This document shows positions 1-64,000 of a stretch of DNA of 64,000 bases, in pieces. A program made the position numbers and the translations under genes. Every line of letters begins with the position of its first letter. Positions within the stretch are counted from its first letter, which is position 1. Below the pieces are notes generated by a model that saw only the letters and a program-made list of their open reading frames with translations, was not told the DNA's origin and ran no database searches. Source of the DNA: Candidatus Hoaglandella endobia. Its GTDB lineage: Bacteria > Pseudomonadota > Gammaproteobacteria > Enterobacterales > Enterobacteriaceae. Location of the stretch: positions 1 through 64,000 of the forward strand of contig NZ_LN999835.1 of assembly GCF_900044015.1 (NCBI RefSeq). Direction: 5' to 3'.

Positions 1-1800
1 ATGAATAATATAAGAAATTTTTCTATTATTGCCCATATCGACCACGGTAAATCGACACTGTCTGACCGTCTAATTCAGATCTGTGGCGGTTTAAACGAAC
101 GTGAAATGGCAGACCAGGTGCTAGATTCTATGGATCTAGAGCGAGAACGTGGTATTACCATAAAAGCCCAAAGTGTTACGCTTTACTATAAAGCGCCCAA
201 TGGCAAAATTTATCAGCTAAATTTCATCGATACCCCAGGGCATGTTGATTTTTTCTATGAAGTTTCCCGTTCGCTTGCGGCCTGTGAAGGTGCGCTGCTT
301 GTTGTTGACGCTGGGCAAGGGGTAGAAGCACAGACCCTGGCCAATTGTTATACTGCGATGGAAATGAATTTAGAAGTAGTACCGGTGCTAAATAAAATTG
401 ACCTCCCTACTGCTGATCCAGATCGAGTTGCTCAGGAAATTAAGGATATCATCGGCATTGACGCTACCGATGCGGTACGCTGCTCAGCGAAAACCGGGAT
501 TGGGGTAGCTGACGTGCTCGAACGCTTAGTGCAAAATATTCCACCGCCTGAGGGTAATCCTGACGCTCCGTTGCAAGCATTAATTATTGATTCCTGGTTT
601 GACAAATATTTAGGCGTAGTTTCTTTAGTACGCATTAAAAATGGCACCCTGCTTAAAAGCAACAAGATAAAAGTTATGAGCACTGGCAAGCTTTACAATG
701 TAGATCGTTTGGGGATCTTCACGCCAAAGCTCATTGAGCGCGAAGTATTAAATTGCGGCGAGGTTGGCTGGCTAGCCTGCGCTATCAAAGATATCCACGG
801 CGCTCCAGTGGGGGATACCCTTACCCTCGCTCGTCAGCCGGCTACTAAGGTTTTGCCTGGCTTTAAGAAAGTTAAACCGCAGGTTTATGCGGGCTTATTT
901 CCGGTAAGCTCAGATGATTATGAAGCCTTTCGTGATGCTCTGGGCAAGCTAAGCTTGAATGACGCCTCACTAGTTTATGAGCCGGAAAGCTCTACCGCAC
1001 TGGGTTTTGGGTTTCGCTGTGGCTTTCTGGGCTTGTTGCATATGGAAATTATTCAAGAACGGCTTGAGCGCGAATATTATCTTGATCTTATAACCACCGC
1101 TCCGACGGTATTCTATGAGGTGCTGACGATAGATAACAGTACGCTATACGTAGATAGCCCGGCTAAACTGCCACCGTTAAACAACATTGCCGAATTGCGC
1201 GAACCTATCGCTGAGTGTCACATGCTGTTACCACAGATCTACCTGGGCAATGTTATCACCTTATGCATTGAAAAGCGTGGCATACAGACTAATATGGTTT
1301 ATCATGGCAGCCAGGTGGCACTAACCTATGAGATCCCCATGGCGGAGGTAGTATTAGATTTCTTCGACCGGCTGAAATCAACCTCGCGCGGTTACGCTTC
1401 ACTTGATTACGGTTTCAAGCGCTTCCAAAACTCAAATATGGTGCGCATCGACGTATTGATCAACGGAGAACAGGTTGATGCTCTGGCGCTGATCACCCAC
1501 CGGGATAATGCGCCTTATCGTTGCCGCGAGTTTGTGGATAAACTGCAGAAGTTAATTCCACGCCAGCAGTTCGATATTTCTATACAGGCAGCTATCGGCA
1601 ATAATATAATTGCTCGCTCTACGGTTAAACAGTTGCGGAAGAATGTGCTAGCTAAGTGTTATGGCGGCGATGTAAGCCGAAAGAAAAAACTGTTACAAAA
1701 ACAGAAAGCAGGTAAGAAGCGCATGAAGCAAGTTGGGAAAGTTGAACTTCCGCAGGAAGCGTTCTTGGCGATTATGCACGTAGGTAAAGACAGTAAATAA
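1..1800 (+). CDS. lepA: Elongation factor 4 (LepA), translational GTPase
   Basis: The 599-residue protein matches the full E. coli length, so the window opens exactly on its ATG. LepA is a ribosome-associated GTPase that back-translocates or remodels stalled elongating ribosomes. The G1 motif AHIDHGKS (about residues 11-18), G3 DTPGH (about 77-81), G4 NKID and G5 SAK are visible. The LepA-specific C-terminal domain with the basic KKKLLQKQK tail is intact. One oddity is a Phe directly after HVDF where E. coli has Ser, beside the switch II region. It sits 32 bp upstream of lepB, the usual lepA-lepB pair. Confidence 0.98.
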
Positions 1801-1832
1801 GTTTAAGGAACAGTAATTTGCAAGTAATTTTC

Positions 1833-2804
1833 ATGGCTAATTTGTTTTCCAGAATTCTAGCAATCGTTACGCTTATCACTGGAATTTTCTGGTGTCTAAA
1901 ACGTTTTAAACTCATACAACTAATGCAACCAGCTCAGAAGCTCCAAGAAAGCATGCCTACAGCAATAGGTAATATTGCTGCTGCCGTCAAGAATGGTCAA
2001 CTAGTTTTGATAGAAACCAGCGCCGAGATTTTTCCAGTATTACTGTTGGTGTTTGTTGTGCGCTCATTTATTTTTGAGCCGTTTCAGATCCCTTCTGGAT
2101 CAATGATGCCGACATTACTAGTCGGCGATTTTATTCTGGTGGAGAAGTTTGCCTATGATATAAAAGATCCGATTACCAAAACGACATTAATTGAAACTGG
2201 CCATCCGAAACGGGGAGATGTGGTGGTATTTAAATACCCACCTGATCCCAATCTGTACTATATTAAAAGAGTCTTGGGCCTTCCGGGGGATCGAGTCAGT
2301 TATGACCCAATCAATAAGCGGGTTACGGTACAACCAGTGGTCGGCTACAAGCATGGCTGCGCTACAGCGTTGCCGATAACATATACCGAAGTCACGCTGA
2401 GCCATTTTATTCAGACCTGCAATTCGATCAGCAACGGAGAAGCCAGTAGTGGCTTCCTGCAGGTGCCGCCGGATAAGCAAGTTGAAGACGGGATCCATCT
2501 AGTGCAATATCAAGAATCGCTAGGTAGCATGTCGCATAATATTTTGACAGTGCCTGGTCAGCAAGATCAGGTAGGCATGTATTATCAGCAACCGGGCAAA
2601 TCACTGGCAGAATGGGTAGTGCCGCAAGGCAAATATTTCATGATGGGCGATAACCGCGATAATAGCGCTGATAGCCGCTATTGGGGTTTCGTACCGAAGA
2701 AAAATTTGGTAGGTAAAGCCACGGCAATTTGGCTGAGCTTTGATAAGCAAGAAGGTAAATGGCCGACCGGTGTACGCTTAAGCCGTATTGGCAGTATTAA
2801 TTAA
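1833..2804 (+). CDS. lepB: Signal peptidase I
   Basis: Leader peptidase cleaves signal peptides of Sec/Tat-exported proteins at the periplasmic face of the inner membrane. The ATG at 1833 gives 323 residues beginning MANLFS, against 324 in E. coli, and places the catalytic dyad at Ser90 (PSGSMMPT) and Lys145 (YIKR), the E. coli positions. A TTG at 1818 in frame has a better-spaced AAGGA (1805-1809) and would add five residues, so the true start is not settled. Two N-terminal membrane segments and the MGDNRDNSADSR signature are present. It follows lepA and is probably cotranscribed. Confidence 0.96.
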   Translation: MANLFSRILAIVTLITGIFWCLKRFKLIQLMQPAQKLQESMPTAIGNIAAAVKNGQLVLIETSAEIFPVLLLVFVVRSFIFEPFQIPSGSMMPTLLVGDFILVEKFAYDIKDPITKTTLIETGHPKRGDVVVFKYPPDPNLYYIKRVLGLPGDRVSYDPINKRVTVQPVVGYKHGCATALPITYTEVTLSHFIQTCNSISNGEASSGFLQVPPDKQVEDGIHLVQYQESLGSMSHNILTVPGQQDQVGMYYQQPGKSLAEWVVPQGKYFMMGDNRDNSADSRYWGFVPKKNLVGKATAIWLSFDKQEGKWPTGVRLSRIGSIN

Positions 2805-2940
2805 TTATTTAATAGCAAAATTAGTGGGTCATACAAAGCTGGCTGCTCACCAGGCAAAATAGTTTTTGTATAAGAGTTGATAGCCAGGCCTGCTACCGTG
2901 ATTTTGCATGGTTGAGTTATTAGTTATTTATTGGTAACGT

Positions 2941-3621
2941 ATGAACCCCATTTTAATGAATAGTTTCCAGCAGAAACTGGGCTATAATTTTCATCAGTAT
3001 GAACTTTTGTTACAGGCATTAACGCACCGCAGTGCCAGCAGTAAACACAATGAAAGGCTGGAATTTTTAGGTGATTCTATACTAAGTTATGTTATCACCA
3101 ACGCTCTTTATCAGCTATTTCCCCGTGTTGACGAAGGCAATCTGAGTCAGATGCGCGCCATGCTAGTGCGCGGCAATACATTGGCTGAAATGGCACGTGA
3201 GTTCGATTTAGGCGAATGTTTGCGCCTAGGAGCAGGGGAGCTAAAGAGCGGCGGTTTTCGCCGCGATTCGATTTTAGCCAATACGGTAGAAGCCCTAATA
3301 GGGGGAATATTTTTAGATAGCGATATCCACACTGTAGAAAAGCTAATCCTCGATTGGTACCGTACTCGTCTGGATGAGATTAGACCAGACGACAAACGAA
3401 AAGATCCTAAAACTAGGCTGCAGGAATATTTGCAGGGACGTCATTTGCCGCTGCCTACTTATTCGCTAGTGCAGATACGTGGCGAAGCGCACAACCAGGA
3501 GTTTACTATTCATTGCCAGGTAAATGGTCTAACGCAGCCGGTTATCGGCAACGGCGCAAGCCGGCGTAAAGCCGAACAGGCTGCGGCTGAACAGACACTT
3601 AAATTGCTGGAGTTTGCATGA
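2941..3621 (+). CDS. rnc: Ribonuclease III
   Basis: This double-strand-specific endoribonuclease processes rRNA precursors and some mRNAs. The 226 residues equal the E. coli length. The RNase III signature [10 protein letters not shown] (about residues 38-47) with its acidic catalytic residues and the second acidic site in NTVEALIGG are present. A C-terminal dsRNA-binding domain ending with the [12 protein letters not shown] helix completes it. The stop overlaps the era start as ATGA, so rnc and era are translationally coupled as in E. coli. The 136-bp spacer after lepB suggests it may have its own promoter. Confidence 0.98.
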
Positions 3622-4529
3622 GCGCAGAGAAAACCTATTGTGGATTTGTGGCGATAGTAGGCCGGCCGAATGTCGGTAAATCAACGCTGCTGAATCAATT
3701 ATTGGGTCAGAAAGTGTCTATCACCTCATGCAAGCCGCAAACTACCCATCACCTCATCATGGGTATCCACACTGACGGCCCTTATCAGGCCATCTATGTA
3801 GATACTCCAGGACTACATCTCGCAGAGAAAAGAGCAATGAACCGGTTGCTGAATCGTTCAGCCAGCAGCTCAATCTACAATGTAGCCCTGGTTATTTTTG
3901 TAGTTGAAGGTACCCATTGGACCTACGACGACAAAATGGTGGTTAACAAGCTGCGTGACTTGACCTGCTTAGTGGTTTTAGTTATCAATAAAGTGGATAA
4001 TGTCCCAGACAAAAAGCAGCTGCTGCCGCATATACAGTTCCTCAGTCAACAGAGGGCATTTCACGATATTGTACCTATTTGCGCCGAGAACGGCATGAAT
4101 ATCAAGACACTTGCTGCTATCATTCGCAAGGCTTTACCGCTAACTACTATGCACTATTTTCCTAAAGACTACATTACCAACCGTTCACAGCGGTTCATCG
4201 CATCAGAAAATATTCGTGAAAAGCTAATGCGTTTTTTAGGTGATGAGTTGCCCTATTCAGTTACTGTAGAAATAGAACACTTCGCTGCACACAAGTGTGG
4301 CGGTTACGATATCCAAGGCCTGATTTTAGTGGAACGAGAAGGTCACAAGAAAATCATTATCGGCAATCAAGGCAGCAAAATAAAAACTATTGGGATCAAA
4401 GCCCGTCGAGATATTGAAGCCATATTCGAGAAGCGAGTGCATCTCAAACTGTGGGTGAAAGTAAAATCGAGCTGGGCGGATAATGAACGCGCCCAGCACA
4501 GTCTAGGCTATTTCGATAATTTTTTTTGA
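3618..4529 (+). CDS. era: GTPase Era, 30S ribosome assembly factor
   Basis: Era binds the 3' end of 16S rRNA during 30S maturation. At 303 residues it is near the E. coli length of 301. G1 GRPNVGKS (about residues 15-22), G3 DTPG and G4 NKVD are intact, and the C-terminal KH domain is recognisable around [11 protein letters not shown]. In the G2 region the usual TTRHRI reads TTHHLI, two changes in the effector loop. The start overlaps the rnc stop by four bases. recO, normally next, is not detectable downstream. Confidence 0.97.
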
Positions 4530-4544
4530 GTAAGTCGCCCCCCA

Positions 4545-4590
4545 ACTAACGGTTAGCAACGCGCTTTAGTGAGGTGCCGGGGGGGTTAAC
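4545..4590. other. GC-rich C6...G7 potential stem in the era-pdxJ spacer
   Basis: A run of six C (about 4548-4553) and a run of seven G (about 4580-4586) flank about 26 bases that include the self-complementary CTAACGGTTAG. The two runs could form a short GC stem. It lies where recO would be expected, 3' of era. It may be an era 3' hairpin or decayed recO sequence. No U-tract follows, so a classical terminator is not supported. Confidence 0.3.
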
Positions 4591-4668
4591 GACCGTGTGC
4601 TGGCCAGTTTTCCTGGCTTTATTGAAAATATAATAAGAATGTTATAACTAATAATTTAGTGGTAAAGT

Positions 4669-4770
4669 ATGGCTAAACTGTTATTGGGCATTAATATCGA
4701 TTATATTGTGACTTTACGCATCAAATTAGGCCGTATTTGTCAAAGTGCACAATATGAAGCGTGCTGCTAA
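4669..4770 (+). pseudogene. pdxJ: pdxJ remnant: in-frame collapsed mini-gene of 33 codons
   Basis: The first 17 codons read MAKLLLGINIDYIVTLR, clearly the start of PdxJ (E. coli begins MAELLLGVNIDHIATLR). After these the reading frame runs only about 16 more codons to TAA at 4768-4770, where PdxJ should be about 240 residues. The last codons lie at the position of the old PdxJ C-terminus, so a large internal deletion removed the body. The terminal TAATG overlap with acpS, as in E. coli, is preserved. Pyridoxine 5'-phosphate synthase activity cannot remain, but the short frame could still deliver ribosomes to acpS. Confidence 0.85.
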
Positions 4771-5165
4771 TGGCGATTGTCGGCATCGGCACTGATATCG
4801 TCGAAATCGCGCGGATCGAAACGGTGGTGTCGCGCAGCGGTGATCGGCTGGCGCGCAGAATCCTCAGCACGACGGAATGGCTGCAGTATCAGCAGCACAA
4901 TCAACCGGTGCGTTTTCTAGCTAAACGTTTTGCAGTAAAAGAGGCTGCATCGAAGGCGCTCGGCACCAGTATCCGCGAGGGTATCGCTTTTGCTCATGTC
5001 GAGGTAATTAATGACGCGCTAGGTAAACCTTCGCTTCGGTTGTTTGCTAAGGCAGCAGCGTTAGCTAGCAGTTTAGGTGTTACAGGCATGTTTGTCACAT
5101 TGGCAGATGAGCGGCATTATGCCTGCGCTACCGTACTCTTTGAAAAAGCTGGTGATGAAATCTAA
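4770..5165 (+). CDS. acpS: Holo-[acyl-carrier-protein] synthase
   Basis: AcpS transfers 4'-phosphopantetheine from CoA to a serine of ACP, activating it for fatty acid synthesis. The start is the ATG at 4770 ([17 protein letters not shown]), giving 131 residues, close to the family length. A GTG at 4761 would only add three residues. The metal-binding Asp in GTDIVE and Glu in [13 protein letters not shown] are present. Its ATG overlaps the stop of the pdxJ remnant, so translation may depend on that mini-gene. It complements fabI in this window. Confidence 0.96.
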
Positions 5166-5256
5166 GGCGACAGCCTCCTATACTTTGCTTTGCTTACAGC
5201 AGCTTGGGATAGGGCCTGCTGACAACTGAGTGTGTCGACGTTCGTTAATGGCTTAG

Positions 5257-5757
<501 letters not shown>

Positions 5758-5781
5758 GGAAATGCTTACAAGCGCATTTCC
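5758..5781 (+). terminator. Hairpin abutting the tadA stop codon
   Basis: Arms GGAAATGC (5758-5765) and GCATTTCC (5774-5781) are perfectly complementary across an 8-nt loop, starting one base after the tadA TGA. No U-run follows, so it is a 3'-end-stabilising hairpin or weak terminator at best. Confidence 0.4.
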
Positions 5782-5825
5782 AAATAGAATTAGTTTGATA
5801 AATATTCTAAACTTGTTTAGTTATA

Positions 5826-5911
5826 TGGTGCCCGGGACGAGACTTGAACTCGTATAGCAAAAAGCTGAGGGATTTTAAATCCCTTGTGTCTACCTATTCC
5901 ACCACCCGGGC
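5826..5911 (-). tRNA. leuZ: tRNA-Leu (anticodon TAA)
   Basis: The reverse complement begins GCCCGGGTGGTGGAATAGG and ends CCCGGGCACCA, with a 7-bp acceptor stem, a long variable arm typical of tRNA-Leu, a TTTAAAA anticodon loop and an encoded CCA. It lies directly downstream of tRNA-Cys, as in the E. coli glyW-cysT-leuZ cluster. The Gly member is not seen. A small CTAAAC/GTTTAG hairpin (5807-5820) lies downstream and could end the transcript. Confidence 0.96.
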
Positions 5912-5927
5912 ATCATAAAATTTAAAT

Positions 5928-6001
5928 TGGAGGCGCGTCCCGGAGTTGAACCGAGGTAGACGGATTTGCAATCCGTTGCATAGCCACTCTGCCAACGCGC
6001 C
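5928..6001 (-). tRNA. cysT: tRNA-Cys (anticodon GCA)
   Basis: The reverse complement starts GGCGCGTTGGCAGAGTGG and ends GACGCGCCTCCA. The anticodon stem-loop CGGATTGCAAATCCG gives anticodon GCA. CCA is encoded. It is 16 bp upstream of tRNA-Leu(TAA) on the same strand, so both are probably processed from one transcript. Confidence 0.96.
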
Positions 6002-6371
6002 GATTTTAATAAATTTTATTATAATTGCTTATCAGCAACAATAGCAAGCCTGTTTGACCATAAAATATTTAACTGATAATACCGTAGTACCCAACACAAC
6101 TTAGTTTCATAACACTATTCCATTGACGACAATCAACTAGTTAAAGTAACGACAAAATTATAATACATAATATGCTTGTAAAAGAGAACTGTTCACTAAC
6201 ATAGTTAAGTAAAATAGAAATAAAATAAATGTAAGCTCTTTCTTAAGAGCTATTAAGCTCTAAGCTAGAAGCAGTGTAGTTAAAATTAACACCAATCGCT
6301 TGAAAGTAAAAAAAGAAATATATTGCGAGGATTTTTATACTCTCTTAGATAGAGAGAGGAGAAAGTAGTAG
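6002..6371. promoter_or_regulatory. pyrE upstream region with two mutually exclusive short hairpins
   Basis: No gene was found in these 370 AT-rich bases. At 6234-6261, AGCTCTT (6234-6240) can pair with AAGAGCT (6245-6251), or the same middle segment can pair with AGCTCT (6256-6261). Only one hairpin can form at a time. E. coli pyrE is regulated by attenuation, but here no U-run follows, so any switch role is conjecture. An AGGAGA Shine-Dalgarno at about 6356-6361 precedes the pyrE ATG. Confidence 0.3.
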
Positions 6372-7031
6372 ATGAAAGAGTATCAACGTAAATTTATGGA
6401 GTATACATTAAACAAACAGGTATTAACGTTCGGCAATTTTACGCTTAAATCTGGCCGTATAAGCCCATACTTTTTTAATGCTGGTTTATTTAATACCGGT
6501 CGTGATTTAGCGTTTTTAGGCCGGATTTACGCCGCTGCACTGGTGGATTCGAATGTAAAATTTGATTTATTATTTGGCCCAGCCTATAAGGGCATTCCCA
6601 TTGCGACTATCACCGCAGTGGCGTTGGCAGAACAACATCAACGAGACATCCCCTATTGCTTTAACCGTAAAGAGATTAAGGATCATGGCGAAATTGGTAC
6701 GCTGATTGGCAGCCAGATGCAGGGAAACGTCATGCTGGTAGATGACGTTATTACTGCTGGTACAACTATCCGACAGTCGATGGAAATTATCACCTCGCAT
6801 CATGCTACCCTGGCAGGAGTCATAATTTCTATGGATCGGCAGGAAAAAGGACGCCGAGCTCTTTCTGCGGTTCAAGAAGTAGAACGTGATTATCGTTGTC
6901 GGGTCATCGCCATTATTACCCTGGCAGATTTAATAACTTACTTGGAAGAGACCAGCGACCAGGCCTCCCAGCTACTAGTTGCAGTGCGTGCCTATCAGCA
7001 GCAATACGGTACCTCAAAATTGCTCAGTTAA
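6372..7031 (+). CDS. pyrE: Orotate phosphoribosyltransferase
   Basis: It catalyses orotate + PRPP to OMP, the fifth step of UMP synthesis, and feeds PyrF (22294-23058, minus). The 219 residues compare with 213 in E. coli, with a short C-terminal extension. The PRPP-binding motif [14 protein letters not shown] (about residues 120-133) and the FGPAYKGIP region are intact. It converges with dut, as in the E. coli dut-slmA-pyrE region, but slmA is missing. Confidence 0.97.
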
Positions 7032-7171
7032 TTGCATTTGGTTAAACTCAGGATCAATCGCAATATCAAATATCATAGGATCAACTTAATGTGTTTCACA
7101 GTTTTGCTGGGCAAGTAGCGGTAAATCGCGGCGGCTAAAAGCGCTAATAAAATTACCCCTAGCTAGTAGGT

Positions 7172-7627
7172 TTATTGCAGCCCAGAATGGCCAAAGCCCC
7201 TTTCACCGCGCTCGCTGGTATCAAAAGATACCACCAGATTAAATTCTGCCTGTATTACCGGTAGAAATACTATCTGCGCTATGCGATCGCCCGGTTTCAG
7301 GGTAACAAAATCATGGCCGCGATTCCATACCGAGACCATTAATGGTCCATGATAATCAGAATCAATCAACCCCACTAAGTTCCCCAATACAATGCCGTAC
7401 TTATGGCCAAGACCTGATCTCGGCAGAATAACAGCCGCCAATGTGGCATCTTTTATATGAATCGCCAATCCAGTAGGAATAAGAGTAGTTTTGCCTGGTG
7501 CCAGCACTACTGTATCATTGATACAAGCGCGTAAATCTAAACCAGCTGAACCTATCGTAGCGTATGTTGGTAGCGGAAAATGATCGCCGATGCGGCAGTC
7601 CAGGATTTTAATATCGATTTTTTTCAT
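7172..7627 (-). CDS. dut: Deoxyuridine 5'-triphosphate nucleotidohydrolase
   Basis: dUTPase hydrolyses dUTP to dUMP, preventing uracil misincorporation and supplying thymidylate synthesis. The 151 residues match E. coli exactly. Motif 1 GSAGLDLRA, motif 2 PRSGLG and motif 3 [11 protein letters not shown] with the catalytic Asp are conserved. Motif 5, normally RGEGGFGHSG, reads [10 protein letters not shown]: an AGG arginine codon replaces the first glycine of the GG pair in the C-terminal lid. The fold is otherwise normal. coaBC and slmA, its usual neighbours, are absent. Confidence 0.96.
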
Positions 7628-8135
7628 CTTACTGACAAGCTCGTCCTTGATTTGTGGAGTAAGCCCTTACCCTATCAAAGGGGGATAATAAATTTTCCTA
7701 ATTCTACCAGAATAGATGATTATTATCATTGTGAAAATCTTAGCTTCTTTAGAAGTAGCTCAAGCGCTATCAAATACTAACGGCTCGATCGGTGGTAAAT
7801 CAGCTACTAAATAATAGTCCCCACATTTTATGCAAGATTATCAGAAGAAGTACCTTTGTTACGGCCATAATGGCCGTAACAAAAATAATAAGATGAAATT
7901 AACAGCCTGGATATTTCTCTAATAGTCAAAGCTTGTCTGTTTGTAGCTATCCGATAGCTAGTTTTTTATTAAAAAATGTTGTGCTCTTTTAAACTACGCT
8001 TTAGTTATAAGTAACTTGAGCAGTTACGTATCAAAGCGTACACTACTTATCTTTGTAGAAGATTAGATCTAGTATTGAAAGCTTATCTTAGGTTTTTAAT
8101 ATATAATATTGCTAACTTAATTTTAGGAGATAGAT
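7628..8135. repeat. dut-rpmB divergent spacer with a perfect 29-bp palindrome
   Basis: No gene was found in this 508-bp head-to-head spacer, where radC and coaBC sit in E. coli. At 7855-7883 two perfectly complementary 14-base arms (7855-7868 and 7870-7883) surround a single A at 7869. Each arm contains TTACGGCCAT or its complement. There is no U-tract on either strand, so it is not an ordinary terminator. It could be an operator for a dimeric protein, a cruciform or a hairpin RNA element. An AGGAGA Shine-Dalgarno for rpmB is at about 8125-8130. Confidence 0.6.
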
Positions 8136-8393
8136 ATGTCCCGAGTCTGCCAAGTTACTGGCAAGCGCCCGGTGAGCGGAAATAACCGCTCTCATGCAAT
8201 GAATGCGACTAAACGCCGTTTTTTGCCTAATCTGCACTCTCACCGTTTTTGGCTTGAGAGCAGGAATAATTTTATCACATTGCGCGTGTCTACCAAAGGT
8301 ATGCGTATAATCGATAAAAAGGGCATCGAAATGGTTTTAGTCGATCTCCGTGTCCGCAGTGATAAGTTGAAAAGTATTAAGTTCAGGAATTAA
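8136..8393 (+). CDS. rpmB: 50S ribosomal protein L28
   Basis: This small basic ribosomal protein starts [17 protein letters not shown]. It has 85 residues against 78 in E. coli because the usual stop has been passed and the tail now ends KSIKFRN. The body, including HRFWLES and the [16 protein letters not shown] segment, is conserved. rpmG follows after three bases, keeping the rpmB-rpmG operon. Confidence 0.97.
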
Positions 8394-8396
8394 CTC

Positions 8397-8564
8397 ATGG
8401 CTAACAATATTCGCGAGAAGATTAAGCTGATTTCTTCAGCTGGTACTGGTCACTTTTATACCACTACAAAGAACAAGCGTACCAAACTTGAAAAGATGGC
8501 ATTAAAAAAATTTGATCCATTGGTGCGCCAGCATGTGATATACAAAGAAGCCAAAATAAAATAA
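8397..8564 (+). CDS. rpmG: 50S ribosomal protein L33
   Basis: A 55-codon frame reads [20 protein letters not shown] and ends YKEAKIK, matching L33 along its entire length (55 residues in E. coli). It starts three bases after the rpmB stop. L33 is a small basic protein near the ribosomal E site. The gene is short but unmistakable. Confidence 0.97.
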
Positions 8565-8668
8565 TTTCAGAGGGGGTATGATAATTAGTCGTTAGCTAGA
8601 TGGTAGCTTATTATAATAACGTCAGAATGGAATGATCATATTTTGATCTAGTTGATAGAGGATAGTTA

Positions 8669-9478
8669 ATGCCGGAATTACCAGAAGTAGAAACCAGTCG
8701 CAGAGGAATAGAACCTTGGGTGACCGGGCAAAGCGTTCTGCGTACGGAGGTACGTAATGCACGGTTGCGTTGGTCGGTAGATGAAGAGATCATCGCGCTG
8801 CGTGACAGAATGGTACTAAGCGTACAGCGCCGGGCAAAATATTTGTTGCTAGAACTAGATTCAGGCTGGATAATTATTCATTTAGGAATGTCGGGGAGCC
8901 TACGTGTCCTGGCTCAGCCGCAGCCTCCAGAGAAACATGATCATGTGGATTTAGTTATGAGTAATGGCTGTATTATTCGTTATACCGATCCGCGACGTTT
9001 TGGATCTTGGCTATGGAGCGAGAACCCGTATACTAGCCGCGTATTGGCTCACCTAGGGCTTGAACCGCTTAGCGAAGAATTTGATGGTCACTGGTTATAT
9101 GAGAACCTACGTAAGAAAAAAACGAAAATTAAGCCTTGCTTGATGGATAACAAGCTAGTAGTTGGCATAGGCAACATTTACGCCAGTGAGTCTCTGTTTG
9201 TTGCTGGTATACTACCAGACCGCACTGCTGGTTCCCTAAATCAGGAAGAAGCTGCGCGGTTGACCAAGAGTATCAAAGTGGTACTGTTGCGATCCATTAA
9301 GCAAGGAGGCACCACGCTGCGCGATTTTCTCCAGTATGACGGTAAACAAGGCAATTTTTTACGGGAACTACAAGTTTACGGCCGTGGCGGCGAACCGTGC
9401 CTGGTGTGTAGCACACCGATCCAACTAGCCAAGTATGGCCAGCGAAGTACTTTTTTTTGCTCAAAATGCCAAAGCTAA
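8669..9478 (+). CDS. mutM: Formamidopyrimidine-DNA glycosylase (Fpg)
   Basis: This base-excision repair enzyme removes 8-oxoguanine and formamidopyrimidines and has AP-lyase activity. The 269 residues are identical in length to E. coli. The N-terminal catalytic Pro in MPELPEVET, Lys in [10 protein letters not shown], the helix-two-turn-helix around [10 protein letters not shown], and a C-terminal zinc finger (CLVC...CSKC) are all intact. It follows rpmB-rpmG as in E. coli. Its repair partner xthA is also present in the window. Confidence 0.98.
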
Positions 9479-9555
9479 CGCTAAATAACATATAGTTATA
9501 CTGCAGCAGTATTTTTGGCGATAGCACTAGATACTAGATAACCGTTCTTCAGTGG

Positions 9556-10338
9556 TTATAAGTTATTTTCCTTTGCGGCGTGACTTAATGCCCATAGGGC
9601 AGAATATTTATTGAAAGTATATTGCGCCTTAACTATCGCTAACAGCCAACCCTGCTTACCGTCCAGGCAACCAGTGCGCAATAGCCACATTTTCACAAAT
9701 GTGCTGTAAGTATGGACTATGATGGCAAAAATGCTGCATCGGCGTCCTTGGTGGTGGTGCGCTTGCGCCCAAACTTCGGCATATTGCAACTGTTTACGCT
9801 GAAATGCTGGTAGATCCCGGCAGGTCAGGTGTTGTAAATCGCCCGGCAGGGCAACGATGGCAGCCTCACCAATCTCTAGCGATTCATGAACCGGTAGTGC
9901 GTTATAAAGATAATGCTCGCGGGCGTACAATCGCACTACCCGGTCCGGATACCAGCCGCTATAACGCATAAAACGGCCAAGAAACAGATTACGCCGTGCG
10001 CAACTATAAACAACCTTAGGATTATTAGATTGCTGCAGTACTTCTTCAATGGCCTGGCGTAATGGCGGAGTAACGCGTTCGTCTGCGTCAAGCATCAGAA
10101 TATAATCGCCGCTAGCATACGCCTGTGCCCGTTGGCGTTGTATACCAAAACCTGGCCAATCCGTAGACTGAAATACTCGTGCACCAGCTTGCGCGGCGAT
10201 ATAGCGCGTTTGGTCATGGCTGCCGGCATCTAGCACCACGATTTCGTCGGCCCAGCTTACCGATGCTAGGCAGTTCGGTAGAAGCTCGGCTTCGTTCCTA
10301 GTAAGGAGCACCACCGATAGACGCTTTCTTTGTGACAT
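9556..10338 (-). CDS. waaE: LPS core glycosyltransferase, WaaE/KdtX family (GT2)
   Basis: A family 2 glycosyltransferase of 260 residues with an N-terminal nucleotide-sugar domain: [29 protein letters not shown], and the DADE metal-binding motif (about residue 85). WaaE orthologues add a glucose to heptose I of the inner core in Klebsiella and Serratia and are not found in E. coli K-12. It starts 12 bp after the end of waaA on the same strand, reproducing the waaA-waaE order. coaD, normally next, is missing. The family is clear; the exact acceptor is inferred. Confidence 0.88.
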
Positions 10339-10350
10339 TTATTGACTCCG

Positions 10351-11607
10351 TTATGGCAAGTACGGCTCAAGCAAATTTAGTAGTCGCTGCAGGGCACCCT
10401 GGTTTTGATACACAACCTCGACGGCTTGACGGCCGTAATACATTCGGTAATTTTTGTCAGTTAATAAGTTGGAAACTGCGTCGACTAGTGACGGCACATC
10501 TGTCACTGTAATTAGTCCACCAGCTTCGGCCAGCTTGCTACAGATATCGCAGAAATTAAAAGTGTGCGGTCCCATCAGTACCGGGATGGCGTGCACCGCC
10601 GCTTCCAAGGGATTGTGGCCTCCACGCGCTACGAGACTACCACCAACAAACGCTAGATCGGCAATGCCATATAGCAGCCTCAATTCTCCCATGGTATCAC
10701 CAACCACGACCTGTGTGCTGTTAGAAGGCATTTCTCCGCTGCTGCGCATGATATAGTTGAAGCCGGCTTTCATGGTCATGTCGCGCGCCGACGAAAAGCG
10801 TTCGGGGTGGCGTGGCACCAAAATTAATAGTAAATCTGAAAACATCATTAGTAACTGACAATGTGCCTGCAAAAGCAGGGTCTCTTCTCCTTCATGGGTA
10901 CTGGTAGCTATCCATACCGGACGGTGCGGTGCCCATTGGCGACGCAGGTTTAGCGCTTGGGCTGCCAGATCAGGAGTAATAGAGATATCAAATTTTAAGC
11001 TACCGGTAACAGCTAGCTGCTTGTTTTTTAAACCCAAAACCAGGAAACGGGCGCCATCTTCGTACTTTTGCGCTGCGATCAGCGTAATATGTCGCATAAT
11101 ATTGGCAACGAAACCACTAAATATCTTATAGCCAGCGGCGGAGCGGACAGAAAGTCGCGCATTAGCTACCACAAACGGAATATTGCGACGATGCAGAGCT
11201 TTGATAAGATTTGGCCATAGCTCCGTTTCCATAACAATAACTAGTTTGGGTTTTACCCTGTTTAGAAAACGTTTCATCGCCCCAGGCAGATCGTAGGGAA
11301 GATAAACATGGTGGACATCCTTACCGAATGCCGATTGCACCTGTTCAGAGCCAGTGGGTGTCATCGTGGTAACGATTATCGGCAAAAGCGGATAACGGTA
11401 ACGCAGAGCTCGCAGTAACGGTATTGCCGCGAGCGTCTCGCCGACCGAAACAGCATGCAGCATGATACCGCCTGGCTGCACTTTGCCCCGGCAATAACCA
11501 TAACGTTCTGCCCAGCGACGGCGGTAGGCAGGGGCTTTTCTGCTACGCCATAATAATCTTCCCCAGACTAGCGGTTGGATAAGGTAGACAAGTATATTAT
11601 AGATCAT
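10351..11607 (-). CDS. waaA: Kdo transferase (3-deoxy-D-manno-octulosonate transferase)
   Basis: WaaA adds Kdo residues to lipid IVA at the inner membrane, the first inner-core step of LPS. The 418 residues compare with 425 in E. coli. An N-terminal membrane anchor precedes the RRRWAERYGY motif. GT30 signatures HAVSVGE and PLLRALRYRYP, and the C-terminal GGHNPLEAAVHAIPVLMGPHT donor-binding region, are intact. Its ATG overlaps the stop of the glycosyltransferase remnant upstream (ATGA), and waaE follows, so this was a three-gene core operon. Confidence 0.97.
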   Translation of the reverse strand: MIYNILVYLIQPLVWGRLLWRSRKAPAYRRRWAERYGYCRGKVQPGGIMLHAVSVGETLAAIPLLRALRYRYPLLPIIVTTMTPTGSEQVQSAFGKDVHHVYLPYDLPGAMKRFLNRVKPKLVIVMETELWPNLIKALHRRNIPFVVANARLSVRSAAGYKIFSGFVANIMRHITLIAAQKYEDGARFLVLGLKNKQLAVTGSLKFDISITPDLAAQALNLRRQWAPHRPVWIATSTHEGEETLLLQAHCQLLMMFSDLLLILVPRHPERFSSARDMTMKAGFNYIMRSSGEMPSNSTQVVVGDTMGELRLLYGIADLAFVGGSLVARGGHNPLEAAVHAIPVLMGPHTFNFCDICSKLAEAGGLITVTDVPSLVDAVSNLLTDKNYRMYYGRQAVEVVYQNQGALQRLLNLLEPYLP

Positions 11608-11783
11608 TCTTTGCTAGATAGATTAAAAATATGCACATTAGACCACTGGCGGGTAATGATATGTAGCTCCAATCCGCTGTTGTCCAGCGCGTCAAGAGCT
11701 CGGTAAATAAATTGTTCAGAACCGCTATTATCTGGTATATATTTCTGCTTTCTGCTGTACGATCACCAAACGACTATTTTCAT
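11604..11783 (-). pseudogene. N-terminal remnant of a GT4-type LPS glycosyltransferase upstream of waaA
   Basis: Reading from the ATG at 11783, the frame gives MKIVVW, a TGA at codon 7, then SYSRKQKYIPDNSGSEQF and further residues containing LELHIITRQW. This resembles the start of a family 4 glycosyltransferase (compare the common MRIALVRQKYRPDGGAERF type of N-terminus). It reaches a stop that overlaps the waaA ATG, so the 60-codon remnant spans an internal deletion and a nonsense codon. It explains part of the waaA upstream region and indicates a shortened LPS core. Confidence 0.72.
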
Positions 11784-12092
11784 AGCAACTATTAATTAGA
11801 TATTCCTTTTTACCATCCTGGCGTCGTCTGGCAGGGGTATTTGATCACAATCAATTCTAAACCGCCGATATAAATCGCATCGCTAAACCAAAAACTTATT
11901 GCCAAATAAACACATAATATGTGTGTGTTAAGTGGTATTAGTAGCCCCATTGTACTATGGGGTGGTATAATCTCAGCAGTTATACAACTAGCTAGATAAA
12001 TGTGTAATAATATATTCACTATACTCTACTTTCTAGACTAACTGTGGCCAAGGTTGAGATTACCCACTCACCCCTTCAGGGAGGATCAAACT
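11784..12092. other. Non-coding spacer between the LPS remnant and gshB remnant
   Basis: About 310 AT-rich bases. A 69-codon frame on the minus strand (11810-12019) has no recognisable similarity and is rejected as a gene. rsmE, expected upstream of gshB, cannot be seen. Confidence 0.5.
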
Positions 12093-12382
12093 AAGTTGGT
12101 CAATCAGAACTACGATTACTGGTACAGTTTTAATGGCGATAGGGATATTCAATTGAGCGAACTGGATGTAATATTAGTGCGTAATGGATGAAGGGGTGCT
12201 GATCGTCAATAAATTATATAGCCTACGAGGCTACAATGAAAAACTGTTTACTACCTGGTTCGAACGTCATATGGATGATTATATCCGTGCGTTCTGGCAA
12301 CAGCATCTAGACTTTAACTGGTTACGGCAGCCAACCTATCTACCGGTTATCCAGTCTGGATGGAGATAAGCGTAAGTATGTG
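12093..12382 (+). pseudogene. gshB: gshB (glutathione synthetase) remnant
   Basis: Pieces in different frames align in order with GshB. LVNQNYDYWYSF and DIQLSELDVILVR run to a TGA near 12188. A second frame holds VLIVNKLYSLRGYNEKLFTTWF and ends YLPVIQSG, and a third reads GDKRKY. These correspond to E. coli segments VKQNYEEWFSF, DLDVILMRK, TLIVNKPQSLRDCNEKLFTAWF and NYLPAIKDGDKR. Two frameshifts, internal deletions and a missing C-terminal half make it dead. It sits directly upstream of ruvX, the ancestral gshB-yqgE-yqgF order, with yqgE erased. Confidence 0.88.
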
Positions 12383-12493
12383 AGATCTTCGTGAAGCATC
12401 GTTATTTCGCTGCAGACAAGATGATAATCACCTACTTACTTGTAGGCTCTTCGCGGGCTGTAAGTTGTTAAGTATTAATATTTATATCGTTGC

Positions 12494-12928
12494 ATGATGG
12501 CCGCCGGCAGCATTATAGCCTTTGATTTCGGTACTAGGCAAATAGGCGTGGCTATAGGCCAGCTAATAACCTTCACAGCCAGACCATTGACAGCATGCAA
12601 GGTCAGCGATGGTGTACCCAATTGGCGACAAATAGAGTTTTTGCTAAATGAATGGCAGCCGGAAACGGTGGTGGTTGGCTTGCCACTTAATATGGACGGC
12701 AGCGAGCAGTCGCTGACCTTGCAGGTGCGCAAATTTGCCAACCGTCTGCACGGCCGGTTTGGCGTTAAAGTGATATTACACGATGAACGTCTAAGTACCG
12801 TCGAAGCACGCGCCGGCCTATTTGAGCACGGTGGCTACCGTGCACTAGCGAAAGTCCAGGTAGACGCAGGATCTGCGGTTATAATTCTGGAGAGCTGGCT
12901 ACAGCAAGTTTCGTCTAATTTCGGCTAA
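12494..12928 (+). CDS. ruvX: YqgF/RuvX family RNase H-fold nuclease
   Basis: A 144-residue RNase H-like protein. In E. coli YqgF acts in pre-16S rRNA 5'-end processing. The signature [16 protein letters not shown] (about residues 8-23), [13 protein letters not shown] and the acidic DERLSTVEA motif are present. The start [13 protein letters not shown] is chosen because E. coli begins MSGTLLAFDFG. Only remnants of gshB lie upstream, so it is now probably monocistronic. It converges with radA. Confidence 0.94.
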
Positions 12929-13012
12929 TCTAAACAAATCTAACAGCGTGCTAATAATATTATTATTTTGCGTAAGCCTGCCTAATGTTCCTGTGCAGGT
13001 AGCCACACAGTT

Positions 13013-14389
13013 TCATAACTCTTCCAGAAGAGTTAGCGCATCAACCAGCTTTTTTACACCAAAAATATGCATATTTTCCAAAGGTTTCTGCGGCACATTA
13101 GCCTGGGGCACGATGGCACGGCGAAAACCATGCTTGATAGCTTCGGCAATCCTTTCTTGGCCACTAGGCACCGGGCGGATCTCGCTCGCAAGCCCAACTT
13201 CACCAAATATCACCAAATCTTTTGGTAGTGGGCGGTTGCGCAGACTAGAAACAATTGCCAGCATCAGTGCTAAATCAGCGCTGGTTTCACTAACTTTAAC
13301 ACCGCCTACTACGTTAACGAAGACATCCTGATCCGTCATTTGTAGCCCGCCGTGGCGGTGAAGCACCGCTAGTAGAATAGCCAGACGGTTTTGCTCAAGC
13401 CCAACCGATACCCGGCGCGGCTTGGCCATCATGGAGTGATTTACCAGCGCCTGAATCTCTACTAGTAGCGGGCGGGTGCCTTCCCAGACTACCATGACGC
13501 TGCTGCCTGGAGTCATATCCTCTCCACGACTTAAAAAAATGGCTGATGGGTTGCTTACTTCACGCAGCCCCTGCTTGGTCATGGCGAAAATTCCCAATTC
13601 ATTCACAGCTCCAAACCGGTTTTTTTGGCTGCGTAGAGTGCGGAATCGGGAATCTGAATCACCGTTGAGCATAATGGAGCAGTCAATACAGTGCTCGAGC
13701 ATCTTCGGCCCAGCCAGGTAACCGTCTTTGGTAACATGGCTGACCATGATAATCGTAACGCTCTGATTCTTCGCAAAACGGGTTAAGTAGGCGGCTGACT
13801 CCCGTACCTGAGCGATGCTACTTGGTGAAGATTGCACATCTGCCATATACATAACTTGAATAGAATCGATCACCATCAAGCGTGGTTTTTCCTGCTCAGC
13901 TGTCAGGCAAATCTGTTCGATGCTTGTTTCCGAAAGCATATTCAGCCCGCTGGTAGGTAGTCCGAGACGGTGCGCACGCATCGCTACTTGTTGTAGAGAT
14001 TCTTCGCCTGTGACGTACAGCGTTTTCATTTGTGCAGTAAGTTTGCAAAGAGTTTGGAGCAACAGCGTACTTTTACCAGCACCGGGGCTGCCACCAATAA
14101 GAATGGCGCTACCCGGCACCATACCGCCGCCCAGCACACGATCCAACTCATTAAAGCCGGTGGAAAAACGAGGTAACGCCTCGAGGTTAATTTCAGAGAG
14201 CTTTTGTAGCTTGCTAACGCTGCTATCACCGGCATATCCGCTAAATCGCTCATTGCGCACTGCCGTAGCAGCCAGGCGCACTTCGGCGATGGTGTTCCAA
14301 GCATGACAGGCAGTGCACTGTCCCTGCCAGCGGGGATAATCGTCGCCGCATTTATTACATACAAAAGCACGTTTTATTGCTTTAGCCAC
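13013..14389 (-). CDS. radA: DNA repair protein RadA (Sms)
   Basis: RadA is a RecA-like ATPase that promotes branch migration in recombinational repair. A GTG at 14389 with a GCGAGG Shine-Dalgarno gives a start of (M)AKAIKRAFVCNKCG, matching E. coli MAKAPKRAFVCNECG, and 458 residues versus 460. An upstream in-frame ATG (14437) would add 16 unsupported residues. The zinc finger CNKCG/CTACH, Walker A GGSPGAGKST, the KNRFG motif and the Lon-like C-terminal domain are intact. Its usual neighbours serB and nadR are gone. Confidence 0.96.
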   Translation of the reverse strand: MAKAIKRAFVCNKCGDDYPRWQGQCTACHAWNTIAEVRLAATAVRNERFSGYAGDSSVSKLQKLSEINLEALPRFSTGFNELDRVLGGGMVPGSAILIGGSPGAGKSTLLLQTLCKLTAQMKTLYVTGEESLQQVAMRAHRLGLPTSGLNMLSETSIEQICLTAEQEKPRLMVIDSIQVMYMADVQSSPSSIAQVRESAAYLTRFAKNQSVTIIMVSHVTKDGYLAGPKMLEHCIDCSIMLNGDSDSRFRTLRSQKNRFGAVNELGIFAMTKQGLREVSNPSAIFLSRGEDMTPGSSVMVVWEGTRPLLVEIQALVNHSMMAKPRRVSVGLEQNRLAILLAVLHRHGGLQMTDQDVFVNVVGGVKVSETSADLALMLAIVSSLRNRPLPKDLVIFGEVGLASEIRPVPSGQERIAEAIKHGFRRAIVPQANVPQKPLENMHIFGVKKLVDALTLLEEL

Positions 14390-14954
14390 CACTTGCCTCG
14401 CAAGATAGATAGTAAGCCCTGTGCGCGCTGATACCACGACAGGCTTTGTTTATCGTAGAATAGCCGGTATAGTACCAACCGCCGTACTCCCAGTAGTATT
14501 ATAATAAATAAAGGTATTTTTTTAAAAAGCATTTAAAAGAAGAGAAGAAACTCATATCCAGGATTTACGAACAGATACTCGTAGGTCAATACTTATTTCA
14601 GTTTATGCTGACGTAATGAGCGAGTAATAGTGCTGGATCTCCTTACGCACACAGATAGCTGCATATTTATTGAAATATTAAACTTATTTATAATTTTAGG
14701 TTGGTTGTTGATCGAACAGGGATACAGTGTTCTTGCTGAAAAAATCCTCAACGAATACTACAGTAATTAAATCTTTAGCTATATTAATAGCTTTATAAGA
14801 GCTTGATGCCTTATAGGTAAAAATACCTACCGTCATCGCCTTTTCTTTTCTAAAAATTAAAAATCTACTTGCAAAGTAGAATAAATAATAAAAATTACAA
14901 CGCCTCAGGTAATAAACATACCTTGTGTTTACTTATTTTGGCAGATTAAATGAT
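14390..14954. other. Gene-free spacer upstream of radA
   Basis: About 560 AT-rich bases with no recognisable coding sequence and no trace of serB. A short TAGGTA/TACCTA hairpin with an AAAA loop lies at about 14814-14829. Confidence 0.6.
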
Positions 14955-15031
14955 TGGCGGTGCGGACGGGACTCGAACCCGCGATCCCCGGCGTGACAGG
15001 CCGGTATTCTAACCAACTGAACTACCGCACC
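14955..15031 (-). tRNA. aspV: tRNA-Asp (anticodon GTC)
   Basis: The reverse complement starts GGTGCGGTAGTTCAGTTGG and ends CCGTCCGCACCGCCA. The anticodon loop CCTGTCACG gives GTC, and CCA is encoded. It lies beside dnaQ on the same strand, matching the E. coli dnaQ-aspV arrangement. Confidence 0.97.
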
Positions 15032-15172
15032 GCGGTTATACTTTTTTTCGATACGACAAGACTTATAGTAAGCTCAGTGCTAGTGAACGTCAATGCTTTT
15101 TATACGTAAGGACATTGCATTGCTGATAACTGCAACAGTTAGCGTTTATTTCTAACTAAGCAAATGATTTTA

Positions 15173-15916
15173 TCAACTATTTATCCTTCGCCATAAACAG
15201 CTGCCGCTCTTCTTCTGCACTAAATCTAATTGCTGATTATGGGCCAATACTTCCTCATTACTTGCATAAATCACCTTTAGAGACGTCTTAGCGCGATTCA
15301 TACGCTGGATTGATATGCTATTTATCTCATGCTGTTCCTGTGCTACCATATCAAAAGGTATTAAGGTTTGACCGCCCGTCATTAACAAGAACACGTCCGC
15401 CAAAATTTTGGCGTCGTATAAGGCGCTGTGCAGCTTACGCTGACTGTTATTGATTAAGTAGCGGTCACATAAAGCGTCTAAGTTATTACGTTTACCGGGA
15501 AATATTTTTCGAGCTAATTGTAGACTGTCGGTCACCAAGCAAAAGGTATTGATTTTAGCGATGCCTCGTCCCAGCATCCCAAGTTCATAATCGATAAAGC
15601 CAATATCGAACGGTGCGTTATGAATCACTAGCTCGCTGCCTCTAATAAAGTCGAGAAATTCATCTGCCACATCTGCAAACACAGGCTTATCCGCAAGAAA
15701 TTCATCGCTAATACCATGCACGTTGAATGCTTCTAAATCTATTAACCGATTTGGCTTTAGATAAATGTGAAATTGGCTACCAGTCAGCCGGCGATTAACA
15801 ATCTCCACCGCACCAATTTCGATAATTCGGTGTTTTTCATAATGAATTCCTAGCCGGTTTATACCGGTAGTTTCGGTATCTAGTATAATCTGTCGCGTAA
15901 TATCATTGCTCATCAT
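15173..15916 (-). CDS. dnaQ: DNA polymerase III epsilon subunit (3'-5' proofreading exonuclease)
   Basis: The 247 residues compare with 243 in E. coli. The DEDDh exonuclease motifs are seen: ExoI LDTETTG (about residues 12-18), ExoII around VIHNAPFDIGF, and the HSALYDAKILAD ExoIII region with its His and Asp. The C-terminal polymerase-binding tail ends VQKKSGSCLWRR. Two adjacent ATGs make the start ambiguous by one codon. It is divergent from rnhA with a 72-bp shared promoter region, as in E. coli. Confidence 0.97.
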   Translation of the reverse strand: MMSNDITRQIILDTETTGINRLGIHYEKHRIIEIGAVEIVNRRLTGSQFHIYLKPNRLIDLEAFNVHGISDEFLADKPVFADVADEFLDFIRGSELVIHNAPFDIGFIDYELGMLGRGIAKINTFCLVTDSLQLARKIFPGKRNNLDALCDRYLINNSQRKLHSALYDAKILADVFLLMTGGQTLIPFDMVAQEQHEINSISIQRMNRAKTSLKVIYASNEEVLAHNQQLDLVQKKSGSCLWRRINS

Positions 15917-15988
15917 GCTCGTTATGCTCGTTTCTGTCTAACTTTTATGTCAAACTAAGTATTTTACCATGGAGCTAGTTTATCATAC

Positions 15989-16498
15989 ATGCGCATAAAA
16001 GTTGAGATTTTTACCGATGGTTCGTGCTTAGGAAATCCGGGGCCTGGTGGCTATGGTGCCATACTGCGTTACAACCAGCAGGAAAAAATCTTTAGCGCAG
16101 GTTATCATCTGACCACCAACAACCGGATGGAACTGATGGCGGCTATCGTTGCGCTAGAAGTACTTAAAGATCCTTGTGAGATTGTATTGAGTACCGATAG
16201 CCAGTACATCCGTCAGGGAATCACCCAATGGATATACAATTGGAAAAAGAGCAGCTGGAAAACCGCCGAGAAAAAACCAGTTAAGAACATCGATTTATGG
16301 CAGCAGTTAGACGCTTCTATTGCGCTCCATACACTACGCTGGAATTGGGTAAAAAGCCATGATGGTCATACTGAAAACGAACGTTGCGATGAACTGGCGC
16401 GCCTCGCCGCTGGTCTTCCAGACTTGGAAGACATTGGTTATCAATCAGGTCAAGGCTTGTTTGGGCGGCAAGCAACAAGCAGATTAAAAAACAGTTAG
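15989..16498 (+). CDS. rnhA: Ribonuclease HI
   Basis: It degrades the RNA strand of RNA-DNA hybrids (R-loops, primers). The 169 residues compare with 155 in E. coli, with about 14 added at the C-terminus after GYQ. The catalytic carboxylates lie in [29 protein letters not shown] and NERCDELA. It is divergent from dnaQ and convergent with yafS, the conserved E. coli neighbourhood. Confidence 0.97.
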
Positions 16499-16517
16499 TC
16501 GTCATTGATAACAGTTA

Positions 16518-17210
16518 CTATTGGACGCTGCAATCCGTGCGTAGTGATCTTATTTTTAACGGTGTTAGGAGGTTTAATGGTAAGCTACGTTTACGGGCAA
16601 TAATAATACTTAGACAGCCAATTGCGGGGCAATTTGGCCTCCTCAGAAGAGGCCCCCTTTGCCATCGCCAAGGCAGGGCTTGAAACTGGGTACAGTACAG
16701 TACTTCAAAGTTGAGTACTCCTAGCCAATCCAATAACCGCATTGGGGTATACATACGACTTTTATAGGGCTGTTGACGAAAAAAAAACGAAAAAAATTTT
16801 CCCAAACCAAGCAGACTAATTGGATTAAAAGTGGTAATGATAAGCCAGCCATCATCAATCAATACTCGATCTACCTCTCGTAGCAGCTGGTGAGGATCAC
16901 CTATGTAAGATAAGGTGTGGGCTAGTAAGCACGCATCTGCCGATTTATTAGCGAAGGGCAATTGGTATAGATCAGCTATCACATGCAAATTTTTACCTTC
17001 TAGGCCTATATTGATCTGGTGTAAAATTGCACAGTCGCCGGTATCCAGATCTGCACTTAGTGCGCCAATTTTAAGTAAATAAAAACCGAAGAGTTTAGGC
17101 CACCATTTTTTTAAGCCCTGTTCTAATACTTGACGATAATAAGTTCCTTTAGGAATAGCGTCCCATGAAGTAGGCGATACAATAACTTTATGAAGTTGTG
17201 CTGGTTTCAT
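16518..17210 (-). CDS. yafS: YafS-like SAM-dependent methyltransferase
   Basis: A 230-residue class I methyltransferase-like protein, orthologous by context and sequence to E. coli YafS, whose substrate is unknown. The post-I region reads LYQLPFANKSADACLLAHTL, and DRVLIDDGWLIITTFNPISLLGL is the family's characteristic segment. It lies between rnhA and the gloB remnant, exactly as in E. coli. Its survival while gloB decayed suggests selection, but no function is assigned. Confidence 0.87.
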   Translation of the reverse strand: MKPAQLHKVIVSPTSWDAIPKGTYYRQVLEQGLKKWWPKLFGFYLLKIGALSADLDTGDCAILHQINIGLEGKNLHVIADLYQLPFANKSADACLLAHTLSYIGDPHQLLREVDRVLIDDGWLIITTFNPISLLGLGKFFSFFFRQQPYKSRMYTPMRLLDWLGVLNFEVLYCTQFQALPWRWQRGPLLRRPNCPAIGCLSIIIARKRSLPLNLLTPLKIRSLRTDCSVQ

Positions 17211-17251
17211 CTTTTTTTCTTTTCTAAGAGCTAAAAATAAATAGATTAACG

Positions 17252-17625
17252 TTGACTCTTATCAGTATTCCCGCTCTTACGGATAAGTATATTTGGCGTT
17301 TATATAATAACGCTAGGCGATGTCTAGTAGACGATCCGGGTGAGGCCTCGCCGGTGTTACAAGTTTTTGACGAACGGCAACTGTTGCCTGTAGCTATCCT
17401 GTTAACTCATCATCATTACGACTATGTAAAAGGCGTCAAGGAACTACTACAGCATTATCCGCAACCGGTCTCCTGCCCAGAGGAGACTAAAGGCGCAACC
17501 ACATCGTCTATGTCTGATTTTACAGCTCATTTGTGGCGACAAAATTACCGCCAGCAACGCTCATCTGTGCTGCGCATGAGTATACTTTGCTAAAGCTAGA
17601 CTTGGCCACTAACTTATTACAATAA
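17252..17625 (+). pseudogene. gloB: gloB (glyoxalase II) remnant
   Basis: The first about 80 codons follow GloB ([44 protein letters not shown]) from an initiating TTG. The metal-binding motif THHHHDHVGG has become [10 protein letters not shown], losing two His. After KGATT the frame leaves the family. A different frame then gives [19 protein letters not shown], matching the C-terminal LVCCAHEYTL region, and stops at 17625. A large deletion plus frameshift therefore separate the two parts. The loss agrees with the dead gshB, since glyoxalase II needs glutathione. Confidence 0.88.
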
Positions 17626-17807
17626 GATGGTATTATTACAGATTAATAACATAACCTTAAACAGTTACGCCTGAAAAGCTAACTTAGTCTACCGACGACT
17701 CTGCATTTAGAAAAATAAATTAATATTTTTTTACGTTGTTATGAATTTTATTTACAGAAACAAGTAGACATTGTGTTAAGACAGGGAATGGAGGAGGAGA
17801 GGAAAGG

Positions 17808-17883
17808 TGGCGTCCCCTAGGGGGTTCGAACCCCTGTTACTGCCGTGAAAGGGCAGTGTCCTAGGCCACTAGACGAAGGGGAC
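17808..17883 (-). tRNA. tRNA-Glu (anticodon TTC)
   Basis: The reverse complement starts GTCCCCTTCGTCTAGTGG and ends CCTAGGGGACGCCA. The anticodon loop CCTTTCACG gives TTC, and CCA is encoded. In E. coli tRNA-Glu genes lie inside rRNA operons; here none is adjacent, so it is a stand-alone gene or a relic of a dismantled rrn operon. Confidence 0.97.
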
Positions 17884-18335
17884 ATAATTATTTTTTATGT
17901 ATAAAATATGTATAAAATTATTTTTTTAAATTAAAAATAATAAAATTTTAAGAATAAAATAATAAGAATAAAATAAAATGACTGAACTGAACTGGTTCAG
18001 TCAGTATTTTTAATAGTATAATGTCATTATTATACTATCGTGTAATATTATTTGTTCATGATATTATAACTTAATTAAACTAAACTGAGATCAGATGGTA
18101 CTATTTATTCTATATATAGTCAAGCCTTATAAAACAGTTTATAGTTTATTGAAACTATTGTTCATATCAATGCAATTCTCAACTACTGCTCTACCTCTGT
18201 TCTATAGAGGTAGACAGACCTGTTTTTAGCGATCTTCTTCTTTGAAGAAGACTACTACAACTAACAGTCTTATTAAGACCATAAGCCTGGTAAGCGACAC
18301 TGCCTACCATAAAAGCCAAAGGTATGCCCCTCATT
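17884..18335 (-). terminator. hupA downstream spacer with a probable terminator at 17979-18003
   Basis: No gene was found in these 452 bases. Arms TGACTGAAC (17979-17987) and GTTCAGTCA (17995-18003) form a 9-bp hairpin. On the minus strand, downstream of hupA, it is followed by TTTTATTTTATTC, a reasonable intrinsic terminator. On the plus strand it is followed by GTATTTTT, so it may act in both directions. Confidence 0.6.
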
Positions 18336-18608
18336 TTAGTTAAGTGCTTTTTTTAGTGCTTTACTAGAAATAAACACAGGCACTTTGGCAGCTGAAATTT
18401 TTATTTCTTGGCCAGTTTGGGGATTGCGGCCAGTGCGTTCACTACGATAATTAATTTTAAAAGTTCCGAAACCAATCAATTGTACTGGATTATGTTCCTT
18501 AAGAGACTCGGTAATTGCTGCCAAAGTGGATTCTAGTGCCGACTTAGCTTGTATCTTAGAAATATCAGCTTTATCTGCAATAATATCAATTAGCTGAGTT
18601 TTATTCAT
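18336..18608 (-). CDS. hupA: DNA-binding protein HU, alpha-type
   Basis: A 90-residue histone-like nucleoid protein that bends DNA and constrains supercoils. The sequence follows HupA ([18 protein letters not shown]..., [32 protein letters not shown]) rather than HupB. The conserved proline-tipped arm (RNPQTGQEI) is intact. An AGGA lies just upstream of the ATG. No hupB is in the window, so this may be the only HU, acting as a homodimer. Confidence 0.96.
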
Positions 18609-19404
18609 ATTATGATCCTAATAGTGTGTTAATCGATTACCAAGAATTAAGTGCGATAACTATGCTGAGTTAAAGTTATTTATTTGAAATAAACGCACCG
18701 TTAGCCAAATTTTCATGATCAGCAAATTTAGATCATATAAGGTGATTATATGAAGTTTTGCAGAAGTTAATATAGAGTTTCTTTATTAACTTAAGATCGT
18801 CTTCTTTATAGAAGGCATATTTTTTTATCGTACGTCCCATTTGATGCGACTAGTAGCACCGTATTGTTCCCTGAAAAAGAAGAAAATATACATTGAATAC
18901 GGTCGTAGCGATACACAAAATAATAAGATTATTGTAGCGCAGATAATGTTGCTTATTTATTCAAAAATTGAGATCTTAGCTAAGAAAAATATGAGTAAGC
19001 TGCTCAAAACTACAACAGGCAAACATATATTCCTCTTGAATAAATTTTTATGCTATCGTGATCTATTCGGTACACAGCAAGTCTGTAACTACATTTTATA
19101 ACATATTATTCTACATACGCTGAAAGATTAACTACTTTACTTTAGTCCAAAACTGTCTACAATGGTAAATAACCGCGCGATTAGCACCGCTATCTTGTAG
19201 ACGAGCATAAGAATCATAAAGCTCTAATAATTAAATTTAGTTAGCCGCCACATCACATAGACAATGGTAGTTTTTGAAGATTTGAAGAGCAGAGCAACGT
19301 ATCTGCTGTTGTCAATAAATAATAGCGGTTTCTATAAGTAAGTAATAATAATGAAGTTATTTTACTTTACCTTGATCGTCGACCGCAGAAGCTTTTGCAG
19401 TGAT
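18609..19404. other. Long spacer between hupA and gpmA
   Basis: Almost 800 AT-rich bases. The 86-codon plus-strand frame at 18841-19101 has low-complexity composition and no similarity that I recognise. On the minus strand, 19132-19230 is a 32-codon open stretch, LLELYDSYARLQDSGANR and onward, ending FWTKVK. It looks like the decayed C-terminus of a protein gene I cannot identify. Confidence 0.4.
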
Positions 19405-20109
19405 TTAATCAGCGTTACCAAGATAGTAATGCTTGATAGGTTTCAAGTTTTCGTTAAATTCATAGACGAGCGGGACGCCTGTTGGAATATTTAATTCTAA
19501 AATTTCATCTTCATCCATATTTTCTAGAAATTGCAAGATTGCGCGAATGGAATTACCGTGTGCTGCTATAATGATGCGCTCACTACACTTAATACGTGGG
19601 AGAATCTTCTCCTTCCAGTAAAACATAACGCGATCAATAGTTAATGCTAGGCTTTCAGTAGTTGGCAGTTCTTCGTTGGTTAGGTGAGCATAGCGAACGT
19701 CATGGCCAGGAAAACGCTCGTCATCTCGGCTTATAGCCGGCGGCGTAACAGCAAAACTACGTCGCCACTGTTTCACTTGCTCGTCGCCATATTTTACTGC
19801 AGTTTCAGCTTTATTTAGGCCCTGTAACGAACCGTAGTGACGCTCATTCAGACGCCAGGATTTTTCGACTGGTAGCCAGGCCTGATCCAGTTCGTCTAGT
19901 ACATACCATAGGGTATGGATGGCGCGTTTTAGTACAGATGTATAAGCTAAATCAAAATTATATCCTTCAACTTTTAGTAAGTGACCCGCTTGTTTCGCTT
20001 CAATGCGTCCTTTATCAGACAGGTCAACATCGGTCCAGCCTGTAAAACGGTTTTCACTGTTCCACTGGCTTTCGCCGTGACGTATCAAAACTAGTTTAGT
20101 TACTGACAT
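19405..20109 (-). CDS. gpmA: 2,3-bisphosphoglycerate-dependent phosphoglycerate mutase
   Basis: It interconverts 3- and 2-phosphoglycerate in glycolysis. The 234 residues are near the usual 250, shortened at the C-terminus. The phosphohistidine motif [10 protein letters not shown] (His about residue 10), [10 protein letters not shown] and the second catalytic His in [12 protein letters not shown] are present. Both flanks are long gene-free stretches, so it is monocistronic. It forms lower glycolysis with gapA. Confidence 0.97.
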
Positions 20110-20354
20110 GACTTGACTCCTAAATTAATAAAGATAAAGATTTTAAGATGATAGATCTTAGAGGTACTCGTAATCACGCTACAATAAAGTTAGTAACTAT
20201 AAGTCCCAAACACTAAAATATTAGCTGTATTACTACTGATAATACAGTTTAAATTAAAAAAATTACATATATCAACTAATAGTTAATGGGTTATTTTATT
20301 GTTTAATTGTACTGCTTATGCTACTGTTGTTGGCGTGATAATGCCAGGTTGACC

Positions 20355-20915
20355 ATGAAAACGTTGATTCTTTATTTAAGTCATGACGGCCAAACCCATA
20401 AAATAGCGCGCTTTATATCAGTCTATCTTACCGATTACTGTGAATGCGATGTGGTAGACCTGCGTCTTGTTCCCAATCTTGATCTACAACGTTACCAGCG
20501 GGTGGTAATAGGCGCTGCTATCCGCTATGGCCGTTTCGCAGCAGATCTGGATCGTTTCATAGCACAGCAGCTTGATTGGCTGCACAGCATTCCCAGCGCA
20601 TTTTATTCAGTTAATCTAATGGCGCGTAAACCTAATAAAAGGACGCCGGTAACCAATTCCTATACAAGAAAATTTTTGGTAAAAACACCGTGGCGACCAG
20701 ATCTTTGTGAAGTTTTTGCCGGTGCCCTATGTTGCTCACGCTATTGCTGGTTTGATCGCGTCATGATTAAGTTGATCATGCGGATAACTAGTGGTGAGCT
20801 CAATCTTATAAAAGACAAAGAAATTGAATATACAGATTGGCAACAAGTTTCTGCCTTCGCCGGTAATTTAGCTAAATTAACCGCCAAACAGACGACGTTA
20901 ACCCCCCCTAATTGA
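20355..20915 (+). CDS. hemG: Menaquinone-dependent protoporphyrinogen IX dehydrogenase
   Basis: HemG is a flavodoxin-like FMN enzyme converting protoporphyrinogen IX to protoporphyrin IX at the inner membrane. The ATG at 20355 gives MKTLILYLSHDGQT, matching E. coli MKTLILFSTRDGQT, and 186 residues. An upstream in-frame start at 20307 would add 16 unconserved residues. The RVVIGAAIRYG, SAFYSVNLMARKP and RKFLVKTPWRPD segments are conserved. trkH, its usual upstream partner, is not seen. Retention implies heme synthesis and respiration. Confidence 0.95.
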   Translation: MKTLILYLSHDGQTHKIARFISVYLTDYCECDVVDLRLVPNLDLQRYQRVVIGAAIRYGRFAADLDRFIAQQLDWLHSIPSAFYSVNLMARKPNKRTPVTNSYTRKFLVKTPWRPDLCEVFAGALCCSRYCWFDRVMIKLIMRITSGELNLIKDKEIEYTDWQQVSAFAGNLAKLTAKQTTLTPPN

Positions 20916-21078
20916 GTTTTTTTACCTAAAAATTATATCTAATTAATTAAAATTGCATTTATCTTAAGGGTTGTTTATATTGCCAATATATTTATTATAT
21001 TACCTGAATCAGGTTACTAGGGTTAGCTAATAAATTTTAACCATAGGCGTCAATAATTAGGTAACAAGTATTGCACTA

Positions 21079-21288
21079 ATGAAGGTGTCAATGGAAATAA
21101 TAAACAACAAATTACGCCGCACCGTATTGGTAGTTATATTGTTAGAACTGTACAGCTGTGGCCTAAAAGGTCCACTCTATTTTAGAGATACAGGAAAAGC
21201 AGACAAAATTCAGGAAAAATTTCAACTGAAAACTACGCGATCCTCTACTCAGCTTAAGGTAGCAAAAGCTTCACTAACGATTAGGTAA
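21079..21288 (+). CDS. lptM: LptM (YifL)-like small lipoprotein
   Basis: A 69-residue product with a basic N-terminus, a hydrophobic segment (about 15-23) and a lipobox ending LYSC (Cys27), followed by the LptM hallmark CGLKGPLYF. LptM is a small outer-membrane lipoprotein that assists oxidative maturation of the LptD translocon. An ATG at 21091 would give a shorter, more typical signal peptide. Tyr at -2 of the lipobox and Glu in the hydrophobic core are unusual. The tail is unrelated to E. coli. Its usual neighbours dapF and cyaY are missing. Confidence 0.78.
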   Translation: MKVSMEIINNKLRRTVLVVILLELYSCGLKGPLYFRDTGKADKIQEKFQLKTTRSSTQLKVAKASLTIR

Positions 21289-21396
21289 AAAGTATCTACT
21301 CTCAGCTTAACTACTTTCTTTTTATGAACAAAAAAACTGCATTCAAATGCAACCATTACGTCAATTTAGGCTAGATATAATAGTAGAATAAATGTT

Positions 21397-22188
21397 ATGG
21401 GTTTTCTTACTACAAAGCGTATTGTGGTAACTGGTGTCGCCAGTAACCGTTCAATTGCCTACGGTATCGCTAAGGCCATGCATCGCGAAGGTGCTCAGTT
21501 AGCTTTCACTTATCAGAACAATAAATTAAAATATCGGTTAGAAAGTTTTGCCGAGAAGTTTAATTCTAGTATCATACTACCATGCGAGGTAACAGAAGAT
21601 GCCAGCATTGATACTCTGTTTACAGAGTTAGCCAAAGTTTGGCCGAAATTTGATGGTTTCGTCCACGCGATAGCTTATGCTCCCAGCGACCAACTGGATG
21701 GTGATTACGTTAATGCAGTAACTCGCGAAGGTTTTGCCATCGCACACGACATTAGCGCCTACAGCTTTGTCGCTATGGCAAAAGCTAGCCGCCCCATGCT
21801 AAATCCTAACTCCGCCCTAGTCACCTTGACCTACCTTGGTTCTGAGCGCGCAATTCCCAACTACAACGTCATGGGACTAGCTAAAGCTTCGCTGGAAGCG
21901 AACACACGCTATATGGCTAATGCCCTGGGTCCCCAGGGCGTCCGTGTTAATGCTATATCAGCAGGTCCAATACGCACCTTAGCCGCATCTAGCATAAAGA
22001 ACTTTAAGAAAATGCTGTCTTATTATGAAGCTGTGACACCCCTCCCACGCTTGGTGACTATTGAGGATATCGGCAATACTGCTGCCTTCCTGTGCTCTGA
22101 TTTATCGGCAGGGATTACCGGTGAGGTAGTGCATGTTGATGGTGGCTTTCATATTAGTGCCAACCTGTTGGGTCTCAATGTACAATGA
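21397..22188 (+). CDS. fabI: Enoyl-[ACP] reductase (NADH)
   Basis: FabI reduces enoyl-ACP in the last step of each fatty acid elongation cycle. The 263 residues compare with 262 in E. coli. The Rossmann SDR features [15 protein letters not shown] (about residues 10-24), [26 protein letters not shown] with the catalytic Tyr and Lys, and [10 protein letters not shown] are conserved. It is the functional partner of acpS in this window. Confidence 0.97.
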
Positions 22189-22293
22189 GAGGTATCTTGA
22201 TGACTAAGCGTGAGATGTCCGCAGCGTTAGCGTTTAACGTCAACGGCACATACTGCCTATTTAAGGCTCAACCAATAAACAATAATTATTTAT

Positions 22294-23058
22294 TTAATAC
22301 ATAATTTTATTAGTATTATTATACTGTAATTCACGCAGTATATTGTCCAATGCGGCTGGCGGGTCGACCGACTGTGTGATTGGACGGCCGATCACCATAT
22401 AATTAACGCCTGCCTGCTGCGCCTGCAGCGGTGTCATTACACGATGCTGATCGCCTGTATCATTACCAGTACAGCGAATTCCCGGTGTTACTAAAGTGAA
22501 AGCCGCGCCGCAGTTAGTTCTTAACTGACTTACTTCCCAAGCTGAGCATACAACACCGTCAAGACCGCATTGCTTGGCCATAACAGCTAGCCGCACAGTA
22601 TAATCAAAAGCACTGCTGGCAATGCCTAGCTTACGTAAATCAGCATCGTTCATGCTGGTAAGCACCGTTACAGCGATAAGTATTGGGGCTTGTGTGCCAA
22701 ATGATACCAGCGCATTGCGGGCTGCTACCATCATACGTTCACCACCGATGGCGTGGATATTTAACATCCAAACTCCCAGCTCTGCTGCTGCGCTAACCGC
22801 TTTGGCAACCGTGTGAGGGATATCATGAAATTTTAAATCTAAAAAAATATTAAATCCGCGTTTTTGCAAATCGCGCACTAGTGATGGCCCAGTATAGGTA
22901 AATATTTCTTTGCCAATTTTAAATTGGCATTGTCGGGGCGAAACTCTGTCAGCAAATGCCAGTGCCTGATGCGCATCCGCATAATCAAGGGCAACAATCA
23001 CCGGTGAGCTAATTTGCTGTGCTGGCTTAGAACCATCTAAGTTGGTGGTAGGTGTCAT
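22294..23058 (-). CDS. pyrF: Orotidine 5'-phosphate decarboxylase
   Basis: PyrF decarboxylates OMP to UMP, the step after PyrE. The 254 residues compare with 245 in E. coli. The catalytic [15 protein letters not shown] motif (Lys/Asp cluster), VTVLTSM, LVTPGIR and MVIGRPIT are intact. Downstream of lapB on the same strand, the E. coli lapA-lapB-pyrF order is kept although lapA is broken. Confidence 0.97.
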
Positions 23059-23221
23059 GAATATCTCTCAGTAGAAGCCCAAGGGGCGATTAGCACGTTG
23101 CTATGATTCGCTAAAACTATAAAAACCTACCTAGGTTAAATAAATCTGGTTCAGTATGCACGAACGCTCAGTCCTGTAGGAGTAGTAGGAGATGGTCTGA
23201 TTATTGTCAGATGATGGTGGA

Positions 23222-24379
23222 TTATTGTCCGTCAAGGCCGCGTATTGGCTTTACCGAGGCCCAGGATTTACATGACGGGCAGTGCCAATAGAGGTTATAG
23301 GAGGTGAAACCGCATTTTTGGCAACGGTAGCGTGGTTTAGTATGGATCTGTTCACCAACCATATCTCGCAACGTCAGAAGGCTTTCCTTGGCACGTCCAT
23401 CCTCAGCCTCGCTGAGATGGAAATCTATTAATCGGTGAAACATACGCATTGTCGGATGCTGGCGCAACTGCTGATTAATATAGCCCTGCGCTACTTCTGG
23501 CCCCTGCTCGCGTTCAATGATATCAGTTAACAATAGTTCGGCTTCTGAGCCAGTATTCTTTTCGACGCAAAGTTCAAGAAATTCCACCCAAGCAGTTGCT
23601 TGGTTAAGGGCATGATAACACAACTGTAGCATTGGCAGCGTTTCGCTGATCATTTCCTGATCTTGATCTAGGACCCGTGTTAACTCACTCACAGCACCGT
23701 TATAGTCCTGCTGATCTATAAATATCCTGGCCCGTATAATAGATACACGGGCGCTGTTTTTATCTGCTGTAGCGCCTTTTTTCAACAGTAGAATAGCTCG
23801 GTCAATATCTTCTCTGTCTATGGCCTGCAGAGCAAGCTCACAATAAAAATGGGCAATTTCTACCCTACGTTGCTCTTTACCAAGCTTAACCAGCTTTTCT
23901 GCTACATCAATTGCTTTCGACCATTCGCTAGTAGCTTGATAGATTTGCAATAACAGGCTAAGTGCCCCGACACGAAAATCTTTTTCGTTTACTAGTTGGC
24001 TAAACATATCTTCCGCACGATCATAAAATCCGGCTACCATATAGTCTTTGCCGAGCTGCTGAATCGCTAATAATCGTTGCTCAAATGTCAACGATATGCT
24101 GTCCATAAAAGCCCTGTGGATACGGATAGCGCGATCAACTTCACCACAAGAACGGAACAAATTTCCAAGCGTTAAATGTGCCTCTACAGCGTTGCTATGC
24201 TCTTTAAGCATATTTAGGGATAGATCAACTGCATTATCTTGCTGGTTTGAAAGTAAACAGCTAATCCCAGCAAAACAATTAGCTTCTTGTTGCTGTTTAT
24301 CCTGCTGTGCGCTCTTGCGCCCCATATACCAGCTAGAGGCGGCAGCTACGGGCAATAATAGAAACAGCAGTGCTAACAT
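23222..24379 (-). CDS. lapB: LPS assembly protein LapB (YciM)
   Basis: LapB controls LPS synthesis by directing FtsH to degrade LpxC. The 385 residues compare with 389 in E. coli. One N-terminal membrane helix (LALLFLLLPVAAASSWYMG) is followed by about nine TPR-type repeats and a C-terminal rubredoxin-like zinc site with CQKCGF and CPSCKSW. The end KPIRGLDGQ is conserved. Its partner lapA, normally just upstream, survives only as a fragment, so LapB acts without it or is itself relaxing. Confidence 0.96.
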   Translation of the reverse strand: MLALLFLLLPVAAASSWYMGRKSAQQDKQQQEANCFAGISCLLSNQQDNAVDLSLNMLKEHSNAVEAHLTLGNLFRSCGEVDRAIRIHRAFMDSISLTFEQRLLAIQQLGKDYMVAGFYDRAEDMFSQLVNEKDFRVGALSLLLQIYQATSEWSKAIDVAEKLVKLGKEQRRVEIAHFYCELALQAIDREDIDRAILLLKKGATADKNSARVSIIRARIFIDQQDYNGAVSELTRVLDQDQEMISETLPMLQLCYHALNQATAWVEFLELCVEKNTGSEAELLLTDIIEREQGPEVAQGYINQQLRQHPTMRMFHRLIDFHLSEAEDGRAKESLLTLRDMVGEQIHTKPRYRCQKCGFTSYNLYWHCPSCKSWASVKPIRGLDGQ

Positions 24380-24443
24380 AATCCGTTATTCCTTCGAGGC
24401 AAACAGACTTTTGTTGACGGATGGATATGGAGGTAGCTTTTTA

Positions 24444-24598
24444 CTACGTTGCTAGCTTTTCCTCCAGACTTTCCAACTTGCGCTTAGTTCGAATCAGCGC
24501 CAAGCGCGTACGTAGCCAAAAAAGCATGCAGAGGATCCAGACGATATAAAAAAGTTGATACCTTAATTGCCCCTGAGCTAGTAAAAAGGTAATCTAAT
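24444..24598 (-). pseudogene. lapA: lapA (yciS) remnant
   Basis: On the minus strand one frame reads FLLAQGQLRYQLFYIVWI and then LCMLFWLRTRLALIRTKRKL, ending ESLEEKLAT. These align with the LapA segments NYLLAQGEYRIS and GLFWLRVRVSLARAERKIKRLENQL. The N-terminal membrane segment is absent and the piece upstream (LDYLF) is in another frame. No usable start exists. It sits between pgpB and lapB, the ancestral pgpB-lapA-lapB order. Confidence 0.82.
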
Positions 24599-24836
24599 CG
24601 TTAGATGCGCCTATCTTAACATGATTTACGGCAAGTAGCATTCTGAAACTATTCAGAATATAAATAACTATTCAGATGATTAGCGTTCCATTTGTTATAA
24701 TTAAGTAACGACTAAGTAACTACTATTTTAGTTACCAGGTTTCAGTATAGGTCTTATCAGTATAGTTATTACTGGCGCACTTCTACGCAAAATTTCTTCC
24801 TCCTACTTTAGGTAATTGGCAGTTTGTGCCGCTGTC

Positions 24837-25586
24837 TTAACGGCGGTTGCAGATACCGTGCACCTTCTCAGGTTTCAGTGTTCCTATCCAGCACTGTATC
24901 AGCCAACATGCTAGTGTAATAATGAACCAACTGACTACTACACTCATCATCACATCCTGCGGCCAATGCAGGCCCATCCATATACGACTGATCATCACGC
25001 CGCTAGCCCAAACTAACAGTACTAGTATAGTAACTACATGCCTAGTTGGCCACAGTAATCCTACAGAAAATAGTGCCCAACTAGCGGCAAAAATGGTATG
25101 GCCAGAAGGAAAAGAAAAGCCTGTTTCATGCCGCCAGTGGTGCTGTAACCATGTCGGTATCGTTTTTTCACTCTGCAGCTCGTGCGCTACCGCTTCGCTA
25201 CGCTCTTTGTGCGTCATTGCATAAAAAGCCTGATCATCAATGGAGTAGTGCTTATCGAGCCAAACGACAAAAGGTCTTGGCGTCTGCACCCTATCTTTGA
25301 TAAAAGACTTCATTCCCTGACCGACGAGCAGCGTGGTAGCTAAGATTACTACCAGCGCTAGTGCTGGTTTTAGCCTATAGGGTAGGCACCAGAAAAACCA
25401 GCTAATTAGTAAGATACTGGTTAATATCCCCCAGGGGGACGTGACGGTTTGTGTCAACCAATACAGACCTATTAGCCAACGATAATCACTTCCAGACTGC
25501 CATTGCCAGCCGCTGACCCACAGTAACAACGGTAAAATTATCAGAAGCAGCGCTCCGATCCCTGTGCGTTTTGCAATTAAAAACAT
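24837..25586 (-). CDS. pgpB: Phosphatidylglycerophosphatase B / undecaprenyl-PP phosphatase (PAP2 family)
   Basis: This integral inner-membrane phosphatase dephosphorylates phosphatidylglycerophosphate and undecaprenyl pyrophosphate. The 249 residues compare with 254 in E. coli. The three PAP2 motifs are present: KDRVQTPRP, PSGHT, and SRIWMGLHWPQD with the catalytic His. Several hydrophobic segments flank them. With clsA it forms the lipid-head-group part of the window and may also serve carrier-lipid recycling. Confidence 0.95.
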   Translation of the reverse strand: MFLIAKRTGIGALLLIILPLLLWVSGWQWQSGSDYRWLIGLYWLTQTVTSPWGILTSILLISWFFWCLPYRLKPALALVVILATTLLVGQGMKSFIKDRVQTPRPFVVWLDKHYSIDDQAFYAMTHKERSEAVAHELQSEKTIPTWLQHHWRHETGFSFPSGHTIFAASWALFSVGLLWPTRHVVTILVLLVWASGVMISRIWMGLHWPQDVMMSVVVSWFIITLACWLIQCWIGTLKPEKVHGICNRR

Positions 25587-26181
25587 CGAGTTTTTTCCTT
25601 TAATTAGAGCCTACCAAGTTTAGAATCTGCATAAAATCAACTATCCAAACATTAACTTTGCTGTCTTGATTCAGCTGTACTTGCTAGCCTAATACACCAA
25701 AACCATTAACTCTGCTTGAGAATAAGATATTATTTTTCTGTATCAATAAGCGTAAAAGTAAGAATTTTGTTGCCTATATCCCCCAAAATGGGTAGCAGAA
25801 GAAAAGATATACGTAGTCAGTACGGCACGGTTAAAAGCGTTATCAAGCGAGCGTCCAGTGACGATTAGATTGTTTTGTAGGTAACTTAGGCAGACAGAGC
25901 TTCTTCGATAGCGAAGCTGTAACAGCTATAAGAAGGTGGTCAGACGATAGTAAGGTGCCCATCTAGGCAGCATTACTAACCCTTAATATAATCTTCTGTG
26001 TTTACTGCTTCTTCATATTATGAATTACTACTATAAACCTAATGTAGGGAACAACGTCATAAAACGAAAGCGTTATTTATATTAGTTATTTTTTAACTAA
26101 CAAAATGCTGTTTAATAAAATACTTAATATCTTTTCGTTACTAATTAAAACATAAGATTAGCCTAGTTAACGTTCACATTA
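25587..26181. other. Gene-free spacer between pgpB and topA
   Basis: About 595 bases where E. coli has ribA, acnA and cysB. No readable remnant was found. A short AGCTTC/GAAGCT stem lies near 25900-25920. Confidence 0.55.
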
Positions 26182-28770
26182 TTATTTCTTGCTCAACTGC
26201 CATTGGCCATCGAGATAAAACAAGGTCCAGCCGGTGGCCTTACCATTCTTTTCAGATGCAATGTATTGTTGCTTAGTTTTGCGGCTAAAGCGCACCAGGG
26301 TACTATTACCTGCCTCGTCCTGGGCAGGTGCATCGGCTAGATAGTGCAGCTTCTCCGGCAAGCGTTCGCGGAACCTGGCTAGTTCTGCGACCAGTGGTGC
26401 ACGGGTTTCACGAGATTTAGGAAAGGTATTGGCGGCTAGAAATACTCCCGACGCGCCGTTACGTAGTACAAAATAAGCGTCTGATCTCTCGCAGTGAAGC
26501 TCGGGCAGCGGTACCGGGTCTTCTTTTGGCGGCGCTACATCGCCGTGGCGTAAGATCTTGCGGGTATTATTACATACTTCATTGGTACAGGCCATATATT
26601 TACCGAAACGCCCCAGTTTTAGATGCATATCTGATCCGCATTTTTCACATTCTACAATCGTTCCGTCGTAGCCTTTAATACAAAATTGACCCTGCTCGAT
26701 TTCATAGCCTTCGCACAACGGATTATTCCCGCAAACGTACAGTTTGCTCTGGCTATCAACAATAAGATAACTGTCCATTGCCGTGTGGCACTTAGCGCAG
26801 CGGCGGCGAGCGCGTAGTGCATTAGTTTCAGCATCATCTCCATCAAGCAGGTTGATTGTTTCTACTTCCGGAATCAAGTTAATAGAATTTTTACAACGCT
26901 CTTTAGGCGGTAAAATATAGCCGGAACATCCTAAAAATACCCCGGTGCTAGCTGTACGAATCCCCATTTTCCGGCTACAGACCGGACAATCGATGCGGAT
27001 CATTACCATCTTATTATTCCCCATACCTCCATCTTGAGGATCCTTTTTAGCTTTTTCTAACTGTTGGCTGAATTTTTCAAAGAAGGTATCTAATACACTT
27101 TTCCATTCTTGCTCACTAGCAGCAACTTGATCAAGCTTATCTTCCATTTTTGCAGTAAAATCATAATTCATCAGCTCGTGGAAATTCTCCTCCAAGCAAT
27201 CTGTTACAATCTCACCCATTTTATCGGCATAAAAACGGCAGTTCTCCACGTGAACATAGCCGCGATCCTGAATATTAGAAATTATCGATACATAGGTCGA
27301 TGGCCGCCCTATTTTGCGTTTCTCTAGCTCTTTGACCAAGGAAGACTCACTATAGCGTGCTAGCGGTTTAGTAAAATGCTGACTAGGAAGCAATTTTTCT
27401 AATATAAGCGTCTGGCCTATCTTAATTGCTGGCAAAATACGGTCTTCTACTTTATGCAGCGCAGGCATAATTATGGTCCAGCCATCAAAACGCAAGGCCC
27501 TACAGCGAGTACGCAACTGAAATTCTCCGGCGGTAACGCTCAGTGTGGTGTCGTCATAGCGTGCTGGAGTCATTTGACACGCTATAAATTGGCGCCATAT
27601 TAAATGGTAAATTTTTTGCGCTTCAGGCCTTGTATCATTTAACTGTTCTGCTAGAACATGAACATCGGAGGGACGGATAGCCTCATGAGCTTCCTGAGTA
27701 TTATCTTTACTGACGTACTTGTTGGCTTGTTTAGGTAGATATTTATTACCAAAAGTATCGATTATATAGCATCGAACCATATTAAGCGCATCTTGACTTA
27801 GATTAGTTGAATTAGTACGCATATAGGTGATATGGCCCATCTCGTACAAACTTTGTGCCAGTATCATAGTTTTTTTTATGTCATAACCCAAGTAGTTACT
27901 GGCCGCCTGCTGTAGCGTTGCAGTAGTAAAAGGAGCACTAGGTTTACTGCTGATTGGCTTCTTTTCGTTATTGCTGACCACGAAATTTGCCTTTTCTAGC
28001 AACGATATCGCCGCCTGGATTTGCTGCTGATGAACGGGCTGAAACAGTTTTCCCTTCTGATGAGTTACCTGCATCGCTAACGTCGAAGCGTGCGAAGTAA
28101 TTAAATTAGCATGCAGTTTCCAATACTCCTTAGGTATGAACGCCTTGATTTCCCGCTCACGCTCCACCACTAACCGTACCGCCACCGATTGTACTCTACC
28201 AGCCGATAAACCGCGGGCTATTTTTTCCCATAATAATGGAGATACCATATAACCTACCAAACGGTCCATAAACCTTCTCGTCTGCTGGGCATGAACCCGA
28301 TTAATATTCAATTCGCCTGGTTTGTCAAAAGCTTGTATAATCGCATTGCGGGTAATTTCATTAAATACTACTCGGCTAAAACGTTTATTATTACCGCCGA
28401 TCACTTCGCGTAGATGCCAAGCTATTGCTTCACCTTCACGATCAAAGTCGGTAGCAAGATAAATATGGCTGGCTTTTTCTGCCAGCGCTTTTAACTCGGT
28501 TACCACTTTCTCCTTACCGGGCAGGATTTGATACTGCGCTTTCCAGCCATGATAAGGGTCAATGCCCATACTGTTGACTAGCGCACTTTGCGGATCTGCT
28601 TTATTTTTTTTCTTTTTATTTGCTTCAATGTTCTTTTGGCTAGCTGAACCGCTAGTCGGTAAATCGCGTATGTGACCGATACTAGACTTAACTACGTAGT
28701 CATTTCCTAAATATTTATTAATCGTTTTGGCTTTGGCCGGCGATTCAACGATAACGAGAACTTTACCCAT
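26182..28770 (-). CDS. topA: DNA topoisomerase I
   Basis: A type IA topoisomerase that relaxes negative supercoils. The 862 residues compare with 865 in E. coli. The Toprim domain ([12 protein letters not shown] and [13 protein letters not shown]), the active-site tyrosine in ITYMRT (Tyr316, E. coli Tyr319), and three C-terminal zinc-ribbon modules (CPVC, CAKC, CEKC) followed by the DNA-binding tail are present. The invariant Asp four residues after the tyrosine (E. coli D323, RTDST) is Asn320 here, codon AAT. Both flanks lack cysB and sohB. Confidence 0.97.
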
Positions 28771-29212
28771 TTTTATTTTTACCTAAGTCAGGTCTTTACA
28801 AGAAGAAGTTTTTTACGCTAACTTTTTGAGTTCACCATACTTTCAACATGGTGACAGTGTTTAAAAATACCATCTATTTTTGTTACCTTAAATTAAGGTA
28901 TGCGCATTAGCATTCCTAAATACTATTTTTAAATTTTAAGCTAAGTACTTTTATGATAGGTATCATGGAATTTAGGAAAAAATCGGTTTAACTAAAAATA
29001 CAACTTAGTCTTCTAATAAACAGAAGATACCTGAACAAAGATCTGCCAGAGATATTACGCTACAAAGTAATTAATATACCATATATAATAACCTTGTTAA
29101 AAACTCCCCTATAAAAAGGTTATTATCATTGTGACTGCTACAATGAATGATATCGCAATCTCTCTTCTAGAGAGGCATACTGATCATCCTGTGGTTTCGC
29201 TTGTTTTTTATC
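28771..29212. repeat. Spacer with a 17-bp palindrome upstream of topA
   Basis: No gene in 440 AT-rich bases. TACCTTAA (28884-28891) and TTAAGGTA (28893-28900) form a perfect inverted repeat around a single A, about 115 bp upstream of the topA start. A CTCTC/GAGAG hairpin near 29160-29175 lies just downstream of rluB. Confidence 0.45.
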
Positions 29213-30004
29213 TTACTGCGTTCGTGCTCTACCTGGTGGTAGTTTAGTGACCGATAATTCAGGTAGAAGATGTACCTTGTGCCGGAGATAATTGATGTAA
29301 TCAAGCGGCAGCTCTGTCCAGCTACCGCGCGGTAGCCATGTGGGCAGTACTATGTCGCCATAACGCACACGAATAAGTCGGCTGACCCGTATTCTGACCG
29401 CTTCCCATAGGCGCCTAACTTCTCGATTACGCCCTTCAGTTAGCGTAACGTTATACCACTGATTAAGCCTTTTGCCGCCTTTAAAAATTAGCCGGCGAAA
29501 AGCTGCCGGCCCGTCTTTAAGCTGTACGCCACAAGTAAGCTGGTGCAGCTTGTATGCGTCAACTTTACCAAATATACGCACGGCGTATTCGCGTTCAATT
29601 TTGCAGCTTGGATGCATCATACGATTAGCTAATTCACCGTCAGTAGTGAATAGCAATAGACCTGAAGTATTCATATCTAGTCGACCTACGACAACCCAGC
29701 GAGCATGGTTTAAACGCGGCAGACGATCGAATACCGTGGGACGACCATCGGGGTCGCGGCGAGTGCATAGCTCACCTTCAGGCTTGTAATAAACTAGTAC
29801 GCGGCACAGCACATCAGCTACTGGTTTAATAGAAATTAGGCGGCTATCAACCCGGATCTGGGGCATGATGTTAACATCAATACGGTCGCCCAGCAGGGCA
29901 ATTTTTCCATCTACGCTTACGCGCCCTTGTGCAATAAGCATTTCGATATCGCGCCGGGACTGTTGCCCGGCGCGTGCCAGGACTTTTTGCAGCTTTTCGC
30001 TCAT
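29213..30004 (-). CDS. rluB: 23S rRNA pseudouridine(2605) synthase
   Basis: RluB isomerises U2605 of 23S rRNA. The 263 residues compare with 291 in E. coli; the basic, low-complexity C-terminal tail is reduced. An N-terminal S4-type RNA-binding domain ([17 protein letters not shown]) precedes the RsuA-family catalytic motif [26 protein letters not shown] with the catalytic Asp. [14 protein letters not shown] is the conserved C-lobe motif. It is upstream of and divergent from the trp operon. Confidence 0.94.
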
Positions 30005-30736
30005 GGCATAATCTCATCATCTCATATATCGCTCTTACAGAGCACATAATTATATTACATAAGTTATATAATTATATAACATCAAGGTTACATAATAATA
30101 TGTAACTTAATCTTAGCTAGAATTACTTAAAGAAAGTTAAGGAGCTGTCCCTAGCTAACTCTGTACACCTACCCAGGTTTACAACCAAAATTTCGTGCAT
30201 AACTATGATGCCATACATACCCTGCGGTTTATTATAATGTTATTTACGGTTAGATTATTAGATTAATAATCTAATAATTATCAATATCCTTAATTATCAA
30301 TATCCTTATCCTTATCCTTAGTTAGTTAATATAATATAGCCAACAGATCATTTTTTTGATGATTAGTGCGGCTTAGATAACATATTGTTTAACATTATAC
30401 ATATATTATAAAATATAATAGCATTTGACGGTACACATAATCCAATACCCAGCTTATTAGCTGACATCATACTTATTTAGTAACATTAAGAATAAAAGTT
30501 TTATTAATAGATATTGTTTTCTGCAAGTTAAAGAACTGGTTATCTACCAGCACATAATATTTTCATAATTATGAACAGCAATCGCTGTACACTAAGATAA
30601 AATTATTTCTACTAGCTATTAGATTTAATTTTTATTCATGAACCAGTTTAGTCAAACTATATAATAGGTAATCATATTTATAATAGTTAATACTATGAAA
30701 TTAGATAAAATTTAGCGATCTAGCGCCACGCTAATA
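30005..30736. other. Long AT-rich spacer between rluB and the trp leader, with a short tandem repeat
   Basis: About 730 bases without a gene. A 16-base unit AATTATCAATATCCTT occurs twice in direct tandem (30276-30307), and its tail ATCCTT then repeats twice more to 30319. A TATAAT hexamer at 30679-30684 is a candidate -10 for the trp operon but has no convincing -35 partner. No TrpR operator was recognised. Confidence 0.45.
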
Positions 30737-30784
30737 ATGCTAATTAAAATAAGAATGCTTTGCTGGTGGCGAAGCTCCTTTTAA
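30737..30784 (+). CDS. trpL: trp operon leader peptide
   Basis: A 15-codon frame ending CWWRSSF contains two consecutive UGG tryptophan codons (30764-30769) and an Arg codon, like E. coli TrpL [14 protein letters not shown]. A second in-frame ATG at 30755 gives a 9-residue version, MLCWWRSSF. The UAA is at 30782-30784 and the attenuator hairpin starts 58 bases later, a spacing like the classical leader. It would sense charged tRNA-Trp through ribosome stalling. Neither ATG has a strong Shine-Dalgarno. Confidence 0.72.
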   Translation: MLIKIRMLCWWRSSF

Positions 30785-30842
30785 TTTGTATAGAGGGATG
30801 GTATCATCCATTACGCTCATCAGACCGAGCAAGATCCAAAAC

Positions 30843-30868
30843 AGCCCGCTGTGTTAGCGGGCTATTTT
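30843..30868 (+). terminator. trp attenuator hairpin
   Basis: Arms AGCCCGCT (30843-30850) and AGCGGGCT (30856-30863) form a perfect 8-bp GC-rich stem with a GTGTT loop, followed by ATTTTAT. The E. coli attenuator has the same AGCCCGC...GCGGGCT core. It lies 27 bp before the trpE ATG and after trpL. The segment 1:2 and 2:3 antiterminator pairings could not be established by eye. Confidence 0.78.
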
Positions 30869-30894
30869 ATGGGCGATAACCAGGAACATAAATC

Positions 30895-32457
30895 ATGCAA
30901 AGCAGCAAGTACCAAATTGAATTACTTCACGCTCGGGCGCGCTACCGCACCGATCCTACGGCAATGTTCAATCAATTATGCGGCGCGCGTCCCGCAACGC
31001 TATTGCTAGAATCGTCTGAAATCGATAAAAAGCATGATTTAGAAAGCATGATGATAGTAGATAGTGCACTGCGGATAACCGCTCTTGGACAAATTGTTAC
31101 GCTGCGGGCTCTAAGCGCTAATGGCGCCGCTTTATTGCCACTACTAGATGCAGCCTTGCCTGCGAAGGTAAGAGTAAACGCGCATCCTAATAGCCGCGAA
31201 TTAAATTTTCCGCTAACAGTACAAGTCGTAGATGAGGACACTCGTCTGCGATCTCTATCTGTATTTGACTGCCTACGCCTACTGTTAAATCTGGTCGGTC
31301 AACCGGCCGATGCGCCGAAAGCGATGTTTGTTGGTGGGCTTTTTTCCTACGATCTGGTCGCTGGGTTCGAAACGCTGCCGACATTAGCTACTGGACAGAG
31401 ATGTCCTGATTATTGTTTTTATTTGGCTGAAACATTACTTATACTTGACCACCAACAGCAAACCTGCGATCTACAGTGTAGTCTTTTTAGTCATAGCCAG
31501 TCAGAAAAACAGAGACTGCAGCACCGTCTAAAACAATTACAGCTTCAACTAAGCCAGTTGCCTGGCCCAATACCGCACCAAATTATCGACAATATGGTAC
31601 TATCGTGCAATCAGAGTGACGCCGAATATTGCCGGATAGTGCTCAGGATGCAACAAGCAATACATGCAGGTGATATCTTTCAGGTTGTGCCGTCCCGTCG
31701 CTTTTTTTTACCCTGCCGCTCGTCGCTTGCAGCCTATCACCAGCTAAAGAAAAGCAATCCTAGTCCTTACATGTTTTTTATGCAGGATGAAGATTTTACA
31801 CTGTTCGGTGCGTCACCAGAAAGTGCACTAAAATATGATCCTGTTACCGGTCAGATAGAGATTTACCCTATAGCCGGCACCCGGCCCCGCGGCCGGAGTG
31901 CTGAAGGTTCGCTAGATGTAGATCTCGATAGTCGCATTGAATTAGAAATGCGCGCTGATCACAAAGAGCTGGCCGAGCATCTGATGCTCGTTGATTTGGC
32001 GCGTAATGATCTGGCAAGAATTTGTGAACCAGGTACGCGTTATGTAGCCGATTTAACCAAAGTTGATCGTTACTCTTTCGTCATGCATTTAGTATCTCGG
32101 GTAGTAGGTAAGTTGCGTGGTGATCTCGACGTGCTGCATGCTTACCGCGCTTGTATGAATATGGGAACGCTCAGCGGCGCGCCGAAAGTGCGGGCAATGC
32201 AGCTTATTGCCGAGGCAGAAGGCGAACGACGCGGTAGTTACGGTGGCGCTATAGGCTACTTTACCGCTGCCGGCGCCTTTGATACCTGCATCGTCATTCG
32301 TTCTGCCTACGTTGAAAATGGTATTGCTACAGTGCAGGCCGGGGCCGGTATCGTTTTGGACTCCATCCCGCAGGCTGAAGCCGATGAAAGCCGTAACAAA
32401 GCGCGTGCCGTGTTGCATGCCATTGCAACTGCTCATGCCACAAAGGAATTATTTTAA
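30895..32457 (+). CDS. trpE: Anthranilate synthase component I
   Basis: TrpE converts chorismate with ammonia from TrpG to anthranilate. The 520 residues equal E. coli. The tryptophan-binding allosteric segment LLESSEID (about residues 38-45) and [10 protein letters not shown] are preserved, so feedback inhibition is probably intact. Catalytic motifs [19 protein letters not shown] and [11 protein letters not shown] are present. The stop overlaps the trpG ATG (TAATG at 32455-32459), coupling the two subunits. It is preceded by an intact attenuator region. Confidence 0.97.
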
Positions 32458-33035
32458 TGGCTAATATCTTATTACTTGATAATATCGATTCTTTTACTTA
32501 TAATTTGGTTGATCAGTTACGTGTTAATAATCATTGTGTTGTGATATACCGTAACCAGATACCGGCTACAGTTATCATAGAGGCGCTACATCAACAGGAA
32601 AATCCTGTCCTGATACTTTCACCTGGACCAGGTACGCCAGCTAACGCTGGCTGCATGCCCGAACTGCTAAATAAGCTGCGTGGAAAGATACCGATTATCG
32701 GAATCTGTCTTGGACATCAGGCGATTGTAGAAGCTTACGGGGGGCACGTGGTTCAAGCAGGTGAAATTTTGCACGGCAAGGCTTCGCCTATCTGCCACGA
32801 CAATAAAGCGATGTTTACCGGCATGCCCAATCAGCTTATGGTGGCTCGTTATCACTCCCTAGTCGGCAACCAGATACCAGATACTTTGACGGTTAATGCC
32901 CGTTACAACGATATAGTTATGGCAGTACGCCATGATGCAGATAGAATTTGCGGCTTTCAATTTCATCCTGAATCAATTTTAACTACCCAAGGGGCGCGTT
33001 TATTAGAGAACACTCTTGCTTGGACGCTGGCGTAA
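32457..33035 (+). CDS. trpG: Anthranilate synthase component II (glutamine amidotransferase), free-standing
   Basis: A 192-residue class I glutamine amidotransferase with the oxyanion/catalytic motif [15 protein letters not shown] (nucleophile Cys) and [18 protein letters not shown] (His-Glu). In E. coli this domain is fused to TrpD; in Serratia it is separate. Here it ends at TLAWTLA, just where the fusion linker would begin, and no phosphoribosyltransferase domain follows. It is translationally coupled to trpE. Confidence 0.96.
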
Positions 33036-33598
33036 ATACAAGAAATTTTCTATCTGCAGGCTATACTATACTTAAGATATTTTTATCAGTTATCAGAAAA
33101 TATAACAATAATTGTGCACTGCGATAATTCTGCCAACATAGGTGGCAGAGGCTATAGTTTGGAATATTTGGCACTACCTGACATAAATCACTCAAGCCTC
33201 AAGCAGGTAAGGGATGAAGATAACCAGCAGAAAAAGTGCTATTTTAGCACGATGGTTAAAACTTATTATGTTTATTTATGTATAAAGGCCTACAAACAAG
33301 TGAAATCTTTGTACTTAGTCTCTGCTTAATTAAGCCTGAGCTATTGGTTCCACAGGTGCTAGTGCCTACCCGAACACTGGCAGTACAGGTTAACGAAGCA
33401 TTTGACTATTTCGCTAAGTATATAAAAGGCATCAATATAGTTAGTGTTACTGTACGGCGGTCAACGTTACGAAGACTGTACTGACAGCAAAAACTATGTT
33501 AGAGAACCATAGAAAAATAGAAACTAGAGAAATCTGCAGCAAGCGCGCCCTCATTGGGCACTTAATGGCGCAAATAGCAAGAGGATAAAAATATATAT
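33036..33598 (+). pseudogene. deaD: Site of missing trpD, holding a deaD (DEAD-box helicase) fragment at about 33311-33482
   Basis: Nothing in these 563 bases resembles anthranilate phosphoribosyltransferase. One frame reads IKPELLVPQVLV, then PTRTLAVQVNEAFDYF and AKYIKGINIVSV. A shifted frame continues LYGGQRYE. This matches DeaD/CsdA [21 protein letters not shown]...MRGVNVVALYGGQRYD, motif Ia and what follows, with one residue missing in APTRE and a frameshift. Only about 55 of more than 600 codons remain. GTGCTA/TAGCAC (about 33236-33250) is a small hairpin. Confidence 0.82.
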
Positions 33599-34960
33599 AT
33601 GCAGGACACGGTATTAACAAACATCCTTGCAGATAAAATCGAATGGATTACCGATCACAAACAGCGACAACCACTAGAAAGCTTTTGTCAGCATGTTCAA
33701 CTGAGCACGCGTAGCTTTTACCAAGCTCTTACTGGTGGTACCAGAACAAAATTTATTCTAGAATGTAAAAAAGCTTCCCCATCTAAAGGAATTATCCGAA
33801 CGGATTTTAATCCGCTCAACATCGCGAGCATTTATCGAAATTACGCCTCTGTTATTTCAGTATTAACCGACGAGAAATATTTCCAAGGCAGTTTCGATTT
33901 TATGCTTAAGGTTAGTCAAACGATGAACCAACCTGTCTTATGCAAAGACTTTATTGTTGATCCCTGGCAGATTTATTTAGCACGGTTACATCAAGCTGAT
34001 GCGATCCTGCTGATGTTATCCGTGCTGGATGATGATAGCTACCGCTTGCTGGCTGCAGTAGCTCACAGTTTACAGATGGGCGTGCTGACTGAGGTAATCA
34101 GCGAGGAAGAATGCGCACGCGCGCTAGCACTTGAGGCTAAAGTAGTAGGCATTAATAATCGTGATTTACGAGATTTATCTATTGATTTAAATCGTACCCG
34201 CATGCTTGCCCCTCGGTTCCCAGCAGGGGTCACGCTCATTAGCGAGTCAGGCATCAAATCTTATCGTCAAATAAGCGAACTTAGCCACTATGCCAACGGG
34301 TTTTTGATAGGCAGTGCGCTAATGGCAGAAACTGACCTCAATCTGGCTATACGACGCATGTTGTTGGGCGAAAATAAGGTTTGTGGCATCACACGTGCTG
34401 CTGACGCCCAGGCAGCCTTTGAGGTCGGCGCACTATACGGCGGGCTAGTTTTCGTTGCTAGCTCCCCACGTCAAGTAGATGTTGCGCTGGCTAATGCTGT
34501 AATAGCTAGTACTGCGCTGCGCTATGTTGGGGTTTTTCGCGATGCTCCAGTAAGAGAAGTCAGCGAGACCGCGGCCGCGCTATCATTAGCGGCAGTGCAA
34601 CTGCACGGTAATGAAGATCAAGCTTATATCGATGCTCTGCGCCTCGCTCTATTGCCTGACTGCAATATCTGGAAATCACTAGATATGCGTCAAAAACTAC
34701 CGGAGCACAATCTAAACCAGGTTGATCGATATGTGCTGGATAATGGTGGCGGCAGCAGTAAGCCATTTAACTGGTCGCTGCTTAAAAGAGTAGCATTAGA
34801 TAATGTCATGCTAGCCGGGGGACTGTCGGTAACCAATTGCTTGGCTGCCTCCCGTCTCGGCTGCTCTGGACTTGATTTTAATTCCGGCGTTGAGAGCGAG
34901 CCGGGCATTAAAGATCATCATAAATTAGCAACGGTATTCCAGACGCTTCGCGCTTTCTGA
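33599..34960 (+). CDS. trpC: Bifunctional indole-3-glycerol-phosphate synthase / phosphoribosylanthranilate isomerase
   Basis: The 453 residues equal the E. coli TrpC(F) fusion. The N-terminal IGPS barrel shows FILECKKASPSKG, VLCKDFIVDPWQI and ISESGI. The C-terminal TrpF barrel begins at NKVCGITR (catalytic Cys) and has LAAVQLHGNEDQ and YVLDNGGG (catalytic Asp). Together they catalyse the two steps following phosphoribosylation of anthranilate, whose enzyme is absent here. The start codon is ATG at 33599, with GAGG 14 bases upstream. Confidence 0.97.
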   Translation: MQDTVLTNILADKIEWITDHKQRQPLESFCQHVQLSTRSFYQALTGGTRTKFILECKKASPSKGIIRTDFNPLNIASIYRNYASVISVLTDEKYFQGSFDFMLKVSQTMNQPVLCKDFIVDPWQIYLARLHQADAILLMLSVLDDDSYRLLAAVAHSLQMGVLTEVISEEECARALALEAKVVGINNRDLRDLSIDLNRTRMLAPRFPAGVTLISESGIKSYRQISELSHYANGFLIGSALMAETDLNLAIRRMLLGENKVCGITRAADAQAAFEVGALYGGLVFVASSPRQVDVALANAVIASTALRYVGVFRDAPVREVSETAAALSLAAVQLHGNEDQAYIDALRLALLPDCNIWKSLDMRQKLPEHNLNQVDRYVLDNGGGSSKPFNWSLLKRVALDNVMLAGGLSVTNCLAASRLGCSGLDFNSGVESEPGIKDHHKLATVFQTLRAF

Positions 34961-35014
34961 CCGCTACGTCAAAACCTTAAGATATGACTATGACAATGTA
35001 TAGAGGATATACGT

Positions 35015-36205
35015 ATGAAACGACTTAATCCCTATTTCGGCGAGTTTGGCGGGATGTACGTACCGCAAATTCTAATGCCCGCACTTATCCAGCTTGAAGA
35101 CGCTTTCGTCATATCCCAAAATGATCCTGTCTTCCAAACAGAATTGAGCAGTTTATTGACTAACTATGCTGGCCGGCCCACTCCGCTGACACTGTGCCGC
35201 AATCTTGTTGCTGGTACCCGTACCAAACTATATTTAAAGCGTGAAGATCTCCTGCACGGAGGAGCCCATAAAACAAACCAGGTGCTAGGTCAGGCCCTAT
35301 TAGCAAAGCGTATGGGCAAAACCGATATTCTCGCAGAAACGGGCGCCGGCCAGCACGGCGTTGCTTCTGCACTGGCCTCTGCCCTGCTAGGGCTGAATTG
35401 CCGAATTTATATGGGTGCTAAAGATATCGAACGTCAGTCTCTGAACGTCTTTCGCATGCAGTTGATGGGCGCCAAAGTAATCCCTGTGCACAGCGGCTCC
35501 GCCACTCTTAAAGACGCCTGTAACGAAGCGTTGCGCGACTGGTCTAGTAGCTATGAAAGCGCCCATTATATGCTTGGCACCGCTGCTGGCCCACATCCTT
35601 TCCCTACTATAGTGCGAGAATTTCAGCGCATGATAGGTGAGGAAACTCGCGTACAGATAAAGGAACATGAGCAATGTCTCCCGGACGCGGTGATAGCCTG
35701 CGTTGGCGGCGGCTCTAATGCTATCGGCATGTTCGCCGATTTTATTGACGAGCCGACCGTTCGTTTAATCGGAGTTGAACCTGGCGGTTTGGGCATTGAG
35801 ACGGGCCAACACGGCGCGTCACTAAAACACGGCCGCTTAGGCATCTATTTTGGCATGAAATCACCAATGCTACAGTCAGCAGAAGGGCAAATTGAGGAGT
35901 CCTATTCTATTTCTGCTGGGCTAGATTTTCCCTCAGTTGGCCCGCAACATGCCTATCTTAATAGCATAGGCCGTGCTGAATATGTATCGGTGACCGATGA
36001 AGAAGCTATTGAGGCTTTCAAGAGTCTCTCTCTCTACGAGGGCATTATCCCTGCGTTAGAATCATCACATGCGCTGGCCCACGCCATTAAGCTTATCAAA
36101 GCGCAGCCGGATAAAGAACAAATTCTGATTGTAAACTTGTCCGGCCGCGGCGATAAAGATATTTTTACTGTTCATGATATTCTGAAGGCGCGAGGAGAAA
36201 TTTAA
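35015..36205 (+). CDS. trpB: Tryptophan synthase beta chain
   Basis: This PLP enzyme condenses indole with serine. The 396 residues compare with 397 in E. coli. The PLP lysine motif [23 protein letters not shown], the phosphate-binding [10 protein letters not shown] and C-terminal [12 protein letters not shown] are intact. The stop overlaps the trpA ATG (TAATG, 36203-36207), the arrangement that ensures equimolar alpha and beta. Confidence 0.98.
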
Positions 36206-37020
36206 TGGAACGCTATCAGCAACTATTCAGTCAATTGGCCACCCGTAACGAAGGCGCTTTCGTGCCGTTTGTCACGCTAGGAGATCCGCAACCTACATTG
36301 TCTCTACAAATCATCGATACTTTAATTGATGCAGGAGCCGATGCGCTGGAGTTGGGTATTCCATTTTCTGATCCTCTGGCGGACGGTCCAACCATTCAGA
36401 CTGCCACGCTACGGGCATTTGCTGCAGGCATAACATTGGAATACTGCTTTGAAATGTTAGCGTCTATTCGTCAAAAACACCCAGAGATCCCTATTGGATT
36501 GCTGATATATGCCAATCTAGTCTTTAATAACAGTATCGATGCTTTTTATGCCCATTGCGCCGCAATAGGTGTTGACTCAGTACTGGTGGCTGACGTTCCA
36601 ATACAGGAAAGTCAGCCGTTTCACAGCGCTGCAATGCGCCATGGCGTAGCGCCCATCTTCATTTGTCCGCCCAACGCTGATAATGATCTGCTGCGTAAAA
36701 TAGCCTCTTATGGTCGTGCTTATACCTATTTGCTTTCACGCGCCGGTGTCACCGGTAGTGAACAACCTTGTAACACTCCGTTAACTCATCTAGTGAAAGC
36801 ACTTAAGAAATACCACGCTGCTCCTGCGCTACAGGGCTTTGGCATTACCGAACCATCCCAGGTGCGCGCTGCACTCAAGGGGGGGGCGGCGGGGGCTATC
36901 TCAGGCTCTGCTCTTGTGCGCCTCATCGAGGCGCACGCAGATCAACCAACTATGCTGTTAGAAACATTATCGCAATTTGTGCGTAATATGAAAGTTGCCA
37001 CGTATAATCTACTTCCATGA
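36205..37020 (+). CDS. trpA: Tryptophan synthase alpha chain
   Basis: TrpA cleaves indole-3-glycerol phosphate to indole, channelled to TrpB. The 271 residues compare with 268 in E. coli. The catalytic Glu and Asp lie in [29 protein letters not shown] and [10 protein letters not shown] are present. A run of eight G at about 36879-36886 encodes part of [11 protein letters not shown], the phosphate-binding segment. It is the last gene of the operon. Confidence 0.97.
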
Positions 37021-37477
37021 ATATAAGAGAATATATTACGGTACGGTTAAGTTATATTATTCATTTTAAAAATGTCTAATATTGCCGCGATGATAAAATA
37101 AGCGGTTTTATCAGCTAGGTTATCGCTTATTTACCAAAATTTAGCATTAAATTTAGCATTTTCTTTTTCTTCTTTGCTATAGGACTTAATTTTACGTTCT
37201 GCCTTTTATTAAGTTTGCTAGATTAATTAGCTATTATTAAAATAATTTTTATCAATTAGTTATTTTGTTATTAAGTTAACTGAATTATTTTCAATATCTG
37301 TAGTTTTACGTAAGAAGCTAAGAAGCTAATTCTAGCTCTTTATATTTTATACTAAATTTTATTTAGTAGAATGTAGAATATAGTCAATTTACTGGCTGAT
37401 GAATAACTAATAAATTTTTATTTAAGAAAATAATCTGGCAGTCTGATAAAAGATTTTGTTAAAAATAAGGAGCACCC
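37021..37477 (+). terminator. trp operon downstream spacer with overlapping hairpins at 37092-37131
   Basis: No gene in 457 bases. AATAAGCG (37097-37104) pairs with CGCTTATT (37124-37131). Alternatively GATAAAA (37092-37098) pairs with TTTTATC (37106-37112). The first may end the trp transcript, although only a weak T stretch follows. An AAGGAG Shine-Dalgarno at about 37467 precedes yciC. Confidence 0.4.
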
Positions 37478-38224
37478 ATGCCAATTATGGCGAGTAACCT
37501 TTATCGCGATATGCTAAATTTTTTCCGTAACCAATTCTCAAGCATTATATTACTGGCATTGCTAACGGCGATCATAAGCGTCATTGTTGATCAGATGTTG
37601 TCTCCTTGCAGCGAGCAGCTCATGACACTGAGCAACCGTAATATAGACGATTCTGCCGGGATGAGCCTGCAGCCGTTAGTGCAGCAAATATCGGTTGAGC
37701 AGCAATGGGTCTTAATAAAAGTTTCCGCCGCCAGAACTTTTGCCCGCTTGGTCAGTCATGTTATGTTAGCCGGAGGTTTACTTACTATGATTCACCTAGT
37801 GACCAATCATAAGCCCGTCAGCGTGCTGCGGGCCATAGGTCAGTCTCTGCCTATCCTGCCCCGCCTGCTGCTACTTATGTTTTTAGCTACGCTGCTAGTA
37901 CAACTAGGGCTGCTTATCATAGTGCCTGGTATTATGCTAGCTATTGCCTTCAGCTTGGCACCTATCATAGCCACTAGTCATAATATTGACGCCATTAAAT
38001 CAATGCGTATTAGTGCTAGCCTAGCGTTCGCTAATTTTTGGCTACTGGCACCGGCAGTATTTTTATGGTTAATAATACAAGCCTCGTTATTGTTACTGGC
38101 AACGCCATTTACGATGGTATCTTCTCTGGTAGCTACGTTGCTCTTAAATATTTTCAGTAATCTTATTTCTTCTTTGTTGCTAATTTACCTTTATCGTCTA
38201 TACATGCTATTACGACAGCTTTAA
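37478..38224 (+). CDS. yciC: YciC, UPF0259 family inner-membrane protein
   Basis: A 248-residue, strongly hydrophobic protein with about six membrane segments. NLYRDMLNFFRNQF at the start, PILPRLLLLMFLATLLVQLGLL in the middle and LISSLLLIYLYRLYMLLRQ at the end correspond to E. coli YciC, whose role is unknown. The start at 37478 has a well-spaced AAGGAG. It lies downstream of trpA as in E. coli. yciB and yciA, which should follow, are gone. Confidence 0.9.
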   Translation: MPIMASNLYRDMLNFFRNQFSSIILLALLTAIISVIVDQMLSPCSEQLMTLSNRNIDDSAGMSLQPLVQQISVEQQWVLIKVSAARTFARLVSHVMLAGGLLTMIHLVTNHKPVSVLRAIGQSLPILPRLLLLMFLATLLVQLGLLIIVPGIMLAIAFSLAPIIATSHNIDAIKSMRISASLAFANFWLLAPAVFLWLIIQASLLLLATPFTMVSSLVATLLLNIFSNLISSLLLIYLYRLYMLLRQL

Positions 38225-39009
38225 CATCTTCTCTTCATAAGAGAGAATTCATCCTTGTATTGTACTCTGATTTTATTTTGTGTATTTGCTTTCGCAAGGC
38301 GCGTAGAACTATTAAGTTATCTTAAGATAAAGATTGTTAATTGATAATGTGGTAATTAACATAAAAATATTACGCTAACTTGACCATCGATTATCGATTT
38401 TTCTAACTGGCAACGATTAACCGATTCTATTCTTGGGCGGACTAAGATGACGTGTTTTAGTGTTACCCCTTTAAGATTCAAGAATAAGCAATTACGGTGT
38501 GAGCTCCTCCTTTAGGAGAGCAGCAGGTTGTAACATTAGCGATTACGCACCTGGATTGGTTCATTACTATTATAGTAGTAATTTTATCTTGCTATATGTT
38601 ATCTCTGCTGAAGACGGAGCATCTGTTTCGTAAATTATAATCGCTTCATATGATACTGCATTACGGTTTAGCTATTATCCAGCTAGTAAAAAATTTACTG
38701 GTAGTTTTGTTTTCCGTGGCCGCAGGCATCAACACCACTACCACTAATATTAGTAATGTGACTTAATATTGTTTTTCACATAGCTGAAAACAGCTACTTA
38801 TGTAAGCTAGAGATTACTTAACAGCGTTAGACGGCGGATAATAGGTACAGGATATGACGTGATTGCAATTCCAACTACTAACTACGTCTACGCTGTAGCT
38901 GACGTTGTATAAGCCAGCGATTTCGGCCGACAGGAAAATTGTTTTCTCTTTGCGTCCGTTCACTTAAGCAAACGCTTTGCGAATAGCATTCGCACTACTT
39001 TTCACTACT
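38225..39009. other. Gene-free spacer between yciC and clsA
   Basis: About 785 bases where E. coli has yciB, yciA, tonB and kch. A hydrophobic 38-codon frame (38650-38766) has no Shine-Dalgarno and no similarity I recognise. A CTCCT/AGGAG stem lies around 38505-38520. Confidence 0.5.
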
Positions 39010-40470
39010 ATGACAACGCTTTATACCGTAATAAACTGGCTGTTGCTGTTCGGCTATTGGTTGTTGATCGCAGGCGTCACACTGCGAGTAATAATGAAAC
39101 GTCGTGCGGTGCCTTCCGCTATGGCGTGGCTTTTGGTTATTTACATCCTTCCTCTGGTTGGGATCATTACCTATCTTTTATTTGGCGAATTAAATCTCGG
39201 TAAGCTACGCGCTGAACGCAGCAAGGCTCTGTGGCCCTCTACTGCCAGATGGATAGAAGATTTTAAAGGATATCGGAAGATCTTCGCTAATAAAAATAGC
39301 GAGGTATCCCATCAACTATTTCAATTATGCGAGCATCGTCAGGGTATGGGTGGGCTTAAGGGTAATCAAATGCAATTGCTGACCAGCAGTGATGATGCGC
39401 TGCAAGCGCTGATTCGCGATATCGGTTTGGCGCAAAACCACATTGAGATAGTTTTTTATATTTGGCAGGCTGGCGGTTTAGTTGACCAGGTGGTTGCAGC
39501 ATTGATGGCTGCGGCGCAGCGCGGCGTCCGCTGCCGTTTGATGCTAGATTCAGCTGGTAGCGTCGATTTTTTCCGCTCCCCCTATCCTACCCTGATGCGT
39601 GCCGCCGGCGTGCATATAGTAGAGGCTTTGCACGTCAGTATCTTACGCGTTTTTCTGCGAAGGATGGATTTACGCCAGCACCGAAAGATGGTGTTAATTG
39701 ATAATTATATTGCCTATACTGGCAGCATGAATATGGTAGATCCACGCTTTTTTAAAAAAGATGCTGGCGTCGGTCAGTGGATTGATATTATCGCACGTAT
39801 GGAAGGGCCGATAGCCACCGCCATGGGTATTATTTTTTCCTGTGATTGGGAAATTGAAACCGGTGAGCGTATATTACCTCCCCCTCCTGACGTGAATATT
39901 ATGCAGGTTGAGCAGTCTAACTGTCATACTATTCAGGTCATTGCATCTGGGCCTGGTTTTCCTGAAGGTGTTATTCATCAAGTGCTGCTCACTTCAATTT
40001 ATGCGGCGCGTGAACAGTTGGTTATGACCACACCATATTTAGTGCCCAGCGACGATCTGCTTCATGCAATCTGCACTGCAGCGCAGCGCGGTGTAGAGGT
40101 GCATATAATCGTTCCGCGCCATAATGATTCCATGTTGGTGAGCTGGGCCAGTAGGGCATTTTTTGCCGAGCTGCTAGAAGCTGGTGTAATCATTCACCAG
40201 TTTGAAGGCGGTTTGCTGCATACCAAAAGTGTCTTGGTAGATAGTCAATTAAGCCTGGTTGGTACCGTAAATTTGGATATGCGCAGTTTGTGGCTAAACT
40301 TTGAGCTTACATTAGTTATTGACGACAATAATTTCGGCAGTGATTTAGCACGCGTGCAGAAAGACTATATCGCCCACTCGCGCTTTATCGAGGCTCAATC
40401 GTGGTCAAAACGGCCCTACTGGCAGCGTATCGTCGAGCGGCTATTCTACTTTTTCAGTCCATTACTGTAA
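39010..40470 (+). CDS. clsA: Cardiolipin synthase A
   Basis: ClsA makes cardiolipin from two phosphatidylglycerols in the inner membrane. The ATG at 39010 gives [11 protein letters not shown], matching E. coli MTTVYTLVSWL, and 486 residues, identical in length. A TTG 33 bp upstream is in frame but unneeded. Two N-terminal membrane helices precede two phospholipase-D HKD motifs, [18 protein letters not shown] and [18 protein letters not shown]. The sequence is highly conserved to the end FYFFSPLL. Confidence 0.97.
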
Positions 40471-41237
40471 GATGACAGGCTCGCACGTCTACAATATTTT
40501 CTCTAGCTAGCGCAATCTAATCTCGATTAGGAGCTATCGGCATAGGAACACATGTATGTAGTTGCATGATATTGTTATCGCCATTACTTGCTTAACTAAG
40601 ATATAAATATCTTATCTTATATACTATTGTCGCAAATAAATCAGTTGATTGTTTAATACTTAAACTGGTTTACAACCGAAGATTAAAAACTAATATGAGC
40701 AACTGACTAGCCACAACGTGAAATAAACAGCCTACATTGAGACCAACGTGCACATTACTAGTAGTGGTCAATGACCTTTACCACCATTACACTTAGAATA
40801 ATCAACTATACAGCCGCTCACGAATATAAATATTACTTAATATGTAGCATAAAATATAAAATAACTAATATTATGCTAATAAAAATTAGCATATTCTATA
40901 TATAATAGTTAATTTCTATTTTTCTCTTACAGAGAGATAATTTATTAATTCAATCCCCAACCGGCACAATGATATAAACCTTGTTACAGTAAACTGGGTC
41001 ATGCATTATACACTATGTCCTTAATAAGTGGTGCTGAGAACATAGAATCTGATAAATTAATTTTAATTTGTCTGACGCAGACTCTATATTAATAGTTGTT
41101 TAGTAAAAGTATAAAATTATTTATAATGGTTAATTTTTAATTTTAAAATTAAGGTATTGCAGAAAAGAAACTAGCACTCTATTATGGACATAATAATGCT
41201 ATATAATGCTATCTTTTATAATAAAGAGATTAAATCA
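40471..41237. repeat. hns upstream spacer with a 9-bp hairpin
   Basis: No gene in about 770 very AT-rich bases. TATGCTAAT (40872-40880) and ATTAGCATA (40885-40893) form a perfect stem with an AAAA loop. AT-rich upstream DNA is typical of hns promoters, which H-NS itself binds; autoregulation is inferred only. Confidence 0.45.
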
Positions 41238-41648
41238 ATGAGCGAAACACTAAAAAATTTTAATAACATCCGTACTCTGCGCGCACAGGCCAAAGAATGC
41301 ACTTTAGAAACTCTGGAAGAAATGCTCGAGAAACTGGAGGTTGTTGTCAACGAACGACGTGAGGAAGACAATCAAGCACAGGCTGAAATTGAAGAGCGCA
41401 CGCGCAAATTACAGCAATACCGTGAAATGTTGATTGCTGACGGCATCGACCCCAATGAATTGCTACAATCTATGAGCGCTTCTAATAAATCGTCAATTAA
41501 AACTAAGCGGGCTGTTCGTCCAGCAAAATACCAATATACTGACGCAGATGGCGACGTAAAAACCTGGACTGGCCAGGGCCGTACTCCGGCGGTAATCAAA
41601 AAAGCAATTGAAGAAGAAGGAAAAGCACTAGCAGATTTTTTGTTGTAA
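41238..41648 (+). CDS. hns: Nucleoid-associated protein H-NS
   Basis: H-NS is an AT-DNA-binding silencer that oligomerises along DNA. The ATG at 41238 gives [20 protein letters not shown] and 136 residues, against 137 in E. coli. The N-terminal coiled-coil dimerisation region (about residues 1-65) is nearly identical, and the DNA-binding loop [16 protein letters not shown] is complete. The tail ends ADFLL instead of DDFLIKQ. It neighbours galU as in E. coli. Retention in a genome with no visible foreign DNA is noteworthy. Confidence 0.96.
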
Positions 41649-41679
41649 TCAATCGCTGAGCTTATTAACTTTTTTTTGA

Positions 41680-41712
41680 AAAAAGCTCTTTGTATCTCAG
41701 AGGGCTTTTTTA
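41680..41712 (+). terminator. Intrinsic terminator of hns
   Basis: AAAAAAGC (41680-41687) pairs with GCTTTTTT (41705-41712), and the adjoining TCT and AGA extend the stem across a two-base GG bulge. The last arm supplies the U-run. It lies 32 bp after the hns stop. Confidence 0.75.
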
Positions 41713-41998
41713 GCATGACACTATTCAGTCAATAGTTTATATTATTTTTTTTAGCTTTTAAAAAGCTTACCTTAAAAAACTTCCCTAAGAACAAGCAGAT
41801 TGATTTACTCTAATATACTGTATATTAATTAATATTAATTTATACTTTAGCTGTAAGTATAAACTGTCCTATTGACAATAGGCATAGGCTTGTTATTGTA
41901 ACATTAAATAACATTTAATAAAGTAATCCAAATTTAATATTAAAATAATGCCTAGCTTCGTTATCTGCGCTAGTTGCATGGGATAGGTGCCTGAATAC

Positions 41999-42898
41999 CT
42001 AATGCATTAGATTTTGTAACCATTTTTTAAATTCATTACCTAGGCTATTATGGCGCCGACCATATTCAACAAATGCCTGCATATAACCCAACTTGTTGCC
42101 GCAATTATGGCTAACACCTGTCAAGTGATAAGCTTCCACGATCTCTTGTTTTATCAGCATGGCTATGGCGTCGGTCAACTGAATTTCATTGTAGGCTCCT
42201 GGCGGAGTTTTTTTTAAAATTGCCCAAATCGCGGGGGAAAGCACATAGCGGCCTACTACGGATAAATTAGAAGGAGCTTCATCTGCTGCAGGTTTCTCTA
42301 CCATGCCCACAATTATGACGCTGTTACCCGGTTTCAGTGATTTACCCTGGCAATCTACCACGCCGTAATTAGTCACATCATCAACTGGTTCTACTAGAAT
42401 TTGGCTGCGGCCAGTTTTTTCGAAGCGTTTCAGCATCGCGGCTAGATTATCGATTTGAAGATTAGACTCATATGCATTGATAATAACGTCAGGCAAAATT
42501 ACCGCTATCGGCTCATAGCCAACCAGTTGATGCGTACATAATACTGCGTGACCTAAACCTTTAGTTAGCCTCTGACGTACCTGCCTAATCGTGACGTGCG
42601 ACGGGCAAATCGCCTGAATTGCCGCTAGTAGCCGACGCTTGCCACACTTTGCAAGCCTGGCCTCCAGCTCAAAGCTGGTATCAAAATGGTTTGCAATAGA
42701 GTTTTTGGAGGAGTGAGTAACCAAAATAATTTCATTAATACCAGCGGTGATACATTCATTGACCACATACTGAATCAGAGGTTTATCAACTAATGGAAGC
42801 ATTTCTTTTGGAATCGCTTTGGTTGCTGGTAACATTCGTGTGCCAAATCCTGCCACCGGGATTATTGCTTGTTTAACTTTTGTCGTAATAGCTGACAT
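41999..42898 (-). CDS. galU: UTP-glucose-1-phosphate uridylyltransferase
   Basis: GalU forms UDP-glucose, donor for LPS core sugars such as the WaaE-added glucose. The ATG at 42898 ([17 protein letters not shown]) has a GAGG six bases upstream. A TTG three bases earlier is less likely. The 299 residues compare with 302 in E. coli. [35 protein letters not shown] and [12 protein letters not shown] are conserved. It converges on hns. Confidence 0.97.
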
Positions 42899-43171
42899 CA
42901 ACTACCTCTTATTACAAAGAGATTTTAATCTATATCTAGATAACAATGTATCTGTTTATTTTTTTTTAATTAGATCAGTTATAATCATTGTATAATGCGT
43001 TTAATAAAACTATTTATTTTTAATAAAACGCTAAGATTAGCTACTTTAATATAAAGTAACACTGCGCGTTTACCGTCAACCTCTAATCTTTAGAGTCATT
43101 ATATAGTATAGTAGACTAAATTAGTCTAGCTGTTAAACTTAACAAAATAAAGAGAATAAATAATTAGTAAA

Positions 43172-43984
43172 ATGAAATTTGTTTCATTTAATATCAATGG
43201 GCTACGCGCACATCTACACCAACTTGAGGCTATCATTACTACGCTGCAGCCAGACGTTATCGGTCTGCAAGAAACAAAAGTCCATGACGATATGTTTCCC
43301 ATCGAAGAGATCAGGCGTCACGTTTCTCACGTCCACTATCATGGCCAGAAGAGTAATTATGGAGTCGCCTTACTTAGCAAGGAAAAACCCTTGGCTATCC
43401 GCCGCGGGTTCGCTACCGACGGTGCGGATACTCAATGCCGTATTATCATGGCTGATTTTTTTACGCCGCAAGGGTTATTAACCGTGGTAAATGGTTATTT
43501 TCCGCAAGGTGAAAGACGAAACCATCCAATGAAATTTCACGCCAAGCAGCTTTTTTATCAAACTCTTCAGGATTACGTTGAGCAAAGTCACTGTCACCAC
43601 GATAAATCTTTGCTTCTTATTATGGGCGATATGAATATTAGCCCCACTGATCTTGATATCGGCATTGGCGAAGATAATCGCAAGCGCTGGCTACGTATAG
43701 GCAAATGTTCTTTTCTGCCTGAAGAACGGGCTTGGATAGAGCGTCTTTTTGCCTGTGGCCTGGTAGATACTTATCGCCAGGATAATCCTGCTAAGAATGA
43801 TCGCTACTCTTGGTTTGATTATCGTTCGCGCGGTTTCGATGAAAATCTTGGGCTACGCATTGATCTTATGCTGGCCTCACGGCAGCTGGCAGCATATGTA
43901 CAGTCTACCGGCATAAATTACGCTATCCGCGCCATGAACAAACCATCTGATCATGCGCCGGTGTGGGTTGATTTTGCGTTGTAA
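43172..43984 (+). CDS. xthA: Exonuclease III (AP endonuclease)
   Basis: XthA cleaves abasic sites and removes 3' blocking groups, acting after MutM. The 270 residues compare with 268 in E. coli. [18 protein letters not shown] (Glu metal ligand), [13 protein letters not shown], and RIDLMLAS with the terminal KPSDHAPVW (Asp-His catalytic pair) are present. It is monocistronic, with over 500 empty bases downstream. Confidence 0.97.
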
Positions 43985-44544
43985 GCTATGACAGTAATAG
44001 TAATTGTATAATTAACCGAAAAATAAATAGGATTTTTGGTCACTAATATATAGCCAATAGCCACCGGCGCGGACAATAACCGGTACTCTATGCATAATAG
44101 TTACTGGAGACGCTCCGGACAGCACGGAGCAATTGTTGTTATTGCTTATGATAAATAGTCTGAACCCCCACTCTGATCCCTACAAGGATCAGTTAGGCGC
44201 GATATTGTGACCACTTATCTTTTTAACTTATATCTTTTTAACTTAATTTATTAATTATCCCATTCTTTTGCTAAAATAACCTACTGTATGGCCAGTTAAA
44301 ACTGGGCATTCAAAACATTCTAGGACAGTGCCGGTTCGTTTAACTAGTAAGCTGAACGTTAATAACAGTTCAAATGCATCCATTAGTGCAATTAGTGTTG
44401 AGCATGAAGGCGGCGGAAATAACAGTAGGTGGATGATAGAATAAGTGAGACTACCTTAAGCTTTAACCAGCCTGTTTTTAGATCTATGCCGGAACATTTT
44501 TAGTAACATCCTAAAATTTGCTATTCTGTTTGATTGGAGATTAC
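43985..44544. other. Gene-free spacer between xthA and sppA
   Basis: About 560 bases where E. coli has topB, selD and ydjA among others. Nothing coding is recognisable. GATCC...GGATC near 44178-44192 forms only a small stem. Confidence 0.5.
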
Positions 44545-46404
44545 ATGCACATATTGTGGCGAATTGTTTTTAGCCCATTTAAATGGGGTTGGCATTTACT
44601 TAATTTCATCCACAAATTTATCCTCAATGTATTTTTATTAATCATTATTATCGCTGCAGTCGGGATCGGTCTAAAGATTTATTATTTGCCGATAAAACTT
44701 ACTAAAGGCGCTTTGGTAATGGATTTAACTGGCACTGTGGTAGATAAGCCAGCAATGAATAATAGATTGCGACAGTGGGGTCATGAATTACTTGGTACTT
44801 CTAGAGACAGACTGCAGGAGAATTCAATGTTCGACGTGGTCGATAAGTTGCGACAGGCAAAAAACGACGCCAATATCACTGGCTTGGTGCTGTCGCTGAA
44901 GAATTTTTCCGGCGCTGATCAGGCCTCGTTGCAATATATTGGTAAGGCACTAAGTGAATTTCGTGCCAGCGGTAAACCTAGCTATGCGGTAGGCGACAGT
45001 TATAGCCAGGCACAATATTTTCTGGCTAGCTATACCAATAAAATATATCTGACTCCACAGGGAGCCGTAGATTTACATGGTATTGCAACCAATAATTTTT
45101 ATTATAAGTCTTTATTTGATAAATTGAAAATTAATAGCCATATTTTCCGTGTTGGTACTTATAAATCTGCGGTCGAACCTTTTTTGCGTAATAACATGTC
45201 TGATGCTGCGCGCGAAGCTGACAGTCGTTGGGTAGGTAAGCTGTGGCAGCATTATTTGCAAACCGTTGCGACCAATCGCCATATCACTCCGCAGCAGTTA
45301 TTTCCTGGGTCACAGGAGATGTTGTCCAGGTTATACGAAGTGGATGGTAATCCGGCTCAATTCGCATTTAATAATAAATGGGTTGATGAAGTAGCTTCCC
45401 GTTCTGCCATCGAGACAGCGATGGTCAAAGCGTTCGGCTGGAATAAGCGCCAAAAAGACTTCAATGGCACTAGTATGTATGACTATCATCCGACAAAGAA
45501 AACAATGACGCAGCAACAGGACGAACAGATTGCGGTGATTTTCGCAAACGGCGCTATTGTCGATGATCCGGAAACCTCAGGATTGGTTGGCGGTAATACC
45601 ATCTCCGATCAGATTCGCGATGCCCGACTTGATCCTGCAATCAAAGCCATCGTCTTCCGTATTAACAGCCCCGGTGGAAGCATTAGCGCCTCTGAAGTCA
45701 TACGTTCTGAACTTGCTGCCGCGCGCACCGCAGGCAAACCAGTTGTGGTATCGATGGGTGGTATGGCGGCATCAGGCGGCTATTGGATTTCTACCCCAGC
45801 TAACTACATAATCGCTAGTGACAGTACCCTGACTGGCTCAATTGGTATTTTCGGTGTGATTCATACCGTGGAAGGCTCTCTCGATAGCATCGGTGTCCAT
45901 ACTGATGGCGTCGCTACGTCGCCGTTGGCTTCTATGTCACTAACAAAGACGTTACCTGCAGAATTATTGCAAATGATGCAGCTTAATGTAGAAAATGGCT
46001 ATCATAACTTTCTTGCCTTAGTAGCGCAAGCACGCCATAAGACCCCAGAAGAAATTGATAAAATTGGCCAAGGACACGTCTGGATCGGCAGCGATGCCGC
46101 ACAGAATGGGTTGGTAGATGCTTTGGGTGATTTCGATGATGCGGTGAGCAAAGCTGCTGAACTGGCGCAGTTAAAGCAGTATACCTTACACTGGTATCTT
46201 GCTAAACCAGGCCTGATGGATTTCTTGCTTTCCCAAACCAGAGCCTTGATGTATACCTTGCTGTCTACCGTCAGCCAGACCTGGCTACCTGCGCCGGTTA
46301 GCCAGATGGCAGACCACCTAAAAATAGGTGCTGGAATCGGCTTAAACTGGAACGAACCGCAAAATCGCTACGCCTTTTGTCTTTCCCGCGAGCAAATGCA
46401 CTAA
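44545..46404 (+). CDS. sppA: Protease IV (signal peptide peptidase SppA, 67 kDa type)
   Basis: SppA degrades cleaved signal peptides at the periplasmic face of the inner membrane. The ATG at 44545 with GGAG upstream gives MHILWRIVFSPFKWGW and 619 residues, against 618 in E. coli. One N-terminal membrane helix is followed by two tandem S49 domains: the Lys of the dyad in GTYKSAVEPF, and the Ser in GGMAASGGYWIS. It functionally complements lepB. Confidence 0.96.
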   Translation: MHILWRIVFSPFKWGWHLLNFIHKFILNVFLLIIIIAAVGIGLKIYYLPIKLTKGALVMDLTGTVVDKPAMNNRLRQWGHELLGTSRDRLQENSMFDVVDKLRQAKNDANITGLVLSLKNFSGADQASLQYIGKALSEFRASGKPSYAVGDSYSQAQYFLASYTNKIYLTPQGAVDLHGIATNNFYYKSLFDKLKINSHIFRVGTYKSAVEPFLRNNMSDAAREADSRWVGKLWQHYLQTVATNRHITPQQLFPGSQEMLSRLYEVDGNPAQFAFNNKWVDEVASRSAIETAMVKAFGWNKRQKDFNGTSMYDYHPTKKTMTQQQDEQIAVIFANGAIVDDPETSGLVGGNTISDQIRDARLDPAIKAIVFRINSPGGSISASEVIRSELAAARTAGKPVVVSMGGMAASGGYWISTPANYIIASDSTLTGSIGIFGVIHTVEGSLDSIGVHTDGVATSPLASMSLTKTLPAELLQMMQLNVENGYHNFLALVAQARHKTPEEIDKIGQGHVWIGSDAAQNGLVDALGDFDDAVSKAAELAQLKQYTLHWYLAKPGLMDFLLSQTRALMYTLLSTVSQTWLPAPVSQMADHLKIGAGIGLNWNEPQNRYAFCLSREQMH

Positions 46405-46557
46405 AATTATCTTAATTAGATTAATATTAATCATAACAAGAAAAAAAAGCTGTTGAGCTTAATTTAATGTAAATAATTAGTACAATTTTGCTTGACTATA
46501 AGCGAGGTTTTTGTGAACTTATAACTAGTTCTTTTAATTAGTTATTTAATTGATTAA

Positions 46558-47571
<1,014 letters not shown>

Positions 47572-47588
47572 GCTGAAAAATTTTTGAT

Positions 47589-47626
47589 AAAAGGGGACGG
47601 CAGCTTCTTGCTATGTCGCCCTTTTT
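47589..47626 (+). terminator. Intrinsic terminator of gapA
   Basis: An imperfect GC-rich hairpin: AAAAGGGGACGGCAG (47589-47603) pairs with CTATGTCGCCC and the following T-run (47611-47626), with small mismatches, ending in TTTTT. It begins 17 bp after the gapA stop. Confidence 0.75.
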
Positions 47627-48168
47627 CTCTCTTCTAATAAGAAGAGAAGAGGAGAACCGGCAGTACATTGAAAATGACGCTAGCGGTTGGTTGCTAACCA
47701 TAGCGTAAGTCATCACGCTAGCTGGTATCTAGTATACTCTTCAATCAACAAACACATTCTAATCTACTGCGCGCTCCATGCCTCGGTGAGGCGCTCTGTG
47801 CAGGAGCGTCGGCAAAAAACAAAATGTCTTTCTATAACCTGAATAAGAACCAATTAGGCACACTTGAGCTCTATTCAATCATATCAATCATATCATGTAG
47901 GTATCTACATGATAAGTAAACTATGTTCTGTGCGCAGCCGGGCTAGTTACTACTAGAATAGTAGTCTAGAATAGTAGTTAGTATGTTACTATGCACCAGT
48001 TATGACAGTATGACGGCGTTTAGTTTTGTTAAAATTTATTAATCATTTTCGCTATGATAAAAACAAAATAAGGCTCTGGCTAGATCATACTGATTGCCTG
48101 CTGATTGCCTGCCTAAAGGGCTGCCATTGGCGCTGACGAGATAAATTTGTTTGAAGGATATACGACTA
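47627..48168. repeat. gapA-aspS spacer with two structured segments
   Basis: No gene in 540 bases. TATCATGTAG (47891-47900) and CTACATGATA (47905-47914) form a perfect 10-bp stem with a GTAT loop. At 47772-47808, CGCTCC/GGAGCG encloses GCCTC/GAGGC, a nested GC-rich structure unlike its AT-rich surroundings. Neither has a U-run. A small RNA or an mRNA leader structure is possible but unsupported. Confidence 0.45.
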
Positions 48169-49926
48169 ATGCGTACTGTATATTGTGGACAGCTAAATTT
48201 AGCACATATTGGCCAGGAAGTGACATTATGCGGTTGGATTAACCGTCTTCGCGACCTTGGGGGTCTAATTTTTATAGACATGCGTGACCGAGAAGGTCTG
48301 GTTCAGGTATTCTTCGACCCAGCTCATCAGGAGACTTTCGCCCGCGCTGCCGAATTACGCAACGAATTTTGTTTACAATTAACCGGTATTGTGCGTGCCA
48401 GGCCTGATAGTCAGATTAATCACAATATAGCGACTGGTGCTGTTGAGGTGCTAGCCACACAACTGAATGTTATCAATCGCTCGGAACCATTGCCCCTAGA
48501 CGCTAATCAAAACAACACCGAAGAACAGCGTCTCAAGTTTCGCTATCTCGATTTGCGCCGGCCGATTATGTCCTACCGTCTGCAGACACGGGCGCGCATT
48601 GCTAACTTCATACGCCGCTTTATGAACTCGGAAGGTTTTCTAGACATCGAGACGCCGATGTTGACTAAGACGACTCCAGAAGGCGCGCGTGATTATCTGG
48701 TGCCCAGCCGCTTACACAAAGGTAAATTTTATGCTTTGCCGCAATCGCCACAGCTATTCAAGCAACTATTGATGATGTCAGGCTTTGATCGCTACTATCA
48801 GATTGTAAAATGCTTCCGTGACGAAGATCTGCGCGCTGATCGTCAACCAGAATTTACACAAATAGACGTCGAAATGTCTTTTATGACCGCTGAACAAGTG
48901 CTCGAGATAATGGAACAACTAATACGTTATCTTTGGCGCGAAATCATCGGCGTCGATCTGGGAAATTTTTTGAAAATAACTTATACCGAGGCAATGTGCC
49001 GCTTTGGCTCCGACAAGCCAGATTTACGTAACCCTTTGGAACTGGTAGATGTGACAGATTTGGTCAAGGATGTCGATTGCAAGATTTTTTCGGTCCCTGC
49101 CAACAACGCAAAAGGTCGGGTTGCGTCCCTGCTCGTGCCAGGCGGCGCTCAATTAAGCCGTAAGCAGATTGACGAATACGCCAAATATATCGAAATCTTC
49201 GGTGCAAAAGGTCTGGCGTGGATGAAGGTAAATCGGCGCCTAGCCGGAGTAGACGGGGTACAAAGTCCAGTGGCGAAATTCATGGGGAGGCAAGTAATTG
49301 AAAGCCTCTTATCGCGCACCGGAGCCGCCGACGGCGATATCCTTTTTTTTAGCGCAGATTGTGCTGGTGTAGTAGCTGATGCGCTAGGCGCGTTGCGCCT
49401 CAAGGTGGGCTTAGACCTTAAAATTACAGACACTAGGCGTTGGGCACCTCTATGGATTATCGACTTTCCAATGTTCGAAGAGGACGAACACGGCAGACTG
49501 GCCGCGAGACATCATCCCTTCACTGCGCCGAAAGATATCGACGCGCAGACATTAATAGATAATCCCGCGGCAGCGATTGCAAATGCTTACGATATGGTGA
49601 TTAACGGATATGAAGTGGGCGGCGGTTCGGTGCGTATTCACCGTCGCGATATGCAGCAAACCGTTTTTAGTCTTCTAGGTATGAGTACTAATGAACAGCA
49701 AGAAAAATTTGGTTTTTTACTTGATGCCTTAAAATACGGCACTCCGACTCACGCTGGTATGGCGTTAGGTCTTGACCGACTGGTGATGCTGTTAACCGGT
49801 ACCGATAATATTCGCGATGTCATCGCTTTCCCAAAAACTACCGCAGCAGCAGATCTAATGACCAAAGCTCCAAGTTTTTGCAACTTAGACGTGCTGGCTG
49901 ATTTGTCGATTGCATTGGTTGGGTAG
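48169..49926 (+). CDS. aspS: Aspartyl-tRNA synthetase
   Basis: A class II aminoacyl-tRNA synthetase of bacterial type. The ATG at 48169 ([15 protein letters not shown]) has GAAGGA upstream and gives 585 residues, against 590 in E. coli; a start 18 bp earlier is unneeded. It has an N-terminal OB-fold anticodon domain, motif 2 [18 protein letters not shown], the bacterial GAD insertion (about residues 290-410) and motif 3 GLDRLVMLL. Its substrate tRNA-Asp is at 14955-15031. Confidence 0.98.
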
Positions 49927-49947
49927 AGCAAGAAAGCATAGCTAGTT

Positions 49948-50065
49948 GTGATAGGATTTAAACGCCCAGTGTTGATGGATGGATATTGTTGTCAGGCGCG
50001 TTTTAATGCTGCAGCTGCGGGATAACCATAATTTTGTTGCTTGCTATCGATAAGCGGCGGCGGTA
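49948..50065 (+). pseudogene. nudB: nudB remnant between aspS and yebC
   Basis: One frame reads VIGFKRPVLMDGYCCQARF and a shifted frame continues MLQLRDNHNFVAC. These align with the start of E. coli NudB (YKRPVSILVVIYAQ then VLMLQRRDDPDFWQSV). NudB is a dihydroneopterin triphosphate pyrophosphohydrolase. Everything after about 45 codons is gone. The location between aspS and yebC is the ancestral one, which supports the call despite the short alignment. Confidence 0.6.
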
Positions 50066-50223
50066 TCACCTCGCGGCGATAAGTTCTTTTCACCACCTCT
50101 AGACCCTATAAATAACATAGGTTCAGTAACTTTATTTTGGAGTAATAGGTAGTTGATTGAAGCAGTTATATTCATTCATATATAACCTGATTAATTCTTG
50201 TTCGGAGAATTTCGGAGAAATAT

Positions 50224-50961
50224 ATGGCAGGTCATAGTAAGTGGGCCAATACTAAACATCGTAAAGCCGCGCAAGACGCCAAACGCGGGAAGATGTTTAC
50301 CAAGATCATACGTGAATTGATGACAGCCGCTAGGCAAAGCAGCGGTGGCTCCAACCCGCGTCTGCGGGCAGCGATGGATAAAGCATTATCGAACAATATG
50401 ACTCGGGATACGATAAATCGTGCTATTGCCCGCGGCGTAGGCGGGGAGAATGATGCGCAGATGGAAACTATTATTTATGAAGGTTACGGCCCAGGAGGAA
50501 CCGCGGTAATGGTAGAATGCCTGAGCGATAACCGTAACCGTACCGTGTCGTCAGTGCGCTACGCCTTTACCAAAACTGGAGGCAATTTAGGCAATGTAGG
50601 CTCCGTTTCCTATTTATTCACTAAATGTGGCGTTATTTCCTTTGCGCCGGGGCTGAGCGAAGATACGGTAATGAATCCGGCGCTAGAAGCCGGAGCGAAT
50701 GATATCATTGCCTATGATGACGGTACCATAGATGTCTACACGCCGCTGGAAGATTTTGTTAAGGTAAAAGAAGCGCTGGAAGCTGCAGACCTGACGCCGG
50801 AATCAGCTGAGGTAGCTATGGTTCCTGCTACACGTACTGATTTAGATGCCGAAACCGCGCCTAAACTATTGCTGCTTATCGATATGTTGGAAGATTGTGA
50901 CGACGTACAAGAAGTTTACCATAACGGCTACATTTCCACCGAGGTGGCGGAGACTTTGTAA
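50224..50961 (+). CDS. yebC: YebC/PmpR family protein (TACO1-like)
   Basis: The 245 residues compare with 246 in E. coli. [50 protein letters not shown] and [19 protein letters not shown] are family hallmarks. YebC proteins have been described as transcriptional regulators and, more recently, as ribosome-associated factors easing translation of difficult motifs. GGAG precedes the start. It leads the conserved yebC-ruvC-ruvA-ruvB cluster. Confidence 0.96.
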
Positions 50962-50998
50962 TTCGAAACGCATTATTCTTTTCAGGCAGCAGCGCGCT

Positions 50999-51493
50999 AT
51001 GACCGTTATTTTCGCTATCGATCCCGGTTCGCGTATCACCGGTTATGGCATCGTGCGCCAGGAAGGACGGATGCTGACCTATTTAGGTAGCGGCTGCATC
51101 CGTACAAAGGTTGAAGACTTGCCCAGCCGTTTGAAACTGATTTACTCTGGAGTTAGCGCAATCATTACCCAGTTTCAACCTGATTGCCTGGCGATTGAAC
51201 AGGTGTTTATAGCAAAAAACGCTGATTCAGCGTTGAAGCTTGGCCAAGCACGTGGCGTGGCCATCGTGGCAGCGGTAAACTTGGCATTACCGGTATTTGA
51301 ATATGCGGCCCGTCAGGTAAAAAAGACGGTGGTAGGCAGCGGAGCAGCTGAAAAAACTCAGGTACAGTATATGGTACGCACATTACTAAAACTGCAGTCT
51401 AACCCGCAGGCAGATGCCGCCGATGCCTTAGCTATCGCCATCACTCACTGCCATTTCAGCCAGAATGCTTTAGTACGCAGGTCAGCTTATTAA
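50999..51493 (+). CDS. ruvC: Holliday junction resolvase RuvC
   Basis: RuvC cleaves Holliday junctions on RuvAB-bound DNA. The ATG at 50999 begins [17 protein letters not shown] and gives 164 residues, against 173 in E. coli, with the C-terminal tail shortened after HFSQNA. The four catalytic carboxylates lie in IDPGS, AIEQVF and DAADALAIA. It starts 37 bp after yebC. Confidence 0.97.
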
Positions 51494-51616
51494 GCTAGCG
51501 CACGGCAGGCTTAACCAGCCAGCAGCGTAGTATTTACCATCAAATTAGATAGTTATACAGCCTTTATTAAGCATGGCAGTCATAACTAACAACCTAACGT
51601 ACAAAGGGAGGTCGAG

Positions 51617-52237
51617 GTGATCGGACGTCTCAGAGGCATTATTTTGGACAAGCAGCCACTGCTAGTACTGCTGGAAACCAATGGCATAGGTTATGAAGTG
51701 CATATGCCGATGACCTGTTTCTACGCTCTACCAGAAATAGGTCAGGAGACGGTAATTTTCACTCATTTCATAGTACGTCAAGATGCCCAATTGCTGTTTG
51801 GTTTTATTAATAAACAAGAGCGGATGCTGTTTCGCGAGCTTATCAAAGTCAACGGCGTCGGGCCGAAACTGGCGCTGGCAATATTGTCTGGTATGTCGGC
51901 ACAGCAGTTTATGCTCGCAGTAGAGCGTCAAGAAATCCATAATCTAGTAAAATTGCCCAGCGTAGGCAAAAAGACAGCGGAACGATTGGTGGTAGAAATG
52001 AAGGATAGATTCAAAGGACTGTCAGGAAATCTGTTCGTACCGCTGGGCATAGGAGAAATAGCACCCTCCGCCAACGAGCAAAGTAATCTACTGGCAGATC
52101 CTGAACTTGAAGCAGTTGCAGCACTTGTGGCACTAGGTTATAAATCTCAGGAGGCAAGCCGGATGGTGAGCAAAGTTGCGTACACCGGCGCTGATTGTGA
52201 AGTACTTATCCGCGCTGCACTACGCGCAGCGCTTTGA
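51617..52237 (+). CDS. ruvA: Holliday junction DNA helicase subunit RuvA
   Basis: RuvA is the tetrameric junction-binding subunit. A GTG start (as in E. coli) with GGGAGG upstream gives [14 protein letters not shown] and 206 residues, against 203. It has an N-terminal OB-fold, two helix-hairpin-helix motifs ([14 protein letters not shown] and [19 protein letters not shown]) and a C-terminal domain III ([19 protein letters not shown]) that contacts RuvB. ruvB starts 8 bp after its stop. Confidence 0.97.
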
Positions 52238-52245
52238 GGTAAAAC

Positions 52246-53262
52246 ATGATTGAAACCGATCGACTGATGTCCGCTGCGTTAGTAACTGAAGAAGAAGTTA
52301 TCTACCGCACCATCCGGCCTAAAAAATTGGAAGACTATATCGGCCAGCCACACGTGAGCAAACAAATGGACATTTTCATCCAGGCGGCCAAAATGCGTGG
52401 CGATGCGCTTGATCACTTATTAATCTCAGGACCTCCTGGCCTGGGAAAAACTACGTTAGCAAATATTGTTGCTAACGAGATGGGAGTCAATCTGCGCACT
52501 ACCTCGGGTCCAGTATTAGAAAAAGCCGGAGATTTGGCTGCTATGTTGACTAATCTAGAGGCTCACGATGTGTTATTTATCGATGAGATTCACCGCCTGT
52601 CACCGGTGGTAGAAGAGGTGCTATATCCCGCAATGGAAGATTACCAGCTGGATATCATGATAGGTGAAGGTCCAGCCGGTCGTTCTATTAAAATTGATCT
52701 TCCGCCATTTACTTTAGTAGGGGCTACGACTCGCGCCGGATCGCTGACTCCGCCATTACGTGATCGTTTTGGTATTGTTCAGCGTCTAGAGTTTTATCAG
52801 ATGGGAGATTTGCAGCATATCGTTAGCCACAGCGCCGCCTGCCTGGCTTTGCACATTACCGAGGGAGGCGCTCGCGAAATCGCCCGCAGAGCTCGCGGCA
52901 CGCCGCGCATCGCCAACCGTCTGCTGCGTCGAGTTCGAGACTTCGCTGAAGTGCGTGCCGCTGGCTACATTACCGATGAAGTTGCAGTAAGCGCATTGAA
53001 CATGCTTAATGTTGATACTGAAGGGTTCGATTTTATGGATCGAAAATTGTTATTAGCTATTATCGATAAATTTCTCGGTGGTCCGGTTGGCTTGGATAAT
53101 CTAGCGGCGACAATAGGTGAAGAACGCGAAACTATAGAGGATGTGCTGGAGCCATTTCTGATTCAGCAAGGGTTTATTCAGCGAACACCACGTGGGCGGA
53201 TCGCTACCGCCCATGCCTATCGTTATTTTGGTCTGGAAGGACATCGCGATGATCAGGACTAA
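52246..53262 (+). CDS. ruvB: Holliday junction DNA helicase subunit RuvB
   Basis: The AAA+ motor of branch migration. The 338 residues compare with 336 in E. coli. Walker [13 protein letters not shown] (about residues 61-72), Walker [10 protein letters not shown], sensor [19 protein letters not shown] with the arginine finger, and a C-terminal winged helix ending GLEGH are present. All three ruv genes intact, together with radA, mean recombinational repair is retained. Confidence 0.98.
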
Positions 53263-53334
53263 CTCCGATGACAGTAGTCGGGGAGTAACCTATTTAAATT
53301 ATCATAGCACATAGTCTTGAGCCAGGAGATACGG

Positions 53335-54588
53335 ATGTTAAAGCGTGATATGAATATTGCAGATTATGATGGCGAATTGTGGCAAGCAATGGAACAGGAG
53401 GTGGTGCGTCAAGAAGAGCACATTGAACTTATAGCATCTGAAAACTATACTAGCCCGCGCGTTATGCAGGCTCAAGGCTCCCAGCTGACTAACAAGTACG
53501 CGGAAGGTTATCCAGGCAAGCGTTATTACGGCGGATGTCAATATGTAGATGTCGTGGAGCAATTGGCCATAGATCGCGCTAAGGTGCTTTTTGACGCTGA
53601 TTATGCTAACGTGCAGCCACATTCTGGTTCGCAAGCTAACTTCGCCGTGTACAGTACCTTACTGCAGCCGCATGATACTATTATGGGTATGAAGTTGGCC
53701 CATGGCGGCCATTTAACGCACGGTTCCCCAGTAAACTTTTCCGGTCAACTATATAACATAGTGCCTTACGGTATTGACGAGAGCGGCAAAATTAATTACG
53801 ATCAGTTAGCTGAATTGGCGCGTATCCATGTGCCTAAAATGATAATTGGCGGTTTTTCCGCCTACTCAGGCGTGCTAGATTGGGCTAGAATGCGCCAAAT
53901 TGCTGAAAGCATTGGCGCCTACCTGGTTGTAGATATGGCACACGTAGCTGGGCTTATTGCTGCCGGTATTTATCCCAATCCGTTAACTCATGCTCACGTA
54001 GTGACTACTACCACTCACAAAACGCTAGCCGGTCCTCGCGGCGGCTTAATTTTAGCAAAAAACGGCAGCAACGAATTGTATCAAAAGCTTAATTCCGCTG
54101 TTTTTCCTAGTGCGCAGGGCGGTCCATTGATGCACGTAATCGCCGCCAAAGCGGTAGCGCTGAAAGAGGCAACTGAGCCAGCTTTTAAAAGCTATCAACA
54201 ACAGGTGACTAAAAACGCTAAAGCTATGGTAGAGGTTTTTTTGTCACGCGGCTTTAAAGTTGTCTCTGGTGCCACTGAAAACCATCTATTTCTGCTAGAT
54301 TTAGTGGATAAAAATTTGACCGGGAAAGAGGCAGATACAGTTTTGGGACGCACTAACATTACTGTCAATAAAAACAGCGTTCCAAACGACCCGAAAAGTC
54401 CATTTGTTACCTCTGGGTTGCGTATCGGTACGCCGGCCGTGACCCGCCGCGGCTTCAACGAGGCTAATGTACGCGAACTAGCTGGATGGATGTGTGATGT
54501 ATTGGAAAATACTCACGATGAAGCGGTTATTAACCGCACTAAAAATAAAGTACTGGAAATTTGTGCCCAGTATCCTGTTTACTCATAA
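53335..54588 (+). CDS. glyA: Serine hydroxymethyltransferase
   Basis: A PLP enzyme converting serine and tetrahydrofolate to glycine and methylene-THF. The ATG at 53335, six codons inside the longest frame, is preceded by AGGAG and gives [12 protein letters not shown] and 417 residues, identical in length to E. coli. [26 protein letters not shown] and the PLP-lysine motif [16 protein letters not shown] are intact. It converges with suhB. Confidence 0.98.
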
Positions 54589-54603
54589 AAATTCGTACTT
54601 AAC

Positions 54604-55392
54604 TTATTTTATTTGTTCATTACTTATCGTCGAAAGTATGTTTTTTACTACGCGCGGGTTTCCCGCTACGATATTGCTGGAAAGTAAGTAATTATGATGG
54701 CCGCCAGTAAAATTAGTTACTAGACCACCAGCTTCACGCACCAGTAATTCCCCGCTAGCAACCTCCCAAGGAGAGAGACCTATTTCAACACAACCGTCTA
54801 CACGGCCCGCGGCCACATAGGCCAAATCCAATGCAGCAGAGCCGGTGTTACGGAAATCCGCACATTGAATGAACAATTTGCTTAGTAGGCCGATATAATT
54901 ATCGGTATACTGTTTTTGCTTCAATGGGAAGCCAGTAGCCAGAATGGTGCCAGTTAAATCACGTGCGCCGCCGCAACGCAGACGATAACCGTTAAGCTGC
55001 GCGCTTTGAGTTCGGGTGGCAGTAAACAGCTCATTGCGCATTGGATCATAAACTACAGCGATCTTCGTATGGCCTTTGATGCACACGGCAATAGAAACAG
55101 CAAAATAAGGAAAACGATTGATGAAATTGGTGGTGCCATTCAGTGGGTCAATAATCCATTGTGGATCATTGTCTTTACCGGCCAGCTCTCCGCTATTTTC
55201 AGCTAAAATAGCGTGCTGCGGATAATACTTGCGGATAACTTCAATTATTAAGCGTCCTGCTTCCAGGTCGACGTGAGTAACGAAGTCGTTGTTGACTTTC
55301 TGACTGGCTTCAATAGGGATATCATAATGTTTGGCAATTAAATTACCTGCCTTTCGCGCAGCGCGAATGGCGATGTTGAGCATTGGATGCAT
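54604..55392 (-). CDS. suhB: SuhB, inositol-monophosphatase family protein with altered metal site; probable antitermination factor
   Basis: The 262 residues compare with 267 in E. coli and are conserved throughout. In E. coli SuhB has inositol monophosphatase activity but its essential role is as a NusA-associated factor in rRNA antitermination. Here the metal motif DPLDGTTNF is DPLNGTTNF (Asn85, codon AAT, at E. coli D87). The second motif WDFAAGELL is WEVASGELL (Glu210 at D212). The EES motif reads ENS, with the first Glu kept. Phosphatase activity is therefore probably lost, yet the frame is intact, favouring retention for the non-enzymatic role. Confidence 0.95.
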   Translation of the reverse strand: MHPMLNIAIRAARKAGNLIAKHYDIPIEASQKVNNDFVTHVDLEAGRLIIEVIRKYYPQHAILAENSGELAGKDNDPQWIIDPLNGTTNFINRFPYFAVSIAVCIKGHTKIAVVYDPMRNELFTATRTQSAQLNGYRLRCGGARDLTGTILATGFPLKQKQYTDNYIGLLSKLFIQCADFRNTGSAALDLAYVAAGRVDGCVEIGLSPWEVASGELLVREAGGLVTNFTGGHHNYLLSSNIVAGNPRVVKNILSTISNEQIK

Positions 55393-55710
55393 GGATATAT
55401 TTCACTAAAATGTGAAAGAACTAAAACACAATAAAGAACTAAAACACAATATAGCAAGCAGAGCGTCAGCAAAAAAACACCTACAAGCTGTGCTTAACCT
55501 ATTACATATATGGATGGCTCCTAGCATAGCATGCTATGCTACATAATACCATAATAATTTTGGTTAAAACTTTTTATACTGCTAAAATTAGATCTACTAC
55601 AGCCTGTGCAATGAATGAGCACTCACTTATAGGATCAACAAGTTATGCGCTTGATTACACAAACTACAGGCAAGGCATCTGCTTTTAACGATGCCTGGAG
55701 TTAATACGTA
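55393..55710 (+). promoter_or_regulatory. iscS upstream region with a hairpin beside the Shine-Dalgarno
   Basis: Divergent spacer between suhB and iscS where trmJ and iscR sit in E. coli. AGGCATC (55673-55679) and GATGCCT (55690-55696) form a 7-bp stem ending directly at the GGAG (55697-55700) that precedes the iscS ATG. A short frame MRLITQTTG from 55644 might be the residue of the iscR start, but too little remains to say. Confidence 0.4.
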
Positions 55711-56889
55711 ATGAAATTACCGATTTATCTCGACTACTCTGCCAGCACGCCAGTTGATCCACTGGTAGCTGAAAAGATGATGCAACATTTAACGCTAGAC
55801 GGTATTTTCGGTAATCCAGATTCACGCTCCCATCGATATGGCTGGGAGGCAGAAGAAGCCGTCGATATTGCCCGCAACCATGTTGCATCACTGGTAGGCG
55901 CTGATCCCCGCGAAATTATTTTTACCTCTGGCGCTACCGAATCGGCTAATTTGGCTATAAAAGGTGCCGCTCATGCCCACCGTTTTCAAGGCAGCCATAT
56001 TATCACCGGTATGACTGAGCATAAAGCTGTCCTTGATACATGCCAGCAGTTAGAAAAAGAAGGTTTTATTATCACTCGTCTGGTACCGCAGAAAAACGGT
56101 ATTATTACACCGCAACAAGTAAGTGATACGTTACGCGATGACACAATTTTAGTGTCGCTGATGCATGTTAATAATGAAACCGGAGTAATTCAGGATATCG
56201 TCGCTTTTGGCAAGCTGTGCCGTGACCGTAGCGTTGTGTTCCACGTGGATGCCACCCAAAGTGTTGGCAAATTGCCCATCGATCTATCCGTGCTGCCTGT
56301 TGATCTGATGTCGTTTAGTGGCCATAAACTTTATGGCCCGAAGGGAATAGGTGGGCTTTTCGTGCGCCGCAAACCTAGAGTGCACATCGAGGCGCAGATT
56401 CATGGCGGCGGTCATGAACTGGGTATGCGCTCCGGCACGTTACCGGTGCATCAAATCGTCGGCATGGGAGAAGCCTATCGCCTCGCGGCGCTGGCGCTGG
56501 CTAGTGAAATGCCTCGTCTGCGGGTGTTGCGCGATCGCCTATGGCAAGGGCTTCAGCAAATTGACGGCGTTTCGATTAATGGTTGTCTGGAGCAGAGCGT
56601 TGCGACGTTGCTGAACATCAGCTTCCTTGATGTTGACAGTGAGTCGCTTATTGTGGCGCTCAAAGATCTAGCGATTTCTACCGGTTCAGCCTGTACCTCC
56701 GCGAACTTTGAGCCTTCCTATGTCCTGCGTGCTATGAGGCTGACTGAGGAGCTGGCACGCAGTTCCATCCGGTTTTCTATAGGAAGGTTTACTACTCCAG
56801 AAGAGATTGAGTTCGCTATTACGCAGATACAAACTACTATTACGTACCTGCGCCATAGCCGCAGCCGCCCAATCATCCCTGATATATGA
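55711..56889 (+). CDS. iscS: Cysteine desulfurase IscS with replaced C-terminal tail
   Basis: IscS takes sulfur from cysteine for Fe-S clusters and tRNA thiolation. The start [17 protein letters not shown] is preceded by GGAG. The PLP lysine in [12 protein letters not shown] and the active-site Cys328 loop [13 protein letters not shown] are intact. The protein has 392 residues against 404: after about residue 381 the usual LWEMYKQGVDLNSIEWAHH tail is replaced by RSRPIIPDI. That C-terminal region has been implicated in IscU binding. No iscU, iscA, hscB, hscA or fdx follows; maoP is next. Confidence 0.96.
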
Positions 56890-56953
56890 TGACCAGTCGG
56901 CGGCCGTTAGCGATAGCAATCTTGTTCTGGGCAATATCAGTTTTTTATCAGTA

Positions 56954-57292
56954 TCAGTCTTCTGTGTCGGTATAATCTTCTATTATTATATCCATCTGCG
57001 GTTTACCTCCGGATAGGGTATGAAAACGCTTAGGACGGCGGGTATGTTCAATGTACTTGAACCAAACTTTTTCATGTTCATTAAAAGGAGCACGTTCACC
57101 GTGGCACACCGCAATAAACTGCCTCTCATCTTCAGTCATCGGTTCACGTTTGCCGTTGTCCAAATCATTGTAGGCATGGCCACAACGTTCCAGTAACTGC
57201 GCTTCTCGAATAGTGAAATGACCATGTCGAGAGAAGCCGCGAGGATAATTTTTGTTATCAAAATAACGATTAGTAGTAAAGAAGCTGTCCAT
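56954..57292 (-). CDS. maoP: MaoP (YifE), Ori macrodomain organiser
   Basis: A 112-residue protein equal in length to E. coli YifE/MaoP, with matching [42 protein letters not shown], and [14 protein letters not shown] near the end. MaoP with the site maoS insulates the chromosomal Ori macrodomain. It is isolated here: iscS converges on it and no yif neighbours remain. A small non-enzymatic chromosome-organisation gene surviving in a reduced genome is unusual. Confidence 0.93.
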
Positions 57293-57535
57293 TATCTATT
57301 TTACGCGCCTCCATTTATATATAAGCCACGCTGTTTCAAAAGGCTATTCGTTGTGGATTTATTAGACTAATATTTACATCATAGTAGCTGCTTATATTAT
57401 AACATATAAACTACTAAAATTAAACCTTAGTGCGATAAAAAAGCTAAGTCTCCTACAAAAGTTCATAAATTACTTGGATACCGACACATAGCTCCAGAGC
57501 TGGTTGTTAACCAGGTTGAATTGTTTGCAATTGAA

Positions 57536-59575
57536 TTAGGGCATGTCATTAGTGTTTATTTTTTGTCTTGCAAGTGGTGCATGCTGCAAAAGCTTACGTG
57601 CTTTGGTTAGCACATTGTTGACGGTGAAGCCAAATACTTCAAATAGCTCATCGGCTGGTGCTGATTCGCCGAAGGTCGTCATACCTATGATGTCGCCTTC
57701 CAGACCAACGTACTTATACCAGTAATCTGCGATGCCGGCCTCAATGGCGAGGCGCGCCGTAACTGCTTTCGGCAGAACTGAGTCACGGTAAGCATCGTCT
57801 TGTAGATCGAAAACATCAGTAGAAGGCAGCGACACCACGTATACTTTACGCCCTTCGTCGCTGAGTTGTTGATAGGCAGCAACTGCTAATTCAACTTCTG
57901 AGCCGGTGGCGATCAAGATTACCTCCGGTTGTCCGGCACAATCCTTAAGCACATACCCACCCCGTTCGATGTCCGCTAATTGTTGTATGCTTCGTTCTTG
58001 CTGCGCCAGTTTCTGACGCGATAGAATAAGTGTAGTGGGTCCGTTATGGCGCTCGATGGCTTTTTTCCAAGCAACCGCAGTTTCTACCTGATCACAGGGA
58101 CGCCAGTTGCTCATATTTGGCGTCATGCGCAGGCTAGCCAATTGCTCAATCGGCTGATGGGTAGGGCCGTCCTCACCCAAACCAATAGAGTCATGGGTAT
58201 AGACCATGATATGCCGAACCTTCATCAGCGCCGCCATGCGCACCGCGTTACGGGCATATTCAACAAACATCAGGAAGGTTGCGGTATAAGGCATAAAGCC
58301 GCCATGATGAGCAATGCCATTAGCGATGGCTGTCATGCCAAATTCGCGCACGCCGTAATGGATATAATTACCGGCAAGATCGTCTGTAATAGAAGTTGAT
58401 TGCGACCAAAGAGTAAAATTGCTGTAGGTCAGATCAGCTGATCCACCGAGCAATTCCGGCAACATGGGGCCAAAGGCTTCTAGTGCGTTCTGGGAAGCTT
58501 GACGGCTGGCGATTTGGGCAGAATTAGCCTGCAATTTACCGATAATTTTTTGGCTTTCCACCTGCCAATTTATTGGTAACTCGCCACGTATTCGACGGTT
58601 AAACTCCTGCGCCAGCTCAGGATAAGCCTGAGCATAAATAGCTAGTTTTTCACTCCAGGCAGCTTCTTTTTTTTGTCCATATTCCTTAGCATCCCAAGAT
58701 TGATAAATTTCCTGCGGGATAACGAACGGCGGAGCATTCCAGCCTAGCGCCTTACGCGTAGCAGCTATTTCTTCGTCGCCCAGTGGGGTACCGTGGGCGA
58801 CGTTTGTGCCGGCTTTGGTCGGCGCGCCGAAGGCTATAATCGTCTGACACATTAACAGAGACGGCTTATCTATCACGGAACGGGCATTGTCGATTGCTAA
58901 CTTGATGGATTCACTGTCGTGTCCATCCACGCCGCGTACCACATGCCAACCATAGGCTTCAAAGCGGGAGGCGGTGTCTTCGTTAAACCAGCCTATGACG
59001 TCTCCGTCAATGGAGATACCGTTTTTGTCGTAAAAAGCGATCAATTTGCTCAGATTCATGGTGCCTGCTAATGAACATACTTCATGGGAAATACCTTCCA
59101 TCATGCAGCCGTCGCCTAGAAAAACATAAGTATAGTGGTCGACAATATTATGCCCAGGGCGGTTGAATTGCGCAGCCAGAGTACGCTCGCCGATAGCCAG
59201 ACCAACTGCGTTGGCAATGCCCTGACCTAGTGGGCCGGTGGTAGTTTCAACGCCGGCGGTATAACCATATTCAGGGTGTCCCGGGGTTTTTGAATGAAGC
59301 TGGCGAAAATTTTTTAGTTCTTCTATTGGTAAGTTATAGCCGGTGAGGTGCAACAAACTATAAAGTAGCATCGATCCGTGGCCATTAGAGAGAATAAAAC
59401 GGTCGCGATCCGCCCACTGTGGGTTGATCGGGTTGTGATTCATATAATCACGCCATAACACTTCAGCGATATCCGCCATACCCATCGGGGCGCCAGGATG
59501 GCCGGAATTAGCTTTTTGCACAGCATCCATGCTCAAAGCACGAATAGCGTTAGCAAGCGCTTTTCTAGAGGTCAT
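57536..59575 (-). CDS. tkt: Transketolase
   Basis: A thiamine-diphosphate enzyme of the pentose phosphate pathway. The ATG at 59575 with GGAG seven bases upstream gives [20 protein letters not shown] and 679 residues; a TTG 12 bp upstream is less likely. [15 protein letters not shown], the ThDP motif [22 protein letters not shown]-type DKNGISIDG and GEDGPTHQP are intact. It begins 15 bp after talA on the same strand, the talA-tktB order of E. coli, so it may descend from tktB. Confidence 0.97.
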
Positions 59576-59590
59576 TAGATGCTCCAAAGA

Positions 59591-60541
59591 TTATATTTTT
59601 GCCGCCAAAAGATCTTCTAGGTTCTGTTGGTCTACCGCGAATTGGCGAATTCCTTCAGCAAGTTTATCTACTGCCATTGCATCTTGATTATGCTCCCAGC
59701 GGAATTCCGCTTCCGCCAACGGCGCCGGCTGAGGTAAAACTTCGGGATAAAGAGATAGTTTACGCTCAACTGGACCTTTTCTTTTATGCAGCTCTTCTAG
59801 CAAGGCTGGAGCAATGGTTAGGCGATCGCAGCCAGCTAGGGCTAAGATTTGCTCCACTTTGCGAAAACTGGCGCCCATGATAATAGTCTGGTAACGATGC
59901 TGTTTATAATAAGCGTATATTTTGCATACCGATTTAACGCCTGGATCCTCGTCTGCTATGTAGGGATCGAGAGGTTGACGCTGGTTATACCAGTCATAAA
60001 TTCGGCCAACGAACGGTGAGATAAGATATACGCCCGCTTCGGCGCAAGCGCGGGCTTGGCTGAAGGAAAACAGCAGCGTTAGGTTACAATTTATACCTTC
60101 TGTTTCCAACTCTTCTGCGGCTTTAATACCTTCCCAGGTAGACGCTATTTTGATAAGAATACGTGATTTATCAATGCCATGCTCCCGATAGAGCGCCACT
60201 AATTTACGTGCTTTGGCGACACACATGCCGCGATTGAAGGAGAGGCTCGCATCTACTTCGGTAGAAACACGTCCAGGCACGTTTTTAAGAATTTCTACCC
60301 CAATATTAACTGCTAATTTATCACTAGCGTTGATAATCTTTGTTTTGTGGGTACCGCCTTGCTTGCGAGCATAGACTAGCGCGTCTTCAAATAATGAATT
60401 ATAAGCTGTCATGCTGGCGGCTTTAAAGATCAAAGACGGGTTGGTGGTAGCATCCTGCGGCGTGTAGTGCCGAATAGACTCAATATCTCCACTGTCAGCA
60501 ACAACAGTGGTAAATTTTTTTAGACCTTCTAACTGATTCAT
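59591..60541 (-). CDS. talA: Transaldolase
   Basis: It transfers the dihydroxyacetone unit between sugar phosphates in the non-oxidative pentose phosphate pathway. The 316 residues equal E. coli Tal[12 protein letters not shown], the Schiff-base lysine in [30 protein letters not shown] and [11 protein letters not shown] are conserved. Directly upstream of tkt, it forms a two-gene operon, supplying erythrose-4-phosphate and ribose-5-phosphate. Confidence 0.96.
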
Positions 60542-60702
60542 GTCTAGGCTCCATGTAAAAGATTATCAACTGCAATAGATGGCGCACAGAAAAGCAGCGC
60601 CACTTATTTCTTGGTTATCTATAGAATACGTTACTTATTTTATCCTGTTACGAAGAATTGTGAAAGAATGCGTTCGTTATGTTAGCTCCTCTCTTGTAAT
60701 TG

Positions 60703-62232
60703 CTAGCGCTGTCTTAGGAGCGGTAGCCCGCCGGTTGGCATACCTACCTCTTTTATACCACTTGAAGTCTTCTTTAGAAAAAGCTCGTTACCATGGCGCC
60801 AGAAAATCTGCCATTGCGCGCGTTGAACAACCGCCTCCCCTTTGCGGGTTATGAATACCCCCAGCGCTGCAATAAGAGTTTCATTGTAAAATAGTAACGG
60901 GGTGATACCGCGCTGCCACGGTGGAATGTCTAGCTCTTGCCAAAGTTTTTTCAGCTTCCGGCCGTGGCGCCGGCCACTGATATACAGCAAACCAGGCACC
61001 ATACCGAAGCGCACCGATACCCGTGCGCCAGGCCACGGCGCACGAACCAGGACTAACGTGCTATCGGTATGGTTAAGGTCATTATAATGCTCCTCACTTT
61101 CTGGCTTAAAATGTTCTGGTATCGCAGTAATGCCAAGCGTTTGCCTATATAAGGTACCTAATCCAGCTGGCAATTTAATATGCTCTGCCGCTGGGGGCCA
61201 GCCTGTTTCGCGCTCTTCGTTGCTAACGATTGTTAGATACAGTGGCAGCACATAAAGCCGATCTCGGAAACGGCGTATTTGCCAGTTGTCAAGCTGTAAT
61301 TGCGCTACCGCATCACGCCGGCTGAGAGCTACCTGTTGCCACAGAAGCGTTAACTGTTGGTTTGATGGCATCCTCAATCCGCTGCCCGCGAGCCAGCGAC
61401 GCAGAATAGCTGCGCGTTTAATCACGCTCATTGTCGTCAGTCCAGTCAGCCATAGTGAGCCGTCTGAATGAGTTAGCGTAGCTAATGTGTCTACTAACAG
61501 TTCATCTAGTAACGCTTCTTGCTCGGCACACCGCTGCGCGCTGCGCGCTGCGGTGGTGGCAAACTGCGGCCAGCGCTGGCGCAGGGGAGGTATGATACAA
61601 TGACGCAAAAAATTACGATCGAAACGCAAACTAGCGTTGCTGTCATCCTCAATCCAATGAAGTTGACATTCGCGGGCATAGTCTGCTAGCAGCGCCCGGC
61701 TGCAGTCTAACAGCGGTCGCACCAGCCGATGACTGCGAAATGGTGCATCTGATGCCATTGCCGCAAGACCAGCCGGGCCGCTACCACGCTTTAGTGCCAG
61801 CAGCAGTGTTTCCACTTGATCGTCTTGATGATGAGCCGTCAGTAGCGTCTCGTCTTGCTCCAGTGCTGTTGCTAATGCTTGGTAACGCACGCTACGCGCT
61901 GCTGCTTCAACACCTTCTGCTCTTTCAGCCACGACAACACGCACGACATTAAATGTTACACCGCGCCGCTGGCATTCACTTGTGCAATGGGCGGCCCAAT
62001 AGTCGGCGTGTGGGCTTAAACCATGGTGTACATAAAGTGCCCTCAGCTTCAAACCGGACTTGCTATCGCTGCCGCACGATGGCGCCGCCTCGCGTAATGC
62101 GGTAAGGATATCTAGCAGCACCGTTGAGTCCATGCTGCCACTGTACGCCAACAGCAGCTTGTGGTAGGAAGCAAGATGGAGCGAAACCAGGCGGCGCAGC
62201 ACCTGCACTGGCCCTTCAGTGGCAGGCTTCAT
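60703..62232 (-). CDS. tilS: tRNA(Ile)-lysidine synthetase
   Basis: TilS converts C34 of tRNA-Ile(CAU) to lysidine, essential for reading AUA. The N-terminal PP-loop reads LAYSGSMDSTVLL, where the usual motif is SGGxDS (second Gly to Ser). VHHGLSPHADYW, HHQDDQVETLLLALKRGSGPAGL, and the C-terminal GRRHGRKLKKLWQEL domain are clear. The 509 residues exceed E. coli (432), partly from insertions and from about 25 residues after WQIFWRHGN that look like readthrough of a lost stop. Confidence 0.95.
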   Translation of the reverse strand: MKPATEGPVQVLRRLVSLHLASYHKLLLAYSGSMDSTVLLDILTALREAAPSCGSDSKSGLKLRALYVHHGLSPHADYWAAHCTSECQRRGVTFNVVRVVVAERAEGVEAAARSVRYQALATALEQDETLLTAHHQDDQVETLLLALKRGSGPAGLAAMASDAPFRSHRLVRPLLDCSRALLADYARECQLHWIEDDSNASLRFDRNFLRHCIIPPLRQRWPQFATTAARSAQRCAEQEALLDELLVDTLATLTHSDGSLWLTGLTTMSVIKRAAILRRWLAGSGLRMPSNQQLTLLWQQVALSRRDAVAQLQLDNWQIRRFRDRLYVLPLYLTIVSNEERETGWPPAAEHIKLPAGLGTLYRQTLGITAIPEHFKPESEEHYNDLNHTDSTLVLVRAPWPGARVSVRFGMVPGLLYISGRRHGRKLKKLWQELDIPPWQRGITPLLFYNETLIAALGVFITRKGEAVVQRAQWQIFWRHGNELFLKKTSSGIKEVGMPTGGLPLLRQR

Positions 62233-62542
62233 ACAGATAACTTACAAAGTATTCCGGACTTAGTGAATACCTTAATCGCCTGCACGCTATTATAGTTTTT
62301 TATCTCCTTAAGCAACTTGTCTACATTGGCAAAAATGCAATTTGCCGTTGCCGTTATTGCCAGTACTATCATTGTCTCCACTGCTTTTACCGTGTGCCGT
62401 ACGGTATAGAATAGATAGTAAATTGCTTTTACAAACGGTTGTGTCCAGGCGTAGCATGTTGGAACATAAACAATGCCTAATAAACGTAATAAATTTAGTG
62501 GTATTGTTGAATACCATTGCCTGACCATAGAGAAAACTCCAT
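62233..62542. other. Spacer between tilS and glnS
   Basis: About 310 bases between divergent genes. Open frames on the minus strand here (62229-62567 and 62308-62517) have no recognisable similarity. Nothing supportable was seen. Confidence 0.5.
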
Positions 62543-64000
62543 ATGAGTGAAGCTGCAGCCTGCCCAACGAATTTTATTCGTCAAATTATCGATGACGACC
62601 TTACCTCAGGTAAGCATACATCGGTGCATACCCGTTTTCCACCAGAGCCAAACGGCTATTTGCATATCGGCCATGCGAAATCTATCTTTCTCAATTTTGG
62701 CATCGCTCAGGATTACCGGGGTAAATGTAACCTGCGTTTAGACGACACTAACCCTATTAAAGAAGCTCAGGAATATGTCGATTCCATCAAGCACGACGTC
62801 CAATGGCTGGGTTTTAATTGGAGTGGCGAAATTCATTACTCTTCTGAGTATTTCGACAAGCTGCATGATTATGCGCTCGAATTGATCCAAAAGGGGCTGG
62901 CCTATGTTGACCAACTCTTGCCGACCGAGATTCGTGATTATCGTGGTACCTTAACACATCCAGGTAAAAATAGTCCTTATCGGGATCGCAGTGTGGAAGA
63001 AAATTTGACGCTGTTTGCTAAAATGCGCAACGGTGAGTTCAACGAGGGCAGCGCCTGCTTGCGAGCGAAAATCGATATGGCTTCACCGTTTATAGTAATG
63101 CGTGATCCTGTACTGTATCGCATTAAGTTCGCAGAACACCACCAAACTGGCCATCAATGGTGTATCTATCCAATGTATGACTTTACCCACTGTATCTCAG
63201 ATGCGTTAGAAGGGATTACCCACTCATTATGCACCCTGGAGTTTCAAGATAACCGCCGGCTGTATGACTGGGTACTAGATAATATCACCATTGATGTACA
63301 TCCGCGACAATACGAATTCTCACGCCTCAATCTAACATACACAATCATATCCAAGCGCCAGCTTAATCTGCTGATTAAAGCAAAAATTGTCGAAGGTTGG
63401 GATGATCCGCGTATGCCAACAATTGCTGGGTTGCGGCGTCGGGGCTATACAGCAGCCTCGATTCGTGAATTTTGCCGTCGCATCGGCGTCACTAGACAAG
63501 ATAATAATGTGGAAATAGCCGCGCTAGAAGCCTGTATCCGTGAAGATTTAAACGAAAATGCGCCGCGCGCCATGGCGGTAATTAACCCAGTACGGGTAAT
63601 CATTGAAAGCCTGCCAACTGGTTATGAACAGGATATAATTATGCCTAATCATCCCAACACCCCTGAAATGGGTATGCGTCAGGTAGCGTTTAGCCGCGAA
63701 ATATATATCGATCGCGCTGATTTCCGAGAAGAGGCAAATAAGCAATATAAGCGCCTCGTATTGGGGAAAGAAGTGCGATTACGTCATGCGTACGTCATTA
63801 AGGCCGAACACCTGCAAAAAGATGCCCTAGGACAGATTACTACCATTTTTTGTCGTCACTGTCCTAATACTCTCAGTCAAGATCCGGCGGATGGGCGTAA
63901 AGTCAAAGGCGTAATTCATTGGGTATCGGCTACTCGTAGTATAGCGGCAGAATTTCGCCTTTATGACCGACTATTTAATGAAGCAAATCCGACAGGAGCA
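62543..64000 (+). CDS. glnS: Glutaminyl-tRNA synthetase (5' part, cut by window end)
   Basis: The frame from ATG 62543 runs uninterrupted for 486 codons to the last base of the window. Full GlnS is about 555 residues. [20 protein letters not shown] is two residues longer than E. coli at the N-terminus. The class I HIGH motif ([15 protein letters not shown]), [22 protein letters not shown], and the KMSKS equivalent (TIISKRQLN) are intact, followed by the anticodon-binding beta-barrels up to [14 protein letters not shown]. It is divergent from tilS. Confidence 0.97.

Follow-up and report, generated by a model that had tools for sequence, protein, structure and literature searches.

A SuhB with naturally altered metal ligands in Candidatus Hoaglandella endobia, a probable pseudoenzyme retained as a Nus factor

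The suhB gene and its altered active site

The window, by which we mean the whole 64,000-nucleotide stretch of Candidatus Hoaglandella endobia that was analysed, carries a single suhB gene with an intact reading frame (Table 1). The product scores 448.2 bits against PRK10757, the NCBIfam equivalog model of SuhB (cut-off 332), and 216.7 bits against the Pfam family Inositol_P, PF00459 (cut-off 27). The alignment with the E. coli SuhB of structures 6tqn and 6ib7 runs from end to end (E 1e-120), which agrees with the full-length collinearity claimed in an earlier, sequence-only reading of this DNA; a two-residue deletion near residue 27 relative to the E. coli protein had escaped that reading. 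An AlphaFold model of the protein, built from 28 sequences (mean pLDDT 86.8, pTM 0.87), has the predicted fold of an IMPase. Its six best PDB matches are all E. coli SuhB (2qfl, 6ib8, 6ib7, and 6tqn), in states that comprise SuhB alone, SuhB with the AR2 domain of NusA, and SuhB inside the rrn antitermination complex, with TM-scores of 0.91–0.94 (by query length) against 2qfl, 6ib8, and 6ib7. The genome consists of three contigs with 636,713 bp (contig C1, 628,221 bp), and a protein search of it found suhB as the only gene of the IMPase family. The interval between suhB and iscS holds no open reading frame of at least 80 aa, which excludes an intact trmJ or iscR at that place, and the gene that follows iscS is a DUF413 gene, presumably MaoP-like, instead of iscU. 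A Pfam scan of eight other open reading frames of the window and a promoter scan added nothing on suhB, and no second genome of the genus turned up in a search.

Table 1. Coordinates of suhB, of the residues discussed in the text and of neighbouring features in the window
Feature	Position	Strand	Description	Basis
suhB ORF	54604..55392	(-)	262 aa, ATG start, intact; SuhB/PRK10757 equivalog, enzyme site altered	
N85	55138..55140	(-)	codon AAT; equivalent of E. coli D87	alignment on E. coli SuhB
E210	54763..54765	(-)	codon GAG; equivalent of E. coli D212	alignment on E. coli SuhB
E65-N66	55195..55200	(-)	equivalents of E. coli E67 (kept) and E68 (changed, E68N)	alignment
D82	55147..55149	(-)	equivalent of E. 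coli D84, kept	alignment
N182	54847..54849	(-)	equivalent of E. coli R184, changed (R184N)	alignment
T128-Q-S130	55003..55011	(-)	G130T and G132S equivalents	alignment
K250 and L253	54634..54645	(-)	equivalents of E. coli K251 and L254, both kept	alignment
suhB–iscS interval	55393..55710		no ORF of at least 80 aa	
DUF413 gene	56954..57292		follows iscS	

Residues are numbered below as in E. coli SuhB (L091 in our alignment). From IMPase structures we take D87, D212, and D84, together with E67, to be the metal ligands, and the remaining site residues discussed here presumably contact metal or substrate. At E67, D84, D87, and D212 the window protein has E, D, N, and E, and thus departs from the metal site of a Mg2+-dependent inositol monophosphatase at two of the four positions. 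These are the Asn and the Glu to which the sequence-only reading had pointed, and both are confirmed by the alignment (codons AAT and GAG). Five further changes, E68N, R184N, R209S, G130T, and G132S, were absent from it, and E67, D84, L86, T89, D44, E205, and W211 are kept. Because D212E is conservative and E67, D84, T89, and D44 remain, residual activity is possible, and the protein could be a still-active phosphatase with a remodelled site in which Asn and Glu still allow a metal to be bound, the metal or the substrate perhaps being a different one. The retention of E205 and W211 and the IMPase fold of the predicted model also speak for such an enzyme.

Comparison of suhB with the genes of five Sodalis-type relatives (L002–L006), the nearest of which encodes a protein 80% identical to that of the window, gave dN/dS values of 0.08–0.16 by two methods (dN 0.117–0.136; dS 0.86–1.42, which is near saturation). 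These values indicate that the window gene is under purifying selection, and neither a broken frame nor a loss of selection, the marks of a pseudogene, was found. The low ratio, the intact frame of 262 codons, and the 80% identity argue against general decay, in which suhB would be turning into a pseudogene and the ligand changes would belong to an unfocused degradation in a genome dominated by drift. What such decay would explain is that the window protein differs at 29 of the 170 positions conserved in ≥98% of 109 relatives, G130T and G132S included, that 13 of 392 family genomes have no match at all, and that suhB of one genome (G094) survives only as a stop-ridden fragment. The probability that at least two of the four metal side chains would be altered at random in the window protein is 0.135, which is not significant, so the window by itself is no proof of targeted loss, and the case depends on comparing SuhB between genomes.

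Metal side chains of SuhB across the family

The family sample comprised 392 genomes, of which 379 had an IMPase-family match and 13 had none. The 109 relatives used as reference are the best matches to the window protein (29 + 80, partly from the same genomes, 91 distinct proteins) and are for that reason biased towards similar sequences; genome size was seen for 29 of them and is about 3.1 Mb and more. A further 119 SuhBs from smaller genomes were picked manually by listed genome size, namely 11 from the 2.5–3.4 Mb class, 17 from genomes of 1–2.5 Mb, and 91 from genomes below 1 Mb. The two lower classes include every genome for which a SuhB match was seen, and the 2.5–3.4 Mb class covers 11 of 13 genomes, G106 being counted among the 109 relatives and G247 left out. 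Two rows were dropped before counting (L001, which is the window gene again, and L170, the CysQ of G322), and G094 and G099, which yielded no more than other IMPase-family genes or a fragment riddled with stops, stand outside the size classes.

The full set of metal side chains (E67, D84, D87, and D212) is intact in 108 of the 109 best-match relatives, in 9 of 11 SuhBs from genomes of 2.5–3.4 Mb, in 3 of 17 from genomes of 1–2.5 Mb, and in none of the 91 from genomes below 1 Mb. Erosion comparable to that of the window gene is thus present in all 91 sampled family members below 1 Mb from which a SuhB was recovered: one ligand is lost in 5 of these proteins, two in 12, three in 49, and all four in 25. 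Since 22 of the 91 sequences are gapped in the E67 column, the count was repeated without it; D84, D87, and D212 are then kept together in two of the 91, both of which have E67 and D44 changed. The recurrence in relatives for which the sequence-only reading had proposed a test is found, with 0/91 against 108/109.

D87 is Asp in 109 of 109 relatives. In the genomes below 1 Mb it is replaced by N, S, E, H, V, Y, or K, and D84 by N, H, Y, G, T, E, or Q, a variety that points to many separate events. With many different residues also at D212 and E67, a lapse of selection fits better than a new chemistry shared by these proteins, and this, together with the invariance of D87 among the relatives, makes a remodelled but active phosphatase an improbable account of the window gene. 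An error of sequencing or assembly at the AAT codon, behind which the native protein would be a normal enzyme, is hardly credible: one would have to dismiss GAG for D212, E68N, and R184N as errors too, and the 91 other SuhBs from genomes below 1 Mb are also altered in their ligands. With two ligand changes in the window and recurrence in its relatives, a mistake in a single codon is insufficient. The commonest replacements in genomes below 1 Mb are E67 by K, D84 by N, and D212 by N, which would fit one-step G-to-A changes left unopposed.

The number of independent losses was approached with a tree of 82 SuhB rows (59 from small genomes, 22 of the 109 relatives, and the window), from which the catalytic columns had been removed. 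The minimum on this tree, most inner branches of which are weak, is 6 changes of the all-four-intact state and 17 changes at D87, and no more than 2 to 4 pairs were available for an independent-pairs test. The one exception among the 109 relatives is L006, the SuhB of a large-genome Sodalis-type bacterium (G103, contig of 4,171,146 bp), which carries E67K, a change that may mark the beginning of the same process. An already altered active site was also seen in L135, L286, and L323, from genomes of ~3.3, 2.1, and 3.1 Mb that are possibly host-associated; the SuhB of L323 has an internal stop too.

Focus of the changes and comparison with CysQ

Within the 91 SuhBs from genomes below 1 Mb, the family-invariant residue is kept in 3% at D44, 12% at E67, 11% at D84, 56% at D87, 8% at T89, and 18% at D212. 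The median for these six catalytic sites is 0.12, compared with 0.53 for the other family-invariant positions, invariance being defined by the 170 positions conserved in ≥98% of the 109 relatives (Mann-Whitney p = 0.004; none of the p values in this account allows for shared ancestry). In the initial set of 59 proteins out of the 119, the six-site test gave p = 0.002 and a test on ten sites p = 0.005, and an acidic control, in which catalytic Asp and Glu were compared with other invariant Asp and Glu, gave p = 0.031. Among the non-catalytic acidic residues, E30, E71, D76, and D147 match the catalytic acids in how often they are lost. The R184 equivalent is Arg in 10% of the 91.

Nine positions, W81, N91, Y117, F125, G130, N136, L190, Y194, and E222, are unchanged throughout the 91. 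For general decay it is difficult to accommodate that 91 tiny genomes have an altered active site and nevertheless leave W81, N91, Y117, F125, N136, L190, Y194, and E222 invariant. At the two glycines the window protein stands apart from the other SuhBs of genomes below 1 Mb, of which 91/91 keep Gly130 and 86/91 keep Gly132; it has Thr and Ser there, so its scaffold is not fully typical, and the change may possibly concern a dimer or RNA contact.

CysQ, the 3′(2′),5′-bisphosphate nucleotidase, is a paralogue of SuhB in the IMPase superfamily that shares its fold and metal motif, and it is expected to stay an enzyme. It was searched for in 42 genomes, the window genome and 41 small-genome members, mostly symbiont-sized. 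A CysQ gene was found in 37 of the 42 (35 above the curated cut-off), in a sample that favours recognizable CysQ because the genomes were picked for a second family match or candidate. Although CysQ and the window SuhB have superfamily and metal motif in common, each of the 37 CysQ genes retains the complete set of four metal side chains, the Asp at the D87 position included, and 35 of these 37 genomes have a ligand-altered SuhB. Of the other two, G036 keeps its SuhB ligands, and no suhB was found in G322, an assembly of ~190 contigs. In the window genome the CysQ model matches only suhB. The intact CysQ motifs mean that general drift or mutation bias alone fails to explain the SuhB pattern, for which relaxed selection on SuhB catalysis would be the better explanation, and they leave general decay of the window gene as an unlikely alternative to a lapse confined to the enzyme.

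Nus-factor partners and the retained role of SuhB

The residues and partners expected of a Nus factor are present in the window genome. The NusA-AR2 contacts K251 and L254 are kept in its SuhB. Its NusA matches over residues 1–494 with 82% identity, and 45 of 67 aligned AR2 positions are identical to E. coli; the identity of NusB is 72%. An exact TGCTCTTTAACA, which we take to be the boxA consensus, lies ~300 nt downstream of the 16S gene (the 23S gene was not located), and a copy with two mismatches lies 128 nt before 16S, a match equalled by 1.5% of shuffles. The weight of the two SuhB contacts is known from E. coli, where, according to excerpts of PMC6614801, changing K251 and L254 moves the Kd for AR2 from 94 nM to 141 µM, a loss of affinity of more than 1000-fold.

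Conservation of contact residues, which the sequence-only reading had also proposed to test, holds at K251 and L254 in the window protein and is only moderate in the tiny genomes. Among the 91 SuhBs from genomes below 1 Mb, K251 is kept in 56%, L254 in 60%, and K108 in 58%; K251 and L254 are thus kept more than most catalytic sites, yet they are not invariant.

With a probability of roughly three in four, SuhB of the window is a pseudoenzyme that is maintained for its role as a Nus factor. The inositol-phosphatase chemistry would have been lost through Asn for D87 and Glu for D212, two of the four metal ligands, and selection would keep SuhB for its work as a Nus factor, which brings together NusA-AR2, RNA polymerase, and the NusB/S10-boxA module while rRNA is transcribed and folds. 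The catalytic pocket may have ceased to be under selection, probably because the reduced metabolism has no need of it, and mutation pressure would then have eroded it as the scaffold stayed. Three points here are what we infer from sequence: that activity is absent, that the transcription role persists, and why selection lapsed. In substance this is what the sequence-only reading had proposed, an enzyme shed and a transcription role kept, and it gains support from the recurrence among small genomes, from the dN/dS values, and from the matching K251/L254, NusA-AR2, NusB, and boxA. For the family as a whole, loss of SuhB catalysis is likely to be a near-universal step of genome reduction in these enterobacteria, every SuhB recovered from a genome below 1 Mb being then a pseudoenzyme despite the name inositol-1-monophosphatase that family models continue to give it.

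In pseudoenzymes with a second role, catalytic residues are lost, the scaffold is under selection, and the non-enzymatic role is presumed to be kept. What differs here is that a single family shows the loss again and again in its many reduced genomes, graded with genome size. The closest known system is E. coli SuhB itself, at once an IMPase and a Nus factor (6ib7, 6ib8, and 6tqn), which the window protein resembles in its full-length match, predicted fold, and K251/L254, and from which it differs in the changes at D87, D212, E68, R184, G130, and G132 and in the two residues missing near position 27. That SuhB activity is not required in E. coli is stated in excerpts of PMC6614801 and PMC4807359. 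Through the same excerpts, the E. coli SuhB variants without IMPase activity of Chen and Roberts (2000) offer a parallel in the way the protein works, since activity was not needed to relieve the defect of a suhB mutant; theirs is a laboratory result, whereas the change in the window is natural, recurs in relatives, and is known from sequence. Dispensable SuhB activity in E. coli is therefore already known, and for its natural, recurrent loss we found no paper: among the papers listed by searches on SuhB with endosymbionts, Buchnera, symbionts, or D87N and by three broader searches, there was no report of recurrent natural loss of SuhB ligands, as judged by titles and the openings of abstracts.

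In the portions of the symbiont literature consulted, suhB appears in several settings. It is omitted from a metabolic model of Buchnera as not connected to biomass (excerpt of PMC2649895), is listed for the Calaphidinae and Phyllaphidinae lineages of Buchnera (excerpt of PMC11188193), and stands, with an asterisk, among ancestrally essential genes (excerpt of PMC11481867). A 2006 paper places the Blochmannia IMPase-family protein Bfl535, possibly the suhB product, in an inositol pathway (excerpt of PMC1360075). SuhB is described within the antitermination complex in an excerpt of PMC10216711.

Which of the two known roles of SuhB evolution keeps has so far been argued from E. coli mutants, and reduced genomes supply natural data in which the protein outlasts its catalytic site. 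If the near-universal loss is true, selection would maintain SuhB in these bacteria for the transcription role alone, and the reduced genomes would amount to a natural mutational scan that sets Nus-factor or scaffold residues (the nine invariant positions given above) against catalytic ones. The positions kept in the 91 ligand-altered SuhBs are thus candidate contacts to RNA polymerase, to RNA, or within the dimer, and the suhB genes of tiny genomes are ready-made enzyme-altered variants for complementation tests. As a warning, such genes should not be annotated as inositol monophosphatase, nor should the reaction be put in metabolic models of symbionts.

Two partner tests across genomes were also tried. 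The first, joint loss of NusA-AR2 and suhB, is suggestive only, with exceptions both ways, and so does not serve as a clean test. It used a NusA search of 76 genomes, leaving out 49 further genomes below 1 Mb or of 1–2.5 Mb, and we assume that AR2 begins at about residue 427. The NusA match ends before AR2 in suhB-less members of g60 (4), g102 (4), and g78 (3 with NusA). G131, G094, G099, and G322, by contrast, retain AR2 even though an intact suhB could not be found in them. The second test, boxA, was rejected: 6 of 10 suhB-less genomes have a leader match with at most two mismatches, so boxA-like sites, occurring also in genomes without suhB, do not discriminate.

In six genomes with suhB (G130, G186, G052, G091, G122, and G262) the NusA match ends before AR2, and their SuhB must either act without the AR2 contact or be loosening. 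K251 is basic in 2 of these 6 compared with 42 of 53 genomes (Fisher p = 0.03), and L254 is aliphatic in 3 of 6 compared with 50 of 53 (p = 0.01), a contrast that we do not lean on because six genomes are too few. In genus g102, the NusA frames of G101, G211, G284, and G345 contain 3–4 TGA codons each, which suggests that TGA is read as an amino acid in this lineage of roughly 0.3 Mb.
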